A stretch of 64,000 nucleotides of DNA from Lancefieldella sp. Marseille-Q7238 (GTDB lineage Bacteria > Actinomycetota > Coriobacteriia > Coriobacteriales > Atopobiaceae): NCBI RefSeq assembly GCF_949152215.1, contig NZ_OX424407.1:248001-312000 (forward strand), in the 5' to 3' direction. Position numbers and translations under genes: made by a program. Shown here piece by piece: positions 1-64,000 of the stretch. The number at the start of each line of letters is the position of its first letter. Position 1 is the stretch's first letter. The notes under the pieces are model-generated. The model made no database searches. It saw only the letters and a list, made by a program, of their open reading frames with translations, and had not been told where the DNA came from.

Positions 1-1
1 C

Positions 2-838
2 CCTGATGACTTCATCAGCCGTATCTACTATATGGATCGCACCAGCAAAAAACAGGCTGATTCAATCGATCAGGTCAAAACGCTTGGCGATCAGCTTACC
101 CAACAGAAAAATGAGCTGGAAGCGCAGCAAGCTCAGCTGCAAGAGCAGATTCAGGCTATGAAGACGCAGGCTGACGATGTAAAAGCTCAAATCGCAGAGG
201 CGAAGTCCTATTACGATTCCCTTGACGCTGAAGTTAAGAAGCAGCTTGCAGAGCAGGCTGCGGCGGAAAGCAACAAAAACAGCAACGTCAACGCGGCTAT
301 CAATTACGCAACCAACGACAGTCCCTCAGCGCCAGCTGATACGAATACGGATAACAACGGCGCCAATAACGCGTCCAACAATAACAACGGGTCAAATGAC
401 ACCCCTTCGAACAATTCAAACAATAACAATGGTGGCAATTCCTCCGATGGCGGCGGCTCAAATAACGGCGGCAGCGGAAGTCCTTATCCGTGCGGCGGCG
501 TAGGATCTGCCTATTCCTGCCTCGGCTGGCCGTATGTCTGGGGAGGCGCAAGCCCAAGACAGGGTGGTTTTGACTGCGGTGGCCTTGTGTACTACTGCTT
601 CCTCGGTTATCGCAACGGCACCGCCGGTACTATCGGCCGTAACATCAAAGCCGCCGGCAACTGGAAGGACTCAATGGATCAGCTCTCGTACGGCGATTGC
701 GTCTTTACTCGCGCCGGCTACGAGCACATCGGCATCTACATCGGTAACGGTCAGATGATTCATGCCGCCAACGAAGCCTTGGGTGTTTGTATCGGATCTG
801 TCTGGGCGTTTTACGGCGGAGGACCTTTCAGCGGCTAA
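2..838 (+). CDS. NlpC/P60 family peptidoglycan endopeptidase, 5' end outside window
   Basis: Secreted-type cell-wall hydrolase expected to cut peptide stems of peptidoglycan. The frame is open to the left edge of the window, so the N-terminus (probably with a signal peptide) is missing; the Met at base 32 is internal. Visible parts in order are a Gln/Glu/Ala-rich coiled coil, a low-complexity Asn/Ser/Gly/Thr linker, and a C-terminal NlpC/P60 domain. The catalytic Cys lies in FDCGGLVYYC (about residue 182 counted from base 32) and the His in YEHIGIYIGN. The arrangement of coiled coil, linker and NlpC/P60 is that of actinobacterial and Firmicutes division or septum hydrolases (RipA/PcsB-like architecture). 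A strong terminator follows. Family is certain; the exact role is inferred. Confidence 0.9.
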   Translation, partial: PDDFISRIYYMDRTSKKQADSIDQVKTLGDQLTQQKNELEAQQAQLQEQIQAMKTQADDVKAQIAEAKSYYDSLDAEVKKQLAEQAAAESNKNSNVNAAINYATNDSPSAPADTNTDNNGANNASNNNNGSNDTPSNNSNNNNGGNSSDGGGSNNGGSGSPYPCGGVGSAYSCLGWPYVWGGASPRQGGFDCGGLVYYCFLGYRNGTAGTIGRNIKAAGNWKDSMDQLSYGDCVFTRAGYEHIGIYIGNGQMIHAANEALGVCIGSVWAFYGGGPFSG

Positions 839-920
839 GGTTGAGTCCTGTTCCCACAGACTACCGAGCCGCATCAGGCTAGCAAGTCTCATCCAACAGG
901 CTTCATTTTTGAACCATAAG

Positions 921-963
921 CACGTAAAGCGTACAATAGCAAGGTATGCTTTACGTGTTTTTT
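921..963 (+). terminator. Rho-independent terminator after the NlpC/P60 gene
   Basis: Arms CACGTAAAGCGTAC (921-934) and GTATGCTTTACGTG (944-957) pair over 14 positions with one mismatch or wobble, around a 9-base loop, and are followed by six T. It ends transcription before the ClC gene, which begins 23 bases later. Confidence 0.9.
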
Positions 964-985
964 ATGACGGAGAGGGGAGAAGACA

Positions 986-2620
986 ATGGCGCTTGATAAG
1001 GCGGGCGACAACAGCGTAGTTGGACGTCACTTTTCCCGCCGTTTTCAAGTTGCTCTTGTCGGCGAAGGCGCGCTTGTGGGGCTGCTCGGCGGGGGAGTCG
1101 TGACGCTCTACCGACTGTCCCTTTCGTACGCAGAGCAAGAAATGCGCGCTATAACAGAGACTATTGCAAACAACGCGCTTTTTATCGCCCTTTGGTTCGT
1201 CCTCCTTATTGTTCTGACGCTGAGCGTAGGCAGACTTATGCGCTGGGAGCCGCTCACGTCAGGATCCGGCATTCCGCAGACAAATGCCGAGGTCATAGGC
1301 CGTATCGATGCTCCGTGGCATCGTGTTCTTCCGGTAAAATTCCTCGAAGGCGTCCTGGTTGCCTTCGGCGGGCTTTCCATGGGCCGAGAAGGTCCATCAG
1401 TGCAGCTTGGCGGCATGTCAGGCAAGGCGATTTCCAAGTTGCTGCATCTCAGAAGGGGAGAAGAACGCCTTCTGGTAACCTGTGGCGCCGCGGCGGGCAT
1501 GTCAGCCGCCTTTCACGCGCCGCTTACCGGAACGCTCTTTGCCGTTGAAGAGATTCAAAAGGAGTTTCACGCGCCGCTCATCATCTCCGCAATGACCTCA
1601 TCGGTCGTGGCGGATTTTCTCGTTTCCAACGTACTTGGCATGAAGCCTGTTTTGAAGCTTGACTACGTGCAGCCGCTGCCGCACATTGACTATGCCTTCG
1701 TGCTCTTCGTAGGCATCCTCTGCGGCGTGTTAGGCGCGCTGCACAACCGCGGCATGTTCACTCTTCAAAACGCTTACGCCAACATCAAAACTCACATACC
1801 GTATACCCGCCTCATCATTCCCTTTATGATCGCGGGAATCGTCGCGTTTACCGCGCCTGACTTGTTGTGCGGCGGCGACGCTATTATCGAGAAGATCAAA
1901 GAGCCTGCCACCCTTACGGAGCTGGGCGTTCTCGCGCTTTTGGTGGGGAAGTACGCTTTTACCTCCATCTGCTTCAGTGCCGGCACCCCGGGCGGAACGC
2001 TTTTTCCACTGGTTGTTATGGGAACACTTGTGGGTACCCTTATAGGACTTTGCGCTTCGCACATCTTTGGTATTCCCATGGCATATGTGCCAAACTTTGT
2101 GGCCATGGGTGTCGTTGGTATCTTTGCCAGCGTTGTACGGGCTCCGGTAACGGCCGTTGTTCTCGTCTTTGAGCTCACCGGCTCTCTTGAAGCGCTTGTC
2201 GCTATGACGGCCGTTTCTGTCATTTCGTATACGGTTGCTAACGTAATGCGGATTGACCCGTTCTATGACCACTTGCTCGCACAGTTTTTAGGCGTCACGT
2301 CAGATCATCCTGCCATTGGCGGTCGCACCGATGGAGAGAAGATTCTCAAAGAATACACTCTTGGCGCGGGAAGCCGTATCGAAGGTATGTGCATCAAAGA
2401 GGTTCCATGGCCCGACAAGGTACGCGTTGTCACCATCGAGCGCGCTGGCAGTGAATTCATTCCAACCGGTAGCACACGTCTGCAAGCCTTCGATTCAATT
2501 CTGGTTATTTTGGACGAAGTGTACGAAGATGACGCTGACTTGAAACTCACGCTTATGACACGCGCCGCATCGGACTTACTTGACCGTCATCCAAGCAGCC
2601 GACCATACGCAAAAAAGTAA
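986..2620 (+). CDS. ClC-family chloride transporter with C-terminal TrkA-C domain
   Basis: Integral membrane anion transporter of the ClC family, 544 residues. The selectivity motifs are present: GSGIPQ, the gating-glutamate motif GREGPSVQ, and GGTLFP. A glutamate in FAVEEIQKEF sits where the proton-pathway glutamate of E. coli ClcA lies, so H+/Cl- exchange is more likely than a pure channel (inference). About ten hydrophobic stretches are followed, from about residue 450, by a cytosolic domain that looks like TrkA-C/RCK-C (binding of a small ligand is typical). The start is placed at the ATG at 986 because a purine-rich GGAGAGGGGAG lies just upstream. It appears monocistronic. Confidence 0.9.
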   Translation: MALDKAGDNSVVGRHFSRRFQVALVGEGALVGLLGGGVVTLYRLSLSYAEQEMRAITETIANNALFIALWFVLLIVLTLSVGRLMRWEPLTSGSGIPQTNAEVIGRIDAPWHRVLPVKFLEGVLVAFGGLSMGREGPSVQLGGMSGKAISKLLHLRRGEERLLVTCGAAAGMSAAFHAPLTGTLFAVEEIQKEFHAPLIISAMTSSVVADFLVSNVLGMKPVLKLDYVQPLPHIDYAFVLFVGILCGVLGALHNRGMFTLQNAYANIKTHIPYTRLIIPFMIAGIVAFTAPDLLCGGDAIIEKIKEPATLTELGVLALLVGKYAFTSICFSAGTPGGTLFPLVVMGTLVGTLIGLCASHIFGIPMAYVPNFVAMGVVGIFASVVRAPVTAVVLVFELTGSLEALVAMTAVSVISYTVANVMRIDPFYDHLLAQFLGVTSDHPAIGGRTDGEKILKEYTLGAGSRIEGMCIKEVPWPDKVRVVTIERAGSEFIPTGSTRLQAFDSILVILDEVYEDDADLKLTLMTRAASDLLDRHPSSRPYAKK

Positions 2621-3308
2621 AACGCGCGCGAGTGGCATACGAAGACCTCTGGATACCGCGGAGAAGGCGAGCGCGCATTCTGATGGCTTGTGTCTCGGTT
2701 TCCGGTGCTTGGTTCTTCTCACATCTACTTTACATAATATTGATTATCAGACTTTTATAGAAACATACAGAGGATTCGATACATGACTTTACCATGACTC
2801 TTCTCAAGCGTTTTGGAAGCATCAAAAACGAGGCTCTGAGAGCCATTTTAAGCGATTAGAATCTACCTACTTGAGTAAATACTCATAGTCGTTTAGTAGT
2901 CACATAGTTTGTTCTCTAGAAATCTGTTCTTTTCCATGTTCGCCTCTGTGGCTTTGGTTTCTACATACGCGTCATAGAACGAACTCAAAATCAATATCGT
3001 CTGCCCATCCGGTGTTCAAAGAATCCTAAAGACTATACTGCGCTTAGCTTCGTCCGGCTCATGACTTTTAGTCAAGGCGTTGTTGAGTTGAGGCTCACTC
3101 AGTTTCTTTGCCGCCTCAACCTTCTTGCTTATCTGCATCATAAAAAATTCGATAGACTTTTGTATCGCGCGGCGCGAACGTGTTTAATCTCAGACCTTCG
3201 ACTCCCCTGCTTATAAAACAAGCAATCTACCTGCGGAAATATGATATATCCGCAGGTAGATATAGTTGTTTGCAAAGAAATATTGTGCGACACGGGCGCC
3301 GTCAGCGC
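2621..3308. other. 688-base gap without a supportable gene
   Basis: I see no convincing gene between the ClC gene and trxB. A weak hairpin GGCTC-TGA-GAGCC followed by ATTTTA (2832-2850) may end ClC transcription, and TGAGTA-AA-TACTCA (2873-2886) is a small inverted repeat. A short minus-strand frame ending near 3030 reads as a Lys/Glu-rich peptide of about 41 residues from a double Met; it has no clear ribosome site and is more likely a decayed gene end. The base composition is more AT-rich than the flanks. Confidence 0.5.
3225..3261 (-). terminator. Hairpin downstream of trxB, probable terminator
   Basis: Perfect 13-base arms, ATCTACCTGCGGA (3225-3237) and its complement (3249-3261), lie 48 bases beyond the trxB stop. 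On the minus strand the following bases are only moderately T-rich (TTGCTTGTTTT), so the terminator call is likely but not ideal. Confidence 0.65.
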
Positions 3309-4259
3309 TTAGCCATCGACGGCCTGTCCCAGATACAGAGCAGCAGACGCCGCCGCTACCGCTCCATCGGCCGCCGCGGTAATGACCTGGCGCAGAGGCT
3401 TCTCATTCAAGTCTCCCGCCGTAAAGAGGCCGGGCGTCTTGGTTGCCATGGTCGGATTGGCTACCACATAGCCCTGCGGCGTCAGATCCGCAAGCCCCTT
3501 GAGGAGCTCGGTTGAAGGCACGCGTCCCACAAGAACAAAAATGCCGAACGAACCCTCTTCGTAGGTCTCCGTATGCTCTTCGCCCGTCTCATTGTTGCGG
3601 AAGGTCACGGAATTCAAAAGATCGTTACCGTCGACCTTGGTAATAGTCGTCAAGTAGCGTATATCGGTTTTAGGATGCGCTTCGAACTGCTCAATAGCGT
3701 ATTTTGCTGCCCGCAGGTGATCTTTGCGGACAACAAGCGTGACCTTCTCGGCAAACCGAGCCAAAAACAGCGACTCTTCAACCGCCGTATTGCCTCCGCC
3801 TATAACAAAAACGTGCTTGCCTCGATAAAACATTCCGTCGCAGGTAGCGCAATATGAAACACCATGTCCGGTAAAGCGTTCTTCTCCTTCGAAACCGGCA
3901 TGGCGAGGCGTTGCGCCTCCGGAAACGATAACTGCGCGAGTCTCATACGTCGCGTCAGGAGTCGTGACTTCAAACAGTCCCGTAACCTCATCGCGCTTGA
4001 GCGATGTCACGTTGCCCAATGTCACCTGAGCGCCAAGATCTTCAGCCTGCTTTTGCATACTGTCAGCGATGGTAAAGCCATCGGTATGCGGCATACCCGG
4101 ATAATTATCAATCTCAGTTGTCAGGATTGTCTGGCCTCCCACGGCTTCTTTCTCAAGAACGACCGTGTCGAGAAGGGCGCGGGTGGCATAAATTCCCGCG
4201 GAAAGGCCGGCGGGTCCGGCGCCGACAATAACAAGATCCTTGCGTATTACATCCGCCAT
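3309..4259 (-). CDS. trxB: Thioredoxin reductase (NADPH, FAD)
   Basis: Cytosolic flavoprotein that passes electrons from NADPH to thioredoxin; 316 residues, normal for the low-molecular-weight family. Seen in order: FAD-binding GAGPAGLSAGIYATRA near the N-terminus, redox-active CATCDG in the middle, NADPH-binding GGGNTAVEES next to it, and the C-terminal FAD motif FTAGDLNEKPLRQVITAAADG. A longer frame begins at 4295, but I chose the ATG at 4259 because GGAG lies 7 bases upstream and the FAD motif then falls at the usual distance. It stands alone, with the terminator hairpin downstream; no thioredoxin gene is adjacent. Confidence 0.95.
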   Translation of the reverse strand: MADVIRKDLVIVGAGPAGLSAGIYATRALLDTVVLEKEAVGGQTILTTEIDNYPGMPHTDGFTIADSMQKQAEDLGAQVTLGNVTSLKRDEVTGLFEVTTPDATYETRAVIVSGGATPRHAGFEGEERFTGHGVSYCATCDGMFYRGKHVFVIGGGNTAVEESLFLARFAEKVTLVVRKDHLRAAKYAIEQFEAHPKTDIRYLTTITKVDGNDLLNSVTFRNNETGEEHTETYEEGSFGIFVLVGRVPSTELLKGLADLTPQGYVVANPTMATKTPGLFTAGDLNEKPLRQVITAAADGAVAAASAALYLGQAVDG

Positions 4260-4408
4260 AATTGGCTCCAATCTCGTATCATTTACACAATGCACATATA
4301 CCCAACTCCCCTGCCTTCAACGTCATAATCAGAAAGTATGAATAGATTGTGTACAATTTATTTGTCGCGGCATAGGAACTGTTGCGATGCGCAAAGTTTT
4401 GCGGCATG

Positions 4409-4436
4409 AAAAAAGCCGAGACGCATGCCCCGGCTT
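4409..4436 (-). terminator. Terminator of the rpsP-to-glyS gene series
   Basis: On the minus strand a hairpin with arms AAGCCGGGG and CTCGGCTT (around GCATGCGT) runs into a T-stretch (4409-4414). It lies about 90 bases after the stop of the half regulatory protein at 4524 and is a good intrinsic terminator. Confidence 0.8.
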
Positions 4437-4523
4437 CTCCAAATCATTTACATGAAATTATGATAGCCGCCTCCGTCATTTTATATACGGTTGCTAACTC
4501 AGACGGTCTAATTCAGGCGGTTT

Positions 4524-4922
4524 TTACTTCTTGATGTCTCCGTTAAAGGTTGCGCCGATTGCCCGGCTTGGCTCCTCGCCCGTCAGCGTTGACAAGATGG
4601 TGACCGAAGGTCCCAGCAGGTCAATGGAGGGAATCTTACGGACGTCAAGCTCATGGCGAATCTCACGGCGAAGCGCCGCGTCAGCGAAGGTGTGGAAGAC
4701 GGCGCGGGGACGCTTGCCGTCATCGCGACCGTCAAAATACTCGCGCATCTGCTCAACGTTCTTTACGTTAGGAACGCGGATAACATCTATCTCAAGGCCG
4801 TCAAACTGAGCCGCGGCCGCGCGAACAACCGCGATGCCAGTGTCGCCACGAGCATCGGACATGACATAGAGAATAGGAACGCCCGTATCGAAAATATCAT
4901 TGTCAAGATCGAGAGGCACCAT
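4524..4922 (-). CDS. Stand-alone N-terminal half of PEP synthetase/PPDK regulatory protein (DUF299)
   Basis: 132 residues that resemble only the N-terminal half of the kinase/pyrophosphorylase that controls PEP synthase or pyruvate phosphate dikinase: the opening YVMSDARGDTG matches the family's YVVSDSxGETA, followed by VVRAAAAQF, an IPSIDLLGP segment like the family's YDIIGP, and then a stop. The usual second half (a P-loop kinase domain; full family length about 270) is absent, and the bases downstream hold no continuation before the terminator. ATG at 4922 has AAAGGA upstream. In many Firmicutes glyQ-glyS is followed by the full-length gene (for example yqfL), so this is the ancestral position with a truncated product. 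What the half domain does is unknown; kinase activity is not expected. Confidence 0.7.
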   Translation of the reverse strand: MVPLDLDNDIFDTGVPILYVMSDARGDTGIAVVRAAAAQFDGLEIDVIRVPNVKNVEQMREYFDGRDDGKRPRAVFHTFADAALRREIRHELDVRKIPSIDLLGPSVTILSTLTGEEPSRAIGATFNGDIKK

Positions 4923-4984
4923 TGTACATCCTTTCAGTAGGAAGTTACTGATAGTGTTTCTACCACAACTCCTTACAGATTACT

Positions 4985-7075
4985 CTACTTTTTATGCGAA
5001 AGTGCGCCAATATCGGCGACATGTTCGAATACCTGCGTAAACCTGTTCAAAAGACGGAGACGATTTCCGCGAACGGTAGCATCTTCGTCCATGACGAGCA
5101 CTTCGTCAAAGAAACGATCAATTGGCTCACGGAGTTTTCCAAGACAAACCGCCGCTCTCTCAAAGTTCTTGTCCTCAAGCGCTTCCGCGACGTTCTTCTC
5201 ACCCTCCTTGCAGGCAGCAAGAAGAGCCTCTTCAGGAGCGGTCAGCATGGTTTCGTCAACATCGGTGCCAAGCGACATGTCGCCCAGCTTAGCCGCACGA
5301 TTGTAGGCAACCGCAAGGTTTTCGAAGTTCTCGGGATCGTGAGCGCGGGCTTCATCCAGGGAACGGGCGCGCAGCAGGAACTCTTCGGGATCTATGACAC
5401 CGATATGCGCGATGGCATCGATAGCGTCCTGCGAGATCTTCTCGTCACGTCCCATGGTTACCAGGCGTCCGAGGAAATACGCCTCAACGTCCGCCTGAAC
5501 GCTCTGCGCGTCAAAGTGCAAGCCCTGGCGCGCGTACAGCTCAAGCGAGCAGCGAATGAAATTCTTCAGATGCACCTGGGGCATCGTGCGGAGAAGCGCG
5601 ATGACGCCAATGGCGGCGCGGCGGACGGCGTAAGGATCGGAAGAGCCGGTCGGAGGCTCGTTGATAGCGAAAAGACCGCAGATGGTATCAAGCTTGTCAG
5701 CCGCGGCCACATAGCGGCCAATCTTGCCGGAAGGAAGCGCGTCGCCGGCAAAGCGCGGACGATACTGCTCGCGAATGGCGTCTGCGACTTCCGAATCCTC
5801 ACCGGCGGCCTGCGCGTAGTAGCCGCCCATGACGCCTTGCTGGCTGGTAAACTCCACCACAGCCTGGCTGACCAAATCGGCCTTGGACAGGTGAGCGGCG
5901 CGACGGGCAAGCTCAACGGCGCGGTTGTCACCGGAGTCCACTTCAGCGAGGGCGGCGGCTATTTTCTCTATACGCCCAACTTTCTGAAGGACTGTGCCAA
6001 GTTTCTCTTGGAAGACCACGTCAGACAGGCGCTCTGCAAACTCGTCAAGCGGACGCTTAAGATCTTCGTCAAAGAAGAATTTAGCGTCGTCCAAACGGGC
6101 GCGAACCACGCGCTCGTTGCCGTCAATCACCCGCTCGGCGCAGGCGGAATCGGCGTTGGAAACGATGATGAATGAGCGTGTAAGCTGGCCGTCCGCATCA
6201 TATATGGGAAAATAGCGCTGGTTTGAAAGCATTGACTCGGTAATGATTTCGTGCGGTACCTTGAGGAACTCCTCGTCAAAGGTTCCCACAAGTACGCTCG
6301 GCCATTCGGTCAGATTGATAACCTCATCAAAAACGGTTTTCGGCGCGTCAACATGGGAGCCTGGGCGCTCCGCTTCCACGCGCGCGATGCCCTCAAGAAT
6401 CACCTCGCGGCGGCGCTCCGCTGACAGTACACAGGCGTCCTCAAGAACCTGCTCGTAAACGGAAGAATCTTCAACGACATATGGGCCAGGACCCAGCACG
6501 CGGTGGCCTCTCGTAGTATTTGAACTGACGACATCGGCGTAGCGCACCGGTACGACTTCACTGCCGAGAAGAGCGCAGATCCAGCGAATAGGACGGACAA
6601 AACGCTCGTGCGTAGAGCCCCAACGCTGACTGCGAGGCCAGTCAAGAGCGGCAATCGTATGTTCTGACAACTCGGAAAGAATCTTCAGCGCAGAAACGCT
6701 GGGAATTGTGCGCTCAGCGAATACGTATTCATGGCCATCAGCGTCAACACGGCGCGCGAGCTTGGAAACCTCAATCCCCGCCTTACGCGCAAAGCCCTCA
6801 GCCGCCTTAGTGGGCATACCAGCAGCGTCAAAGGCAATCTCGCATTTAGGTCCGCGCATGACCTCATTGATCTCATCGGTCGCAAGCGCGACGTCCTTGA
6901 CGCAGGCGGCCAGACGGCGCGGAGTTGAAATGACACGCACCTCACCGTGGGCGAGACCAGCTTCGTCAAGACCTGCGCTGACAAGCTTTTTGTACTGCAC
7001 GATAGCCTTGAGCAGAGGGGCGGACGGCATCTCTTCAGTGCCTATTTCAAGCAGAAAGTCTTTAGTAGCTGCCAT
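4985..7075 (-). CDS. glyS: Glycyl-tRNA synthetase beta subunit
   Basis: 696-residue beta chain of the alpha2beta2 glycyl-tRNA synthetase, which with GlyQ charges tRNA-Gly. The N-terminal FLLEIGTEEMPSAPL and the following RRLAACVKDVA are diagnostic of GlyS; EWPSVLVGTFDEEFLKVPHE and FADRxxxxGxIGR-like stretches (here YVAAADKLDTICGLFA) are the HD-like and tRNA-binding parts, and the C-terminus is the anticodon-binding (DALR-type) domain. Its start overlaps the glyQ stop as ATGA, indicating translational coupling. Full length. Confidence 0.96.
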   Translation of the reverse strand: MAATKDFLLEIGTEEMPSAPLLKAIVQYKKLVSAGLDEAGLAHGEVRVISTPRRLAACVKDVALATDEINEVMRGPKCEIAFDAAGMPTKAAEGFARKAGIEVSKLARRVDADGHEYVFAERTIPSVSALKILSELSEHTIAALDWPRSQRWGSTHERFVRPIRWICALLGSEVVPVRYADVVSSNTTRGHRVLGPGPYVVEDSSVYEQVLEDACVLSAERRREVILEGIARVEAERPGSHVDAPKTVFDEVINLTEWPSVLVGTFDEEFLKVPHEIITESMLSNQRYFPIYDADGQLTRSFIIVSNADSACAERVIDGNERVVRARLDDAKFFFDEDLKRPLDEFAERLSDVVFQEKLGTVLQKVGRIEKIAAALAEVDSGDNRAVELARRAAHLSKADLVSQAVVEFTSQQGVMGGYYAQAAGEDSEVADAIREQYRPRFAGDALPSGKIGRYVAAADKLDTICGLFAINEPPTGSSDPYAVRRAAIGVIALLRTMPQVHLKNFIRCSLELYARQGLHFDAQSVQADVEAYFLGRLVTMGRDEKISQDAIDAIAHIGVIDPEEFLLRARSLDEARAHDPENFENLAVAYNRAAKLGDMSLGTDVDETMLTAPEEALLAACKEGEKNVAEALEDKNFERAAVCLGKLREPIDRFFDEVLVMDEDATVRGNRLRLLNRFTQVFEHVADIGALSHKK

Positions 7076-7986
7076 CAGGCCACCTCCTTCGTGTTGTGCC
7101 GATCATCGTTTTGATCAGCCACCTCTTCCAGATATGACTCGCAGCACGCTTTGGCGATGGTGCGCACGCGAAGAATGTAGTTGGCGCGCTCCACAGCAGA
7201 AAGAGCGCCGCGGGAATCAAGCAGATTAAAGGCGTGGGAGCACTTCATGACGCAGTCATAGGCAGGCAGTGGAAGTTTGCGTTCAAGACAAGCGTGGCAC
7301 TCCGCCTCGTATTCATCGAACTTCTCGCGCATGAGTTCCACGTTGGCAACCTCAAAGTTATAGGTTGAAAATTCACGCTCGTTCTCCAGAAAGACCTCAC
7401 CGTATGTCATTGGCGTTCCGTCGGGAAGATAGCTCCAGACAAGATCGTAAACGGAGTCAACGCCCTGGGCGTACATGGCGATGCGCTCAAGACCATAGGT
7501 AATCTCAACGGGCACTGGATCGACTTCAATGCCTCCGACCTGCTGGAAATAGGTGAACTGCGTGACCTCCATGCCGTTCAGCCAAACTTCCCATCCAAGG
7601 CCCCACGCGCCAAGCGTTGGACTCTCCCAGTCGTCCTCTACAAAGCGCACGTCATGGTCTTTCGGGTCAAGGCCGATAGCCGCAAGGGATCCAAGATACA
7701 AATCCTGCGAGTCTTCCGGTGACGGTTTGATGAGCACCTGGAACTGATAGTAGTGCTGCAGTCGGTTGGGATTCTCGCCATAACGTCCATCGGCCGGACG
7801 GCGACATGGCTGCGGATAGCAGGTACGCCACGCGTCAGGTCCCAGCGAGCGAAGAATCGTGGCGGTGTGGAAGGTGCCGGCACCGACTTCAGAATCGTAG
7901 GGCTGCATGACGGTGCAGCCTTTGTCTGCCCAATAATGTTCCAGCGCCAAAATCATATCCTGGAATGTAAGCGGCGTAGTACTCAT
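7075..7986 (-). CDS. glyQ: Glycyl-tRNA synthetase alpha subunit
   Basis: 303-residue catalytic alpha chain of two-chain glycyl-tRNA synthetase. Characteristic blocks are [41 protein letters not shown] at the N-terminus (class II motif region), [23 protein letters not shown] and the [32 protein letters not shown] signature. It follows lepB by 26 bases on the same strand and overlaps glyS by one base, so it is probably co-transcribed with the rpsP operon; there is no room for, and no trace of, a T-box leader. Confidence 0.97.
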
Positions 7987-8012
7987 ATCCGTCTTTCTCT
8001 TAGGTCCGGGCG

Positions 8013-8573
8013 CTAAAGGCCTCGGGCATGGTTGAACGGCCAGAAGATAAACAGTGTCTTGGTAGTGATAGTTTCAAGAGGAACGGGCCCGAAGAATCGC
8101 GAATCAAGCGAATTGGTCCGGTTGTCCCCCATGACAAAAACGCATCCGTCAGGAACAGTATAGGGATAGTCGGTAATACGCGCGCCCGGCTGATCCGCCA
8201 GAGAATTGCTTGGCTTGCCTTCCGTATACGGCTCGTCGAGCTTCTCCCCATCAACGTACACCGCGCCGTCACGCAAATCAACCGTTTGACCTGCCGTTGC
8301 GATGACACGTTTGACCAGCATCGTATCTTTTTTGATTGGGCTGTAGAAGGTAACGACATCGCCGCGCTTCGGCGGGTCAAAATGGAGGGTGATTTTCTCC
8401 CCTACTAAAAGATCCCCTTCTTGAATGGTGTCAAGCATTGAACCGGTTGGCACGGTGAAAACGTCAAACACGAAGAACCGCAAAAGTATGGTAATCACGA
8501 TGGCTGTAAGGATAATCCAGACGTAGTCGAGCAGCGCGTTGCTGTTGCGAATTGGCTTATCAGCGTTACTCAT
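8013..8573 (-). CDS. lepB: Signal peptidase I
   Basis: Membrane serine protease that removes signal peptides from exported proteins. One N-terminal membrane segment ([20 protein letters not shown]) precedes the catalytic Ser in PTGSML and the Lys general base in [11 protein letters not shown]; the [14 protein letters not shown] box is near the C-terminus. 186 residues, typical for Gram-positive SPase I. The reading frame extends up to 8645, but ATG at 8573 is chosen: GGGGAG lies 8 bases upstream, and the start overlaps the trmD stop by 8 bases, giving translational coupling. Confidence 0.95.
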
Positions 8574-9339
8574 CTGCTGCGTCTCCCCTCTGTACGTCCT
8601 GCTTACATTCACGCGCCTGGATTTCTTCAACAAATGCCCGCTCATCGTCGCTCAATGGGACTGTGGCGAGAAGATCCGGCCTCCAGCGGGCAGTACGCTC
8701 AAGAGCGGAGGCGCGCCTCCAACGATCAACAGCGCCGTGATCGCCTGAAAGGAGAACGGAAGGCACGAGACGCCCCTCGTAATCAGCCGGCCGTGTGTAT
8801 TGAGCATACTCCAAAAGCCCCTCAGAAAAGGACTCGTCTTGCGAGCTCATCTCGTCTCCTAAAGCCCCCGGAAGCAGCCGCGTCACCGAATCGATGACCG
8901 TAAGCGCCGCCAATTCTCCGCCGGTAAGCACGTAATCGCCGAGTGAAATAACTTCATCGGCAAGCTCAAAACAGCGCTCATCCATTCCCTCGTAGCGACC
9001 GCACACAAAGAGCAGGTGCTCTTGGGCGGACAAGCGCTCAGCTGTCTTTTGACAATACGGAGCTCCAGCCGGAGAGAAGAACACCACATGAACATGGTCG
9101 GTTGCACGCGAGGTAAGATCGCGCACCGCTTCAAAAATAGGTGCCGGTTTCATCAGCATGCCTTGGCCGCCGCCAAATGGCGCGTCGTCTACGCTGTGAT
9201 GGCGATCGTATGTCCAGTCGCGCAGGTCATAGGCGTGAAATTCAAAAATATGAGCTTTTTGAGCGCGGCCCATGATGGACGCGTTGAGGTACGGAGCAAA
9301 AACTTCAGGGAATACCGAAAGCGTATCAAAGCGCATCAT
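8566..9339 (-). CDS. trmD: tRNA (guanine-37-N1)-methyltransferase
   Basis: SPOUT-class enzyme that makes m1G37 next to the anticodon and so protects the reading frame. 257 residues. Seen: N-terminal MRFDTLSVFPEVF, the GGGQGMLMKPAP loop, the trefoil-knot motifs FFSPAGAP and CGRYEGMDERC, and EVISLGDYVLTGGELAA. It sits in the standard rpsP-khpA-rimM-trmD order and overlaps rimM by four bases (ATGA) and lepB by eight. Confidence 0.97.
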   Translation of the reverse strand: MMRFDTLSVFPEVFAPYLNASIMGRAQKAHIFEFHAYDLRDWTYDRHHSVDDAPFGGGQGMLMKPAPIFEAVRDLTSRATDHVHVVFFSPAGAPYCQKTAERLSAQEHLLFVCGRYEGMDERCFELADEVISLGDYVLTGGELAALTVIDSVTRLLPGALGDEMSSQDESFSEGLLEYAQYTRPADYEGRLVPSVLLSGDHGAVDRWRRASALERTARWRPDLLATVPLSDDERAFVEEIQARECKQDVQRGDAADE

Positions 9340-9869
9340 GCGTCATCTCCTTCTTCCTGCTCAATAAGGCCGCTTGGTATCTCTACGCAAATGGCTTTTC
9401 CGGCTGAGACGTCACGGATAAAAGCGTCAACCACGGGTATGAGAATCTCGCCTTTAGACCCGGTAACCACCCATACGTCATGGGCGGGTAAAACCAGCAC
9501 GTCGGTAATAGTACCAAGCGAGCCAAAGTGTTTGTCAACGACTTCCCGCGCAAGCAGTGAAGCCCTGTCATGCAGCTCAAAGTCCTCAGGCAAGTCCGAT
9601 TCGCATACAAGAAGCATCTTGCCAACAAGCGCTTCCGCATCTTTGATGGACGTAACCCCTTCCAAGGAGATGAGACATCCTCGCTCTTGGTCTGAGGCAA
9701 CGAAGCCAACCTCATACTCACGCGGACCCGTAAGCGAGGGAGGCACGGGCACCACGCGCATGCCCGACGTTATAACAGAAGAAAGGCCGTGAACAGGAAT
9801 AGCCACGACCTCCCCTCGTTTTCCATGCGTTTTAACGACTTGAGCAAGAGCCCGATACCGCTTGCGCAC
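9336..9869 (-). CDS. rimM: 16S rRNA processing / 30S maturation factor RimM
   Basis: 177 residues. RimM binds ribosomal protein S19 and assists maturation of the 30S head. The N-terminal barrel carries the family-like QVVKTHGKRGEVVA (the usual GxxGxRGE with variation), and the C-terminal PRC barrel contains LVLPAHDVWVV and ILIPVVDAFIRDV. It lies between khpA (3-base gap) and trmD (4-base overlap). Confidence 0.92.
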   Translation of the reverse strand: MRKRYRALAQVVKTHGKRGEVVAIPVHGLSSVITSGMRVVPVPPSLTGPREYEVGFVASDQERGCLISLEGVTSIKDAEALVGKMLLVCESDLPEDFELHDRASLLAREVVDKHFGSLGTITDVLVLPAHDVWVVTGSKGEILIPVVDAFIRDVSAGKAICVEIPSGLIEQEEGDDA

Positions 9870-9872
9870 GCT

Positions 9873-10175
9873 TTAGCCTACAACCTCAACATCTACCGCA
9901 GTACCAACGCGCTGACCTAAAGCGCGCGCGAGCGTGCGGATAGCTTTGATGGTACGACCCTTGCGGCCGATAACGCGGCCAGCGTCTTCTTCGGAACACG
10001 TCACCTCAATGAGGGAGCCGTCTTCATGATCGGTCACATCAAGCGATACGGCGCTCTCGTCATCAACGAGACCGCATACGATGTACTCCACAAGATCGGC
10101 GACCTTATCGGAAGGCATCTCTGAAAACGACTCTAGAGCGGCGTCGTCAAGCGACTCAATACTGTTTTCTGCCAC
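9873..10175 (-). CDS. khpA: KH-domain RNA-binding protein KhpA
   Basis: 100 residues, a single KH domain with the GRKGRTIKAIRTLARA loop (GxxG type). KhpA (YlqC) pairs with KhpB/Jag in Gram-positive bacteria as a global RNA chaperone linked to cell elongation; the partner is not in this window. Position between rpsP and rimM is the conserved one. Confidence 0.92.
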   Translation of the reverse strand: MAENSIESLDDAALESFSEMPSDKVADLVEYIVCGLVDDESAVSLDVTDHEDGSLIEVTCSEEDAGRVIGRKGRTIKAIRTLARALGQRVGTAVDVEVVG

Positions 10176-10177
10176 GG

Positions 10178-10543
10178 TTACTCGGTTTCCGCCTCGGTAG
10201 CCTCTGCTTCAGCGGCGGTCTCTTCTGCGGCAGCCTCAGCAGCTGCAGCGGCTTTAGCCTGTGCTTTCTTGGAAGGCTTAGCCTTCTTCTCTGCAACGGG
10301 AGCGCCAGTGCGAACAATCTCAATCAGGTGAGAGACTGTATTGGAAGGCTGAGCGCCCTTAGAGACCCACTCGTCGACTTTCTCAAGATTGATATCAATC
10401 GTCTTTGGGCTGGTCAGAGGGTTGTAGCGACCGATCTCCTCAATGTAACGACCGTCGCGAGGCATACGGCCATCAGCGACGACAACGCGATAATACGGAC
10501 GCTTCTTGGCACCATGACGGGCCAGACGAATCTTAACTGCCAA
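10178..10543 (-). CDS. rpsP: 30S ribosomal protein S16
   Basis: 121 residues. The first 80 or so ([22 protein letters not shown] onward) are S16; the rest is an Ala/Glu/Lys-rich low-complexity tail, a common actinobacterial extension. It is the first gene of the minus-strand series that runs through khpA, rimM, trmD, lepB, glyQ and glyS. The promoter must lie in the 10544-10745 region shared with the divergent DNA polymerase IV gene. Confidence 0.97.
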
Positions 10544-10688
10544 TGAAAACTCCTTCAGTCAAGCGGCGCATCGGTTTGGTTGATAGGCTGCACCGCAAAG
10601 CCACAAACGGATTACTAGTTTACAGCAATGCGTTCACCTCGCAAGATATATTTTTAACCTCGCAAAATGAGCACGACTCTATATCTGT

Positions 10689-10746
10689 GAAACATTTGTT
10701 CTGTTTTATCGAACATACGCCCTATAAATGCACTATACTTGTGGCA
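10689..10746 (+). promoter_or_regulatory. Possible SOS box and promoter giving a leaderless dinB transcript
   Basis: AAAC-ATTT-GTTC (10690-10701) is one base from the Gram-positive LexA core GAAC-N4-GTTC, and a second half-site GAAC lies at 10711. A -10-like TATACT (10734-10739) ends 6 bases before the ATG at 10746, so the expected transcription start is at or next to the start codon. There is no Shine-Dalgarno sequence. No good -35 is visible. SOS control of dinB is common; here it is inferred. Confidence 0.45.
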
Positions 10747-12101
10747 TGAAAGAGATACGAAACAGACCCGGTATGCCACCCTCCAGCGAGAAGAGCGCGT
10801 CTTTTGAGAGCGCTGATGTAAACAGCGCTGACAGGTGGGACGCTCCTGCTATAGGCCTTATGGATCTCGACGCTTTTTTCGCCTCAGTTGAACAGCTTGA
10901 CCACCCTGACTGGAGAGGAAAACCCGTTATCGTGGGAGGCTCTCCTCACAAGCGAGGCGTCGTCTCAACAGCTTCCTACGAAGCTCGAACGTTCGGCGTC
11001 CACTCGGCCATGCCCTCCGCTACAGCGGCGCGCCTGTGCCCTCAGGCAATCTGGACGTCCGGCTCCTACGCTCGCTACAAAGAGCTGAGTCAAAACGTCA
11101 TGTCCATTCTTCTCGATGAAACACCCCTCGTTGAGCAGGTCTCCATTGACGAAGCCTTTTTTGACGTCACGCCCGGTCGGTTTTCTCGCGAGCATCCCAT
11201 CGAAATTTGCCGGCGCATTCAGCGCCGCGTCGCCGAACTTGGGATTACCTGCTCAATCGGTCTTGGAGTCAACAAGACGGTTGCCAAAATCGCTTCCGAG
11301 CGAGAAAAACCACGCGGCCTCACCGTGGTGCTTCCTGGAAGCGAGCGGCGTTTTCTGGCTCCTCTTCCCGTTGAGGCCATGAGCGGCATCGGCCCTTCAA
11401 CAGCGAAGGTATTGCATTCGTTTGGCATCAAAACGCTTGGAGAGCTGTCCCGCGCCAATACAGCTCGCCTTGAGGGAGCGCTTGGCGTCAGCGGTCCCCG
11501 TCTCATCCGCCGTGCCGGTGGCCTTGAGGTGTCAGTCGTGTCCGAGGCGGCGGCGCCCAGTGAAGCAAAATCCGTATCAAACGAGCGCACCTTCAAGGAA
11601 GACCTTACCGATGAAACAGAGATTCGCGCCGCCATACGCCACATCTCATGTATCGTCGGACGGCGCCTCAGAAAGAACGGACTGAAGGGTTGTACCGTAA
11701 CGCTCAAGGTAAAAAACTCCGTATCTTCATCGCACACCGCGCAAAAAACACTTTCCGCCATGACTGACCAGGAGGATCAGTTTGGCCCTGTCGCAGAAGA
11801 GCTCCTGCAGGAAGTCTGGCATAACGGTCAGCCGGTGCGCCTTTTAGGAGTCGGTATCAGCGGTTTTGACACCGGCGCGCAAAGGCCGATACAGCCGGCG
11901 CTTTTTGATGAGCAGGATCTTACGCCCTCAGACGCCACCCGACAGGGCAAAAAGAAGACACGCTCTCATCGACCTCCCCTTTCCGGCGTGACCGACGCCT
12001 TAAAGGACAAATTCGGAAGTGACGTTATAAAGTACGGACGCGATCTCCGCTTTGAAGACCGCATCTCGGATACCATGCCCATGGGCAAAAATGACGTATA
12101 G
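10746..12101 (+). CDS. dinB: DNA polymerase IV (Y-family translesion polymerase)
   Basis: 451 residues from the ATG chosen at 10746 (a frame from 10728 is possible but has no ribosome site either). Motifs: LMDLDAFFASVEQ with the first catalytic Asp, SYEARTFGVHSAMP, SIDEAFFDV with the catalytic Asp-Glu, and the helix-hairpin-helix region AMSGIGPSTAKVL. Near the C-terminus QPALFDEQ fits the beta-clamp binding consensus QxxLF, so the enzyme should load on the sliding clamp. It is divergent from rpsP and convergent with rsfS. Confidence 0.94.
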   Translation: MKEIRNRPGMPPSSEKSASFESADVNSADRWDAPAIGLMDLDAFFASVEQLDHPDWRGKPVIVGGSPHKRGVVSTASYEARTFGVHSAMPSATAARLCPQAIWTSGSYARYKELSQNVMSILLDETPLVEQVSIDEAFFDVTPGRFSREHPIEICRRIQRRVAELGITCSIGLGVNKTVAKIASEREKPRGLTVVLPGSERRFLAPLPVEAMSGIGPSTAKVLHSFGIKTLGELSRANTARLEGALGVSGPRLIRRAGGLEVSVVSEAAAPSEAKSVSNERTFKEDLTDETEIRAAIRHISCIVGRRLRKNGLKGCTVTLKVKNSVSSSHTAQKTLSAMTDQEDQFGPVAEELLQEVWHNGQPVRLLGVGISGFDTGAQRPIQPALFDEQDLTPSDATRQGKKKTRSHRPPLSGVTDALKDKFGSDVIKYGRDLRFEDRISDTMPMGKNDV

Positions 12102-12111
12102 CAGCTGTTTT

Positions 12112-12146
12112 CTACGCTTCAAGACCCATTCTTACGCTTCAAGACC
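12112..12146. repeat. Tandem duplication of the rsfS 3' end
   Basis: CTACGCTTCAAGACC (12112-12126) repeats the last codons and stop of rsfS, TTACGCTTCAAGACC (12132-12146), with a 20-base period. On the minus strand both copies read Gly-Leu-Glu-Ala-stop. Compare the similar duplications at 39196, 40371 and 61275. Confidence 0.8.
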
Positions 12147-12491
12147 AACGTCAACGCGCGGCGCGTCTTCCCACAGGCGCTCCAAGCGGTAATAGTCTCG
12201 CACTTCCGGCTGAAATACATGAATGACAACGGAACCGTAGTCCACAAGAATCCATTTCAAGCCTTCGCGGCCTTCTGTGGAAAGCGGGTTAAGACCAGTA
12301 TTTTTACGGATCTTCTCGCGGATTTCGTCCACGATGGAGTCGGCCATGCGAGCGTTATCTCCGGTGCAGATGACAAAATAATCGCAGACGTCGGTTTGAT
12401 CGGACAGGTCAAGGACGAGAATGTCCTTCGCTTTCTTATCATCAGCGGCAACAGCTGCGATTCGAGCAAGTTCAAATGGGGTTACAGCCAT
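12132..12491 (-). CDS. rsfS: Ribosomal silencing factor RsfS
   Basis: 119 residues; binds L14 on the 50S subunit and blocks subunit joining when nutrients are short. Family stretches: DILVLDLSDQTDVCDYFVICTGDN, followed by GREGLKWILVDYGSVVIHVFQPEVRDYYRLERLW. Last gene of obgE-nadD-yqeK-rsfS, 7 bases after yqeK. Its final codons and stop are duplicated just downstream. Confidence 0.95.
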   Translation of the reverse strand: MAVTPFELARIAAVAADDKKAKDILVLDLSDQTDVCDYFVICTGDNARMADSIVDEIREKIRKNTGLNPLSTEGREGLKWILVDYGSVVIHVFQPEVRDYYRLERLWEDAPRVDVGLEA

Positions 12492-12498
12492 TAAGGCC

Positions 12499-13190
12499 CT
12501 ACCTTTCTGTTCTTTTTGTCACGTCCGGCTCAGTCTCTTTGAGCGGGCACCCAATCATAGCATTGTATATGTCAACGGACTTTGGATACAAGTACTTGCC
12601 GGATTCCACAACGTACAAAAGCGTTGAGGTAAAGCTCGCGCGATACAGCGCCTCAAGAGAAACGTGACGCACAAAAAGCTCACGCGAGCGCACAATGCTT
12701 GGATACGATGCTCGCAGCGGCTCGATAAGGTCCGCGACATATATGATCTTATCGAGGTCGGACATCACAAGGTCAGCGGTCGTATGCTTTGCAATGGCGC
12801 TCAAAATCTCTTCCGAAAGCCATGGATAGAGCTTGGGAAGCTCACGCGCGGCGAGAGGACCATGAAGCAAGCTGATAATCTTCACATACGCGACGCCCAT
12901 CTCAAGCTGGTACTTCTCGGCAAGTAAAAGCGTATCCTCGTTAGAAAGGCCCTTCTCCCAGTCATGGAGAATGCCTGCGACGCGCGCGGGATACGGATCT
13001 ATCCCGTACGCGACAGCCATAGTTTCGGCCATGTGGCCAACGGAAATGCTGTGCGCGAAGCGCTTCGGGTTTTGCAAGCGCATATGCGCGTCAAGATCTC
13101 GCTCAAGCTCTTCGATAATCGCCTGCTGCTTTGAGGTGTAAATAACCGTTGCGAATTTGATAACCGTGTTCTTGTGGTCTGAGGGCGCAC

Positions 13191-13194
<4 letters not shown>
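12499..13194 (-). CDS. yqeK: HD-domain dinucleoside tetraphosphate hydrolase, YqeK-like
   Basis: 231 residues. HD phosphohydrolase fold with HSISVGHMAETM, the metal-binding HD pair in AGILHDWEKG, KHTTADLVMSDLDKIIYVADLIEPLR as in YqeK. YqeK of Firmicutes hydrolyses Ap4A symmetrically. It starts by ATGA overlap with nadD and is followed by rsfS, the conserved order. An N-terminal stretch of about 35 residues precedes the domain. Confidence 0.9.
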
Positions 13195-15393
<2,199 letters not shown>

Positions 15394-16143
15394 CTAGAGA
15401 ACCGCTATGCCAATAATAAACATGAGGCCGACAACAAGTATGACGTCATCAGATATACGCATTGGATAGCGCTTGAGCGCGGAATCCCGCGTGCGCAGAT
15501 AAAACCCACGCTGTTCGGCTGAGAGCGCTGTAGCGTCAGCTTTTTTCACCGAAGAAATCATCAGCGGAACAATAAGCGGGAGTTGCAGTTTCAGGCGGCG
15601 AAAAGGATTTTTTGCGTCAAACTCCACGCCGCGCGCCGTCTGGGCCTCCTTGATTTTCTCCATTTCCTGCGAAAAAACAGGGACGAAACGAATAGCGGTA
15701 GTGATGGTAAACGCGTATCGATACGGAATATGGAGCACTTCGACGCAGGCGCTCGTCAGGTCCTCCATGCGGGTAAGGCTCATCATCGAAAGGAGCGGCA
15801 GCGCCAACGCGATGGTGCGCAGCGCAACATTTGTCGCCTGAGCAAGACCATAGTCGGTGACAATGTAGAACACCGGCGTGCCCGAACGCGCAATGAGCGC
15901 CTGAACGACAAACATGCAAGCGCCTATAACAAAAAACGCTCCCAAGAGCCGAAACGCCTTTTTGGCATTGCCTGCCACGATATTGATAAGCAGCGTGGCT
16001 GCGATAACAGCAATAATCTCAGGGTAGCCGGGAGCTACAATGCCCGCCGTGAAAAGCTCGATGGCGAGAAAGACCTTAGCAACCGGATTTGCGCGATGCA
16101 AAAAGCTCGTGCCTTCCGTGTAATCAATAATGCTACCTGACAT
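15394..16143 (-). CDS. ECF transporter transmembrane (T) component
   Basis: 249 residues with about five to six membrane segments. It couples the ATPases to the substrate-binding S protein. The coupling-helix motif of EcfT/CbiQ proteins is visible as ARGVEF (Ala-Arg-Gly) in KEAQTARGVEFDAKNPF, and a second at SAEQRGFYLR. Start at 16143 because GGAGGT lies 7 bases upstream; it overlaps the ATPase stop by 11 bases. Last gene of the attenuator-controlled S-AA-T operon; obgE follows after 75 bases. Confidence 0.88.
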   Translation of the reverse strand: MSGSIIDYTEGTSFLHRANPVAKVFLAIELFTAGIVAPGYPEIIAVIAATLLINIVAGNAKKAFRLLGAFFVIGACMFVVQALIARSGTPVFYIVTDYGLAQATNVALRTIALALPLLSMMSLTRMEDLTSACVEVLHIPYRYAFTITTAIRFVPVFSQEMEKIKEAQTARGVEFDAKNPFRRLKLQLPLIVPLMISSVKKADATALSAEQRGFYLRTRDSALKRYPMRISDDVILVVGLMFIIGIAVL

Positions 16144-18070
16144 CTGAGACCTCCGAACCGCCGCGGCCTTTGGTGGTATTGCGATGGCGATGATGTTCTT
16201 CAACGGCTTCTCTGACAAATTTCTCGGCCGCCGCGCGAGAGGTGGCGTCGCTCACAATACGCTCAGTCATCCGACCAATCTCAGACACTGTTGTCAGTCC
16301 TGTATAGGCGGCGTCAACGCGCTCCGAGAGCACGCGCGCAATCTGTACCACCTGAGGCGGTTCAATAGCGGCGAGGCGCATAACAGCATTTTGTGCAAAA
16401 ACTTCAGCCAGAGGACCATCAGCGATGAGGGAACCGTGCGCCATAACTGCCGCGCGACTCGCAAAGTCAGAAACGACCTCCATGTCATGGCAGGCCATCA
16501 AAACGGCGCAGCCCTTCTCGCGCAGCTTTTCAACCTCGTGCATGACGGTCATGCACTCACGATAGTCAAGGCCGCTTGTCGGCTCATCGAGCACAAGCAC
16601 GTCAGGCTCGCACACGACCACGGACGCCAAGGCTACCATTTGGCACTGACCGCGAGAAAGCGTAAACGGAGAAGCCTGAGCGTCAAGTCCAAAGCCGTCG
16701 ATAACGTCTTTCGCCCGCTCATGCGCTTCTGATTGCGGTACTCCTTTGAGCTCCAGTCCAAAAGCGACCTCATCGAGAACCGTGTCTTTGCAGATTTGGT
16801 GGTCGGGATTTTGAAAGAGCGTGCTGACATGGTGGGCAATCTCGCTGGTGCGCTGAGAAACAGTGGATGTTCCCATAATGCGAACATCACCGCTTTGCGG
16901 CTTCAATAAGCCGTTGACCAGCTTGGTAATGGTTGTCTTTCCAGCGCCGTTTTGACCGATAAGCGCCACAATCTCACCGGGATTTACGGAAAAGGTCACA
17001 TGGTCAACGCCGTCATTGCTGCTCTCATAGCGAAACGAAACGTCAAGCAGCTCAAGCGATGGCTCAACTTCCTCTCCCTCCGGCTGAGACAGAACCTTTT
17101 TGAATGGACCGCTGTCAGCAGCCGTCACAGGACCACCGATGAGCGGCAAATACGTTGGAGAAAGAGACGCGTCTTTAGAGGTGAGCGGAGTCTGCACGTC
17201 GTAGGAGACCCCCCTGCTCTTCCCCACCGCGCGCGCGACAAGGCCGCAGGCGTCTTGGACTGTCAGCGAAACGTCTTTCTCGCCCGCATAGCCAAGTTTA
17301 CGCAGGTAATTGGAAATGCGTGTAGCCCGAGGACTGTCAACGCCAAGTTCGCGCAAGGCCGCTGAGCGCGCAAAGACTTCGCTTGTGGAGCCGCAGGCGG
17401 CAATGGCGCCGTCTGCCAGTACGAGGACGCGTGAGCAATATGTGGCGAGAAGGGCGACCTTTTGCTCCACGACAATGACCGTGATGCGCTCAGTGCGATT
17501 GAGCTCGGCGAGCGTTTCAAAAATGGTGCGTGAAGAGACGGGGTCAAGGGCGGCGGTCGGCTCGTCAAGGACCATCACGCGCGGACGCAGCGCCAGCATG
17601 GCGGCAAGGGCGACCTTTTGCTTTTGGCCGCCGGAAAGCGTCGCAATTTCGCGGTAGCGCAGATCGGATATACCAACGGTATCCAAAGCGTACGTCAAAC
17701 GATCCATAATCTGCTCGCGGGGAACATCAAAATTTTCAAGCCCGAAGAGAAGTTCATCCTCTACAATGCCGGCAACCATCTGCGCGTCAATATCCTGAAG
17801 AATGAGGCCGATTGAACAAGAGATGTCGGTCAGGGTAACGTCACAGGTATCCTGCCCGTCAACCAACACCGCTCCATACAGCGTGCCGCGGTAGTGGTGC
17901 GGAATCGCGCCGGACATAAGCGAGGTGAGCGTCGTTTTTCCTGCCCCCGAAGGCCCTACGATACCGAGAAACTCTCCTTCGCTGAGCTGGAAGTGTATGC
18001 CTGAAAGCGCGGGCGTTTTGCTGTCGGGATAGCTAAACGTCACATGTTGAAAATCAAGTACGGAGTGCAT
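16133..18070 (-). CDS. ECF transporter ATPase, two ABC domains in one chain
   Basis: 645 residues holding both ATPase domains of an ECF transporter. Domain 1: Walker A GPSGAGKTT, signature LSGGQKQK, Walker B VMVLDEPTAALD. Domain 2 (from about residue 340): Walker A GQNGAGKTT, signature LSRGQ (variant of LSGGQ), Walker B VLVLDEPTSGLD. Start at 18070; the frame continues to 18118 but the ATG at 18070 follows GGCGAGAAG, the only SD-like purine stretch. A C-terminal extension of about 90 residues follows domain 2. The 128 bases between it and the S gene may hold an internal promoter. Confidence 0.9.
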   Translation of the reverse strand: MHSVLDFQHVTFSYPDSKTPALSGIHFQLSEGEFLGIVGPSGAGKTTLTSLMSGAIPHHYRGTLYGAVLVDGQDTCDVTLTDISCSIGLILQDIDAQMVAGIVEDELLFGLENFDVPREQIMDRLTYALDTVGISDLRYREIATLSGGQKQKVALAAMLALRPRVMVLDEPTAALDPVSSRTIFETLAELNRTERITVIVVEQKVALLATYCSRVLVLADGAIAACGSTSEVFARSAALRELGVDSPRATRISNYLRKLGYAGEKDVSLTVQDACGLVARAVGKSRGVSYDVQTPLTSKDASLSPTYLPLIGGPVTAADSGPFKKVLSQPEGEEVEPSLELLDVSFRYESSNDGVDHVTFSVNPGEIVALIGQNGAGKTTITKLVNGLLKPQSGDVRIMGTSTVSQRTSEIAHHVSTLFQNPDHQICKDTVLDEVAFGLELKGVPQSEAHERAKDVIDGFGLDAQASPFTLSRGQCQMVALASVVVCEPDVLVLDEPTSGLDYRECMTVMHEVEKLREKGCAVLMACHDMEVVSDFASRAAVMAHGSLIADGPLAEVFAQNAVMRLAAIEPPQVVQIARVLSERVDAAYTGLTTVSEIGRMTERIVSDATSRAAAEKFVREAVEEHHRHRNTTKGRGGSEVSDVR

Positions 18071-18198
18071 GTTCTTCTCGCCATTCATAGCTACGATTGA
18101 AGTTTGATGTAACGGCATATACGAGTGTATACAAGAAACGTCCGCTGTTCAGCAAAAATCGTCAAAAGAACACCGAAAGGCGGCCTTTTTGAAGCGGA

Positions 18199-18783
18199 TC
18201 AGCGGCGTGTCGCTTTGGACAGAGGTTCCGCAAGCGCCTGCACCACGATAGCGTTGAAAAGCGCCGTGCACAAAATGACGGGAATCATGACGAGAAAGAG
18301 GTCAAGACCGGCATGTTTAGCGGGAACGGCAATCGCGGCAAAAATCAGACCGGAAACGGCAGTCGTTACAAAGGATCCTACAAAGGGCATAATTCTGCTC
18401 TCGGCGAAGGCGCTTTTGGTAAAGGCAAACATCACGAGCGCGGCAATTGATTCCGCGACCAAATCGGCTCCAGGAAGCGAGGTGGTGATTTGAATGACCG
18501 CGCCGGCGATAAGGCCGATAATAACCGATTGCACCGCGTTCGGCTTGAGCAAAAGGATCGCTAGGCAAAATGAGGCGATAACAAACTCCGGGGCAATGCC
18601 CACCGCGCTGATTGCCTTGCCGACGGTCAAATCAAGAATGAGACCGGCGGCAATGAGTACCGCCACTGTTACCAGCGATGTTACATCAAGGGCCCCCTGT
18701 CGACTTGATTGAACCGCAATACGCGGCTGTTTGAGGTCTTGGCTGTTCAAGTTCTGGCTGCGATGAGACTTTTGGACTGTCAT
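18199..18783 (-). CDS. ECF transporter substrate-binding (S) component, predicted tryptophan or related
   Basis: 194 residues, five to six membrane helices after a polar N-terminal tail of about 40 residues. The helix pattern and small residues (LTVGKAISAVGIAPEFVIASFCLAILLLKPN) are ECF-S-like. No sequence motif names the substrate. The leader upstream (18893-19060) encodes three consecutive Trp codons before a terminator, so tryptophan or a precursor is the best prediction. Start at 18783 has AAGGAA 8 bases upstream (a GTG at 18798 is possible). Confidence 0.75.
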   Translation of the reverse strand: MTVQKSHRSQNLNSQDLKQPRIAVQSSRQGALDVTSLVTVAVLIAAGLILDLTVGKAISAVGIAPEFVIASFCLAILLLKPNAVQSVIIGLIAGAVIQITTSLPGADLVAESIAALVMFAFTKSAFAESRIMPFVGSFVTTAVSGLIFAAIAVPAKHAGLDLFLVMIPVILCTALFNAIVVQALAEPLSKATRR

Positions 18784-18892
18784 ATGCGTTCCTTTCACGC
18801 GTTTCTTATTATCTATTACGTTGTTACCTGCGTTGCTCTGCTGCGTTCTCTTTTACGTTTTTCTTTTCATACTTTCTCGCGATTTCGGCAAT

Positions 18893-18922
18893 AAAAAAAG
18901 CCCCCGGTCTTTCCGGGAGCCC
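18893..18922 (-). terminator. Attenuator terminator before the ECF S gene
   Basis: On the minus strand GGCTCCCGG-AAAGA-CCGGGGGC runs into seven T (18893-18899). It lies 34 bases beyond the leader-peptide stop and 110 bases before the S-component start. GAGGG at the base of its 5' arm can pair with CCCTC, which comes shortly after the Trp codons, giving a plausible alternative antiterminator pairing. It is well separated from the rpmA terminator at 19273-19299. Confidence 0.8.
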
Positions 18923-18955
18923 TCACATATGCCAAACAGCATGAGTGACTCACAG

Positions 18956-19060
18956 TCAACCGAAGAGGGACAGAGTACGCCACCACCAGTTTTTACGGGA
19001 TGCGGTTGCAGTGGAGTTTGTCGCTGAAGCGCAGCTTATTGCTGCTGGATTAGAGCTCAT
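18956..19060 (-). CDS. Trp-rich leader peptide (transcription attenuator)
   Basis: 34-codon open frame with a good ribosome site (GGAAGGGAG about 7 bases before the ATG at 19060). Codons 25-27 are three consecutive TGG (Trp); the peptide ends SRKNWWWRTLSLFG. It is followed by a strong terminator hairpin and then the ECF S gene. Adjacent Trp codons in a short translated leader ahead of a terminator is the classic architecture of the trp attenuator: ribosome stalling at low charged tRNA-Trp would favour read-through. The peptide itself is probably not functional after synthesis. Confidence 0.8.
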   Translation of the reverse strand: MSSNPAAISCASATNSTATASRKNWWWRTLSLFG

Positions 19061-19272
19061 AGATAGTCTCCCTTCCTCTACAACAAGGCTGACACGGCTA
19101 AAACAGTGTCGGCAACTCAAACACACGATTACAACCTGTGAGCAAGGATACCAATTCCTCTTCACGGAGTTTTCAAAAAAGGAATCATGAAACAGCTTTG
19201 AAACGTTGAAGCGTTCGAAGATGTGAGCTATGAAGCGTTTAAGGGCGCTAACACTACAAGCATCCCTATGCC

Positions 19273-19299
19273 AAAAAAGGGACCCCGAAGGGTCCCTTT
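19273..19299 (-). terminator. Terminator of rplU-rpmA
   Basis: Perfect 10-base stem AAAGGGACCC (19276-19285) with its complement at 19290-19299 and a four-base loop, followed on the minus strand by a T-run. It lies 34 bases after the rpmA stop. Confidence 0.9.
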
Positions 19300-19332
19300 G
19301 CAAAAACAACAGCAAACGAATTGCCGATTATG

Positions 19333-19587
19333 TTACGCCTGCGCCTCAATGACGTTGACGACATGCTTGACGCCGCGCTTGAACTCGACAACGCCATCAA
19401 CGAGCGCGAAAAGCGTATCGTCCTTGCCGCGGCCGACGTTAACGCCAGGGGTAATGTGGGTGCCGCGCTGACGAACAATAATCTGACCAGCCTTGATGGC
19501 CTGGCCACCGTAAATTTTGGTACCCAGACGCTGCGCCTGAGAATCGCGGCCGTTACGGGACGAACCGAGACCTTTCTTGTGTGCCAT
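19333..19587 (-). CDS. rpmA: 50S ribosomal protein L27
   Basis: 84 residues. The N-terminus [20 protein letters not shown] starts without the Firmicutes-type cleavable extension, and [18 protein letters not shown] is the conserved L27 stretch near the peptidyl-transferase centre. It follows rplU by 94 bases and ends at a strong terminator. Confidence 0.98.
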
Positions 19588-19681
19588 AGTGCTACCTGCC
19601 TATCTTAAAATAATCTGAAACGTTGAAAGCCGCTTACGTGAAGAGTTGAAGGTACTGATGCAACCAAACATCCAGACGCCG

Positions 19682-20032
19682 TTACTCGGCTGATTCGTCG
19701 GATGCCTTAGACGCAGCCTTGCGCGTGGTCGGAAGAGAAGTGACCTTCAGCTTGGTAAGCTGCTGACGGTGTCCGTTGGTACGGTGGTAGCGCTTGCGCT
19801 TGTGGAGCTTGAAAACAAGGACTTTTTTATCCTTGAACTGCTCAAGAACCTCGCAGGTGACCTTCTTAGAAGAGAGGTCAGACGGATTGACAATGGTCTT
19901 CTTGCCGTCATTAAGCATGAGAACGTCAAGCTTGACCTTGTCGCCAGGCTGCGCGTCAAGCTTCTCGACAGCGATAATGTCATCTTTGGCAACCTTATAC
20001 TGCTTGCCACCAGTTGCTACGATTGCGTACAT
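19682..20032 (-). CDS. rplU: 50S ribosomal protein L21
   Basis: 116 residues with MYAIVATGGKQYKVAKDD, VFKLHKRKRYHRTNGHRQQLTKLKV near the C-terminus; a short Ser/Ala/Glu tail follows. First gene of rplU-rpmA. About 180 bases upstream (20033-20213) are non-coding and GC-rich with possible hairpins; they may be an autoregulatory L21 leader and contain GGCGAGAA at 20162. Confidence 0.98.
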   Translation of the reverse strand: MYAIVATGGKQYKVAKDDIIAVEKLDAQPGDKVKLDVLMLNDGKKTIVNPSDLSSKKVTCEVLEQFKDKKVLVFKLHKRKRYHRTNGHRQQLTKLKVTSLPTTRKAASKASDESAE

Positions 20033-20213
20033 GTGTGTAACCCTTCATTGCTGAAAACGTGCAACGATTATCAATGAGACCGGTTTCTGGAACCCGAGCA
20101 AAGGTATCCAACGCCGTAACCTGTGGCGCGCGCGGGAAACTGTCGGCGCCCCATGTCCCTCGGCGAGAAACACAGCTCGGAACAGTCTACCATAAGAATC
20201 TCAAATTACCAGA

Positions 20214-21059
20214 TTAATCCACAACTTGTGGCTGATTTTCTTCCTTTTTGATATGTTCGATGCGCATTACAATGCCGCGCGCCGTAACTTTTGTCCCAAG
20301 ATATCCCATGGACGCCTTCAGCAGCCAGCCAAAACCGGGCACCACGCCCACAAGACTCCGAACAGCGCTTCGGTATGCCAATCCGGCGCAAGCAACGCCT
20401 GCAAGCTCAGGAATGCGATCAATGCGGGAATCCAGACCGTAAGCCGTCGCGATATCAAGCGCCAGACGAATCTGCGAGGATGTCATCAGCGCCATGTCGG
20501 ACCCGGGAATCATAGAGACCGCGCCGATTGCGGCATTGGTGGCGGCGCATCTGGAAACCAGTGAAGACACCAGAGCCTCCCGGCAAAACGGAAACGACGC
20601 CGCGCATGAGACGCCCTTCTCGGTAGCAGACGCAAGCCATACGGCTAAACGCTCAAGCACAGCTTCAGACGAAGTGCCGGCCAGGATGTTGATGCGCAGA
20701 GCGGCTTCGGCAGAAACAGCAACGCGCGGCGCCTCAACAGCCGACTCAACGATAACCGCAACGGGAATACCGGATGCGGCAAGTTCTGCGCACTTCTCGC
20801 CTACCAGTGGATTTCCTCCGGATACAATAATGGCCGCATCGGGAACTGTTGAAGTTTGCGCCTCAGACGCCGCGAGAGACAGCACCTCGACATGCGCACT
20901 CACACGCTCAGGCACAAGAGCCTGGCGGACCGCCTGCGCCAGATACGTTGGGCAAGACCTGTCAACGTATACGCGAACAGTCACGCTCTCAATCTGCGCG
21001 AAATCCGCCCCAAGCCCGCTCACCAGCGAGCCCGCAATCTTTGTCATCGAAGCTGCCAT
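20214..21059 (-). CDS. DUF697-like membrane protein, function unknown
   Basis: 281 residues from ATG 21059 (AGGTG just upstream; a GTG at 21065 is possible). The N-terminal half is soluble and rich in Ala/Val with an IIVSGGNPL strand-turn, loosely like a Rossmann-type domain with no catalytic motif I can name. The C-terminal half matches the hydrophobic DUF697/YcjF pattern (AIGAVSMIPGSDMALMTSSQIRLALDIA and a final GFGWLLKASMGYLGTK). It follows rodA in the cell-elongation cluster on the same strand, so a role at the membrane is possible but unproven. Confidence 0.6.
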   Translation of the reverse strand: MAASMTKIAGSLVSGLGADFAQIESVTVRVYVDRSCPTYLAQAVRQALVPERVSAHVEVLSLAASEAQTSTVPDAAIIVSGGNPLVGEKCAELAASGIPVAVIVESAVEAPRVAVSAEAALRINILAGTSSEAVLERLAVWLASATEKGVSCAASFPFCREALVSSLVSRCAATNAAIGAVSMIPGSDMALMTSSQIRLALDIATAYGLDSRIDRIPELAGVACAGLAYRSAVRSLVGVVPGFGWLLKASMGYLGTKVTARGIVMRIEHIKKEENQPQVVD

Positions 21060-21107
21060 ACTCACCTGCCCCTATGCCGCCTTTACTCGGCCTGTATCGC
21101 ATCAATA

Positions 21108-22334
21108 CTACGCGGACTTCTGACGATGTCGCCACACCGACTGCACCACACCCACAGACATCATCTGCGCAAGCATCGATGTGGAACCGAAGCTAATGAA
21201 CGGCAGTGGAATGCCGGTGATGGGCATAATGCCAATGCACATGCCAATATTTTGCAGCATTTGAAATGTCCACATGGCGGCGCAACCCACAAGAGTGAGC
21301 TTGGCAAACGGATTTTCAAGGCGCATGGCGAGAAGAATCGTCGAGAAGATCATCCACGCGAAGAGCGCCAGCATCACAAGAGAGCCGACAAAGCCAAACT
21401 CCTCGGCAAAGAGCGCGAACACGAAGTCGGTATGCGCCTCAGGTAAAAACCTGCCGCTTGCCTGCGTAGCATTGCCCGGACCCTTGCCGAAAAGGCCGCC
21501 GGAACCGACTGCGATTTTGGCTTGCTGCAAGTTATACCCGTCTCCTGACGGATCGATGGACGGGTCGACAAATACCACTAGGCGCTTGATCTGGTAGTCC
21601 TTCAAAATATGCGGGATACCCGGAATAAGCGAGGTCACTACTACCAGTGCCACCACAGCGACAAGCAGGGAAAACGTAATGAGAATCCATGTTTTTTTGG
21701 CGCCCGAGCAAATGATGACGGTCGCTCCTATCGCCAAAAGAATGAGGCCGGTTCCCAAATCGGGCAGCAGCATAATGCAGCCAAAAGGAATGAGCAGCGT
21801 ACCGCAGAGCTTTACGTAATCCTTCAAGGTCTCTACTTTACCGTGATACTCGGCGCCCACGGAGGCCATGAGGAAAATAAGTCCAATCTTGCCGACCTCC
21901 GAAGGCTGAAAACGCAGGGGTATGAAGGGAATCTTCACCCAGCCAGTCATGCCTTTTATGGATACGCCCAGCCCTGGTATGCGCGGCATAATCATCAAAA
22001 TTGAAACTGCTATCAGCAAAAACGTCGACATGTTCGCCAGGCCGCGGTAGTCATAATGCCAAATGAGGGCAGCAAGTACCGCGCCAATAGCAATACCTGC
22101 AAGGTGGCGGGGAAAGCTCGCCTCCGCGATATTTAGCGACGCCGTATAGATGACCACGATACCGATAAGAATAAGCAGGCATGCGGGTATCAGCTGCGGC
22201 AGATAGAGATTGCCCAAGATATCACGCTTGCCGTCTGATTTTTTACCGTTGACGGTCAGCCCTTTGGGCGTATTCGTGCGTCTGAAGCGAGAAAAACCTC
22301 GCTGTTTGGTCACGGCAGATGTGTCCAACGCCAT
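21108..22334 (-). CDS. rodA: RodA/FtsW-type SEDS peptidoglycan glycosyltransferase
   Basis: 408 residues with about ten membrane helices after a 45-residue basic tail. SEDS glycosyltransferases polymerise lipid II; RodA works with PBP2 in side-wall growth. Family stretches: RFQPSEVGKIGLI, DLGTGLIL, the extracellular loop GDGYNLQQAKIAVGSGGLFGKG, HTDFVFALFAEEFGFVG and the C-terminal LPFISFGSTSMLAQM. It lies directly after the transpeptidase gene, so RodA rather than FtsW. The start has AGGAGG followed by the GGCGAGAAG word. Confidence 0.92.
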   Translation of the reverse strand: MALDTSAVTKQRGFSRFRRTNTPKGLTVNGKKSDGKRDILGNLYLPQLIPACLLILIGIVVIYTASLNIAEASFPRHLAGIAIGAVLAALIWHYDYRGLANMSTFLLIAVSILMIMPRIPGLGVSIKGMTGWVKIPFIPLRFQPSEVGKIGLIFLMASVGAEYHGKVETLKDYVKLCGTLLIPFGCIMLLPDLGTGLILLAIGATVIICSGAKKTWILITFSLLVAVVALVVVTSLIPGIPHILKDYQIKRLVVFVDPSIDPSGDGYNLQQAKIAVGSGGLFGKGPGNATQASGRFLPEAHTDFVFALFAEEFGFVGSLVMLALFAWMIFSTILLAMRLENPFAKLTLVGCAAMWTFQMLQNIGMCIGIMPITGIPLPFISFGSTSMLAQMMSVGVVQSVWRHRQKSA

Positions 22335-22348
22335 GTTCTTCTCGCCTC

Positions 22349-24358
22349 CTATCGCGAAACCGTATCTTTTTGGCCGTAGATAGCGCCAAAAACGTCGCGA
22401 ACGACATACATTGCAGAGCCAGCGCCCGAAGGAGCGCAGTCAACGTTTGCGCAGATGCAGTATTTGGGATTGTCGGCAGGCGCATAACCCACAAACCAGC
22501 CGACCGGATCGCCTACGGTAATCTGCTGCGCCGTGCCCGTCTTGCCGTTGACCTGCACATCCAAGTTGGTCCAGTGCGCCGCATACGCGGGGTCTTCCTC
22601 ATAGACCATGCCGTGAAGACCGCGACTCACAATATCGTAGTTGGACTCCGACTCCTCGCATTCAATGATAACTTTGTTTTTGTACTCAATAACAGACCCG
22701 TTGCCTGAGCGGGCGTTGATGCTCTTCAGCACATGCGGCTTCCAAATCTGGCCCCGCGTGGCGACGCCGGCGTAAGCGTTTGCCATCTGCAGGCAGGTGA
22801 CGAGAAGATCGCCCTGTCCAATGGACAGGTTGCAGTTGTCGCCACCCTGCCACGCGCGCGAATCGTCGGGCGAATCGGAAAAATAATCCCACTTCCACTT
22901 GGCATCGGGAACTCTGCCGGACGCCTCTTCAGGAAGGTCAATGCCTGAAAGCGCCCCAAGACCAAACTTGCGGAAGACCTCCTGCATACCTTCGGGGTGC
23001 TCCTTGTTGTAAAAGAAACCCTTGCCTATCTCGTAAAAGACAATGTCACACGAGTTAATGATGCCGGTAACCAGGTTCACCGTGCCGTGACCGGAAAGTT
23101 TCCAGCAGTGCATGCCGTATTCTTCGCCAAATCCCGTCCAAAACCCCGTGCAGTACCATGAGGATTCAGGCGTGCAAACGCCGTAATCGAGGCCCGCGAA
23201 GGTCGTCAGCGCTTTGATAACAGAACCGGAAGGATACTGACCTGCGATAACGCGGTTCATAAGCGGATAATTGGCGTCTTCAGATTGAAGGTTTTCCCAG
23301 TCAGACGAAGCGATGCCACCGACAAATACGCTTGGCGAGAAGGTCGGATAGCTTGCCATGGCAATGACTTCACCGTTGGTCACGTCAAGAGCGATAACGG
23401 ACGCTGCCTTGCCCATAAAGCCTGCCGCGCGAGACACCTTGATAGCGTCGACCAGCGCGTCCTCCGCCGCCTTTTGCACCTTCGCGTCAATGGTTAAAAC
23501 AACGTCCGAGCCGCTTTGAGCTTCAATTGACGTACTGTGATCGAGCACTTTTCCGCTTGCGTCAACGTAGACGGTCTGCTCGCCACGAACGCCCTGCAGC
23601 GCCGATTCGTACTGCAGCTCCACGCCCGTTTGCCCCACAATGTCTCCATGGGCATAAACGAACCCGCCGTCAGCGGTCTTGCTGTTTTCAAGCTGCTCTT
23701 GCGTTACGGTGCCGGTATATCCCACCACATGAGCCGCAAGCGTTCCGTTGGGATAGAAGCGCTGAGTACGCTCTTCAATGCTGACACCATCAAAAACACC
23801 GGGATGCGCGTAGATAGCGGCGATGACACGGCGGGATACGTCAACGGCTACCGTGCGAAGGCTCTGCGCGCCTTCAGAGGTATCAATAATCTTGCGGTAG
23901 ACCGCGCGCTTTGGCATGCCCAAGAGGTTGGCAAGCACCTGCATTTCTACGTCATCTTCAGATACGTCAGACTTCGCCACAACCGCCGGACTGGGACGAT
24001 TGGTAACAATCTCTACGCCGTTGCGATCCAAAATACGGCCACGCGGCGCCGCGGTGGTAACCGTACGGGTGCGGTTACTGTCCGCCTGCTTTTGATATTC
24101 ATCGCTTGATACCAGCTGCATAGACCACAGGCGAGCAAATAAGGCGGTAAAGACCGCGCCAACCGCCACGCTCAAGCCAACAAGCCGAGAAGAGAGTGTT
24201 TTTTCGGGAGAAGCGTCCGCGCCGCCGGAAGCCCGCGGGGAGCCTCCGCCGATATCAAACTTGAACGGAGAATTCTTTCTTCCGAACACCAGATAGATGA
24301 TAATGAGTCCAATAGCAGCCAGAACACAGACTGCCACAATAACCAGCGTCAAATCCAT
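22349..24358 (-). CDS. mrdA: Penicillin-binding protein 2 (elongation-specific transpeptidase)
   Basis: 669 residues. A first membrane helix (LVIVAVCVLAAIGLIIIYLV), a second near residue 65, a dimerisation/pedestal domain, then the transpeptidase. Catalytic motifs: SGSVIK (SxxK), SCD for the SxN position in INSCDIVF, and KTG in VNGKTGTAQ. Unusual are two N-terminal hydrophobic stretches; the class B PBP normally has one. Forms the elongasome with RodA and MreBCD, whose genes flank it. Confidence 0.92.
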   Translation of the reverse strand: MDLTLVIVAVCVLAAIGLIIIYLVFGRKNSPFKFDIGGGSPRASGGADASPEKTLSSRLVGLSVAVGAVFTALFARLWSMQLVSSDEYQKQADSNRTRTVTTAAPRGRILDRNGVEIVTNRPSPAVVAKSDVSEDDVEMQVLANLLGMPKRAVYRKIIDTSEGAQSLRTVAVDVSRRVIAAIYAHPGVFDGVSIEERTQRFYPNGTLAAHVVGYTGTVTQEQLENSKTADGGFVYAHGDIVGQTGVELQYESALQGVRGEQTVYVDASGKVLDHSTSIEAQSGSDVVLTIDAKVQKAAEDALVDAIKVSRAAGFMGKAASVIALDVTNGEVIAMASYPTFSPSVFVGGIASSDWENLQSEDANYPLMNRVIAGQYPSGSVIKALTTFAGLDYGVCTPESSWYCTGFWTGFGEEYGMHCWKLSGHGTVNLVTGIINSCDIVFYEIGKGFFYNKEHPEGMQEVFRKFGLGALSGIDLPEEASGRVPDAKWKWDYFSDSPDDSRAWQGGDNCNLSIGQGDLLVTCLQMANAYAGVATRGQIWKPHVLKSINARSGNGSVIEYKNKVIIECEESESNYDIVSRGLHGMVYEEDPAYAAHWTNLDVQVNGKTGTAQQITVGDPVGWFVGYAPADNPKYCICANVDCAPSGAGSAMYVVRDVFGAIYGQKDTVSR

Positions 24359-24364
24359 AGCGAT

Positions 24365-24925
24365 TTACCTCAAATGTTTCGCCGCACGCTTTGCGCCGCG
24401 AAACGCGCGCTCGCCGCCGAGAGAAGCATGTGAAACTTGTTGGCGTGAATACCTGTACACAAAGGGTAAAGACGCAAGCAGCGTCAGCGCGATTGTCGGT
24501 ACGGCGATGAAACCAAAAGACCCTAGGAAGCTGGAGCTTTGCCCTAAAATGGAGGCAAATACTTGCTGCAGAACGGACACGATGCTGATAGCTATTGCCA
24601 TCTGCCCCATTGAAGGGCCAAAATGACCTGCCAGGCGGTCACGCACTTCTCGCCCAAGGATATACGACATCACCGTCAGAAGCAGCGCCATAAGACCAAC
24701 AGGGCTCGTTGAAGACAGGTCATACAGAAGTCCGGCGCAAAATCCGCAGATTGTTCCAGTTCTCCCGCCTACCTTCAGCGCCATGAGCGCCGCAAAAATC
24801 AAAGCGAAATTGATATGACCCTGCGCCAGCGAGATATTCGGAGCCAGGGCAAGCTGGAGAATCAGACACACGATGGCGAGCAGTGCCGTGGTGCGCAGCT
24901 CTTTATTTCTGTCAGCTACCTGCAT
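24365..24925 (-). CDS. mreD: Rod shape-determining protein MreD
   Basis: 186 residues, almost wholly hydrophobic with about five to six membrane segments (ALLAIVCLILQLALAPNISLAQGHINFALIFAALMALKVGG). MreD anchors the elongasome. Position between mreC (9-base gap) and mrdA identifies it; sequence conservation is low in this family. Confidence 0.85.
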   Translation of the reverse strand: MQVADRNKELRTTALLAIVCLILQLALAPNISLAQGHINFALIFAALMALKVGGRTGTICGFCAGLLYDLSSTSPVGLMALLLTVMSYILGREVRDRLAGHFGPSMGQMAIAISIVSVLQQVFASILGQSSSFLGSFGFIAVPTIALTLLASLPFVYRYSRQQVSHASLGGERAFRGAKRAAKHLR

Positions 24926-24934
24926 GTCCCCTCC

Positions 24935-26059
24935 TTAATCCGTCCGGCCTGTCTCGCTATGCCGTTCGCTGTTCGTTGACGGCGAAACGGACGTGTTTCC
25001 GTTTGCGTCGGCGTTAGAACTAGTCGTACCCGTATTCTGCCCCGTTCCCGACGCAGAACTTGAAGAATCGCTTGAATTTTTGGTGTCGTTGCCATCCGAG
25101 CCCGAACCGTCACCAGAATCTGACCCCGATGACGAATTGCTGCCGGCGTTTTGAGCGTCGGCGTCGGAGATGTCAGAGGCTGTCGCCTTCTGCTCTTCCG
25201 TAAGCGAGGTAATGACCATGACCTCTTCATTGTTGGTCACATGACCGAGCGGCTCAACAACGATGGTGTAGTACAGCGCCCCCGGATTGGTTTCAACGCT
25301 CGTGACCTTGCCCAGCGGAAGTCCCTTGGGGAACACGCCACCAAGACCGCTTGCGACAACGGTATCTCCTACCTTAACCGTTTGGTCAGTACGCACCTGA
25401 TTGAGCGTCAGCTGGCCTGATGCCGAACCCATCAACATGCCTTGAGCGCGGCTGGACTGCACCATAGCCGCGACGCCGGAATGCTCATCGGTAATAAGGC
25501 GCACCGTCGACGTCGTTGGACCCGCGGCGATAATCTGGCCGATAGCGGCCGAGCTGTCGGTTACCGGCATGCCAACCGCGAGGCCGGAGGTCGTACCTTT
25601 GTCGATGGTAACGGTCGAACTCCATGAATCGCTCGAACCGGAAATTACGCGCGCGCCGGTCGCCTGGAGATTGTAAGTATCGCGAAGGTCGAGAAGCCCC
25701 TGCAGCCGCTGCGCGGACGTATTGGCTTCCTCAAGCTCAGCGTTGCGGGAACGAAGCTGCTCGTTTTCCTCTTTCAGCTGCGTAAGCGTTTCCTGGCTAG
25801 CCGTAAGGTTGGAAAACACGTTGCCGATCCCTTGAAACGGCGCCGAAAAAGCCGAACCCACCAGACGAATAGGCATCGTAATAGTGGCAAAGCCGCCGCG
25901 TATCGCGGCGAAAGGTCCGCCTTCGCCCATGTGGACACCTGCGGTTAAAAGGACGGCAGAAAGTATCGTAAGGATGATAAATGTTCTGCCGCCGGTGTGC
26001 TTATTGCTATTTTCGTTGAGACTGGACGAGAAACCCCTTGTCCCGTTTGTAAGTGGCAT
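24935..26059 (-). CDS. mreC: Rod shape-determining protein MreC
   Basis: 374 residues: cytoplasmic tail, one membrane helix (TFIILTILSAVLLTAGVHM), a coiled coil (LTQLKEENEQLRSRNAELEE), then the two beta-barrel domains (VTIDKGTTSGLAVGMPV, GLGGVFPKGLPLGKV). From about residue 295 a long Ser/Gly/Asn/Asp-rich tail replaces the usual end; similar tails are seen in some actinobacteria. Starts 5 bases after mreB. Confidence 0.92.
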   Translation of the reverse strand: MPLTNGTRGFSSSLNENSNKHTGGRTFIILTILSAVLLTAGVHMGEGGPFAAIRGGFATITMPIRLVGSAFSAPFQGIGNVFSNLTASQETLTQLKEENEQLRSRNAELEEANTSAQRLQGLLDLRDTYNLQATGARVISGSSDSWSSTVTIDKGTTSGLAVGMPVTDSSAAIGQIIAAGPTTSTVRLITDEHSGVAAMVQSSRAQGMLMGSASGQLTLNQVRTDQTVKVGDTVVASGLGGVFPKGLPLGKVTSVETNPGALYYTIVVEPLGHVTNNEEVMVITSLTEEQKATASDISDADAQNAGSNSSSGSDSGDGSGSDGNDTKNSSDSSSSASGTGQNTGTTSSNADANGNTSVSPSTNSERHSETGRTD

Positions 26060-26064
26060 CCTTA

Positions 26065-27105
26065 TTAGCCTGCGCTTTGAACGAATCCACCGGAAAGCGC
26101 GTTGGCTTCAAGAACCTTGGCGCATCCCGTAACAACGTTTTCGAGCGCCGTCGGACTAACGTTGACTGGAACGCCCGTTTCCTCGCGCAGCCGCTGGTCA
26201 AGACCGCGAAGCAGACCGCCGCCGCCGGTAAGCAAAATACCGTAGTACATAAGATCTGAAGCAAGATCTGGAGGCGTCACGTCCAGCGCGTCTTTGACGG
26301 CCTTGGTAACTTCATCGAGCGGACGATCAAGCGCGCGACGAATCTCTTCCGATTCAATGCGCACGGTCTTGGGAAGCCCGCTCATGACATCGCGGCCATT
26401 GACCTCAACATCAAGCTCTTCGGCGAGCGGAGCCGCGGAACCAACCTTGATTTTAATATCTTCGGCCGTGCGCTCTCCAATTGAAAGATTGTACGCGTCA
26501 CGAACATGCTCAAGAATGGTCTGATCAAACTCGTCGCCAGCGGTACGAATCGACTGAGACACCACGATGCCGCCCATGGAAATAACAGCGACCTCAGTGG
26601 TACCGCCGCCGATATCAACTACCATGGATCCGGTAGGATCTTCAATAGGAAGGTCAGCTCCGATTGCCGCCGCCATAGGCTCTTCTATGAGATACGCCTG
26701 GCGCGCTCCGGCCTGAATAGTAGCTTCAAATACCGCGCGCTTCTCGACAGATGTGACCCCTGAGGGAACACATACCACGACGCGCGGCCGCGGAGACCAC
26801 GGATACTTGCGTTCGCGAGCTTTTTCAATGAAGTAGCGCAGCATGACTTCGGTCACGTCAAAGTCAGCAATGACGCCGTCTTTGAGCGGACGCTCAGCAA
26901 TAATGGAGCCGGGAGTACGGCCAATCATGCGCTTCGCGTCTGCTCCGACCGCTAAAACGCGGCTCTCGCTCTTGTCGATAGCGACAACGGAAGGCTCATT
27001 GATGACAATACCCTGGCCGCGCACAGCAACCAAGGTGTTTGCGGTTCCCAAATCAATTGCGAGGTCTCCGCCATATTCTCCGAAGAGCGAATCGAAGATA
27101 GACAT
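26065..27105 (-). CDS. mreB: Actin-like cell-shape protein MreB
   Basis: 346 residues. Actin fold motifs: DLGTANTLV (phosphate 1), VDIGGGTTEVAVIS (phosphate 2), LTGGGGLLRGLDQ (adenosine). Directs side-wall synthesis with the following mreC, mreD, mrdA and rodA. ATG at 27105 is chosen over an in-frame TTG at 27114; GGA lies upstream. Confidence 0.97.
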   Translation of the reverse strand: MSIFDSLFGEYGGDLAIDLGTANTLVAVRGQGIVINEPSVVAIDKSESRVLAVGADAKRMIGRTPGSIIAERPLKDGVIADFDVTEVMLRYFIEKARERKYPWSPRPRVVVCVPSGVTSVEKRAVFEATIQAGARQAYLIEEPMAAAIGADLPIEDPTGSMVVDIGGGTTEVAVISMGGIVVSQSIRTAGDEFDQTILEHVRDAYNLSIGERTAEDIKIKVGSAAPLAEELDVEVNGRDVMSGLPKTVRIESEEIRRALDRPLDEVTKAVKDALDVTPPDLASDLMYYGILLTGGGGLLRGLDQRLREETGVPVNVSPTALENVVTGCAKVLEANALSGGFVQSAG

Positions 27106-27219
27106 GGTTTCCAATCATTTCTTTGGAGGCGCTGACGCCTTCCAATCCTTATCTCCAGCAACGTTATTAGTGTACCCCGCTCCCGCCCCGCGTGCACGGG
27201 GCAAAAGCGAGTTCACATC

Positions 27220-28527
27220 TTAGCGAGAAGAATTTTGAGACACGGCGTTGGTTACGACGTCTGAAACCTTCCAGCCGATACCATCCCTGACAAGACCCAC
27301 GGTATACTCAACGCTGCTGCCATTGCTTGTGGTAACGGAAACGGTAACGGTGGATGTGGTAGCGCTCTTGTCAAGCTTGGTGATGGTAGGAGTGCCCGTA
27401 GAAGGAAGAACATCGCTGATGTCTTGAATCTTCTTATCGTCAACGCCGCTGGCGATGAACTGCTTAATGGAGCCGTTTGAGCCCTGCGTCTTCGCGGCGA
27501 AAATACCTTCGATAACGGACTGCTGCGTCGGCCATCCATAGCCTTGAGTATACGCAAATACTCCGCCGCCAACAGCAAGCGCCAAAAGGATAAGCAACGT
27601 GATAAAGACCTTAAGACCGGTATGACGGTGCTTGCGGCGAATCTTTCTCTCTTTTTTGTCTTGGGCGAGAATATCCTCTTCTGACAGGGAGAAAAAGCCC
27701 GTGTCCTCAGCGGAAGGAATGAGTTCGCCCGACTCCCCCATGGGGTCGAGAGGATCGTAGCTGCCGTATCCCGCCGCCTGCAAAAAAGCGTCTGTCTCTG
27801 ACGGCTTGCGGGAGCGGATTCTTGCCACCGCGTTTTGAGCGGCCTCATAAGCCGTTCTTGCCTCGTCGCTCATCACAAAGGTTGAATCTGATGACGCGTG
27901 TGAGAAAGCGTCAACCGCTTCGGACATGCGGTTAGCGGCGACATAGGCAAGGCCAAGCTCACAGTAAACTTCAGCCTGGCTTTCAAGCGGCGTCAGGAAG
28001 TCAAGCGCCGTGCGGTAGGCCTCCACCGCGTCAACAGGACGACCCAGACCCATAAAGCACTTACCCAGACTCCGCAGGGCGCCTGACGGATTGGGGTTAG
28101 CCTCGTCAACGGCAGCGTTGCGATAAGCGATACCGGCGTTGCGCGTGTCGCCAAGCCTTTCATAGGCAGAGCCGAGCGCCAAAAAAGCCTTGTATGGCGT
28201 TGTATACGAAGCGTCTTGAACCGCCTTGGAAAGCGTGTCGATTGCCTCCTGCACGCGGCCGGCGGCCAGAAGAGCGCGTCCCCGGTTTGTGGAAAGCGCG
28301 CCTGCCTTACCGTAGGAAACATCGCTCAGAGCGCCCGCATACGCGTTGACGGCAGACTCAAACTGCCCGAGCTTCATATAAGCGTTTCCAAGAAGGTGGT
28401 CTATCTCGCCGTTTTTCTCGCCAGCCTCTTTTGCCTGGCCAAGCTGGAAGACGGCGGAAAACCAATCGCCTGCCTGGTACGCCCTCTTGCCTTGTTCATA
28501 TGCTTGCTGATTCACAGTTTCCTCCAA
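27220..28527 (-). CDS. TPR-repeat membrane protein, function unknown
   Basis: 435 residues. The first 220 or so form tetratricopeptide repeats (AYQAGDWFSAVFQLGQAKEAGEKNGEIDHLLGNAYMKLG...). A basic stretch KKERKIRRKHRHTG leads into one membrane helix (LKVFITLLILLALAVGGGVFAY), so the TPR part should be cytosolic and the final 110 residues outside. The outer part, ending in Ser/Thr-rich beta-like sequence, has no motif I recognise. It sits between the cyclophilin and mreB and might scaffold envelope machinery (inference). Confidence 0.75.
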   Translation of the reverse strand: MEETVNQQAYEQGKRAYQAGDWFSAVFQLGQAKEAGEKNGEIDHLLGNAYMKLGQFESAVNAYAGALSDVSYGKAGALSTNRGRALLAAGRVQEAIDTLSKAVQDASYTTPYKAFLALGSAYERLGDTRNAGIAYRNAAVDEANPNPSGALRSLGKCFMGLGRPVDAVEAYRTALDFLTPLESQAEVYCELGLAYVAANRMSEAVDAFSHASSDSTFVMSDEARTAYEAAQNAVARIRSRKPSETDAFLQAAGYGSYDPLDPMGESGELIPSAEDTGFFSLSEEDILAQDKKERKIRRKHRHTGLKVFITLLILLALAVGGGVFAYTQGYGWPTQQSVIEGIFAAKTQGSNGSIKQFIASGVDDKKIQDISDVLPSTGTPTITKLDKSATTSTVTVSVTTSNGSSVEYTVGLVRDGIGWKVSDVVTNAVSQNSSR

Positions 28528-28548
28528 GATACCTTTGAGCCGGAAGCT

Positions 28549-29091
28549 TTACGCGTTTTCAATACGGACCGAGTTCAGAACATCCCCTGCTCTGAGCTGC
28601 TCAATTACCGCTTTACCTTCAATCGTCTCTCCAAAGACGGTATAGCCTGAGTCTAAGCCATGCTGCGAACCGAGGCAAAAATAAAATTGAGATCCCGCGG
28701 AATCGGGGTGAGAAGAACGAGCCATCGCAAGAGCTCCGTCATTATGAGCATTGCAGGGGTTTGAAGAAAACTCCTCTTTGATGCGATATCCGGGGCCGCC
28801 GGTTCCAGGAAGGCCATCGGCGCCGGGGCGACCCGCCGCGACGTCTTCAGAACTCATATCGCGCGTATTGGGGTCTCCGCCCTGAATGACAAAACCCGGC
28901 ACAAAGCGATGGAACTTGGTGTCGTCGTAAAACCCAGACTCAGCAAGCTCGCAAAAGTTTGCTACGTGAATGGGAGCACCGGCGCCATCAAGCTTGACCC
29001 GGATCGTGCCTTTTGACGTAGTGAAAACGGCAATCTCAGTACCGGTGACCTCGCGTTCTGGCGTATAAAGCGGATCAAGTCCAAAGCTCAT
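28549..29091 (-). CDS. Cyclophilin-type peptidyl-prolyl cis-trans isomerase
   Basis: 180 residues, cytosolic (no signal peptide). Cyclophilin stretches: FTTSKGTIRVKLDGAGAPIHVANFCELA, FHRFVPGFVIQGGDP, LAMARSSHPDSAGSQFYFCLG, YTVFGETIEGKAVIEQL. Catalytic Arg (FHRFVPGF) and Gln (IQGGD) are present. ATG at 29091 is preferred to an in-frame TTG at 29118 because AGGAGG lies 9 bases upstream. Confidence 0.93.
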   Translation of the reverse strand: MSFGLDPLYTPEREVTGTEIAVFTTSKGTIRVKLDGAGAPIHVANFCELAESGFYDDTKFHRFVPGFVIQGGDPNTRDMSSEDVAAGRPGADGLPGTGGPGYRIKEEFSSNPCNAHNDGALAMARSSHPDSAGSQFYFCLGSQHGLDSGYTVFGETIEGKAVIEQLRAGDVLNSVRIENA

Positions 29092-29195
29092 GCTATGCCC
29101 TCCTACCTCCCGCGCCAAAGCGGGAATAACGTATAACTCTGTAATTTTAGCAGTAACACGCAGTTTTCATAGTTTCAGCAGACAAACGGTAGCTC

Positions 29196-30350
29196 CTACT
29201 GCTTCTTCGTAGGCTTCCACGCGTCGTAGTTCTTTTCAAAAAGCTGCTGGTATTCGCTTTTGCCCGAAGAATCGCGCATGCTGTCAACGGGGTCTAAAAT
29301 ATGCTCTTTTTCGGCAGACGGATTCTTGGAGTCAAGCGAGCGACTCCAGCCTTCACTCAGCGCGTCAGAGCGGTTTCGCAGCCAATTTCCCAACGTGGAA
29401 AGATTGTCAAGCTGTGTTCGGTAGGCTCCATCGGCATCATCAAGGTTAGAGAGGTCCGAAACGACATTGCTGATTTCAAGGGCAATCTGTTTAGCGTCCT
29501 CAGCCGCCGCTTCACGCTCTTCTTGCGACCCGCTGATAGCGATGGTGTCAAATGACGTTTCATTATCGTTCAGACGCTTTTCAAGATCGGCAAGCTTCTC
29601 GTAGTCCGCCTCCATCGCCTGAAACGAAGGATCCCCATTGGTTGAAGGCGTATTGGATTCGTCTTCGTCCTGGCCTTTGAGTTTCTCAACGGTTCCCGGA
29701 AAGCCTTGCTTTGAAAGATCAATGCCTTGAGTGGCGCGCTCATCGTTGGCCGTAGGATTCCAGGGATGCGTGATATAAAGCACCAATCCACCCATAAAAA
29801 CCAAGGCTAGCAATGCCGTCACCACAACCACGCGCATACGGGGCATGCCTTCCGCGCGACTAGTCTCCTCGTCGTGGACGGGCTCGGAAGGGATTGCGCT
29901 TTCAAAGCGGGGTGCGGGTCGGCGCTCATCGAGTGTGAACACCGCGGTGGAATCCGAATCGATTGTGCCTGTGCCGGCAGAGTGCGCGTCTTGCGCGTCT
30001 TGCGCGGCGGCACCTGAAGGCGCGGCGGTTTGCTCGTCACTGGGCACATCAGAATTGAGTGTTGCCGCGGACCTACGCTGACGAGACGCGGATTCTTCCC
30101 CAATTTCGGGAAGTCTGATATCTCGAACAGGCCTGATTGGCGTCGCAGAAACGCCTCTTTTGGCATGCCTGGGAAGAGGCACGCCGCACTTCGGACAGAC
30201 TGACATGCTTTTCTCCACAAGAGCTCCGCAGTGGGGGCACCAATGCGCGTCAGCCACAGGAATACGCTGCGTCACGCCAAGATCCGCATGACAATGCGGG
30301 CATGTAGGCGTTCCCTCAGGAACAATCGCTCCACATCTTTGACAGCGCAT
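29196..30350 (-). CDS. Double zinc-ribbon membrane protein, function unknown
   Basis: 384 residues. Two N-terminal zinc ribbons (MRCQRCGAIVPEGTPTCPHC and HWCPHCGALVEKSMSVCPKC) carry eight Cys. A long Ser/Ala/Glu-rich linker, one membrane helix (VVVVTALLALVFMGGLVLYI, near residue 180) and an outer part that is predicted helical (YEKLADLEKRLNDNE...). The architecture, ribbon inside and helical domain outside, is common in Gram-positive bacteria, but the function is unknown. Ends 34 bases... before it on this strand lies the P-type ATPase gene. Confidence 0.7.
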   Translation of the reverse strand: MRCQRCGAIVPEGTPTCPHCHADLGVTQRIPVADAHWCPHCGALVEKSMSVCPKCGVPLPRHAKRGVSATPIRPVRDIRLPEIGEESASRQRRSAATLNSDVPSDEQTAAPSGAAAQDAQDAHSAGTGTIDSDSTAVFTLDERRPAPRFESAIPSEPVHDEETSRAEGMPRMRVVVVTALLALVFMGGLVLYITHPWNPTANDERATQGIDLSKQGFPGTVEKLKGQDEDESNTPSTNGDPSFQAMEADYEKLADLEKRLNDNETSFDTIAISGSQEEREAAAEDAKQIALEISNVVSDLSNLDDADGAYRTQLDNLSTLGNWLRNRSDALSEGWSRSLDSKNPSAEKEHILDPVDSMRDSSGKSEYQQLFEKNYDAWKPTKKQ

Positions 30351-30384
30351 GCGTATATCCCTTCCTTAATGTCCTGCAGCCATC

Positions 30385-32814
30385 TTACTCTTCACGCGAG
30401 CCTTGCGAGCGCTCATTGTCGCCCTCACTAAAAACGCGGACGAATGCCGAAAAGACCCGGCTCTCCTTGCTGTGATCATGAAGAAAAACGTAGAGCCTGT
30501 TAAAAATTACAATTGACACAAACAGCGCAGGTACAAGAAGGATACACATATCACTTGATATGGCCGATATCCTAAAGAAGGATCTGAAGAGTGTGCATCC
30601 AAGCGTGACGATAAGAACGACAGACGCGAGGAGCGCCCTGCGAAGCGCGTTAAGCGGCAAAGAGATACGCCGTATGAGAGCGATTCCAATGATTCCCGTC
30701 ACCACTAAGCAGATGGTGGACATCTCCGCGACGCTCAGATGAAGCAGGCGGCCGCTCGTCAAAATCAACGCCAACGATACGGTAATGGCTGCTGACGCCG
30801 GCAACGAGCGCTCCAGAACATTTGCCAGGAAGTTGCCGGTAATGCGCTCGTGATTGACCTCAAGGGCCAGCACAAACGATGGGAGTCCAACCGTCGCGAA
30901 AGAGAGCAACGACATCTGAATAGGAATGAAGGGATACGGCGGCATGATGATGCAAAAAAGCGCCAGAGCCGCAGTATACACGGTCTTAACCAGAAAGAGC
31001 GCCGCTGAGCGCTGGAGGTTGTTGATGGAGCGCCGCCCCTCAGCAACAACTTCGGGCATATGGGCAAAGTCATTGTCTGCCAACACGATCTCGGAGACAT
31101 TGCGCGCTGCGGCAGATCCTGAGGCCATCGAAACTGAACAATCCGCCTCACGGAGTGCCAAAATGTCATTCACGCCATCTCCGGTCATAGCAACTGTGTG
31201 GCCCTGCGCCTGGAGCGCCTGCACCAAAAGACGCTTTTGTTGAGGCGTCACACGGCCAAAAACGCGGCATGTTTTTGAAGCTTTGGCAATATCACTCTCG
31301 TCTGCAAGCGTTGTCGCGTCAACCCAGTGTTTTGCCCCAGGAATTCCTGCACGCGCGGCGATAGCCGCAACGGTACGCGGATCGTCTCCTGAAATAACAC
31401 GCAGGTCAACACCTTGATCAAGAAAATAGCGAATCGTTTCAGGAGCGGTGCTTCTAATCTGGTCTCGAATACCTACAAAGCCGAGAAGCTTTACCTCACC
31501 TTGCAGGGCGTCATTGTCGTCAAAGCCCTCAACCCTGCAAATTACCAGTACGCGTTCAAGTTCTCCAAAGATTTCCGATGCAAGCGCACGCTCGGCAACA
31601 CCCGCGCCGACTACAAACTGAGCGGCTCCCATCACATAGGCGACTCCCGCTTCGGTGACACATCCGGAGTACTTTCGAGCCGACGTAAAGGGAATGGCGC
31701 GAGAAGTACGCGGAGGCTCGATTGATTCTTTTTTGAGATACGAAAGAATGGCACGAGCCGTATCGTTTGCATCGTGCTCATTGGCACAGACAATGGCCGC
31801 AAGGGCGCCGATTACCTCTGACGTATCCGCTTCTATATCCAGGCTGTCGGCCACCACATGCGCGACTTCCATCTCTCCTGTAGTGATGGTGCCTGTCTTA
31901 TCAAGACAAAGCGTATCGACGCGAGCAAGCGTCTCCACACAATACGTCTGCTGGACCAGCACGTTTTTGACAGCAAGACGCGCCGTTGCAATAGCTAAAA
32001 CAGACGATGTCAGCAACACCAATCCCTGCGGAATCATGCCAATGACCGCCGCGACCGAAGAAAGAATCGCGGCGTTGAGGTCGGACGGCGCGTGAAAATA
32101 GCTGCGCAAAAACAGACCGATTCCCAAAGGAATAAGCGCGAAAGTACCTGCGCGAATAATCGAATTGATCGTCGCCTTTATCTCTGAATTAACCGGCTTG
32201 ACGTACTTCGCCTCAGCATTGATGCGGGCGGCGTAGCCGTCCTGACCAACGCGCGTAACACGGCCCACCAAACTGCCCAGGTCAATGAAGCTTCCGCTCA
32301 GCAATTCACTTCCGACGCTCTTCTCGACAGGCTCGCTTTCGCCGGTCAGAAGGCTCTCGTCAGCGGTTACGGATCCTTGGACGACTTCGCAGTCCGCGGG
32401 CACCTGATCTCCCGTGCGAAGACGGATCAGATCATCGACGACCAGCGCTGAAGGCAAAACCTCCATGTCCGTACCGTCGCGAATAACCGTCACGTTTTTG
32501 GCTGTCAGGATGGTAAGACGGTCCACCATACGCTTCGCACGGATCTCCTGGATCACGCCAATAAGCAGGTTAGCCCCGACGACCGCCATAAACAGCACAT
32601 TACGCAGCTCTCCGGTAAAAAGCACCAGGACAGCCATCGCGATGTTGACGATGTTAAAAAGCGTCAGAGCGTTATCTTTGATGATGGAAGAAATGGACTT
32701 TGTCGTTACGTCCGTATTGGCATTGACGCGGCCGTCGGCAACACGTTCGGCTACCTCCGCCGAACTCAATCCTCGCAGCGCAGACGTCTCCCGCACGCCT
32801 GAAGAGTCTCTCAT
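30385..32814 (-). CDS. Cation-transporting P-type ATPase, CtpE-like
   Basis: 809 residues. P-type motifs: LTGES (actuator), DKTGT with the phosphorylated Asp, GDGVND hinge and a membrane helix with GMIPQGLVLLTSS in place of the PEGL of Ca2+ pumps. This IPQG form is that of the mycobacterial CtpE group, for which calcium uptake has been reported; the ion here is not provable. There is no N-terminal heavy-metal domain. ATG 32814 is chosen (GGAG 5 bases upstream) over an upstream Met at 32835. Confidence 0.88.
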   Translation of the reverse strand: MRDSSGVRETSALRGLSSAEVAERVADGRVNANTDVTTKSISSIIKDNALTLFNIVNIAMAVLVLFTGELRNVLFMAVVGANLLIGVIQEIRAKRMVDRLTILTAKNVTVIRDGTDMEVLPSALVVDDLIRLRTGDQVPADCEVVQGSVTADESLLTGESEPVEKSVGSELLSGSFIDLGSLVGRVTRVGQDGYAARINAEAKYVKPVNSEIKATINSIIRAGTFALIPLGIGLFLRSYFHAPSDLNAAILSSVAAVIGMIPQGLVLLTSSVLAIATARLAVKNVLVQQTYCVETLARVDTLCLDKTGTITTGEMEVAHVVADSLDIEADTSEVIGALAAIVCANEHDANDTARAILSYLKKESIEPPRTSRAIPFTSARKYSGCVTEAGVAYVMGAAQFVVGAGVAERALASEIFGELERVLVICRVEGFDDNDALQGEVKLLGFVGIRDQIRSTAPETIRYFLDQGVDLRVISGDDPRTVAAIAARAGIPGAKHWVDATTLADESDIAKASKTCRVFGRVTPQQKRLLVQALQAQGHTVAMTGDGVNDILALREADCSVSMASGSAAARNVSEIVLADNDFAHMPEVVAEGRRSINNLQRSAALFLVKTVYTAALALFCIIMPPYPFIPIQMSLLSFATVGLPSFVLALEVNHERITGNFLANVLERSLPASAAITVSLALILTSGRLLHLSVAEMSTICLVVTGIIGIALIRRISLPLNALRRALLASVVLIVTLGCTLFRSFFRISAISSDMCILLVPALFVSIVIFNRLYVFLHDHSKESRVFSAFVRVFSEGDNERSQGSREE

Positions 32815-32912
32815 AGTTCTCCACAACTGACACATATCTCAAGCGTACACATGCCACAAGACGATGTATTCGCCGGTGCAAACAGGGCAGCATACCGTCA
32901 CGTTATACCTGG

Positions 32913-32986
32913 TGACCCCGGTGGGGCTCGAACCCACGACCTTTTGCTCCGGAGGCAAACGCTCTCATCCACTGAGCTACGGGGCC
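32913..32986 (-). tRNA. tRNA-Arg, anticodon CCG
   Basis: 74-base cloverleaf. Acceptor arm GGCCCCG pairs CGGGGTC (one G-U), D-arm AGCTCAGTGGATGAGAGC, anticodon stem TTTGC/GCAAA with loop CTCCGGA (anticodon CCG, reading CGG), T-arm GTGGGTTCGAGCCCCAC. CCA is not encoded. Confidence 0.95.
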
Positions 32987-33170
32987 ATAGTTGGTAAGTA
33001 TAACGAGCAAGCATAGGCAAATTCAAGTTTAAAATTCAGAGAAGGAAGATATCGGTCATGTTATAGACTCAAAGCGTCCCGTGATTTCCGCGCCCGAACA
33101 CCGACAACTACGTCCTAGCACCGAGAGCCGCGTTCGGACACCAAGCACTCATAGTTTGAAAGAGGCATGC

Positions 33171-33983
33171 ATGCGCGCCATTTTGACAAGCCGAGAATCA
33201 CATCCGGCAGATACCTGCATTGACGTCGGATACGGGGTCAAAATCGGAGGCGGAAACTTTGCCGTCATAGCAGGACCATGCTCGGTTGAGGGAGAAAGTC
33301 TCCTCTCGCTTGCCCATGATGTGCGTCTTGCTGGAGCAACCATGCTGCGCGGAGGCGCTTTTAAGCCACGCACGAGCCCCTATGACTTTCAGGGTCTGGG
33401 CACGCGCGCGCTTGAACTGCTGATGGAAGCCTCACACCAAGAACATATACCCGTAGTGGTCGAACTTACCCAGGAGGCGCTTCTCGACACATACCTTGAG
33501 CTTGGCATTCATGTCATTCAGATTGGCGCCCGCAACGCGCAGAACTTCTCGCTTCTGAAAGCTGTCGGTAAAACGCAAACTCCCGTGCTGCTCAAGCGCG
33601 GGATGGGCAGCACCATCGAAGAGCTTCTGCTTGCCGCCGAATACATCATGCGTGAGGGAAACCGCAAGGTTCTCGTCTGTGAGCGGGGCATCAGGACATT
33701 TGAAGACTCCACGCGCTACACCTTTGATGTCAGCGCGATTCCCGTGGTCAAACACGATTCCCACCTGCCGATTATCGCCGATCCAAGCCATGCCGCCGGA
33801 ACTGCCGCCTACGTCGCAGACCTCGCCTGCGCCGCCGTTGCCGCAGGCGCCGACGGTCTGGAAATCGAGGTCCACGCTGATCCTCCTCATGCTTTGTCCG
33901 ATGGTGAACAGGCGCTTACGCCCGCAGAGTTTTCTCAGCTTATGCAGCGCGTTCGCTCCATCAGGGAGGCGCTTTGTGGATAG
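33171..33983 (+). CDS. aroF: 3-deoxy-7-phosphoheptulonate synthase (DAHP synthase)
   Basis: 270 residues; first step of the shikimate pathway, condensing PEP with erythrose 4-phosphate. Motifs of the KDO8P-like (type I beta) class: [71 protein letters not shown]. It lacks an ACT or chorismate-mutase regulatory domain, though a chorismate mutase is encoded later in the run. ATG 33171 follows GAAAGAGG; an upstream GTG frame from 33081 is unlikely. No attenuator is visible upstream. The GTG of aroB overlaps its end. Confidence 0.93.
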
Positions 33984-35109
33984 AGCTTCCAACACCATCT
34001 GCCTTGACGTCCGCACCCCTTCCGCATCATATGAAGTGGTCGTTGGCGCCGGCTTGATTGAAGACGCGGGCAAAAAGCTCAGATCGTTGTTTCCCGCAGA
34101 GACGCGTCTGCATCTTGTAAGCGATACCAATGTCTGGCCGCTCTATGGCGAGAAGCTCCTGAGCTCGCTTGGCACCGCTGGATTTGCAGCGATGTCATAC
34201 ACCGTCATTCCTGCCGGAGAGCATTCCAAGAGCGTTTCTTGCCTCTCACATCTGTGGGACGAATGCGCCCGTCATGGTCTGACAAGACACGACTGCATAA
34301 TCGCGCTCGGCGGAGGTGTCGTGTGCGACCTTGCCGGATTTGCCGCCGCCACCTATCTTCGCGGCTGCCATGTCGTGCACATACCAACCACGCTCCTTGC
34401 GATGGTCGACGCGTCAGTCGGCGGAAAATGCGCCATCGACCTGCCGGCCGGCAAAAATCTTGCGGGAGCGTTTTTTCAACCGGACAGCGTCCTTATCGAT
34501 GTCGCAACTCTGAAAACGCTTCCTTCAAAAGAATTTCAAAGCGGCTGTGCAGAAATAATCAAGCATGCGGTACTTGCGGACGCGGCGCTCTTTTCGCTTT
34601 TGGAGACAGGACCGGCTGACAAGACGAGCCTCTTGACCCCCGATGCGCAGACGCTTGTCAAACTCATCGCCGCAAACATCCGTATCAAGCGCGCTTTTGT
34701 CGCTGCCGATGAAACAGATGCAGGCAGGCGGCACATGCTCAACCTTGGCCATACAATCGGCCATGCGATTGAAGCTGCAAGCGACTGTACGCTGAGCCAT
34801 GGCGCGTGCGTTGCGGCGGGTCTTTGCTGCCTCATGCGCGGAGCATCAGATCCTCATGTGCATCTTGCCAGCGCTCAAGACGCCAAACGGATAGAAACGC
34901 TTGTCTCTCGTTTCGGATTGCCTGTCGACACGACCTTTACGCGAGAAACCCTCATGGACTACGTCTGGCGCGATAAGAAACGACGTGGATCTTCCATCAA
35001 TGTCGCCATCCCGACAAAAATCGGTTCTGCAGATATCGTTTCGCTTTCACAGGATGAAATGCGTACTATTATCGAGTACGGATGTGGCACAGGAGGAACA
35101 GCGTGTTAG
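33976..35109 (+). CDS. aroB: 3-dehydroquinate synthase
   Basis: 377 residues. Motifs [44 protein letters not shown] and [13 protein letters not shown] (metal His). The GTG start is chosen: AGGGAGG lies 6 bases upstream and the gene overlaps the aroF stop by 8 bases. Uses NAD and Zn/Co to close the ring. Contains GGCGAGAAG at 34147. Confidence 0.95.
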
Positions 35110-36416
35110 CGACAATCACCCCTCATGAACTTTTTGGAACCATCAGCGCGGTAGCTTCAAAGTCTGAGGCTCATCGCGTCTTCATCTGCGCGGCCTGCGC
35201 CGACACCGTCACGGACATCGACTGCAACGCTTCGTCAAAAGATATTGACGCAACTATCGCCTGCCTGGAAGCTTTGGGTGCTCACTTTACCAGAACCGTC
35301 AGAGGCTACCGTGTATCCCCCATCAAACAGCCCAAGCACACGTTCTTTCAGCTTAAGAAAATCGATCTGCCCTGCGGTGAGTCAGGCTCAACGCTCCGTT
35401 TTCTGCTTCCTGTGACAGGAGCCTTGGGGCGCAAAGTTGAATTCCACGCTGAAGGAACGCTCGTGCAGCGCCCGCTCGCGCCGCTCTATGGCCAGCTCAC
35501 AGAGCACGGAGTTCGCCTTTCTACTGAAGGCGCCTATCCCCTTGCTCTTTCGGGCCGTCTTTCAGGCGGACGTTTTGTGTTGCCGGGCAATATTTCATCA
35601 CAATTTGTCAGCGGGCTTCTTATGGCCGCTCCCCTTATGGAGCAGGGCCTCGAGGTATTTGTCGCCACGCCCGTCGAATCAGCCCCTTATGTGGACCTGA
35701 CTATTAAGACGCTGGCTGATTTTGGCGTTGGTGTCGAAACAACATATCTGGTTGAAGCTGGCAAAGAGTACGCACGGTTCTACGTGTCAGGCAACGTCAG
35801 CTACAAGACTCCAGGTCAACTTGAGATTGAGGGTGACTGGTCCAACGCCGCCTTTTGGCTTACCGCAGGAGCCCTCGGTAACGGCATCGAGGTCACAAAC
35901 CTTGCTATGCAGAGTGCGCAAGGTGACAGAGCTATACTTGCAGCCCTTTCGCTTATAGGAGCGCGCGTGTCCCGGCACGGCAATAACGCGGCCGCAAGCT
36001 TCGATCACCTGCGGTCTATTCAGCTTAACGTGTCGGATACGCCTGATCTAGTGCCGCCACTCGCAGTAGCTGCAGCTTTCGCGCGCGGCTCAACCGTCTT
36101 TACCCACGCGGAAAGGCTCTGCCTCAAGGAGTCTGACCGTCTTGCAACAATAGCCAACGCCCTCAACGCGCTTGGTGGACAGGCGTCCGTACAAGATGGC
36201 GCTTTGCACGTCGAAGGTATGGAAGGCCTTGACGGCGGAGAGGTGAGCGGATCTTCTGACCATCGCATCGTGATGATGGCAGCCATCGCCGCAGCCTACG
36301 CCGATGGTCCGACTACCATTACCAACGCGGAAGCGGTGGCAAAATCCTACCCTACCTTCTTTGAGGATTTTCGCTCTCTCGGCGGCATTGTCGAGCTGAG
36401 CGATGGGCTCGCATAG
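35103..36416 (+). CDS. aroA: 3-phosphoshikimate 1-carboxyvinyltransferase (EPSP synthase)
   Basis: 437 residues; transfers enolpyruvyl from PEP to shikimate 3-phosphate. Seen: SKSEAHRVFICAA (substrate Lys-Ser at the N-terminus), CGESGSTLRFLLPVTGALG, and near the C-terminus KESDRLATIANALNALGG and SSDHRIVMMAAIAA. The GTG at 35103 follows AGGAGG and overlaps the aroB stop. Confidence 0.95.
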   Translation: MLATITPHELFGTISAVASKSEAHRVFICAACADTVTDIDCNASSKDIDATIACLEALGAHFTRTVRGYRVSPIKQPKHTFFQLKKIDLPCGESGSTLRFLLPVTGALGRKVEFHAEGTLVQRPLAPLYGQLTEHGVRLSTEGAYPLALSGRLSGGRFVLPGNISSQFVSGLLMAAPLMEQGLEVFVATPVESAPYVDLTIKTLADFGVGVETTYLVEAGKEYARFYVSGNVSYKTPGQLEIEGDWSNAAFWLTAGALGNGIEVTNLAMQSAQGDRAILAALSLIGARVSRHGNNAAASFDHLRSIQLNVSDTPDLVPPLAVAAAFARGSTVFTHAERLCLKESDRLATIANALNALGGQASVQDGALHVEGMEGLDGGEVSGSSDHRIVMMAAIAAAYADGPTTITNAEAVAKSYPTFFEDFRSLGGIVELSDGLA

Positions 36417-36428
36417 ACAGGACAGATT

Positions 36429-37568
36429 ATGCCTTCGTCATTTGGAACCACGCTTACCGTTACCGTCTTTGGCCAATCTCATTCAGAGGCAATCGGCTGC
36501 GTCATCGATGGACTCCCTTCAGGCCTTACGATTGATCAAGACGCCCTCGCAACTTTCTCCGCCCGACGCGCGCCCGGACGCATGCCGTGGGACACTCCCC
36601 GCCTCGAATCCGATTCCTTTCGCGTGCTCTCGGGACTTACCTCAAAAAGTGTCACCCGCGGCGCTCCAATTGCCCTTCTCATTGAAAACTCCGATGCGCG
36701 TTCCTCTGACTATGACCGAACAAACAGCGTTTTTCGCCCGGGTCATGCGGACTTTAGCGCCTGGAAAAAATGGCACGGACGGCAGGACGCTTATGGAGGC
36801 GGTCAGTTTTCGGGGCGCCTCACCGCTCCGCTTTGCCTCGCCGGCGGTATAGCGCTTCAGGCGCTTGAGCACCAGGGCATTCAGATTGCCGCTCATGTAC
36901 AATCAGCCGCCGGCATCGCCGATGAGCCCTTTGACGCGTTCAGTAACAACTCTCAAGCTCAAGTTCACCTTGAACATCAGATTGCAGCCCTTCATGACGG
37001 CCGCATCATTTCCACCATCAACCAAGAAGCTGGCGAGAAGCTCACCGCTGCTCTTATGGAGATTCGCGCTGAAGGTGATACCACAGGCGGTCTTGTCGAA
37101 TGTGTTGCGACGGGCTTTCCGGCAGGAGTGGGCTCGCCGTTATTTGACGGACTTGAAAGTCGCATCTCTCAGGCAATTTTTAGCATTCCCGCGGTCAAAG
37201 GTATAGAGTTTGGCCTGGGCTTTCGGGTGTCTGAGGCACGGGGCAGCTTCAACAATGATTCTTATGAGATACGCAACGGTCAGCCTCAGCCCGCAACAAA
37301 CAACGCAGGCGGCATCCTTGGCGGCATATCCACCGGCGCGCCGCTCTTGTTCTCTTGCGCTTTTAAGCCTGTGCCGAGCATCTCTTTGCCTCAACAATCA
37401 GTAGATTATACAAGCAACGAAGAAATAACTCTGCAGGTACACGGTCGTCACGATACTTGCGTTGCTTTGCGAGCCGTTCCCGTTGTGGAAGGAATGACCG
37501 CTCTGGTACTTCTTGACGCCCTGCTTTCCTATCCGGCAGAGCCAAAGCGTAATCCCTATGAGGAGTAA
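36429..37568 (+). CDS. aroC: Chorismate synthase
   Basis: 379 residues, FMN-dependent last step to chorismate. Motifs: FGQSHSEAIGCVIDGLPSG near the N-terminus, RPGHADFSAWKKWHGRQDAYGGGQFSGRLTAP, and FNNDSYEIRNGQPQPATNNAGGILGGISTG. 12 bases after aroA. GGCGAGAAG at 37032 encodes GEK. Confidence 0.97.
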   Translation: MPSSFGTTLTVTVFGQSHSEAIGCVIDGLPSGLTIDQDALATFSARRAPGRMPWDTPRLESDSFRVLSGLTSKSVTRGAPIALLIENSDARSSDYDRTNSVFRPGHADFSAWKKWHGRQDAYGGGQFSGRLTAPLCLAGGIALQALEHQGIQIAAHVQSAAGIADEPFDAFSNNSQAQVHLEHQIAALHDGRIISTINQEAGEKLTAALMEIRAEGDTTGGLVECVATGFPAGVGSPLFDGLESRISQAIFSIPAVKGIEFGLGFRVSEARGSFNNDSYEIRNGQPQPATNNAGGILGGISTGAPLLFSCAFKPVPSISLPQQSVDYTSNEEITLQVHGRHDTCVALRAVPVVEGMTALVLLDALLSYPAEPKRNPYEE

Positions 37569-37574
37569 GCAGCT

Positions 37575-37868
37575 ATGACAGATGTCTCCTATCCGCACAA
37601 CCTCACCAGCCTCAATGAACTGCGCGCCCAAATTGACGTCATTGACGCTCAGATCTTGGATCTGTTTGTCAGACGCGCCGCCGTTGCTACGGAAATAGGC
37701 CTGTATAAACGCACGCGAGGGCTTCCTATAGTCGACCATGACCGCGAACAGCAGAAATTAGATCTCGCAGAGGCTTCTGTTCCCGAACATCTCAAAGCGC
37801 CAACAGCCTCTTTGATGCGCGTACTCATGGGTACTGCAAAGTCTCAGGAGAAAACGCCCGATGCCTGA
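37575..37868 (+). CDS. Chorismate mutase (AroQ fold)
   Basis: 97 residues: LNELRAQIDVIDAQILDLFVRRAAVATEIGLYKRTRGLPIVDHDREQQKL, the three-helix AroQ-class mutase that makes prephenate for Phe/Tyr. Key Arg, Lys and the DxxRE-like segment (DHDREQ) are present. It is a free mutase, without prephenate dehydratase or dehydrogenase, which must lie elsewhere. It overlaps the next gene by 8 bases. Confidence 0.9.
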   Translation: MTDVSYPHNLTSLNELRAQIDVIDAQILDLFVRRAAVATEIGLYKRTRGLPIVDHDREQQKLDLAEASVPEHLKAPTASLMRVLMGTAKSQEKTPDA

Positions 37869-39210
37869 GTCTTCTATCACGTACGGACTTCTTGGACAAA
37901 AGCTCGGCCACAGCTGGTCTCCGCAGATTCATCGCATGCTCGGGTCGGCACCCTATGAGCTCATAGAAGCGGCTCCTCAAGATGTAGCGAACATACTCGC
38001 GCGCGACACTTGGAGCGGTCTCAATGTAACCATCCCCTACAAGCGACAAGCACTTCTCGCCGCGGACACAGCAAGCGACGCCGCACGGGCGATTGGAGCC
38101 GCAAACACCCTTATTAGGCTCAAGCGAGATGGCTCAATCTACGCGGACAACACCGATGCGGCGGGCTTTCTCTGGCTGCTGGAACGCTTTTCACAACGTC
38201 AGAACAATCTCTCAGCGTGCGCGTATATCAGTGGCAAAAAAGTGCTGGTGCTTGGCGCTCAGGGAGGCGCCGGGCGGGCGGTCTGCTACGCGCTTCAATC
38301 CCTAGGTGCACATAGTATCGGCGTCAGCCGCACAGAAGAGAGCTTCCATCACAACCTTTGTTCTCTCTGGATACCGTACGACCGAATCAAAGACCACAGC
38401 GACGCTGCCTTAATTGTCAACTGCACGCCTGTAGGCATGTATCCCAACTGTCCGAAAAGTCCGCTGGCGCCGCAGACGCTTGACGGTTTTACACAACTTG
38501 AAGGCGTCATCGACGTAATCTATAACCCGCTCAGAAGCGCTTTGCTACTTGCGACTCTGAAGCGTGGTATTCCCGCTGAAAACGGTCTTGGTATGTTGGT
38601 TGCCCAGGCCTGCGCGGCAAGCAGGCTTTTTCTTACGGGTGAGCCGGTGTCCTCTTCTCTTTTTCCTGTCGATTTCATGACGGCCGCCGATTCTATAACG
38701 ATTGAGGCAATCGAGCAAAGGCTCGTACAGCACCTGCAAAACATCGTACTTATCGGCATGCCCGGAGTCGGCAAAACAAGCGCGGGACAACAACTCGCAC
38801 GGCTATGTGGGCGTCCCTTTGTTGACATCGACGCCGCTGTTCAAGCCTCAACAGGAAAAACGCCAACACAGATCATACGCGAATCCGGCGAAGAGGCCTT
38901 TCGCGCCGCTGAATCAGCCGCGGTCAAAGCAGCTGGCCTTGGCTCAGGCCACATCATCGCCTGCGGCGGCGGTACTGTGGTTACAAGCGTCAATTACGAG
39001 GCGCTCAAGCAAAACGGTCACCTGGTGTTTCTCGACCGTCCGATTCACACACTGGACACAAAAAACCGACCTCTTACCGCAGCTCAGGGACTTGAGTCCA
39101 TTGCGCGAGTACGCATGCCGCTCTATCTCAGCTGGGCCGACACGCTCTTTGCCTGTACGGGTTCTCCGGCGACAGACGCCGCGGCGCTCAAAACACTCTT
39201 CTCTCTGTAG
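37861..39210 (+). CDS. aroE-aroK: Shikimate dehydrogenase - shikimate kinase fusion (AroE-AroK)
   Basis: 449 residues. First 270: shikimate dehydrogenase (GLLGQKLGHSWSPQIHRML, the catalytic Lys in LNVTIPYKRQ, DNTDAAGF, NADP loop VLGAQGGAGRA). From about residue 295: shikimate kinase (Walker A GMPGVGKTSAGQQLA, DIDAAVQASTGKTPTQIIRESGEEAFRAAE, GGGTVV, NRPL lid). The two steps are consecutive in the pathway, so the fusion makes biochemical sense. Contains GGCGAGAAG (complement) at 38053. The last codons LFSL-stop are repeated downstream. Confidence 0.95.
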   Translation: MPESSITYGLLGQKLGHSWSPQIHRMLGSAPYELIEAAPQDVANILARDTWSGLNVTIPYKRQALLAADTASDAARAIGAANTLIRLKRDGSIYADNTDAAGFLWLLERFSQRQNNLSACAYISGKKVLVLGAQGGAGRAVCYALQSLGAHSIGVSRTEESFHHNLCSLWIPYDRIKDHSDAALIVNCTPVGMYPNCPKSPLAPQTLDGFTQLEGVIDVIYNPLRSALLLATLKRGIPAENGLGMLVAQACAASRLFLTGEPVSSSLFPVDFMTAADSITIEAIEQRLVQHLQNIVLIGMPGVGKTSAGQQLARLCGRPFVDIDAAVQASTGKTPTQIIRESGEEAFRAAESAAVKAAGLGSGHIIACGGGTVVTSVNYEALKQNGHLVFLDRPIHTLDTKNRPLTAAQGLESIARVRMPLYLSWADTLFACTGSPATDAAALKTLFSL

Positions 39211-39268
39211 ATCTTCTCTCTGTAGATCTTTTCTCTATAAACCTTTTTCTGTAGCTCTTCTCTCTGAC
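39196..39268 (+). repeat. Tandem 15-base repeat across the aroE-aroK stop codon
   Basis: Units start at 39196, 39211, 39226, 39241 and 39255; the first (CTCTTCTCTCTGTAG) holds the last codons and stop of the gene. The next two keep the frame and each again reads Phe-Ser-Leu-stop, the later ones are decayed. It looks like replication slippage at the 3' end. Confidence 0.85.
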
Positions 39269-39476
39269 TCACCATCTTCAGACAGCCCGCCGCTTGCGGA
39301 TAGCTTCAAGCCTTTCACCTCATATATTGTTCCGTCCACCGAACCGCAAAAGGATACGGGCGTTTCGAGTTCTTCTCGCCGTATACTCTGTGGACGTGGG
39401 AGGTCTCTCGCAAAAAATTCCGTATTCGATGCAGGCACGATGGATTTGTTGGGGTCCATCTCAGAAAGGGTACACG

Positions 39477-40358
39477 ATGAATACTCAACAAGTTGCAGAA
39501 AACGTTCTTTTTGCTGTCGGAGGCTCTGACAATCTTGTCGACAATGAAGTCTGCATGACGCGCCTGCGTCTGACCGTCAACAATCCCGCGCTCATCGACC
39601 ATGAGAAGCTCGCGGGCCTGCAGGGCGTGCTTGGCATCGTTGGCCGCGGCGCCAACGGTATCGAAGTCGTCTTTGGACCTAACGTAGCCAGCCAGGTTAA
39701 TGCTTCCCTAGACGTCTGCTGCAACCACGCCAATCTCTCAGCGAAAATCACGCCAGATGCATCCTTATCCCCTCTCTCAGATGACGAGAATGACGTCGAA
39801 CAGCTCATTTCTCTTTTGCGCGACGCCGATCTGTCCGCCGATGATCTGTCCCATACCGGCACCTTTAACGTCGATTCCGAGGTAGCCGAGGAGCCGGAGC
39901 AAGAAGAAATTGGACCACGCCTTCTGGTAATTAACGGGCCAAACATCAATATGCTGGGCATTCGCGAGCCGGAACTCTACGGAAAACAGGACTATCGCGC
40001 GCTCATTAGAATCTGCAAAGAGGAAGCAACGGCTCAAGGCTTTGTCGACTGCGTTTGCTATCAGTCAAACTACGAGGGAGATTTAATCAGCGCTATTCAA
40101 GATGCGCTTGGTGCCTATGACGCCATCCTCATCAATCCCGCCGCGTATACTCATACGTCAATCGCCTTGCTTGACGCCGCGAAAGCGGTACAGATTCCCA
40201 TGGTGGAAGTTCACCTCACCGACATTACCGAGCGAGAAGAATATCGTCGCGTTTCTTATCTGCGCGATGCTTGCATTGCGCTATGCTGCGGCAAAGGATT
40301 TGACAGCTATCGGGAGGGCATCGCTATCCTTGCCGAGCGCGTCAAGGAAACCTGCTGA
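39477..40358 (+). CDS. aroQ: PTS EIIB domain fused to type II 3-dehydroquinate dehydratase
   Basis: 293 residues. Residues 1-85 are a glucose-family EIIB domain: the phosphorylatable Cys is at position 26 in NEVCMTRLRLTV, followed by GLQGVLGIVGRGANGIEVVFGPNVASQV. An acidic linker (about 86-146) leads to a complete type II dehydroquinase (147-293): INGPNINMLGIREPELYG with the catalytic Tyr and Arg, QSNYEGDLI (His of the usual SNHEG replaced by Tyr), INPAAYTHTSIALLDA, and EVHLTDITEREEYRR. No EIIC or EIIA is attached. ATG at 39477 has AAAGGG upstream. It completes the chorismate pathway of the run. Dehydratase is near certain; the role of the EIIB domain is unknown. Confidence 0.92.
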   Translation: MNTQQVAENVLFAVGGSDNLVDNEVCMTRLRLTVNNPALIDHEKLAGLQGVLGIVGRGANGIEVVFGPNVASQVNASLDVCCNHANLSAKITPDASLSPLSDDENDVEQLISLLRDADLSADDLSHTGTFNVDSEVAEEPEQEEIGPRLLVINGPNINMLGIREPELYGKQDYRALIRICKEEATAQGFVDCVCYQSNYEGDLISAIQDALGAYDAILINPAAYTHTSIALLDAAKAVQIPMVEVHLTDITEREEYRRVSYLRDACIALCCGKGFDSYREGIAILAERVKETC

Positions 40359-40370
40359 ATCAATTTGTCC

Positions 40371-40428
40371 GAAGAGGCGCGGAACTAGCGCTGCCTGAAG
40401 AGGCGCGTGGGACAGAGGCACGCGGAAC
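40371..40428 (+). repeat. Short repeat after the EIIB-aroQ stop
   Basis: GAAGAGGCGCG occurs at 40371 and 40397, and a related GAGGCACGCGGAAC ends at 40428; each is followed by GGAAC or GGGAC. The array begins 12 bases after the stop codon. Confidence 0.6.
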
Positions 40429-40450
40429 GGCTGCTACTTGCAGCGCCAGG

Positions 40451-41041
40451 CTATCGACAATGCCAGACGCGCTGATCGGTCACGACCATATCAACGGCAA
40501 TGTCATGACTTTCATGCGGAAGCTCATTGCAGCTCAGCTGACGCGTACGAGCAAGCGCTATCTTCTGCCCGGGATAAAATGCCAAAAAACGGTCGTAGTA
40601 ACCAGCGCCGTAGCCGATGCGGTTACCTTCTCCGTCAAAGATAAGACCCGGCACCAAGCAAATTGAGCCCACGAGCTCCGATGCCTGCAGCGCTGACACT
40701 GAAGCGTCAGGTTCGAGAATGCCGAACGAGGTGGTATGGAGCTCTTCCAAAGAGGAAATCTCTACAAACTCAAGGCCCTTCTCGGCAGTGCGGCGAGGAA
40801 CGGCAACACGCTTACTCTCACAAAAAGCGTCCTCAATAACAGCTCGCGTATCAACTTCCGAGCCTATAGAAACATAGGTAAGCACAAGGTCAGCGTCTTG
40901 ATAGTCGGGAGCTGCCTGCAGATTGGCCAGGATGCGCGCGTCCAATGTAGCGCGGACACGCTCAGGCGCGGCATCGCGAACAATCTGCTGTCCTTTACGG
41001 AGCGCAGTCTTTCCCGCATCTGTTCCACATGTGCTGCCCAT
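40451..41041 (-). CDS. 5-formyltetrahydrofolate cyclo-ligase
   Basis: 196 residues. ATP-dependent return of 5-formyl-THF to the folate pool. Family features: KTALRKGQQIVRDA at the N-terminus, LTYVSIGSEVDTRAVI, CLVPGLIFDGEGNRIGYGAGYYDRFL with the nucleotide loop, and a final VDMVVTD. ATG at 41041 gives the family's usual start; a TTG at 41062 is possible. Convergent with the aro run. Confidence 0.9.
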   Translation of the reverse strand: MGSTCGTDAGKTALRKGQQIVRDAAPERVRATLDARILANLQAAPDYQDADLVLTYVSIGSEVDTRAVIEDAFCESKRVAVPRRTAEKGLEFVEISSLEELHTTSFGILEPDASVSALQASELVGSICLVPGLIFDGEGNRIGYGAGYYDRFLAFYPGQKIALARTRQLSCNELPHESHDIAVDMVVTDQRVWHCR

Positions 41042-41068
41042 GTCACCAACCTTTGTTTGCAATAGCGC

Positions 41069-41554
41069 TTAGTGGCTATAGCGTATCACTTTTAGCTTTG
41101 GCTTCTTCCCGCACTCTTCGCACAGATTGCAAAAAACCAAATGCCTACAATCAATCCTCGCAACCGCTTTATCTCCTGCAATTTCGTACCAATCCATCCT
41201 CTGTAAGCACGCTCGAAAAAACCCAAAATGTGGTAAGAATGCACTTGCATCACACACTATATGGGGTAAAGTTAAAAGCCGACCAAGTGTTTCGCTAATC
41301 GCTTCTCCGCTGCACTCAAACGCACCGAAGCAGTTACCGCACACACCTACCCAGTGGTCTGAAAAACGAACGTTGTAGTAATTGCTGGAGGCGGTAGGAA
41401 AGAGGAGTTCCCACCCATGCGTCTCCGGCCCTAGGCAGCGCCCGTCATCGGAGCTGCAAAAGAGGAGTGTGTTATGCAAGTAGGCGCAGAAGTTGTCCTC
41501 ACAGAAGACCAATCTATCGCGTGGCGCGGCTTTACCCACGGTAACTGGAACCAC
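41069..41554 (-). CDS. Cys-rich hypothetical protein, start uncertain
   Basis: Open minus-strand frame of up to 161 codons in what would otherwise be a 400-base gap. It is rich in Cys, Trp, His and Phe and has zinc-site-like pairs: CGNC in [15 protein letters not shown] and [12 protein letters not shown] near the C-terminus. A run this long open in a gap is unlikely by chance, which supports a real gene. Against it: the only ATG (41554) lies inside pflB on the opposite strand, no good ribosome site is seen, and the frame covers the pfl leader. A shorter form starting near 41470 (TTG) is more likely if real. I do not recognise the family. Confidence 0.45.
41398..41473 (+). promoter_or_regulatory. 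pflB leader with a five-codon upstream frame
   Basis: GGAAAGAGGAG (41398-41408) precedes ATG CGT CTC CGG CCC TAG (41417-41434, Met-Arg-Leu-Arg-Pro), and a second AAAAGAGGAG (41458-41467) serves pflB itself. The mini-frame could be translated and might tune expression, but may be chance. Confidence 0.35.
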
Positions 41555-43660
41555 GCTATTGATGTCCGCGATTTCATCCAGAAAAACTATACCCCCTACG
41601 AGGGTGACGAGTCATTTTTGGCAGGTCCCACCGAGGCTACCACCAAGCTTTGGACTGACGTTATGAATCTCTTTGCTCAGGAGACAGCCAACGGCGGGGT
41701 CATTGATATGGATACCAAAGTGGTCTCCACTATCACCTCACACAAGGCCGGCTACATCGATCAATCACTCGAGAAGATTGTTGGTCTTCAGACGGATAAA
41801 CCGCTGAAGCGCGCTCTTATGGTCGACGGCGGTATCCGCATGGCCGTAGCTGCCTGCAAGGCCTACGGTTACGAGGTCGATCCTGAGATTGTTGACTTCT
41901 ATACCAACCGCCGCAAGACCCATAACGCCGGCGTCTTTGACGTCTACACAGATGAGATGCGCGCTTGTCGCCACTCCCACATCATCACCGGTCTTCCCGA
42001 CGCCTACGGTCGCGGTCGCATCATCGGTGACTACCGTCGCGTAGCGCTCTATGGCGTCGACGCCCTCATTGAGGAGAAGAAGGCTGAAAAAGCCGGTACA
42101 CATAAGACCATGGACGAGAAGACCATCCGCCACCGCGAAGAACTTGCCGAGCAGGCTCGCGCCCTCGGCGAGCTGAAGAAACTCGGCGAGATTTACGGCT
42201 TGGAGCTTGGACGTCCTGCTCGCAACTTCCAGGAAGCGGTTCAGTGGCTCTACATGGGCTACCTTGCCTCGGTTAAAGAGCAAAACGGCGCTGCGATGTC
42301 TATCGGTCGCAATACTACCTTCCTCGATATCTATGCTGAGCGTGACCTCGCCGAGGGTACCTTCACCGAGTCCGAGATCCAGGAATTCGTTGACCATTTG
42401 GTCATGAAGCTGCGCATGGTGAAGTTTGCGCGTACTCCCGAGTACAACGAGCTTTTCTCAGGCGATCCTCAGTGGGTCACTGAGTCCATCGGTGGCATGG
42501 GCGTAGACGGCCGCTCGCAGGTCACCAAGTCCGCCTTCCGCTGGCTTCATACCCTTGAGAACATGGGCACCAGCCCCGAGCCAAACCTCACCGTGCTCTG
42601 GTCGGTCCGCCTGCCTGAGAACTTCAAGCGCTACTGCGCCAAGATCTCCATCACCACCAGCTCCATCCAGTACGAGAACGACGACCTCATGCGCGTCTAC
42701 CACGGCGACGACTACGCCATCGCCTGCTGCGTGAGCTCCATGCGCATCGGTAAAGAGATGCAGTTCTTCGGCGCCCGCGCCAATCTCGCAAAATGCCTGC
42801 TCTACGCCATCAACGGCGGCCGTGACGAGAAGAGCGGCGAGCAGATCGGCCCTAAGTTCTGCCCGGTCGAAGGAGACTACCTCGGCTTTGATGACGTCAT
42901 GGACAAGTATCTGGACATGATGAACTGGCTCGCAGGCGTCTACGTCAATACCCTGAACGCCATCCACTACATGCACGATAAGTACAGCTATGAGCGCATC
43001 CAGATGGCGCTTCACGATGAGCACGTGCACCGCTGGTTCGCCACCGGTATCGCAGGCCTTTCCGTCGTCGCCGATTCGCTCTCCGCTATCAAATACGCCA
43101 AGGTCAAGGCCATCAGGAATGATGACGGACTGGTCGTTGACTATGAGATCGAGGGCGACTTCCCCAAGTACGGCAACGATGACGACCGCGTGGACAGCAT
43201 CGCCCACGACATCGTCGAGGTCTTCATGAAGTTCGTGCGCGAGACCGGTACCTACCGCGATTCCGTGCCCACCACCTCGATTTTGACCATCACCTCAAAC
43301 GTGGTCTACGGCAAGGCGACCGGCAATACCCCTGACGGCCGTCGTGCCGGCGCTCCATTCGCACCCGGTGCCAACCCCATGCATCGCCGAGATACGCATG
43401 GCGCTGTGGCCTCGCTTGCCTCCGTGGCAAAGCTGCCCTTCGGCGACGCGCAGGACGGCATCTCCAACACGTTCTCCATCATCCCGAACGCGCTTGGCAA
43501 GGGCAACGACATCCTCTTCCACGAGGATGAGCTCAATCTTGAGGGCACAGGGATCGACTTCTCCGATCTTGACCTCTCGTCCGTCGCCATTGAAAATACC
43601 GTTGATTGCGCCTGCGAAGCGGATGCTTCCGCTCCCGAAGGCGCTGAGGACCGTTCATAA
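41474..43660 (+). CDS. pflB: Pyruvate formate-lyase core subunit, lacking the glycyl-radical domain
   Basis: 728 residues of PFL, which splits pyruvate and CoA into acetyl-CoA and formate in anaerobic growth. The Cys-Cys pair in [10 protein letters not shown] falls at residues 418-419, the same numbers as in E. coli PflB. The match to E. coli runs to [12 protein letters not shown], but instead of the glycyl-radical end the chain finishes in about 45 acidic residues ([20 protein letters not shown]) and a stop. The radical domain is a separate gene 55 bases downstream. Good ribosome site AAGAGGAG. Full activity must need the small subunit. Confidence 0.93.
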
Positions 43661-43666
43661 CAACCT

Positions 43667-43690
43667 GGCGAGAAGCGCGCGCTTCTCGCC
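43667..43690. repeat. 24-base perfect palindrome made of two GGCGAGAAG words
   Basis: GGCGAGAAG (43667-43675), CGCGCG (43676-43681) and CTTCTCGCC (43682-43690) form a perfect palindrome in the 55-base gap between the PFL core and radical genes. There is no T-run after it, so it is not a normal terminator, but the hairpin could affect the mRNA ratio of the two subunits. Confidence 0.9.
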
Positions 43691-43715
43691 GCATATCTAA
43701 CAAGGAGATCTGACC

Positions 43716-43967
43716 ATGAAAGCAAACGAGGTAGCACCTGAGCAGGTAGACAATCTTGTCAGCATGATCGATGGCTATGCCGAGAAGGGCGGCCACCATC
43801 TTAACGTCAACGTATTCACCAAGGAGACGTTGCTTGACGCCCAGGCACATCCGGAGAAATATCCGCAGCTCACCATCCGCGTATCCGGCTATGCCGTCAA
43901 GTTCAACTCACTCACCAAAGAGCAGCAGGATGACGTCATTTCCCGCACCTTCCACGAGGCGCTCTAA
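43716..43967 (+). CDS. grcA: Stand-alone glycyl-radical subunit of pyruvate formate-lyase
   Basis: 83 residues that correspond to the C-terminal end of Pfl[61 protein letters not shown]. The radical Gly is residue 58 in RVSGYAV. In E. coli the similar GrcA (YfiD) only repairs oxygen-cut PFL, whose own chain keeps the radical domain. Here the core gene has none, so this product should be essential for catalysis. Strong ribosome site AAGGAG. It is followed by the activase gene after 16 bases. Confidence 0.93.
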
Positions 43968-43983
43968 GAGTTCACGCCATCCT

Positions 43984-44865
43984 ATGAGCAGTCAGGAAGA
44001 ACAACAGGAACTACCTGCTCTCGAACGGAAACAGTCCGCTTTCGAACAGGAAAGGACTGCTCCCGATCTCAAGTTGGGTGAACAAACCGCAGATCAGGAC
44101 CCGCTCACCACGCGTGGGCGGGTCCACTCTATTGAGACGTTCGGCACCGTCGACGGCCCGGGCACGCGCCTGGTGGTCTTCATGCAGGGCTGCCCCATGC
44201 GCTGCGCCTACTGCCACAATCCCGATACCTGGAAGTTTGGCATCGGTCACGAGAAGAGCGTGGCGGATATATTGGAGCTCTACGATCGCAATCGCCCCTT
44301 CTATCGAAAAGGCGGCATCACAGCCACGGGCGGAGAGCCGCTGGCACAGCCCGAGTTTGTCGGCGCTCTTTTTGCCGCCGCCCACAGCGATCCCAAGGGA
44401 TCCATCCATACCTGCCTTGACACGTCCGGAATCTCGTTCGACCCGCAGCACCCGGAGCGCTTTGAGCAGCTCCTTGCCAACACTGATCTGGCGCTTCTCG
44501 ACATCAAGCATTCGGATCCTCGGGGACACCGGAACCTCTGCGAGGTGGGTCCCGAAAGACCCCTCGCCTTCGGCGATGAGCTGGCACGGCGCAACATCCC
44601 CGTGATCATTCGTCATGTGGTGGTGCCCGGTATCACGGACTCGCCCGAGGAGCTTGCCGGCGTTGGCCGTATCATCGCTCACTGGGACAACGTCATCGGG
44701 CTTGACGTGCTCCCCTATCACACCATGGGCACCAAGAAGTACGAAGAGCTGGGCATCCCCTATCGTCTTGCCGACACGCCCGCCATGGATCCCAAGAAGG
44801 TCCCCGAACTTCGCCGGCAGATCCTCGCTGCACGCGCCCTTGAGCGCAAACGCCTGGGTAACTGA
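43984..44865 (+). CDS. pflA: Pyruvate formate-lyase activating enzyme (radical SAM)
   Basis: 293 residues. The radical SAM triad is in GCPMRCAYC (CxxxCxxC); GTVDGPGTRLVVFMQGCPM and GGEPLAQPEF are PflA blocks, and YHTMGTKKYEELGIPY is near the end. It should abstract hydrogen from Gly-58 of the small PFL subunit. An N-terminal stretch of about 45 residues, Gln/Glu-rich, is longer than in E. coli PflA; the start at 43984 has a weak ribosome site, so the exact start is uncertain. Confidence 0.9.
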   Translation: MSSQEEQQELPALERKQSAFEQERTAPDLKLGEQTADQDPLTTRGRVHSIETFGTVDGPGTRLVVFMQGCPMRCAYCHNPDTWKFGIGHEKSVADILELYDRNRPFYRKGGITATGGEPLAQPEFVGALFAAAHSDPKGSIHTCLDTSGISFDPQHPERFEQLLANTDLALLDIKHSDPRGHRNLCEVGPERPLAFGDELARRNIPVIIRHVVVPGITDSPEELAGVGRIIAHWDNVIGLDVLPYHTMGTKKYEELGIPYRLADTPAMDPKKVPELRRQILAARALERKRLGN

Positions 44866-44887
44866 GCTTCTTTGCTGCTTCTCTGTC

Positions 44888-44969
44888 CTCGCCGTTTTCA
44901 AATCTGCAGCTTGATCACACTTCCGTACCTCCACGATCCAAGATCTTCTCGCCGTTTTCAGAAATCTGC
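44888..44969 (+). repeat. Pair of direct repeats after pflA
   Basis: CTCGCCGTTTTCA followed by AATCTGC occurs at 44888-44907 and, with two extra bases, at 44948-44969. The second copy joins GGCGAGAAG (complement, 44945) to the left end of the inverted-repeat element. Confidence 0.75.
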
Positions 44970-45092
44970 TAAAGAATGGTCTACGGTTGGTGGATTTGAG
45001 CCTCAGAGAAGGCTTTAGAAGGCCAAAACCCACCAACCGTTCACGATTTCTTAGCGCGACCCACCAACTGTAAGCAATTTCTTAGCAGATTT
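44962..45092. repeat. 131-base element with terminal inverted repeats and internal tandem units (copy A)
   Basis: The ends AAATCTGCTAA and TTAGCAGATTT are exact inverses; extended to 32 bases, 26 match and include GGTTGGTGG. Inside, CCACCAACCGT...GATTTCTTAGC (near 45031) and CCACCAACTGT...AATTTCTTAGC (near 45061) are 30-base direct units, the left end being a third, inverted copy. The middle can fold (AGCCT-CAGAGA-AGGCT). No coding frame or transposase; it is MITE-like or a multi-site binding region. Confidence 0.75.
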
Positions 45093-45146
45093 TGAAAGCA
45101 AGAAGAGCAAGAAGGATCGGAACGAGAGATTGCTCCATCAGGATCT

Positions 45147-45749
45147 TCACCTGACCGTTAAACAAAAGTCACAGCAATCTCCGCCGAGCCCCAGCGTCTT
45201 TGTTCTGCCCCAGTGAAGCTTGGGGTGCATATTTCCATAACAAATATCATCCGTCCTGCAAAAGCCTTGCACGATTTCAGAACAGCCATGCCGGACACAA
45301 ATATCCTGATAAGGACAGATCAGCATATCAAACCTCATTTCATTTTTATCCGCTCGAAGCCATCTGGCCTTAAAGCCGGCTTTTTCGCCGAAGAAATTTT
45401 TTGTCATTTTGGCGAAAAATCGAGGTACGAGACGGTACAGAGCGGGTATTCGGAGGAGGATACGAATAGCTTCTCCTGCCGGTTTGCTTTGTTCCTCATG
45501 AAAGGTATTCAGAATACTTGCCACGGTTTCTCTTCCTACGTTTTCCTCCAGCATTGCCTGAAAGACGGCAATGGCCGGGTAGATGCGCTTCCTTGTGTGC
45601 ACTTGCACTTCTTTTGGCTCTTCTGCGTTTTCTTCACAAAGCCGGCTATATTTCTCCCGGGCTTTCTTTAGTATTCTGTCCGCCTTATCTTTCCCAAACT
45701 CCTTGTACACAACGGGTGTGAGTTTCCTTATGTATCCGCTATATGCCAC
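45147..45749 (-). CDS. L-2-amino-thiazoline-4-carboxylate hydrolase-like protein
   Basis: 200 residues with the Cys-rich C-terminus of the ATC-hydrolase family (Pfam ATC_hydrolase): CPYQDICVRHGCSEIVQGFCRTDDICYGN and a closing GLGGDCCDFC. Known members open 2-aminothiazoline-4-carboxylate to N- or S-carbamoyl-cysteine, but many relatives sit beside transporters and have no proven substrate. It is the last gene of the transporter cassette, 78 bases after the second ABC protein, on the same strand. Family call is by pattern recognition; substrate unknown. Confidence 0.75.
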   Translation of the reverse strand: MAYSGYIRKLTPVVYKEFGKDKADRILKKAREKYSRLCEENAEEPKEVQVHTRKRIYPAIAVFQAMLEENVGRETVASILNTFHEEQSKPAGEAIRILLRIPALYRLVPRFFAKMTKNFFGEKAGFKARWLRADKNEMRFDMLICPYQDICVRHGCSEIVQGFCRTDDICYGNMHPKLHWGRTKTLGLGGDCCDFCLTVR

Positions 45750-45826
45750 TGTGATCCGCCTCCTTACAGTGCCGATAGGTTTATCCTGTGATCACAGCAA
45801 ATTTCCATAGATACGGTTTACTCGTA

Positions 45827-47596
45827 TCATTTGCACGCCTGCCCTCCGCTCAGCCGCCAGCCGATAGCTTGTTGGCGAATATTCACGAAGTTTCTGTATA
45901 GCCCATCCTGAGCCAGAAGTTCCTTGTGCGTACCGCGCTGGACGATACCGCCCTTGTCCAGGACCACTATCTGGTCCGCAGTCCGGACGGTAGACAGGCG
46001 GTGAGCGATCATCAGCAGCGTCTTACCGCGGGTCAGTTCTATGATCGCCTTTTGCAGTTCCTGTTCATTCTCCGGATCCACGCTGGCGGTAGCCTCGTCC
46101 AGAATAACGATCGGCGCATCCTTCAAAAGTGCACGAGCGATAGATATCCTCTGTTTTTCACCGCCGGACAGATTTGCGCCGCCCTCTCCCACTCTTGTCT
46201 CGTATCCGTCGGGAAGTGCCATGATAAATTCATGGCAACAGGCCTTCTTGGCCACTTTGATCACATCTTCCTTTGATGCTTCCGGTCTTCCGAAACGGAT
46301 ATTGTTCTCAATAGTGTCTTCAAAAAGATAGACGTTCTGAAATACGATAGAGAAATTGCGCAAAAGGCTGTCTGAACTGTATTCCCGGATATCGTGTCCG
46401 CCCAGCAGAACCTGACCTCCATCCACATCCCAGAATCTGGCGATCAGACTGCAAAGTGTGGTTTTTCCGGAACCAGACGGCCCCACAATAGCGCAGGAGG
46501 AACCTTCCAAAACCGTGAAAGTTATGTCTTTCAGGACCTCTTTTTCTCCATATCCGAAAGAAACGCCTTTGACCTCGATATCGTACCGGGTAGGAATCAT
46601 GTCTTTGCCGCGCTCATCCAGTGTCGGGATATCCATGATCTCCTCCATTCGATCCAGGGAAGCGTCCACCACCCTGGCAACGGAAGACATGCTCCCTGCC
46701 ACCTCCACAGCGGAATAGATCATAAAACTGGACACTAAGAGCAGAAGACATTTTTCTGTTGTGATCGTTCCTCCAAGCAGCAAATACGGTGCAAAAGCAA
46801 GGATCGCTGCGCGGGCAAACTTGAATACCGTCTGATAGAGCGCCGTCATAGAGGAAAAGGACTTTTCCAGTTCGATATTAGCCGCAGCACTCTCTTCGAT
46901 AGCAGCGTCAATCACGTTTGCCGCATATCCACCCAGCCCGAACGCCTTAACTACGCCCATGCCCTGGATGTACTCCAGCACTGCCGTGACAAGCCCGGCC
47001 TGTGCCGCCTGTCGACGGGGAGAATGCTTTTTTCCCACCTGCTGGATCCTGCCATATATCAGAAGTGCCACACCAAGACCTGCAAGGGACAGTAGTCCTA
47101 CTCGCCATTCGTAAAAGAGGAGCCACAGCGTGATCACTATGGCATGGATCAGGCCACCGGCAACAGACTCCATAATAGTGACGGCATTGGCTTCAATATC
47201 TCCCAGAGTTGTTGTAACAGCCGCTGTGATATCTCCCAACCGATGCTCACTGAAATATCCCATAGGTGCGCTTTTTAAGCGTTCTCCGATGGTAAGGCGT
47301 TTCTTTGTACAGACGGCAAAGCTTCCCAAGGTACGGGCATTGGTAGACAGATTGATGAAAATAATGCGCCCGATCACGCTGATCGCCATGATGGTAAAGG
47401 ATTTCCATACCATATCCGGCGACGCGAGCTGTCCCCTCTGCCCAGCCAGGATCCCTGTCAGCACGGTCAGGATCGCCAGAATGGGAATCATTTCAAATAT
47501 GGAACTGATCATATGGAAGAGAAAAGAGCGGAGCAGTCGTCCTTTTTGCTCGCCTGAAAATTGCAGCAACCGTTTGAATAAAGCAATCACAGCCAT
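45827..47596 (-). CDS. ABC transporter half-protein (permease-ATPase), second of a pair
   Basis: 589 residues: six-helix exporter-type membrane domain, then an ATPase with Walker A GPSGSGKTT, LSGGEKQR, and Walker B VILDEATASVDPENE. It likely pairs with the product of the preceding gene (10-base overlap). Start at 47596 has AGAGG upstream. Exporter-fold pairs next to ECF genes recall YbtP/YbtQ-type siderophore importers; direction of transport cannot be told here. Confidence 0.9.
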   Translation of the reverse strand: MAVIALFKRLLQFSGEQKGRLLRSFLFHMISSIFEMIPILAILTVLTGILAGQRGQLASPDMVWKSFTIMAISVIGRIIFINLSTNARTLGSFAVCTKKRLTIGERLKSAPMGYFSEHRLGDITAAVTTTLGDIEANAVTIMESVAGGLIHAIVITLWLLFYEWRVGLLSLAGLGVALLIYGRIQQVGKKHSPRRQAAQAGLVTAVLEYIQGMGVVKAFGLGGYAANVIDAAIEESAAANIELEKSFSSMTALYQTVFKFARAAILAFAPYLLLGGTITTEKCLLLLVSSFMIYSAVEVAGSMSSVARVVDASLDRMEEIMDIPTLDERGKDMIPTRYDIEVKGVSFGYGEKEVLKDITFTVLEGSSCAIVGPSGSGKTTLCSLIARFWDVDGGQVLLGGHDIREYSSDSLLRNFSIVFQNVYLFEDTIENNIRFGRPEASKEDVIKVAKKACCHEFIMALPDGYETRVGEGGANLSGGEKQRISIARALLKDAPIVILDEATASVDPENEQELQKAIIELTRGKTLLMIAHRLSTVRTADQIVVLDKGGIVQRGTHKELLAQDGLYRNFVNIRQQAIGWRLSGGQACK

Positions 47597-49341
47597 TCTT
47601 CCTCTCTGCGGTCTCTCGCTCCTGCGTGCGCCTGCCACAGTACCTGATAGAGCGGACTTGTCTCCAACAATTCAGCATGCTTTCCTTCAGCAACGACCCT
47701 TCCCTGGTCGATCACAAGAATCTTATCCGCCGCTGTGATCGTAGACAGTCGATGAGCGATAACGATCAGCGTTTTTCCTGCCACAAGTTCAGCGATAGAG
47801 GCTTGGATAAGTGCCTCGTTCTCCGGATCGGCAAAGGCTGTAGCCTCATCAAGCACCACGACTGGGCTGTTTTTTAATATCGCTCTGGCAATAGCGATCC
47901 GCTGACGTTCACCACCCGACAGGTGGCTGCCGCCGTCTCCGGCTAACGTGTCGTACCCCTGTGGCAGTTCCAGAATAAACTCATGACAGCATGCTCTTCT
48001 CGCTGCCTCCTCTACCTCCGCATCCGTCGCGTCCGGTTTCCCGAAGCGTATGTTTTCCCGTATGGAAAGGTGGAACAGAAAATTGTCCTGAGAGACATAG
48101 GAAACTGTCTCCATGACCTGTGAGAGAGGGATTTTTCGTACATCTGTACCCCCAAGCGTAACGCTGCCGCTGTCCGTATCCCAGAAGGAAGCGATAAGAC
48201 GGGCGATCGTTGATTTTCCCGAACCAGAAGGTCCGACGATCGCAGTCATCCCGTTAGCTACGCAGGAGAAAGATATTCGGTGAAGGACTTCTTTCTCATG
48301 ATAGCTGAAGCTGACAGTTTGAAGTGCCACTTCGCAATCGGTAAGAGGCACGGCTCTCTGCGGCCGGTCCATCTCTTTTAAGTCCAGAAGACCGCCGATC
48401 TCCTGCACCGTTGCGTCTACCATGGCAAGACTGTCGGTGTATTGCAGCGCCTGAATGAGCGGTTTCACCAGTCCAAGCGCCAGAATGATGCAGGAGACCA
48501 GAGTTCCGGCATCAAGCCGTTCGTTCAGATACTGCCAGCTGCCCAGAGGCAGCACGCCTAAAAGGCAGGAAGGCATAACGGCCATTCCCGCCACATAAAA
48601 GCCATTGGTCTTGCGAAACCAATCCGCTTTTGATCGTTCGCTCTCCTGGACCGCATCTGCATATTTGCGGTATGAGGTTTCTCCCTGGCGAAAAGTCTTG
48701 ATTACCTGTATCCCCCCAATATATTCCACCATGGCAGCGTCCATATTTTTGTTGGCGAGAAGAACGCGCCCGTATCGCGCCTCATAGTCTTTCATCATGC
48801 CCATATAGCAAAAAAGCCCCACAGGAATCGTGGCAAGAGAAATCAGAGCAACGCTCCAATCCAGCACAAACAGGTAGACCAGCATCAACACCGGAATCAG
48901 TGTGTTGGCCGTAAGCTCCGGCACCATGTGAGCCAGCGGTAGTTCCAGCTTTTCAACCGTATCAACCAGCATGGCCTTGTATTTGCCGGAAGGCATGTCC
49001 AGGACTGTCCCCATGGGGACACGTGACAGCTTGGCCGAGATCGCTTTACGGATGCTTTTAAGCACCGTAAATGCAGCCCGATGCGATCGAATGGTGGAAA
49101 ACGTATTCAACCAGAGTGATGCCAGATAGCCGAGAAGAGCCACAAGAGACAGCAAGAGGATCTGATCGAAAACATATTGTCCATTGATGATTTCCGCTAT
49201 CATCCGGGAAACAGCAATATAGGGCACTATGCCGCATAAGGCTCCCAGTACAGCCAGCACAACTGCACTTACCAGCAACCCCCGGCAGGGTCTTGCAAAC
49301 TCCAGCAGTCTTTGAATCGTTCCTCTCTCTGATGTATTCAT
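47587..49341 (-). CDS. ABC transporter half-protein (permease-ATPase), first of a pair
   Basis: 584 residues with the same architecture: membrane domain (LVSAVVLAVLGALCGIVPYIAV and others), Walker A GPSGSGKST, LSGGERQR, and VVLDEATAFADPENE, which, like its partner, keeps the catalytic Glu. ATG 49341 has GGAGGG 10 bases upstream, overlapping the end of the ECF ATPase. Contains GGCGAGAAG (48754) encoding Leu-Leu-Ala. Heterodimer with the next gene is inferred from the layout. Confidence 0.9.
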   Translation of the reverse strand: MNTSERGTIQRLLEFARPCRGLLVSAVVLAVLGALCGIVPYIAVSRMIAEIINGQYVFDQILLLSLVALLGYLASLWLNTFSTIRSHRAAFTVLKSIRKAISAKLSRVPMGTVLDMPSGKYKAMLVDTVEKLELPLAHMVPELTANTLIPVLMLVYLFVLDWSVALISLATIPVGLFCYMGMMKDYEARYGRVLLANKNMDAAMVEYIGGIQVIKTFRQGETSYRKYADAVQESERSKADWFRKTNGFYVAGMAVMPSCLLGVLPLGSWQYLNERLDAGTLVSCIILALGLVKPLIQALQYTDSLAMVDATVQEIGGLLDLKEMDRPQRAVPLTDCEVALQTVSFSYHEKEVLHRISFSCVANGMTAIVGPSGSGKSTIARLIASFWDTDSGSVTLGGTDVRKIPLSQVMETVSYVSQDNFLFHLSIRENIRFGKPDATDAEVEEAARRACCHEFILELPQGYDTLAGDGGSHLSGGERQRIAIARAILKNSPVVVLDEATAFADPENEALIQASIAELVAGKTLIVIAHRLSTITAADKILVIDQGRVVAEGKHAELLETSPLYQVLWQAHAGARDRREEEWL

Positions 49342-49349
49342 ACCGTTTT

Positions 49350-50825
49350 TTACCCTCCATTCTCCACCTTGCATCTTCTGCCTTGCAGGATCTGCTCCGC
49401 CTTTTCCCGCTCCGCTCCTGTGAGATCAGCACTGATCCTTCCTTCGGACAGGATCAGGATCCGAGAACAGATCGTTTTCATAAATTCCACGTCATGTGTG
49501 ATGATCAGAAGGATCTTTCCGCGCCTTGACAACTCCTGTGCCAGACGTCCGACCTCTTGCATACCGGCAAGGTCAAGCCCGCTGGTCGGCTCGTCAAAAA
49601 TCAGCATATCTTTTTCGCAAATCAGACTTACTGCCACGGCAAGCCGCTGCTTCTGACCTCCGGAGAGGGAGAGCGGATGTCTTTCTCGATACGCATCCAG
49701 TTTCATAAGTTTCAGAGCACTTTCGATCTGCTCCTCATCCGGATTCTTTGCACCCAGACGGCATTCCTCCAGGACGCTGTCAGTAAAGAGCTGATGACCT
49801 ACATCCTGCATAACCATATAGGATCGCTGTTTTCTTTTTTTCGTAGAAAGAAGCTCTCCGTTGATGGAAACGCTTCCGGCTCCTTCTTTTTGCAAACCGC
49901 AAATCACACGGGCCAGAGTCGTCTTTCCCACGCCATTCGCACCGGCGATAGCGATGATCTCTCCGCCCTTTGCATAAAAGGAAAGTTCCTGTAGCACCTG
50001 TCTGTCTCCAAGGCATACGGAAAGCCGATCCACTTTTAAAGTACTTTCGGATGCCGCTGGCTGTATGCTCTCTAAGTCGACCTTTTTCAATTCTCGGCAG
50101 CGCAAGCCCATCGCTTTGATCTCCGCAGAAGGAAGAGACCGGAATTCTGCTATATCCATGTTTCGCTTGATCTGTCCGTCCTGCAGATACACGACTCTAT
50201 CTGCTAATTCCATCAGATACCAGAGCCGATGCTCCGCAATAATGATGGTCTTTCCGGCTGTCTTTGCCTGTGCGATCAAACCCATAAGCTCACGGACAGC
50301 CGCAGCATCAAGATTGGAAGAAGGCTCGTCCAGAACCAGAATTTCCGGATCGGAGGCGTAAACGGAAGAAAAAGCGACCTTCTGTTTTTCTCCGCCTGAG
50401 AGAGCAAAGATGCTGCGTTCGCGCAGTTCTTCCAGATGCAGTTCCTTCGTGAGTTCTGTAAGACGCTCCCTCATCTGTTCTTTTGGCATAGCTCGATTTT
50501 CCAGCCCAAATACCAGCTCACTGTCCGTATCAGTATTGAAAAACTGTGTCCGGGGATTCTGAAAAACGGTTCCAACCAGATCAGATAATTCCGCTATTTC
50601 CGTATAAGCTGGATTAAGACCCGCAACCTGAACGGTTCCGGAATGCTTACCCGAATAAAAATGAGGGATCAGGCCGTTGATGATCCGAGTCAACGTAGTC
50701 TTTCCGCAGCCCGATGCTCCGCAGAGCAAGACGCATTCGCCCTTTCGAATATGTAAAGAAATACTTTGGATCGATCCCTCCCCTTCAGAGGTATAGGACC
50801 ATGATGTCTTTTCAAAACGTATCAA
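49350..50825 (-). CDS. ECF-type ATPase with two ABC domains (cassette)
   Basis: 491 residues. Domain 1: GASGCGKTT, LSGGEKQK, LVLDEPSSNLD. Domain 2: GANGVGKTT, LSGGQKQR, LIFDEPTSGLD. It is shorter than the ECF ATPase at 16133 and not closely similar in the linker, so the two systems are independent. The start at 50825 lies 1 base after the T gene. Confidence 0.92.
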   Translation of the reverse strand: MIRFEKTSWSYTSEGEGSIQSISLHIRKGECVLLCGASGCGKTTLTRIINGLIPHFYSGKHSGTVQVAGLNPAYTEIAELSDLVGTVFQNPRTQFFNTDTDSELVFGLENRAMPKEQMRERLTELTKELHLEELRERSIFALSGGEKQKVAFSSVYASDPEILVLDEPSSNLDAAAVRELMGLIAQAKTAGKTIIIAEHRLWYLMELADRVVYLQDGQIKRNMDIAEFRSLPSAEIKAMGLRCRELKKVDLESIQPAASESTLKVDRLSVCLGDRQVLQELSFYAKGGEIIAIAGANGVGKTTLARVICGLQKEGAGSVSINGELLSTKKRKQRSYMVMQDVGHQLFTDSVLEECRLGAKNPDEEQIESALKLMKLDAYRERHPLSLSGGQKQRLAVAVSLICEKDMLIFDEPTSGLDLAGMQEVGRLAQELSRRGKILLIITHDVEFMKTICSRILILSEGRISADLTGAEREKAEQILQGRRCKVENGG

Positions 50826-50826
50826 A

Positions 50827-51525
50827 TCACATTACCCCCAAGGAAGGAGCCATGACCATCAACGCAATGACCCCGGTATAGATCAGCCATATAAGGATGT
50901 CGCAGATTGTAAAATGGATCTCCTCAAAACAGCTCCGTTCACCCACGTGATCGATACCGCGTGTGATCGCCGCTTGAGAGATTTCATCCGAAATCCGGGA
51001 TGCAGAGACCAGCATGGGAACATAGACATATTCCATGGTTCGCAGCGGATGCAGCAGCATTCCTCCTATGGAGGCAGAGATTCCCCTGAGCGCCATGGCA
51101 TCCCGGATAGAGCGCCATTCCTCGCCCATGGTTGGAAAGTAACGGAGCGTTATTGAGAGTGCAATAGTAAAGCCCTTTGGCAAACGGAAACGGCTGATCC
51201 CTGCCAGAAAACTGCTCACTTTTGTGGTAGAGATCAGGTAAGTTCCCAGCATAAAGCAAGGGATCAGCTTTCGGATGTAAACGGCAAACATGTACACGAT
51301 TCCCCCGACTGTCACCGGAAGATGTTGGATCAGAATCAACTGAACCAAAAGCAGGACAATAAACAATGCAGCATATCGAAGAACTTTTTTACTTTCCTTA
51401 GCCAGAAAACAAAGGACCAGAGGAATTGATACAAAAACATCCTCCACAATGAGACTTCCATTCAGAAAGACAGAAACACTTGTCACCGCAAGGATCAAAA
51501 GTTTTGTTCGTGGATCCGGTTTCAT
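50827..51525 (-). CDS. ECF transporter transmembrane (T) component (cassette)
   Basis: 232 residues, about five membrane helices. The coupling motif is AxRGI in RDAMALRGISASIGG; a second similar stretch ITRGIDHVG lies near the end. Adjacent to the S gene (stop to start without a gap) and the ATPase. Confidence 0.85.
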   Translation of the reverse strand: MKPDPRTKLLILAVTSVSVFLNGSLIVEDVFVSIPLVLCFLAKESKKVLRYAALFIVLLLVQLILIQHLPVTVGGIVYMFAVYIRKLIPCFMLGTYLISTTKVSSFLAGISRFRLPKGFTIALSITLRYFPTMGEEWRSIRDAMALRGISASIGGMLLHPLRTMEYVYVPMLVSASRISDEISQAAITRGIDHVGERSCFEEIHFTICDILIWLIYTGVIALMVMAPSLGVM

Positions 51526-52131
51526 TTACACAATTCCCGCCTTTTCAAAGTGCTTTTTCAACAGGCTCCGGCCAATCAGACCTCCGATCAGCGCAAACAA
51601 GATCGTGACAACTGCCATTAACGGAACAGCCCACCAATTTGCCCCAATGGAGTGGATCGCATCAGAAAATGCCTCAAAGTTGCCCTTGTTCTGCATAAAA
51701 GCGTCAAATTGCGCCGGCATGATAACCATAGGGACGTATGCCCCCATGGGAGACAATGACATTACGCAATAGGCAATAAGATTTTTCCGAAAGGACCGGA
51801 ACTGACCGGATGCGCAGATCAGATCAGCCAAAAAACCGAAAACAACAAAAAACGCCGACATCATCCAGAACATTCCCGTCACAAAGAGCAAAATGCCGCC
51901 AATGACGCCAAGAGTAGTAAGAGCCCATCGCTTCGGGATCTTAGCAACGTAAAGCATGAAGATCGTTCCAGTAAAAAGAGCTACCACCGGCGGCATAAAT
52001 GGAAATGTCACCGGTGTCATCTGTACGATGCCGCCGATCACAAAAGCAACGGCAGCATAGATAAGAGAAAATACACCCACAGAGATGAAATCTCTTGTCT
52101 GCATTTTTGTGTTTATCGGCTGAGAAACCAT
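51526..52131 (-). CDS. MptD-family putative ECF substrate-binding (S) component
   Basis: 201 residues, about six membrane segments; the opening TRDFISVGVFSLIYAAVAFVIG and PVVALFTGTIFMLYVAKIPKRWA are typical of the MptD/Trep_Strep family seen in streptococci and clostridia. Substrate unknown. Genes of this type with ECF and paired ABC genes have been linked to iron-chelate or heme uptake in some Firmicutes; here that is only a guess. Confidence 0.8.
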   Translation of the reverse strand: MVSQPINTKMQTRDFISVGVFSLIYAAVAFVIGGIVQMTPVTFPFMPPVVALFTGTIFMLYVAKIPKRWALTTLGVIGGILLFVTGMFWMMSAFFVVFGFLADLICASGQFRSFRKNLIAYCVMSLSPMGAYVPMVIMPAQFDAFMQNKGNFEAFSDAIHSIGANWWAVPLMAVVTILFALIGGLIGRSLLKKHFEKAGIV

Positions 52132-52223
52132 AGTAGTAATCCTTTGTTAGACACTGCTCTTCTCGTCGTAAAAACAACGATATGAAGCGCGTTATTCCGC
52201 CTTGAATCGTTGTGATCTGATGC

Positions 52224-52838
52224 TTACTGAATGCGCAAGAGACCCTCCCATCCGGCATTGAAGAAAGTTGCCAGTTCCTCTATGTATCTGATTGCCCGTT
52301 CCTTTGGCATGTCATGTACAACAGTTTCAAACACTGCCGTAAAATAAGCGCTGGTAATCATATGATGTAATTCCCGACTGGCGTCTCCCTTTAACTTTCC
52401 ACGCTCTCGAAGAGCAGAAAAGTATTGTTCTGACCGGACAACATCCAGTTCCACCAAATCATGCACATAGTTTTCGTATTTTGTCCCGTCCGCACAGCAC
52501 AGTACCAGCTTGAATGCATCGAAATGCTCATAAATATATTCAACGAAATAACGCAGATACTGCGTGGATAAATCTCGACTCCGGCTGGCTTTATCCGCCG
52601 GGATCAAGTCAAAATGAGCTTCCTGAGCCGCTTTGAACTTCTCGATCAATCCATCCGCTGCCTCAGAAACCAAATCCTCAAACAACGCAGCTTTATCAGG
52701 GTAGTAGCCATAGAACGCACCTTTCGTAAACCCAGCCTCAGCTACGATATGGTTCAGAGAAGCATCCTTGAATCCTTTTCTTAGAAACTCCTTCTTTCCT
52801 ACCTCTTGTATTTTCTTTTTTGTGTCAGAGCTTTCCAT
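52224..52838 (-). CDS. TetR-family transcriptional regulator
   Basis: 204 residues. N-terminal helix-turn-helix: FLRKGFKDASLNHIVAEAGFTKGAFYGYYPDKAALFEDLV. The remainder is the ligand-binding part. ATG 52838 follows AAGGAAGG. A perfect palindrome lies 20 bases upstream, suggesting autoregulation. It is first in the cassette, 92 bases before the S gene on the same strand, and likely controls the transporter. Confidence 0.92.
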   Translation of the reverse strand: MESSDTKKKIQEVGKKEFLRKGFKDASLNHIVAEAGFTKGAFYGYYPDKAALFEDLVSEAADGLIEKFKAAQEAHFDLIPADKASRSRDLSTQYLRYFVEYIYEHFDAFKLVLCCADGTKYENYVHDLVELDVVRSEQYFSALRERGKLKGDASRELHHMITSAYFTAVFETVVHDMPKERAIRYIEELATFFNAGWEGLLRIQ

Positions 52839-52857
52839 TACTTCCTTCCTTTTTAAG

Positions 52858-52884
52858 CCGGTATATACCATTGGTATATACCGG
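52858..52884. promoter_or_regulatory. Palindromic operator of the TetR regulator
   Basis: CCGGTATATACC (52858-52869), ATT, and its exact inverse (52873-52884): a 27-base perfect palindrome starting 20 bases upstream of the tetR start. Size and position fit a TetR dimer or pair-of-dimers site overlapping the promoter (TATATACC provides a -10-like stretch). No second copy is seen before the S gene. Confidence 0.8.
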
Positions 52885-53509
52885 TAGTATATTAGCCTGT
52901 GCCTTGAGCTCTGTCAAGAGAGGATTGCTGCCGGTATTCGCGATACTTGCTTTCCGCGAATACCTTTCCGCTTCAAAATCCTTCCTTCTCGCTTTTTCTA
53001 AAATCTGCTAAGGAATGGTCTACGGTTGGTGGATTTGAGCCTCAGAGAAGGCTTCAGAAGGCCAAAACCCACCAACTGCTCGTACTGTGTGCTCAGCGCT
53101 CTTCATCACCTTCTGCGCTCATTGCATCTACAGCGCAGTCAAACACCCTCTGGCTTCATCTTTGATTGCCTGCTCCATATCAGCGGTACTTATATATCTC
53201 CCCCTCTATCCAAGGTACTTCTCGGTACGGGATTTCAACAGCTCTTTAATCCGCTTTCTCCCCATGACGTACTTTGATGTCAGAAACATCGTCGCCTACC
53301 TTGGGATATATCCTACGCTTCAAATAACAAGAACCGTCAATTTGAACTCCGTCAGCGTACTTGGCGTCTTGACCGCCTAGTCGCTTGCTCTTCTGCTGCT
53401 TATCATTGGCGTTGCTGCCTTGAGAAGGGCGTTCGCTAACAGGAGATATGTACGCTTGAAATCTGCATGCTTGGAGCGATAAGGACATCTGGCACAATCT
53501 AAGCGCAAT
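52885..53509. other. Right flank of the cassette, no supportable gene
   Basis: Holds the partial element copy (53001-53080) and then AT/GC-mixed sequence. A minus frame (53246-53497) of 83 codons is open but resembles nothing; another short minus frame reads CARCPYRSKHADFKR before stopping. These look like remnants of inactivated genes, not live ones. Confidence 0.5.
53001..53080. repeat. Partial second copy (B) of the 44962 element, direct orientation
   Basis: 80 bases with about 4 differences from 44962-45041, from AAATCTGCTAAG through the GGTTGGTGG...CCACCAAC fold; the rest (the second tandem unit and right end) is missing. It is in the same orientation as copy A and lies 8.0 kb away, on the other side of the transporter cassette. 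Confidence 0.9.
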
Positions 53510-54310
53510 CTAAGGGCGACACACGAACAAGCCATACTCTTTTGGAATTGAAATCACACCGTCAACTTTGTGCGAGGCGAGCACAGATAAGACATCTTGC
53601 CGCTGCGCGTCCTCCAAATGAAATACCTCCGGAAGCGAGTAGACGTACGCAAGCAGATCACGTGCATCCGTTACTTCAAGAGAATCCGGATAGTCAAGCC
53701 TGACCACATCCGTAAAACACGTTTTCAGCGAGACAGCACCGTTTTGCAAAGTAAAGGTCTCGGGACTGTCAACGACGTCGGTAAAATGCGATAACCAGCT
53801 CCCAAGAGTTTGCGCAAGACTAGGTGTACCAAAGGTCGAGGTGTAAAAAACACCGTCGGACTTGAGAACACGGCGAACCTCCTTCAGAGCACCTTCAAGA
53901 TCCGGCACATGATAGAGCATCATATTTGCGGTAACGACATCGAAGCTGTTCGTAGCAAAAGGAAGATTCATAATGTCCGCGCGCTCACATTGAACATTTT
54001 GATATTGCTCCATTTTGAGCGTACTGGCAGCAACCATCCCCTTGAAATAGTCAGTCAAAATCAAATCAACGTTTACCGGAAGATTTGCGTAATTCTCAGC
54101 CCATAAATCCGCTGTCCCGCAACCGACATCAAGAACACGCACAGTATTCGCGCTGGCCGTCTTAAACTGGTAATGCGAGAAGATCCAACTACCAAAACCC
54201 TGCTTATTCGATGAATATTTTTCATGGAGCGCTATGCGAATATCAAGATTGTCTGTCACCTCATATTGCTTTTTAACATCTTCCTGAGAGTTCACATCAT
54301 CCTCCGTCAT
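53510..54310 (-). CDS. Class I SAM-dependent methyltransferase, substrate unknown
   Basis: 266 residues. Motif I VLDVGCGTADLW, motif II-like LILTDYF, ADIMNLPFATNSFDVVTANMMLYHVPDLEGALKEVRRVLKSDG (Methyltransf_11 type). The C-terminus ends in a Val/Phe-rich tail. Possibly acts on a small molecule; no neighbour tells which. Confidence 0.85.
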   Translation of the reverse strand: MTEDDVNSQEDVKKQYEVTDNLDIRIALHEKYSSNKQGFGSWIFSHYQFKTASANTVRVLDVGCGTADLWAENYANLPVNVDLILTDYFKGMVAASTLKMEQYQNVQCERADIMNLPFATNSFDVVTANMMLYHVPDLEGALKEVRRVLKSDGVFYTSTFGTPSLAQTLGSWLSHFTDVVDSPETFTLQNGAVSLKTCFTDVVRLDYPDSLEVTDARDLLAYVYSLPEVFHLEDAQRQDVLSVLASHKVDGVISIPKEYGLFVCRP

Positions 54311-54406
54311 CTATACTGAGTATGCCAAAACTGCCAGACCTATTGTAGCTGTCTGTCAAAGCAACTTGCTCGAACAAAAATGACCGCCACCTAAGGATCC
54401 ACACGT

Positions 54407-55141
54407 ATGACATCGGCAAAGGCCGTCGAAATAGCAGGTATTCCCGTGCAGCTTACCCAAAAGCGCGTCAAGAATATCAATCTGCGCGTCACCCGAGAAG
54501 GACGTGTTGTCGTAAGTTATCCATGGCATACCTCAGAAGCAGTTGTGCTTGCCTTCATCGAATCCAGATCCGATTGGATCCGCGCCACCCTCTCTCGCAC
54601 CTCATTGCCCAGCGAGAAGAACTCCGCAGGTCAAAACATCATTTCCGGTTGCGAGGTCAGCGTTTGGGGACAGCCTTACGCCTTGCAGATTATCCCGGGG
54701 TCAAGACGAACAGCATATATCTCTGCACACGACCTTGTTATCACACTCCCCAACCGCTATCTCAATGACCTGACCTCCGAAACTTCCCAAAGCGCTATTC
54801 GTAAAACATTTGATGAGTTTCTCGCCAAAGAGATGCGCAAAATTCTGCCTGAGATGACCGCCGCCGCAGAAGCAAAAGCCGGTCGGAGCGCCTCGCTGTG
54901 CCGCACACGGCGCATGAAAAGTCGCTGGGGTTCCTGCAATACCAAAACGGGAGCCATCACGCTCAACCTTGAGCTTGCTGAGCATAATCCGGAAGCTCTG
55001 AAGTATGTTATTGCCCATGAACTCACCCACCTCTACGTCCGCAGACATAACAAAGAGTTTTACGCTCTTCTCACCACGTTCTATCCAAACTGGAAAGAAG
55101 TACGCTCCGGCCTCAAGAATGCCCGACCGTCTTTGCGATAA
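54407..55141 (+). CDS. YgjP-like metal-dependent hydrolase (DUF45, M48-like)
   Basis: 244 residues. The metal motif is VIAHELTHLYVRRHNKEFYALL (HExxH with a third His downstream), preceded by SRWGSCNTKTGAITLNLEL, both typical of the DUF45/WLM-like YgjP family. Members have been described as UTP pyrophosphatases or SprT-like peptidases; which applies here is unknown. Likely cytosolic. Confidence 0.85.
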   Translation: MTSAKAVEIAGIPVQLTQKRVKNINLRVTREGRVVVSYPWHTSEAVVLAFIESRSDWIRATLSRTSLPSEKNSAGQNIISGCEVSVWGQPYALQIIPGSRRTAYISAHDLVITLPNRYLNDLTSETSQSAIRKTFDEFLAKEMRKILPEMTAAAEAKAGRSASLCRTRRMKSRWGSCNTKTGAITLNLELAEHNPEALKYVIAHELTHLYVRRHNKEFYALLTTFYPNWKEVRSGLKNARPSLR

Positions 55142-55214
55142 AATAATCGCTGCTGACTAAGGAGCGCTGGCATCAATGGCACGCGCGCATGTTTTGAAGA
55201 TTTGAGGAGCTTTT

Positions 55215-56264
55215 ATGCCAAACGAAGGCAGCTATGAGGCGGCGCTGCGCCGTTCCAATGAAATTCAAGCAGATCTGCCAGAGCATCCCGGAAACTACAC
55301 CATGCTTACCGGAGATCGTCCTACGGGCAGACTACACTTAGGCCATTACTTTGGCACCATCGTTGAGCGCGTGCGGCTGCAGAACCTTGGTGTGCACACC
55401 AACGTAATCATTGCCGACTATCAGGTCATTACTGACCGCGACACCACCGAGCATATTGCCGACAATGTATACAACATGGTCGTTGACTACCTTGCGTGCG
55501 GTCTTGATCCCGAGAAGACCATGATCTTCACGCACTCAGCCGTACCGGCGCTCAACCAACTTATGCTGCCGTTTTTATCGCTCGTCACCGAAGCGGAGTT
55601 GCTTCGTAACCCCACCGTCAAAGCCGAGCAAGAGGCATCTGGCCACGCGCTCACGGGGCTCTTGCTCACCTATCCCGTTCACCAAGCGTGCGACATCCTC
55701 TTCTGCAAAGGCAATATCGTACCTGTTGGCCGCGATCAGCTGCCACATATTGAGCTCACAACTAAAATCGCGCGCCGTTTCAACGAACGTTACGGCAAGG
55801 TCTTTTTCGAAGTTTCGGGCCTTCTGACCTCAACGCCGTTGCTCCCCGGCCTTGACGGCCGAAAGATGAGTAAATCTTATGGCAACGCTATTTCTCTTTC
55901 CATGACGGCAGAGGAGACGGCTAAGCTCATTAAAAAGTCCAAGACGGACTCAGAGCGCCTGATCACCTTTGATCCCGAGAACCGTCCCGGCGTTTCCGCC
56001 CTCCTGACCACGGCTGCTATCTGCACCGGTCGCGATCCTAAAGAAATTGCCGACGAAATTGGCATGGGCGGCGGAGGCGCTCTCAAAGCCTACGTCACAG
56101 AGGCTGTCAACAGCTACTTTGCTCCAATTCGCGAGAAGCGCGCGGAGATTGCAGAGCATCCCGACTACGTACGCGAGGTGCTCAGTGACGGTAACCGACG
56201 TGCAAATGAAATTGCAAATGCTACCTTAGATGAGGTGCGAAACGCTATGGGTATGGTTTACTAG
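55215..56264 (+). CDS. trpS: Tryptophanyl-tRNA synthetase
   Basis: 349 residues, class I. TGDRPTGRLHLGHYFG is the HIGH-type signature and KMSKSYGNAI the KMSKS loop. Ribosome site GAGGAG. The 73-base gap upstream holds no T-box motif. Relevant because the ECF attenuator in this window would sense the product of this enzyme, charged tRNA-Trp. Confidence 0.97.
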   Translation: MPNEGSYEAALRRSNEIQADLPEHPGNYTMLTGDRPTGRLHLGHYFGTIVERVRLQNLGVHTNVIIADYQVITDRDTTEHIADNVYNMVVDYLACGLDPEKTMIFTHSAVPALNQLMLPFLSLVTEAELLRNPTVKAEQEASGHALTGLLLTYPVHQACDILFCKGNIVPVGRDQLPHIELTTKIARRFNERYGKVFFEVSGLLTSTPLLPGLDGRKMSKSYGNAISLSMTAEETAKLIKKSKTDSERLITFDPENRPGVSALLTTAAICTGRDPKEIADEIGMGGGGALKAYVTEAVNSYFAPIREKRAEIAEHPDYVREVLSDGNRRANEIANATLDEVRNAMGMVY

Positions 56265-56265
56265 C

Positions 56266-57669
56266 GTGGATACTTTTGCTCATTTTCACAATAGCGCTGC
56301 CTCAGACGCTTCTGCCTACCCTCGCAACAGCACTGCCTCAGCGGTTGAACTTGAACTCACCATTGAGCGCATGAGTTACGGCGCAGATGCCATAGCTCAC
56401 ACCGCCGATGGCAAGACGGTTTTTGTCTCCGGAGGCGCTGTCCCGGGAGATATTGTCCGTGCAATACTAACCGATGACAGCGAGCGCTTTTCTCGCGTCA
56501 TGCTCTCAGAAGTCCTTGAACCGTCACCTGAGCGCGTACCGAACCCCCTCCCCTTCGTAGCACTTACCGGAGCTGCCCCCTGGGGCAATATGACCTACGA
56601 ATCTCAGCTTCGCGAGAAACGCGCCGGAGTCATTTCTGCGCTTGAGCGCATCGGACACTTCTCGCCAAACGAAACGTCCAAGCTGGTGCAGGATATCGTA
56701 GCTCCAGGCGAGCCGTGGGGGTATCGCAACAAAATCGAGCTTGCCTTTAAGCGTACCGGGCGCAAAACGCTTGTAGGCATGTACGCGCCAAACGGTCAGG
56801 ACGTCGTCCGTGTCAAAGACTGTCCGCTTCTGGACAAGGCTCATGAAAAGATCGTCGGCGCAGTGAGCGGCGCCCTCTCCTACCTTTCCGGCTCCCACGA
56901 GCTTGACATTGAGCGCATTGGCATCCGCACGTCTCGCCGCACACGAGACGTTGAAGTGGCACTATGGACGGCCCCCGGCGGCTTTCCCCGAGCACAAGTT
57001 GCGCGCGTACTGGAAGATGCCACGGACGCCACAAGCATCGTGCGCGTAATGACAAAGGGACCGAGTAAGGCCAGACGTATTGCAGGCGTTGAGCGACTAT
57101 CCGGCGCAGGCTCTTGGTCAGAGCTTATCGGCGACGAGTGCATGCGCGTCTCTGCTCCCTCGTTTTTTCAAGTCAACACCAAAGGTGCCGAGAAGCTCGT
57201 GGAGCTGGTGCTCTTTGCGCTTGACATACGGGATAGCGATGAGGCTATGGATCTCTACTGCGGTGCTGGTACGTTTACGCTGCCGCTTGCTCGTCGTGCG
57301 GGTTTTGTTTCCGCCGTTGAATCTTATGGCCCGGCTGTGCGTGACCTTCGTCGCAACCTTGAGACTTCTGGTCTCGAAAATGTTGATGCCATCGGCGGAG
57401 ATGCCGGACGATCATTTCCCGATACTAATGCAGATATCATTGTGGTTGACCCGCCGCGTGCAGGACTTGCTCCTGATGTTATAAAACAGCTCTCTGAGCA
57501 GAGTGCTCGAGCAATTGCCTATGTCTCCTGTGACCCTGCAACCCTTGCGCGTGACCTACGACGCTTTGTTGATGCAGGAACGTTTTATCCCATAAGCGTC
57601 ACACCCGTTGACCTTTTTCCTCAGACGTTTCATGTGGAGTGTGTAGTATTGCTGCAAAAAGTGAATTAG
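56266..57669 (+). CDS. RNA (uracil-5-)-methyltransferase, RlmD/RumA/TrmA family
   Basis: 467 residues from the GTG at 56266, one base after the trpS stop. N-terminal TRAM domain (ELTIERMSYGADAIAHTADGKTVFVSGGAVPGDIV), SAM motif DLYCGAGTFTLPLAR, VDPPRAGLAPDVI and the catalytic Cys in YVSCDPATLARDL. The four Cys of the RumA iron-sulfur cluster are missing (GAAPWGNMTYESQL replaces the usual CGGC stretch), as in cluster-free family members. Target RNA position unknown. Start is uncertain (weak ribosome site). Confidence 0.88.
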   Translation: MDTFAHFHNSAASDASAYPRNSTASAVELELTIERMSYGADAIAHTADGKTVFVSGGAVPGDIVRAILTDDSERFSRVMLSEVLEPSPERVPNPLPFVALTGAAPWGNMTYESQLREKRAGVISALERIGHFSPNETSKLVQDIVAPGEPWGYRNKIELAFKRTGRKTLVGMYAPNGQDVVRVKDCPLLDKAHEKIVGAVSGALSYLSGSHELDIERIGIRTSRRTRDVEVALWTAPGGFPRAQVARVLEDATDATSIVRVMTKGPSKARRIAGVERLSGAGSWSELIGDECMRVSAPSFFQVNTKGAEKLVELVLFALDIRDSDEAMDLYCGAGTFTLPLARRAGFVSAVESYGPAVRDLRRNLETSGLENVDAIGGDAGRSFPDTNADIIVVDPPRAGLAPDVIKQLSEQSARAIAYVSCDPATLARDLRRFVDAGTFYPISVTPVDLFPQTFHVECVVLLQKVN

Positions 57670-57786
57670 CCAGAGATTGTCTTTACCTCTTCTGACGAAT
57701 TACTTTTGCTGGATGGTATACTTCAGCGGACATCAGATTCTTTTGATTATGTTGATATTCAGAGCCCTCCAAAAGTTGGGAAACCT

Positions 57787-58548
57787 ATGGAAAAACAAGT
57801 ACTTCTCGCCCAATGGCTACATGAACAAGAAATCGCTCATATCAAAGGATGGGATTTCTCTCACATTAGGGACAGATATAAAGAAGAGGATGATCTTCCA
57901 TGGGACTTTGGAAGTATCATCAAATCCTATTTGCACGATACTGATTATCTATTAGATATGGAAACGGGCGGTGGAGAATTTCTTTTGTCTTTTCTCGCCA
58001 ATCCTGAACATACTGCCGCAATCGAAGGTTATGCACCAAACATCAAACTGTGTGAAGAAAGACTTCTTCCTTTAGGGATAGATTTTAAGGCAGCTGACGG
58101 AGGAGATGAGCTTCCGTTTGAAGATAATTACTTCGATCTTGTCACCAACAGGCACGGTAAATACAACATACAAGAACTAAAAAGAATTCTTAAAAGTGGA
58201 GGTATGTTTCTTACTCAACAAGTTGGCGCTGAGAATGACAGAGACCTTGTAGAGCTTCTACTAGGCAATGTCGAGCTTCCCTTTCCTAAAGCTTATTTGA
58301 GTATTGCCAGACAAGAATTCATAGACAATGGATTTGACATTATTGAGGAAGCTGAAGCCTATAGGCCGATCGAATTTTATGACGTAGGTGCTCTCGTTTG
58401 GTTTGCAAGAATCATTGACTGGGAATTCCCTGATTTTGAAGTTGAGAAATATCAAGATAATCTCTTCAGGGTGCAGGAGATTCTTGAGAAAGACGGTGTG
58501 ATTAAGGGAAGGATTCATCGGTATTATTTTGTAGCCAGAAAGAAGTAA
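57787..58548 (+). CDS. Class I SAM-dependent methyltransferase, probably acquired
   Basis: 253 residues. MEKQVLLAQW start; motif I LLDMETGGGEFLL, LPFEDNYFDLVTNRHG, and a LKSGGMFLTQQVG post-motif. AT-rich third positions and Firmicutes-like sequence contrast with neighbours, suggesting transfer. Its second codon block holds GGCGAGAAG (complement, 57802), so if recently acquired it has already gained the word. Substrate unknown. Confidence 0.8.
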   Translation: MEKQVLLAQWLHEQEIAHIKGWDFSHIRDRYKEEDDLPWDFGSIIKSYLHDTDYLLDMETGGGEFLLSFLANPEHTAAIEGYAPNIKLCEERLLPLGIDFKAADGGDELPFEDNYFDLVTNRHGKYNIQELKRILKSGGMFLTQQVGAENDRDLVELLLGNVELPFPKAYLSIARQEFIDNGFDIIEEAEAYRPIEFYDVGALVWFARIIDWEFPDFEVEKYQDNLFRVQEILEKDGVIKGRIHRYYFVARKK

Positions 58549-58603
58549 TATACCAGGCAACCTCGAATTTACGGAGACAGCTATAGATTTTTCGGAGATA
58601 GAT

Positions 58604-58987
58604 ATGAGAATCGAACACATTGCATTGTACGTAAATGATTTGGAAAGCGCTCAACAATTCTTTGTGAAGTACTTCGGGGCAACATCCAATAATGGCTACC
58701 ATAACCCTCGAACGGACTTTCGTTCGTATTTCCTCTCTTTTGATGATGGCACCCGGCTCGAAATTATGAACAAGCCGGGAATGCCTGACTTGCCAAAGGA
58801 GCTCAGCCGCACGGGATACGCGCATATCGCTTTCAGCACAGGCAGCAAAGAAAAAGTGGATGCTCTGACCGCAAGGTTAAAAGCGGACGGCTACAAAGTC
58901 ATCAGTGGGCCAAGAACAACCGGCGATGGCTACTATGAAAGTTGCGTCGTCGCCATTGAACAGAATCAAATTGAGATTACTGTTTGA
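58604..58987 (+). CDS. VOC/glyoxalase family protein
   Basis: 127 residues: RIEHIALYVNDLESAQQFFVKYFGA, GYAHIAFSTGSKEKVDALTARLKADG, SCVVAIEQNQIEITV. Two beta-alpha-beta-beta-beta halves with the His and Glu of the metal site. Could be a dioxygenase, lyase or resistance protein; unspecific. AT-rich, in the same acquired-looking region as the methyltransferase before it. Confidence 0.85.
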   Translation: MRIEHIALYVNDLESAQQFFVKYFGATSNNGYHNPRTDFRSYFLSFDDGTRLEIMNKPGMPDLPKELSRTGYAHIAFSTGSKEKVDALTARLKADGYKVISGPRTTGDGYYESCVVAIEQNQIEITV

Positions 58988-59035
58988 GCGACACAGACGG
59001 GCTTCTCGAATGGGTCTTTCTCCTACGCATGAAAT

Positions 59036-59334
59036 TCAGGTAATAAAACCTTGAGCATAGCTGAAAAGTACCTTTTTACCTCGCGTGGCATTAAATGTGG
59101 CCCAAATAAGCAACCAATCTCCAGCATTGCAGACGTGACATTCATTGCTTCCTGCCCAGCTTCCTTTCAAGACTGCATGCAATGTCTACGCCTTAACTGA
59201 TCTAATGCCTCGGGTGTATTCTCAGCAATAAGGTCTATCACCACTCTCAGAGGACAATCATCAATATGTTTTCTATCAAGGCGTTTTATGTCACGTTTAA
59301 ACGAGGTGGTAAATTCAATCTTCAGCTGACCCAT
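59036..59334 (-). pseudogene. YafQ/RelE-type mRNA-interferase toxin, frameshifted
   Basis: From ATG 59334 the frame reads MGQLKIEFTTSFKRDIKRLD..., as in YafQ, and stops at 59167 after QLRRRHCMQS. The next frame continues with the family's second half: VLKGSWAGSNECHVCNAGDWLLIW, then a stop at 59036. Restoring the frame would give the usual HALKGxWxGxxECHxxxDWLLIY block, so a frameshift has broken the gene. It is placed 2 bases after its antitoxin. Confidence 0.7.
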
Positions 59335-59336
59335 GG

Positions 59337-59543
59337 CTATGCTCGTATTGTCGTAAGCAAATCATCAGCATTGCCATAGGACAGGCCCGTACCACCTCTG
59401 GCAATGATGTCCTCTGTCTCCCGAATCGCTTCAAGACTTTCTTCATTTGGCTCTTCATTACCAAGGTCAAGCGGAATACGATGCGTGCGACCCATCTGCT
59501 TCCAAAAAGCACGTGTTACAGACGAGAGGTCAAAGCTATTATC
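59337..59543 (-). pseudogene. RelB/DinJ-type antitoxin remnant, N-terminus lost
   Basis: 68-codon frame with AFWKQMGRTHRIPLDLG, matching the AFLKQ...RIPF core of RelB/DinJ antitoxins, and an acidic C-terminal part. No start is available: an in-frame stop precedes, and the N-terminal ribbon-helix-helix is gone. Adjacent to the toxin fragment, same strand; the locus is dead. Confidence 0.6.
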
Positions 59544-59549
59544 TTAAAA

Positions 59550-59855
59550 ATGACTGAATTCTTCCCCGGATGCAGACTTGTTTTTGATACGGTCGGGACT
59601 TTGGGCTACAAGCTTATGATGAGAGTAGTTCTGAAAAGACACGGGATGAGTGATTTTGGCAATCTGTTTTATACCAACAATGCCGTGCAGGAGCTCTCCA
59701 CGTGGTCAGATAAAATCACTGTTTCATCTAAAGGATATATGCTTGGCTACTACGATATGAAATCACAAGGCATCGAAGGCATTCATCGCCTTCTAGCACG
59801 CATAGGCGACAACATAATGAATATGCAGGTTGTTAAGATAGATATGCAGTCGTAG
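59550..59855 (+). pseudogene. C-terminal fragment of an LCM/PPM1-type O-methyltransferase
   Basis: 101-codon frame beginning TEFFPGCRLVFDTVG and ending with LLARIGDNIMNMQVVKID; resembles the C-terminal third of leucine-carboxyl-methyltransferase-like enzymes (COG3315). The SAM-binding part is absent, so it is a truncated remnant abutting the antitoxin remnant. Confidence 0.5.
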
Positions 59856-59951
59856 ACACATAGAGGATTATGTTTTACGTTATCAACTAAACAAAAGTCT
59901 CTCTTAAACTGATTGGTAAATTTAACTTCATATTTCATAGCATGGTATATA

Positions 59952-60479
59952 TTACCCAAGGTTCTTCTCGTAAAGGCGAGCAACCTGGTCGCCAATGTCC
60001 TCATACCAAACCGGTCGCTCTTCCACAAAGCAAAAGCCGCTTTTGATGTAGAGTTTCTCGGCCGGAACATTGCCCTTCAAGACGTCAAGCTGAACAGACT
60101 TGAACCCGTGCTTTTTACCATATTCAAACATGTAGTTCATCATGTTCCTTGAAACCTGTCGACCGCGAAAATCCGGATGAACGGCAAACAGATGTATCGT
60201 CAGCACTTCATGGTCAGGGTACTTAATCTTCCAGTCCACGTCACGATACATCGGATCGGCAGACTCCTCCAACACCACCGCCGACACTACCCTGCCGTCA
60301 ATCCTGCATGTATGGATCTCCGACTTCTCCAAATTTTTCTTCAAATCGTCTTCAGTAGGGTAAATGCCGTAGTGCCAATCGGCGCCATATTCGTCATCCG
60401 CTTGCTTTTCGCATACCTCTTTGTAGAACTCGCATACCTCAGCAAAATCCGAGGCACTCGCTACACGATAGTCTTCCAT
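59952..60479 (-). CDS. GNAT-family N-acetyltransferase
   Basis: 175 residues. Acetyl-CoA motif: VHPDFRGRQVSRNMMNYMFEYGKKHG, followed by VQLDVLKGNVPAEKLYIKSGFCFVEE, typical of GNAT fold strands 4-5. Single gene, facing alkD. Acceptor unknown. Confidence 0.85.
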   Translation of the reverse strand: MEDYRVASASDFAEVCEFYKEVCEKQADDEYGADWHYGIYPTEDDLKKNLEKSEIHTCRIDGRVVSAVVLEESADPMYRDVDWKIKYPDHEVLTIHLFAVHPDFRGRQVSRNMMNYMFEYGKKHGFKSVQLDVLKGNVPAEKLYIKSGFCFVEERPVWYEDIGDQVARLYEKNLG

Positions 60480-60585
60480 GGCCTACTCCGCATCTGTATC
60501 TTGCTCGTTTCTTCTCTCTCAATATAACAGGCCCTTGCGGTAAAATACTCAGTCAATCTCGCATTAAGATGTGCAAAGGACGTCC

Positions 60586-61260
60586 ATGACAATTCAAGAG
60601 GAACTTTTTGCGCTCCAAGATACGGAATACGCAGCATTTCAGAGCAAGCTTACGCCCACCGTGCCGAGCGAATCAATTATCGGCGTACGCGTTCCTCAGC
60701 TTCGAAAGCTGGCTAAGAAGCTTTTCAAAAGCAAAGAGGCTCAAGAGTTTCTTCTCGCCCTCCCTCATACCTACTACGACGAGAACATGCTGCACAGCCT
60801 GCTTATCTCCGAGATTAAAGACTTTGACGCCTGTGTTTTGGCAACTGATGCGTTTCTCCCTTTTGTCGATAACTGGACCGTCTGCGACATTTTGTCACCT
60901 CGGGTATTCAAGAAAACCCGCGAGCGACTGACGTCCGAGATTCTGCGATGGACAGCTTCCATTCATGCATATACCTGCAGGTTTGGCATAGAGATGCTTA
61001 TGACGCACTTTCTGGACGATGACTTCGAACCCAAATACCTAGAGATTCCCGCGCAGGTTCACTCAGATGAATACTACGTCAACATGATGGTCGCCTGGTT
61101 TTTCGCCACTGCCCTAGTAAAGCAGTGGGACTTCGCGATACCTTACCTTGAAACTGAGAAGTTGGATACGTGGACGCACAATAAAACAATCCAAAAGGCT
61201 CGCGAAAGCTACCGCATCACCAAAGAGCAGAAGCTCTACCTCAAGAGTCTGAAGCGATAA
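60586..61260 (+). CDS. DNA alkylation repair protein, AlkD-like (HEAT-like repeats)
   Basis: 224 residues, all-helical: VRVPQLRKLAKKLFKSKEAQEFLLALPHTYYDENMLHSLLISEIKDFD... WxVCDILSP. AlkD-type glycosylases remove bulky or cationic alkyl-purines. ATG at 60586 follows AAAGGA; the frame also has an ATG at 60571. Contains GGCGAGAAG (complement) at 60751. Confidence 0.85.
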   Translation: MTIQEELFALQDTEYAAFQSKLTPTVPSESIIGVRVPQLRKLAKKLFKSKEAQEFLLALPHTYYDENMLHSLLISEIKDFDACVLATDAFLPFVDNWTVCDILSPRVFKKTRERLTSEILRWTASIHAYTCRFGIEMLMTHFLDDDFEPKYLEIPAQVHSDEYYVNMMVAWFFATALVKQWDFAIPYLETEKLDTWTHNKTIQKARESYRITKEQKLYLKSLKR

Positions 61261-61274
61261 TCCCCTCACCTCGC

Positions 61275-61334
61275 CTTGCGTCTTCCCAGCTCGTCTCTTC
61301 CTGTCTTGCGTCTTCCCGGCTCGCCTCTTCCTGT
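61275..61334 (+). repeat. Two 30-base tandem repeats after alkD
   Basis: CTTGCGTCTTCCC-(A/G)-GCTCG-(T/C)-CTCTTCCTGT at 61275-61304 and 61305-61334, differing at two bases, 14 bases after the alkD stop. Only two units, no spacers; not a CRISPR. Confidence 0.85.
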
Positions 61335-61367
61335 CTCTTTTTCTTTCCGCGAGGGCGCTTTCGGTGC

Positions 61368-61494
61368 GATTCCAAAAAAGTGCGTGAGTTGTGATATGAA
61401 AACTCCTAAAAAAGGCATCAGTTGTGATAAATCCCCTAAAAATGCCATGAGTTGTGAAGTATTTTTATCACAACTGTGGCACTTTTTTGGAATC
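61368..61494. repeat. 127-base element with 29-base terminal inverted repeats and internal tandem motif
   Basis: Outer arms GATTCCAAAAAAGTGC and exact inverse (61368-61383, 61479-61494) extend to 29 bases with 26 matches. AGTTGTGATA occurs at 61387, 61420 and (AGTTGTGAAG) 61450, and inverted at 61466; units are spaced 30-33 bases. Between them is CCTAAAAA-GGCAT or TGCCAT. The plan, inverted ends plus 30-base internal units, is the same as the unrelated-sequence element at 44962. No coding. Confidence 0.8.
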
Positions 61495-61696
61495 TGGTCG
61501 AAGATGCACCAAAAGCCACGGCGGGAGCTGCGCTTGAAGCCGTACTCGGGTCCACACCTGATGCCGCAGCAGGAGCCGTACCAAAGCCGCACCTAGTCCC
61601 ATGCCAAAAGGTTAGCCTAAGCAAACTTATACGCAGGTAAACACGCATATGAAAGGCATTGCGCTGGACGAGAAAAACGTGTAAAAACTTTATGTA

Positions 61697-61735
61697 CAAG
61701 TGTAATTTGCCTTGCGACAATGTACGTTACACTTG
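61697..61735 (+). promoter_or_regulatory. Inverted repeat ahead of the ferredoxin gene
   Basis: CAAGTGTAA (61697-61705) and TTACACTTG (61727-61735), 21 bases apart, flank a possible TTGCGA -35 region. The distance fits an operator or loop around the promoter, 52 bases before the ATG. Confidence 0.45.
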
Positions 61736-61787
61736 AGTCAGCAATTTCCCGAGTAAGGGGCTTGGGAATCAGTGAGAGGATAGTACC

Positions 61788-61973
61788 ATGAAGGCAACAG
61801 TATCTGAAGATTGCATCGGTTGCGGTCTTTGCGAGGGCACCTGCCCGGAGGTCTTTGCTATCGGCGATGACGGCCTGGCACACGCTATCGAGGAAGAGGT
61901 TCCCGAAGCTGCAGAAGACGCCGCGCAGGAGGCTTGCGACGGCTGCCCCGTTACCGCTATTGAGCTTGACTAA
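61788..61973 (+). CDS. Single 4Fe-4S ferredoxin
   Basis: 61 residues. Cluster ligands CIGCGLCEGTCP and CDGCPVTAIE (Cys-x2-Cys-x2-Cys ... Cys), acidic otherwise. Electron carrier for anaerobic enzymes; could serve the radical-SAM activase or others. Ribosome site AGAGGA; strong terminator after. Confidence 0.93.
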   Translation: MKATVSEDCIGCGLCEGTCPEVFAIGDDGLAHAIEEEVPEAAEDAAQEACDGCPVTAIELD

Positions 61974-62003
61974 CTAGCTAGAGCTGATAATCGGTTACTA
62001 TGT

Positions 62004-62032
62004 GAGAGTCGCTTCGGCGGCTCTCTTTTATT
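62004..62032 (+). terminator. Terminator of the ferredoxin gene
   Basis: GAGAGTCGC-TTCG-GCGGCTCTC (one G-T wobble) followed by TTTTATT. Confidence 0.85.
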
Positions 62033-62063
62033 GTCTTAAATGCCAAAATATCAAAGGAATGCC

Positions 62064-62723
62064 ATGATTCTCGCATCGCAGTCTCCCCGACGCCTTGAAC
62101 TCATCGAATCGCTGGGCATCACGCCCCAGGTCATGCCTGCCGATATTGACGAATCTCGCAAATCCGGCGAAGCTCCCCTCGCCCTGGTCAAGCGTCTTGC
62201 GCAGGAAAAGGCCGTGGCAGTCTGCCGACACCTGATGAACAATTCTCACGCTGCCGAGAAGAACAACGAGATTGTCATTGCTGCTGACACTATCGTATGG
62301 ACCGAAAACGAAACGGTTTTTGGCAAGCCGCATGACGCCGAAGACGCAAAGCGTATGCTGCGGATGCTTTCCGGCAAGACGCACTTTGTTTCCACCGGTG
62401 TAGCCCTGCGGCGCTTTAAAGCCTTTGCGTCGCCCTCACCTGACGGCTCGCCGTCTGTCATCGCCGTCGCGTTTGTGCAGACTACTAAGGTAACCTTCTA
62501 TGAGCTTTCAGAAGATGAGATTACGGCGTACGTAGCGTCCGGAGAATCGTCAGATAAGGCAGGCGCCTATGGTATCCAAGGACGCGGACGCTTTTTAGTG
62601 CAGGCCATCAGCGGAGACTACGAAAACGTCGTCGGCCTTCCCGTAGCACTTCTCGCCCGCGAACTAGTGAAGTTTACCGGCAACCACGACTATCTCGAAC
62701 ATGCACTCGAAGGCTCAGCTTAA
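62064..62723 (+). CDS. maf: Maf-family nucleotide pyrophosphatase
   Basis: 219 residues. House-cleaning hydrolase of non-canonical or methylated dNTP/NTP. LASQSPRRLELIESLG is the substrate loop, EIVIAADTIVW holds the active-site Asp, GAYGIQGRG is conserved. The ATG at 62064 follows AAAGGAA; an upstream ATG at 62040 would add eight residues. Contains GGCGAGAAG (complement) at 62649. Confidence 0.92.
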   Translation: MILASQSPRRLELIESLGITPQVMPADIDESRKSGEAPLALVKRLAQEKAVAVCRHLMNNSHAAEKNNEIVIAADTIVWTENETVFGKPHDAEDAKRMLRMLSGKTHFVSTGVALRRFKAFASPSPDGSPSVIAVAFVQTTKVTFYELSEDEITAYVASGESSDKAGAYGIQGRGRFLVQAISGDYENVVGLPVALLARELVKFTGNHDYLEHALEGSA

Positions 62724-62727
62724 AGGC

Positions 62728-63777
62728 TTAATTAAACTTCACGACCTTCTGCGCAATGTGATAGCCACCGAGCGTCACAAAACGGCCGATACGCCCCGGC
62801 AGATTACACGCTGTCCCCACGAGTCCATGGCGGGCGTGGCGATACATCCGCCCATCATACGCGCGCAATTCGTCCCACAGCTTCTCAAGCTGATCCATGG
62901 CGTCGTCGCGATCGGACATCTTTGAAAATACGGAGCAGATAGCCATGATAATGGTGAAATAGCTCATCATATACGTGCGCAAACGGGGCGACTTCACGTC
63001 GTCGTAGATGTGATAGGCGTGCATCATCACCCGAGATACGCGCCAGTAATGATCCACGCGACCGGTCAGAACTTTCTCATTGACCGACTGATCATCTCGG
63101 CCGATAAAATAGCGATACAGGTCAACATCCACATAGTAGATGGTCTCGACCTTGGGAAAGGGCACGTACGCGTACACATTGTCAACGTAGAAAGTATGTG
63201 GCGGCATCTCAATGCCGGCCGACCGCAGCACGTCAACGCGATATGTCAGAGCATGCATCAACAGATACTGCGATAGTTTGAAGTGTCCTATGTCATCCCA
63301 GCCGATAACACGGCCGGTTGGAACGGCATCGCGATAATCCACAAAATTTTGCGTGTTGTCCTCAACGTGCTCGTACACGTAATTAGAAAGCACCAGGTCA
63401 ACGGGCTTCTCGCCCGAACGCGATGGAGCGTCGACAAATTCGCGGAGCTTGTTCAAAAAGACCTTGAGAGCCTCACCGTCCACCCAATCGTCAGAGTCGA
63501 TGTTTTTGAAATAGACTCCATCAGCGTAGGCGACCGCCTTCATAACGGCAATACCATGGCCACCGTTCTCCTGATGAACCGCCTTGATGATATTCGGGTA
63601 ACGCACCGCCCACTCATCGGCCTTGGCGGGCGTATTGTCCTTCATCGAGCCATCGTCAACGATAACAATCTGAACGTCATCGGCATATTCCGACCCCTCA
63701 AGGATTGACTCGATGCAGTGGTCCATGTACTCGGCGGAGTTGTAACACGGTATACCAAACGTAATGGTCTTTTTCAT
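62728..63777 (-). CDS. Family 2 glycosyltransferase (GT-A fold)
   Basis: 349 residues. N-terminus TITFGIPCYNSAEYMDHCIESI and VIVDDGSMKDNT, DxD-like IDSDDWVDGEAL, typical of GT2. The C-terminal 100 residues are helical, without clear membrane segments. Next to the UDP-galactopyranose mutase gene, so a cell-surface polysaccharide (galactan or teichoic-like) is the likely product. Contains GGCGAGAAG (complement) at 63406 encoding GEK. Confidence 0.9.
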   Translation of the reverse strand: MKKTITFGIPCYNSAEYMDHCIESILEGSEYADDVQIVIVDDGSMKDNTPAKADEWAVRYPNIIKAVHQENGGHGIAVMKAVAYADGVYFKNIDSDDWVDGEALKVFLNKLREFVDAPSRSGEKPVDLVLSNYVYEHVEDNTQNFVDYRDAVPTGRVIGWDDIGHFKLSQYLLMHALTYRVDVLRSAGIEMPPHTFYVDNVYAYVPFPKVETIYYVDVDLYRYFIGRDDQSVNEKVLTGRVDHYWRVSRVMMHAYHIYDDVKSPRLRTYMMSYFTIIMAICSVFSKMSDRDDAMDQLEKLWDELRAYDGRMYRHARHGLVGTACNLPGRIGRFVTLGGYHIAQKVVKFN

Positions 63778-63879
63778 GAAAAGAACGCTCCTTTAGGACA
63801 GATTTTATCGCTACACACATTGCTAACCGGTAAGTAGTGAGTGTGGCCCAAAAAGACCACACCCGCTACATTGGCAAAT

Positions 63880-64000
63880 CTATGATTGATTAGCAATGAG
63901 TTCATCGGAAAGCTCAAGGGCAGAAGCGACAACACCATCCATGTCGTAATAGCGATACTCTGCCAAACGTCCCGCCGGGTGGAAGTTCAACACGCCCGCA
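63880..64000 (-). CDS. glf: UDP-galactopyranose mutase, 3' end only
   Basis: The last 40 codons read back from the window edge: NFHPAGRLAEYRYYDMDGV then a helical tail; GRLAEYxYYDMD is the conserved C-terminal flavin-site stretch of UDP-galactopyranose mutase. The rest lies outside the window. Supplies UDP-galactofuranose; same strand as the glycosyltransferase that follows. Confidence 0.75.
   Translation of the reverse strand, partial: AGVLNFHPAGRLAEYRYYDMDGVVASALELSDELIANQS

Follow-up and report, generated by a model that had tools for sequence, protein, structure and literature searches.

What does a short open reading frame with three adjacent tryptophan codons do in front of an ECF transporter operon in the 1.6 Mb genome of Lancefieldella sp. 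Marseille-Q7238, and what does that transporter carry? We analysed the locus within a window of 64,000 nucleotides (the whole stretch of DNA under study, to which all coordinates refer). The original prediction read the locus as an attenuator placed on a transporter, with tryptophan or a precursor as the likely substrate, and our comparisons of sequences make it highly probable that ribosome-mediated transcription attenuation by charged tRNA-Trp controls an ECF tryptophan importer here. The features concerned are given below in the direction of transcription.

19273 to 19299, minus strand: terminator-like hairpin AAAGGGACCCTTCGGGGTCCCTTTTTT after the preceding rplU-rpmA genes (from the sequence)
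19068 to 19076, minus strand: leader Shine-Dalgarno site GGAAGGGAG, 7 nt ahead of the ATG (from the sequence)
18956 to 19060, minus strand: leader peptide ORF of 34 codons, MSSNPAAISCASATNSTATASRKNWWWRTLSLFG and stop (read from the sequence; relatives keep a short ORF with WWW there)
19060 to 19058, minus strand: leader start codon ATG (from the sequence)
18980 to 18988, minus strand: putative regulatory Trp codons UGG UGG UGG, codons 25 to 27 (from the sequence; invariant columns 1 to 9 of alignment A2, whose rows were picked and anchored on the WWW motif itself)
18958 to 18956, minus strand: leader stop codon TGA (from the sequence)
18943 to 18965, minus strand: 5' strand of the predicted antiterminator (region 2), pairing with 18924 to 18902 (duplex prediction, folding by state, alignment A2)
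18896 to 18924, minus strand: intrinsic terminator hairpin with a 12-pair stem (terminator scan, covariation)
18199 to 18783, minus strand: S component of the TrpP family, divergent, 194 aa (TrpP matches in relatives, structure model)
16133 to 18118, minus strand: fused EcfA-EcfA' ATPase, 661 aa (TIGR04520 and TIGR04521, over cut-off)
15394 to 16143, minus strand: EcfT transmembrane component, CbiQ family (PF02361, E 1.1e-26)

The predicted 34-codon frame, with its good ribosome site and three adjacent Trp codons, is borne out by the sequence and by relatives, and it is followed, again as proposed, by a terminator and then by the S gene of an ECF operon on the minus strand. Four ECF parts are encoded there in three genes, in the order S, fused A-A and T, with the ATG of EcfT overlapping the stop of the ATPase gene. 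The automatic call places the start of the S gene at a GTG (18798), while a Shine-Dalgarno site and the relatives favour the ATG at 18783. Because the terminator-like hairpin closes rplU-rpmA upstream, the leader and ECF genes probably have a promoter of their own; a search for it at the locus identified none.

Of the 54 relative loci fetched first, all except two have a short ORF with WWW ahead of their first S gene; in this set some organisms appear twice, from two collections, and 47 sequences are distinct. These loci span Lancefieldella/Atopobium, Olsenella, Collinsella, Parafannyhessea and Gardnerella, the last belonging to another family of Actinomycetota (Bifidobacteriaceae) and carrying its WWW leader at the same position. 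The N-termini of the leaders vary freely, whereas the WWW motif, its spacing from the stop and the final codons are maintained, so that conservation of the Trp codons, proposed at the outset as a check, is seen in almost every close relative. Counted from the first Trp codon, the stop lies 36 nt away in nearly all Coriobacteriia and only 30 nt away in the window, where the leader is two codons shorter, with an early TGA where relatives mostly read CGA; the usual stop position (18952 to 18950, minus strand) also reads TGA. Searched with a covariance model built on this RNA, the host genome gives a single match (E 6.7e-16), and 125 of the 248 class genomes give matches as well, weak ones among them. 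At the leader, Rfam gave no match at the gathering threshold and chance-level matches only at a lax one, and a search of the window leader region for the T-box motif and stem I gave no match, which places the leader outside the T-box class. In the two exceptional loci (L010, L014) the S gene follows rpmA directly, with a terminator present and no WWW leader, and both genomes (G169, G178) have trpA.

The terminator lies between leader and first gene, beginning about 30 nt past the leader stop codon, and its T-run extends to about 18890. It is by far the strongest site in the terminator scan (the raw number of sites, 10, is not above that in shuffles, 8.0 ± 3.1), and in relatives both sides of the stem change in 10 of 15 pairs, a level matched by none of 500 shuffles. 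Region 2, which overlaps the final leader codons and the stop codon, would form a duplex with the 5' arm and loop of this terminator and stands at a constant distance from the Trp codons across relatives. The duplex is predicted at -22.5 kcal/mol in the window (z = -2.35), and over 50 leaders the mean z against shuffled region 2 is -2.36, with 49 values below -1. Strands also fit partners of their own clade best: those of Gardnerella reach -15.0 kcal/mol with their own partners and -9.7 with those of Coriobacteriia, and those of Coriobacteriia reach -22.2 and -13.2 kcal/mol with their own and with Gardnerella partners, respectively. Within Coriobacteriia, 83% of cells in alignment A2 are paired in this register, as against at most 59% in slid registers. 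Covariation of the antiterminator within this class was looked for and did not exceed that in shuffles, the pairs being conserved; support for the antiterminator consequently rests on register, position and the comparison of clades.

We also folded the leaders by ribosome state, assuming that the ribosome covers about 12 nt downstream of the A-site codon. With a stalled ribosome, the antiterminator was the lowest-energy fold in 40 of 50 early transcripts (in the other ten, mostly from Gardnerella, other folds beat it), whereas with the ribosome at the stop codon the antiterminator formed in 0 of 50 and the terminator in 50 of 50. On these assumed footprints the two structures exclude one another, the antiterminator being freed by a stall at the Trp codons and masked at the stop, and the search for exclusive folds was thus positive by duplex prediction, covariation of the terminator and state folding. 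In full-length RNA the terminator wins in 46 of 50 leaders even with a stalled ribosome, and therefore the switch would have to be kinetic, as attenuator switching is generally held to be. A further, upstream hairpin, in which the stretch directly behind WWW pairs with one beyond the stop codon, has double changes in 16 cells, a count that none of 500 shuffles reached, and may be a pause hairpin.

From these features we infer ribosome stalling and transcription switching at the window leader. When tRNA-Trp is charged, the ribosome would pass WWW, reach the stop codon and cover region 2 (18965 to 18943), whereupon the terminator (18924 to 18896) would fold and transcription would end before the S gene. 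When tryptophan is short, the ribosome would stall on one of the three UGG codons and leave region 2 exposed; the free strand would then base-pair with the terminator's 5' arm and loop, transcription would proceed through the S, A-A and T genes, and tryptophan would be taken up. An attenuation layout on a transporter, as first suggested, is a reading that leader conservation, terminator covariation and the alternative folds all favour.

The S protein was initially described as one that would otherwise be unnamed. This stands for the protein itself, which matched no family in Pfam, TrpP (PF17099) included, or in NCBIfam, and NCBIfam has no name for its relatives either; it does not stand for its kinship, which matches in relatives show to be of TrpP type. 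With E values up to 1 admitted, 31 of the 42 relatives aligned match TrpP (best E 1.1e-12), and the matches shown cover about positions 2 to 168 of the 169 of the profile, indicating full-length homology. Several relatives pass the curated cut-off, among them first and second S copies of WWW operons, while some WWW-linked S proteins match only below it; a relative 65% identical to the window protein scores 19 bits, and relatives about 42-47% identical pass the 27.2-bit cut-off. The window protein has a 98% match in Atopobium sp. oral taxon 199 and a 74% match in Lancefieldella rimae, which assign the host to Lancefieldella/Atopobium. An AlphaFold2 model (pLDDT 88.8) found as its best PDB matches RibU, FolT and ThiT, all of them ECF S components, with E-values of 0.3 and up, probability up to 0.99 and TM about 0.55; a search of PDB by sequence returned one insignificant match. 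The S-component fold and a gene standing beside those of EcfA, EcfA' and EcfT identify an ECF S component and, judged by its relatives, the protein is a divergent TrpP-type member missed by the Pfam model in this species.

The gene content of the host agrees with such a role. We found no trpA in the host genome or in four other genomes of the genus and detected no IGPS (trpC) in the host, whose three PALP-type hits include no TrpB. (The host also has a diaminopropionate ammonia-lyase gene, L147, at G000:C1:1328916-1329860.) Among 398 genomes of the class, trpA is present in 36 of 209 order-level genomes with S (17%) versus 107 of 189 others (57%), a contrast with a Fisher p of 2e-16 when kinship is ignored. 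These absences point to a bacterium that probably cannot make its own tryptophan.

Most of the distant S orthologues (about 33-44% identity), whose family code f2 probably stands for Eggerthellaceae, are without a WWW leader. Upstream of S orthologues at 21 loci (14 + 7; L069 to L092 except L071, L077 and L086) we found T-boxes (RF00230), which read the same tRNA charging by binding uncharged tRNA directly, without a leader peptide, and which are absent from the window operon. Their E-values range from 1e-9 to 1e-15 and all stand at the same place; default scans miss them because all score under the Rfam gathering cut-off. The specifier position is UGG (Trp) in 21 of 21, and 20 of 21 have GGUGGnACC with C opposite the tRNA discriminator. 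In model bacteria the discriminator of tRNA-Trp is G73, and the C fits this tRNA since it would pair with G73; a search for the tRNA-Trp gene in one T-box genome matched tRNA-Ala instead. A second T-box near one S operon (L076:2829-3076, plus strand) scores over the Rfam cut-off and has, by alignment, a CUC (Leu) specifier.

A tree of S proteins divides into a mainly T-box clade and a WWW clade, yet two rows inside the T-box clade (L071, L077) carry WWW leaders and one f2 genome (L068) sits inside the WWW clade, so that the tree requires three sensor changes; a tree forcing T-box rows apart from WWW rows was rejected (AU p 0.0024). The leader model moreover matches before genes of two other kinds, where the leaders encode WWW peptides of their own. 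One is an SNF-family sodium symporter (PF00209; L127 to L132), which follows the leader in five g40 genomes without a detected S gene and once beside S (G070). Its best PDB relative is 4us3, which we take to be the MhsT structure solved with Trp, and the symporter is probably an alternative Trp transporter; a search of the host genome for it found none. The other, in many Coriobacteriia, is a TrpB-like enzyme (TIGR01415 / PRK12391; L134, L136, L137, L140 and L142 to L146, with WW in place of WWW in L146), which suggests salvage of indole to tryptophan under tryptophan control. Taken together, these patterns make it likely that in Coriobacteriia an orthologous Trp importer swapped WWW leader and UGG T-box more than once, and that the leader RNA spread to the SNF transporter and the TrpB-like enzyme, forming a Trp-salvage regulon.

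Could the arrangement in the window nevertheless be a coincidence, a short ORF standing by chance before an unrelated terminator? The motif TGGTGGTGG occurs 13 times in the genome, not above a reversed control, but the recurrence of the WWW leader across relatives argues against chance, and the peptide position, Trp codons, spacing and alternative pairing are conserved across genera and into Bifidobacteriaceae. We regard the chance reading as refuted by this conservation and its probability as negligible. The other TGGTGGTGG sites of the genome were translated in frame, and the leader covariance model accepts the site in the window alone in this genome. A subtler alternative, which we consider very improbable, is that the WWW peptide is translated while regulation takes another route (Rho, translational coupling or a Trp-binding regulator), with the hairpin acting as a constitutive terminator. 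The preference of most full-length leaders for the terminator fits it, as does the level of antiterminator covariation within the clade, which does not exceed that in shuffles. Such a route is opposed by a terminator standing about 30 nt past the stop codon, together with a conserved strand that competes for it and keeps a fixed spacing to the Trp codons, by the conservation of those codons and of the upstream hairpin, and by the recurrence of the leader RNA before other Trp-related genes.

A larger, though still small, share of doubt concerns the cargo, for the switch might sense tryptophan while the S protein imports a related compound (indole, anthranilate, kynurenine or another indole derivative), a reading that we hold to be unlikely. 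What attenuation senses is the state of tRNA-Trp and not what is imported; the TrpP annotation draws on a small number of tested proteins, in many relatives the S gene is present as a tandem pair whose products might carry different compounds, and the TrpB-like enzyme that some keep under the leader RNA could in principle use indole. Yet a biosynthetic precursor would be useless to a host genome without detectable trpA, IGPS or TrpB, tryptophan being better supported than a precursor because no detectable TrpB is there to use indole, and the TrpP matches run the whole length of the protein. Of the two substrates originally offered, tryptophan or a precursor, it is thus tryptophan to which TrpP kinship, UGG T-boxes on orthologues, the shared leader RNA and the loss of trp genes point as the probable cargo, and we infer that the S protein binds it.

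With classical trp attenuators (trpL of E. coli and those of Corynebacterium and Streptomyces) the window locus shares a short, translatable leader with two to three adjacent Trp codons, an intrinsic terminator with a T-run before the first gene, and an alternative antiterminator strand near the leader stop. It differs in that the leader would control an ECF importer and not biosynthesis, is longer, and holds the antiterminator strand largely inside its last codons; the Rfam Trp_leader model gives it 15 bits against a cut-off of 41. Trp attenuators in Actinobacteria are reportedly the subject of work by Korolev et al. in 2015, which PMC4833913 cites. Leader-peptide Trp attenuators have been described for the trp operons of Corynebacterium and Streptomyces, in a study whose reported Trp attenuators all belong to trp operons or trpS and which does not include Coriobacteriia (Seliverstov et al. 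2005, PMC1262725). The S protein can in turn be set beside TrpP of B. subtilis (YhaG, PF17099), a tryptophan ECF S component: the S-component fold is common to both and relatives match the whole profile, whereas the window protein has diverged too far for the model to match it. In B. subtilis it is the TRAP protein, and no leader peptide, that regulates the trpP gene. Tryptophan has been named as ECF cargo, and B. subtilis TrpP uses a shared ECF module (PMC11487621), whereas the window S gene has its own A-A and T genes after it. An exchange of sensors between lineages is also known from histidine genes of Firmicutes, which have a T-box in some lineages and a leader-peptide attenuator in others (PMC9413887); the exchange by lineage between orthologues is common to both cases, the present one concerning Trp import genes in Coriobacteriia.

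Trp attenuation of the classical type is already known, and so is the role of TrpP as an ECF S component. In the open-access literature we found no report of a Trp leader on an ECF importer or of a Trp T-box on S genes in Coriobacteriia, nor of attenuator/T-box exchange between orthologues of this class. As far as searchable literature shows, the pairing of Trp attenuation with a TrpP-type importer in Coriobacteriia and Gardnerella is new, as is the exchange of attenuator and T-box between orthologues. Substrates of ECF S components are hard to assign, and in the present family regulation, kinship and the loss of genes all indicate tryptophan, which can be tested directly as a prediction. The S family is present in many human-associated actinobacteria, including oral Lancefieldella, gut Collinsella and Olsenella and vaginal Gardnerella, and several of its human-associated carriers are apparent Trp auxotrophs. 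Orthologues paired across T-box and WWW leader also allow two means of reading one tRNA to be compared in a natural setting.

Two variants of operon structure were seen among the relatives. Two tandem TrpP-type S genes occur per operon at L009, L011, L022, L036, L038, L041 and other loci, and at two loci (L033:5610-8066 and L034:5631-8066) the second S copy is joined to the double ATPase in an unusual S-A-A fusion of 819 and 812 aa.
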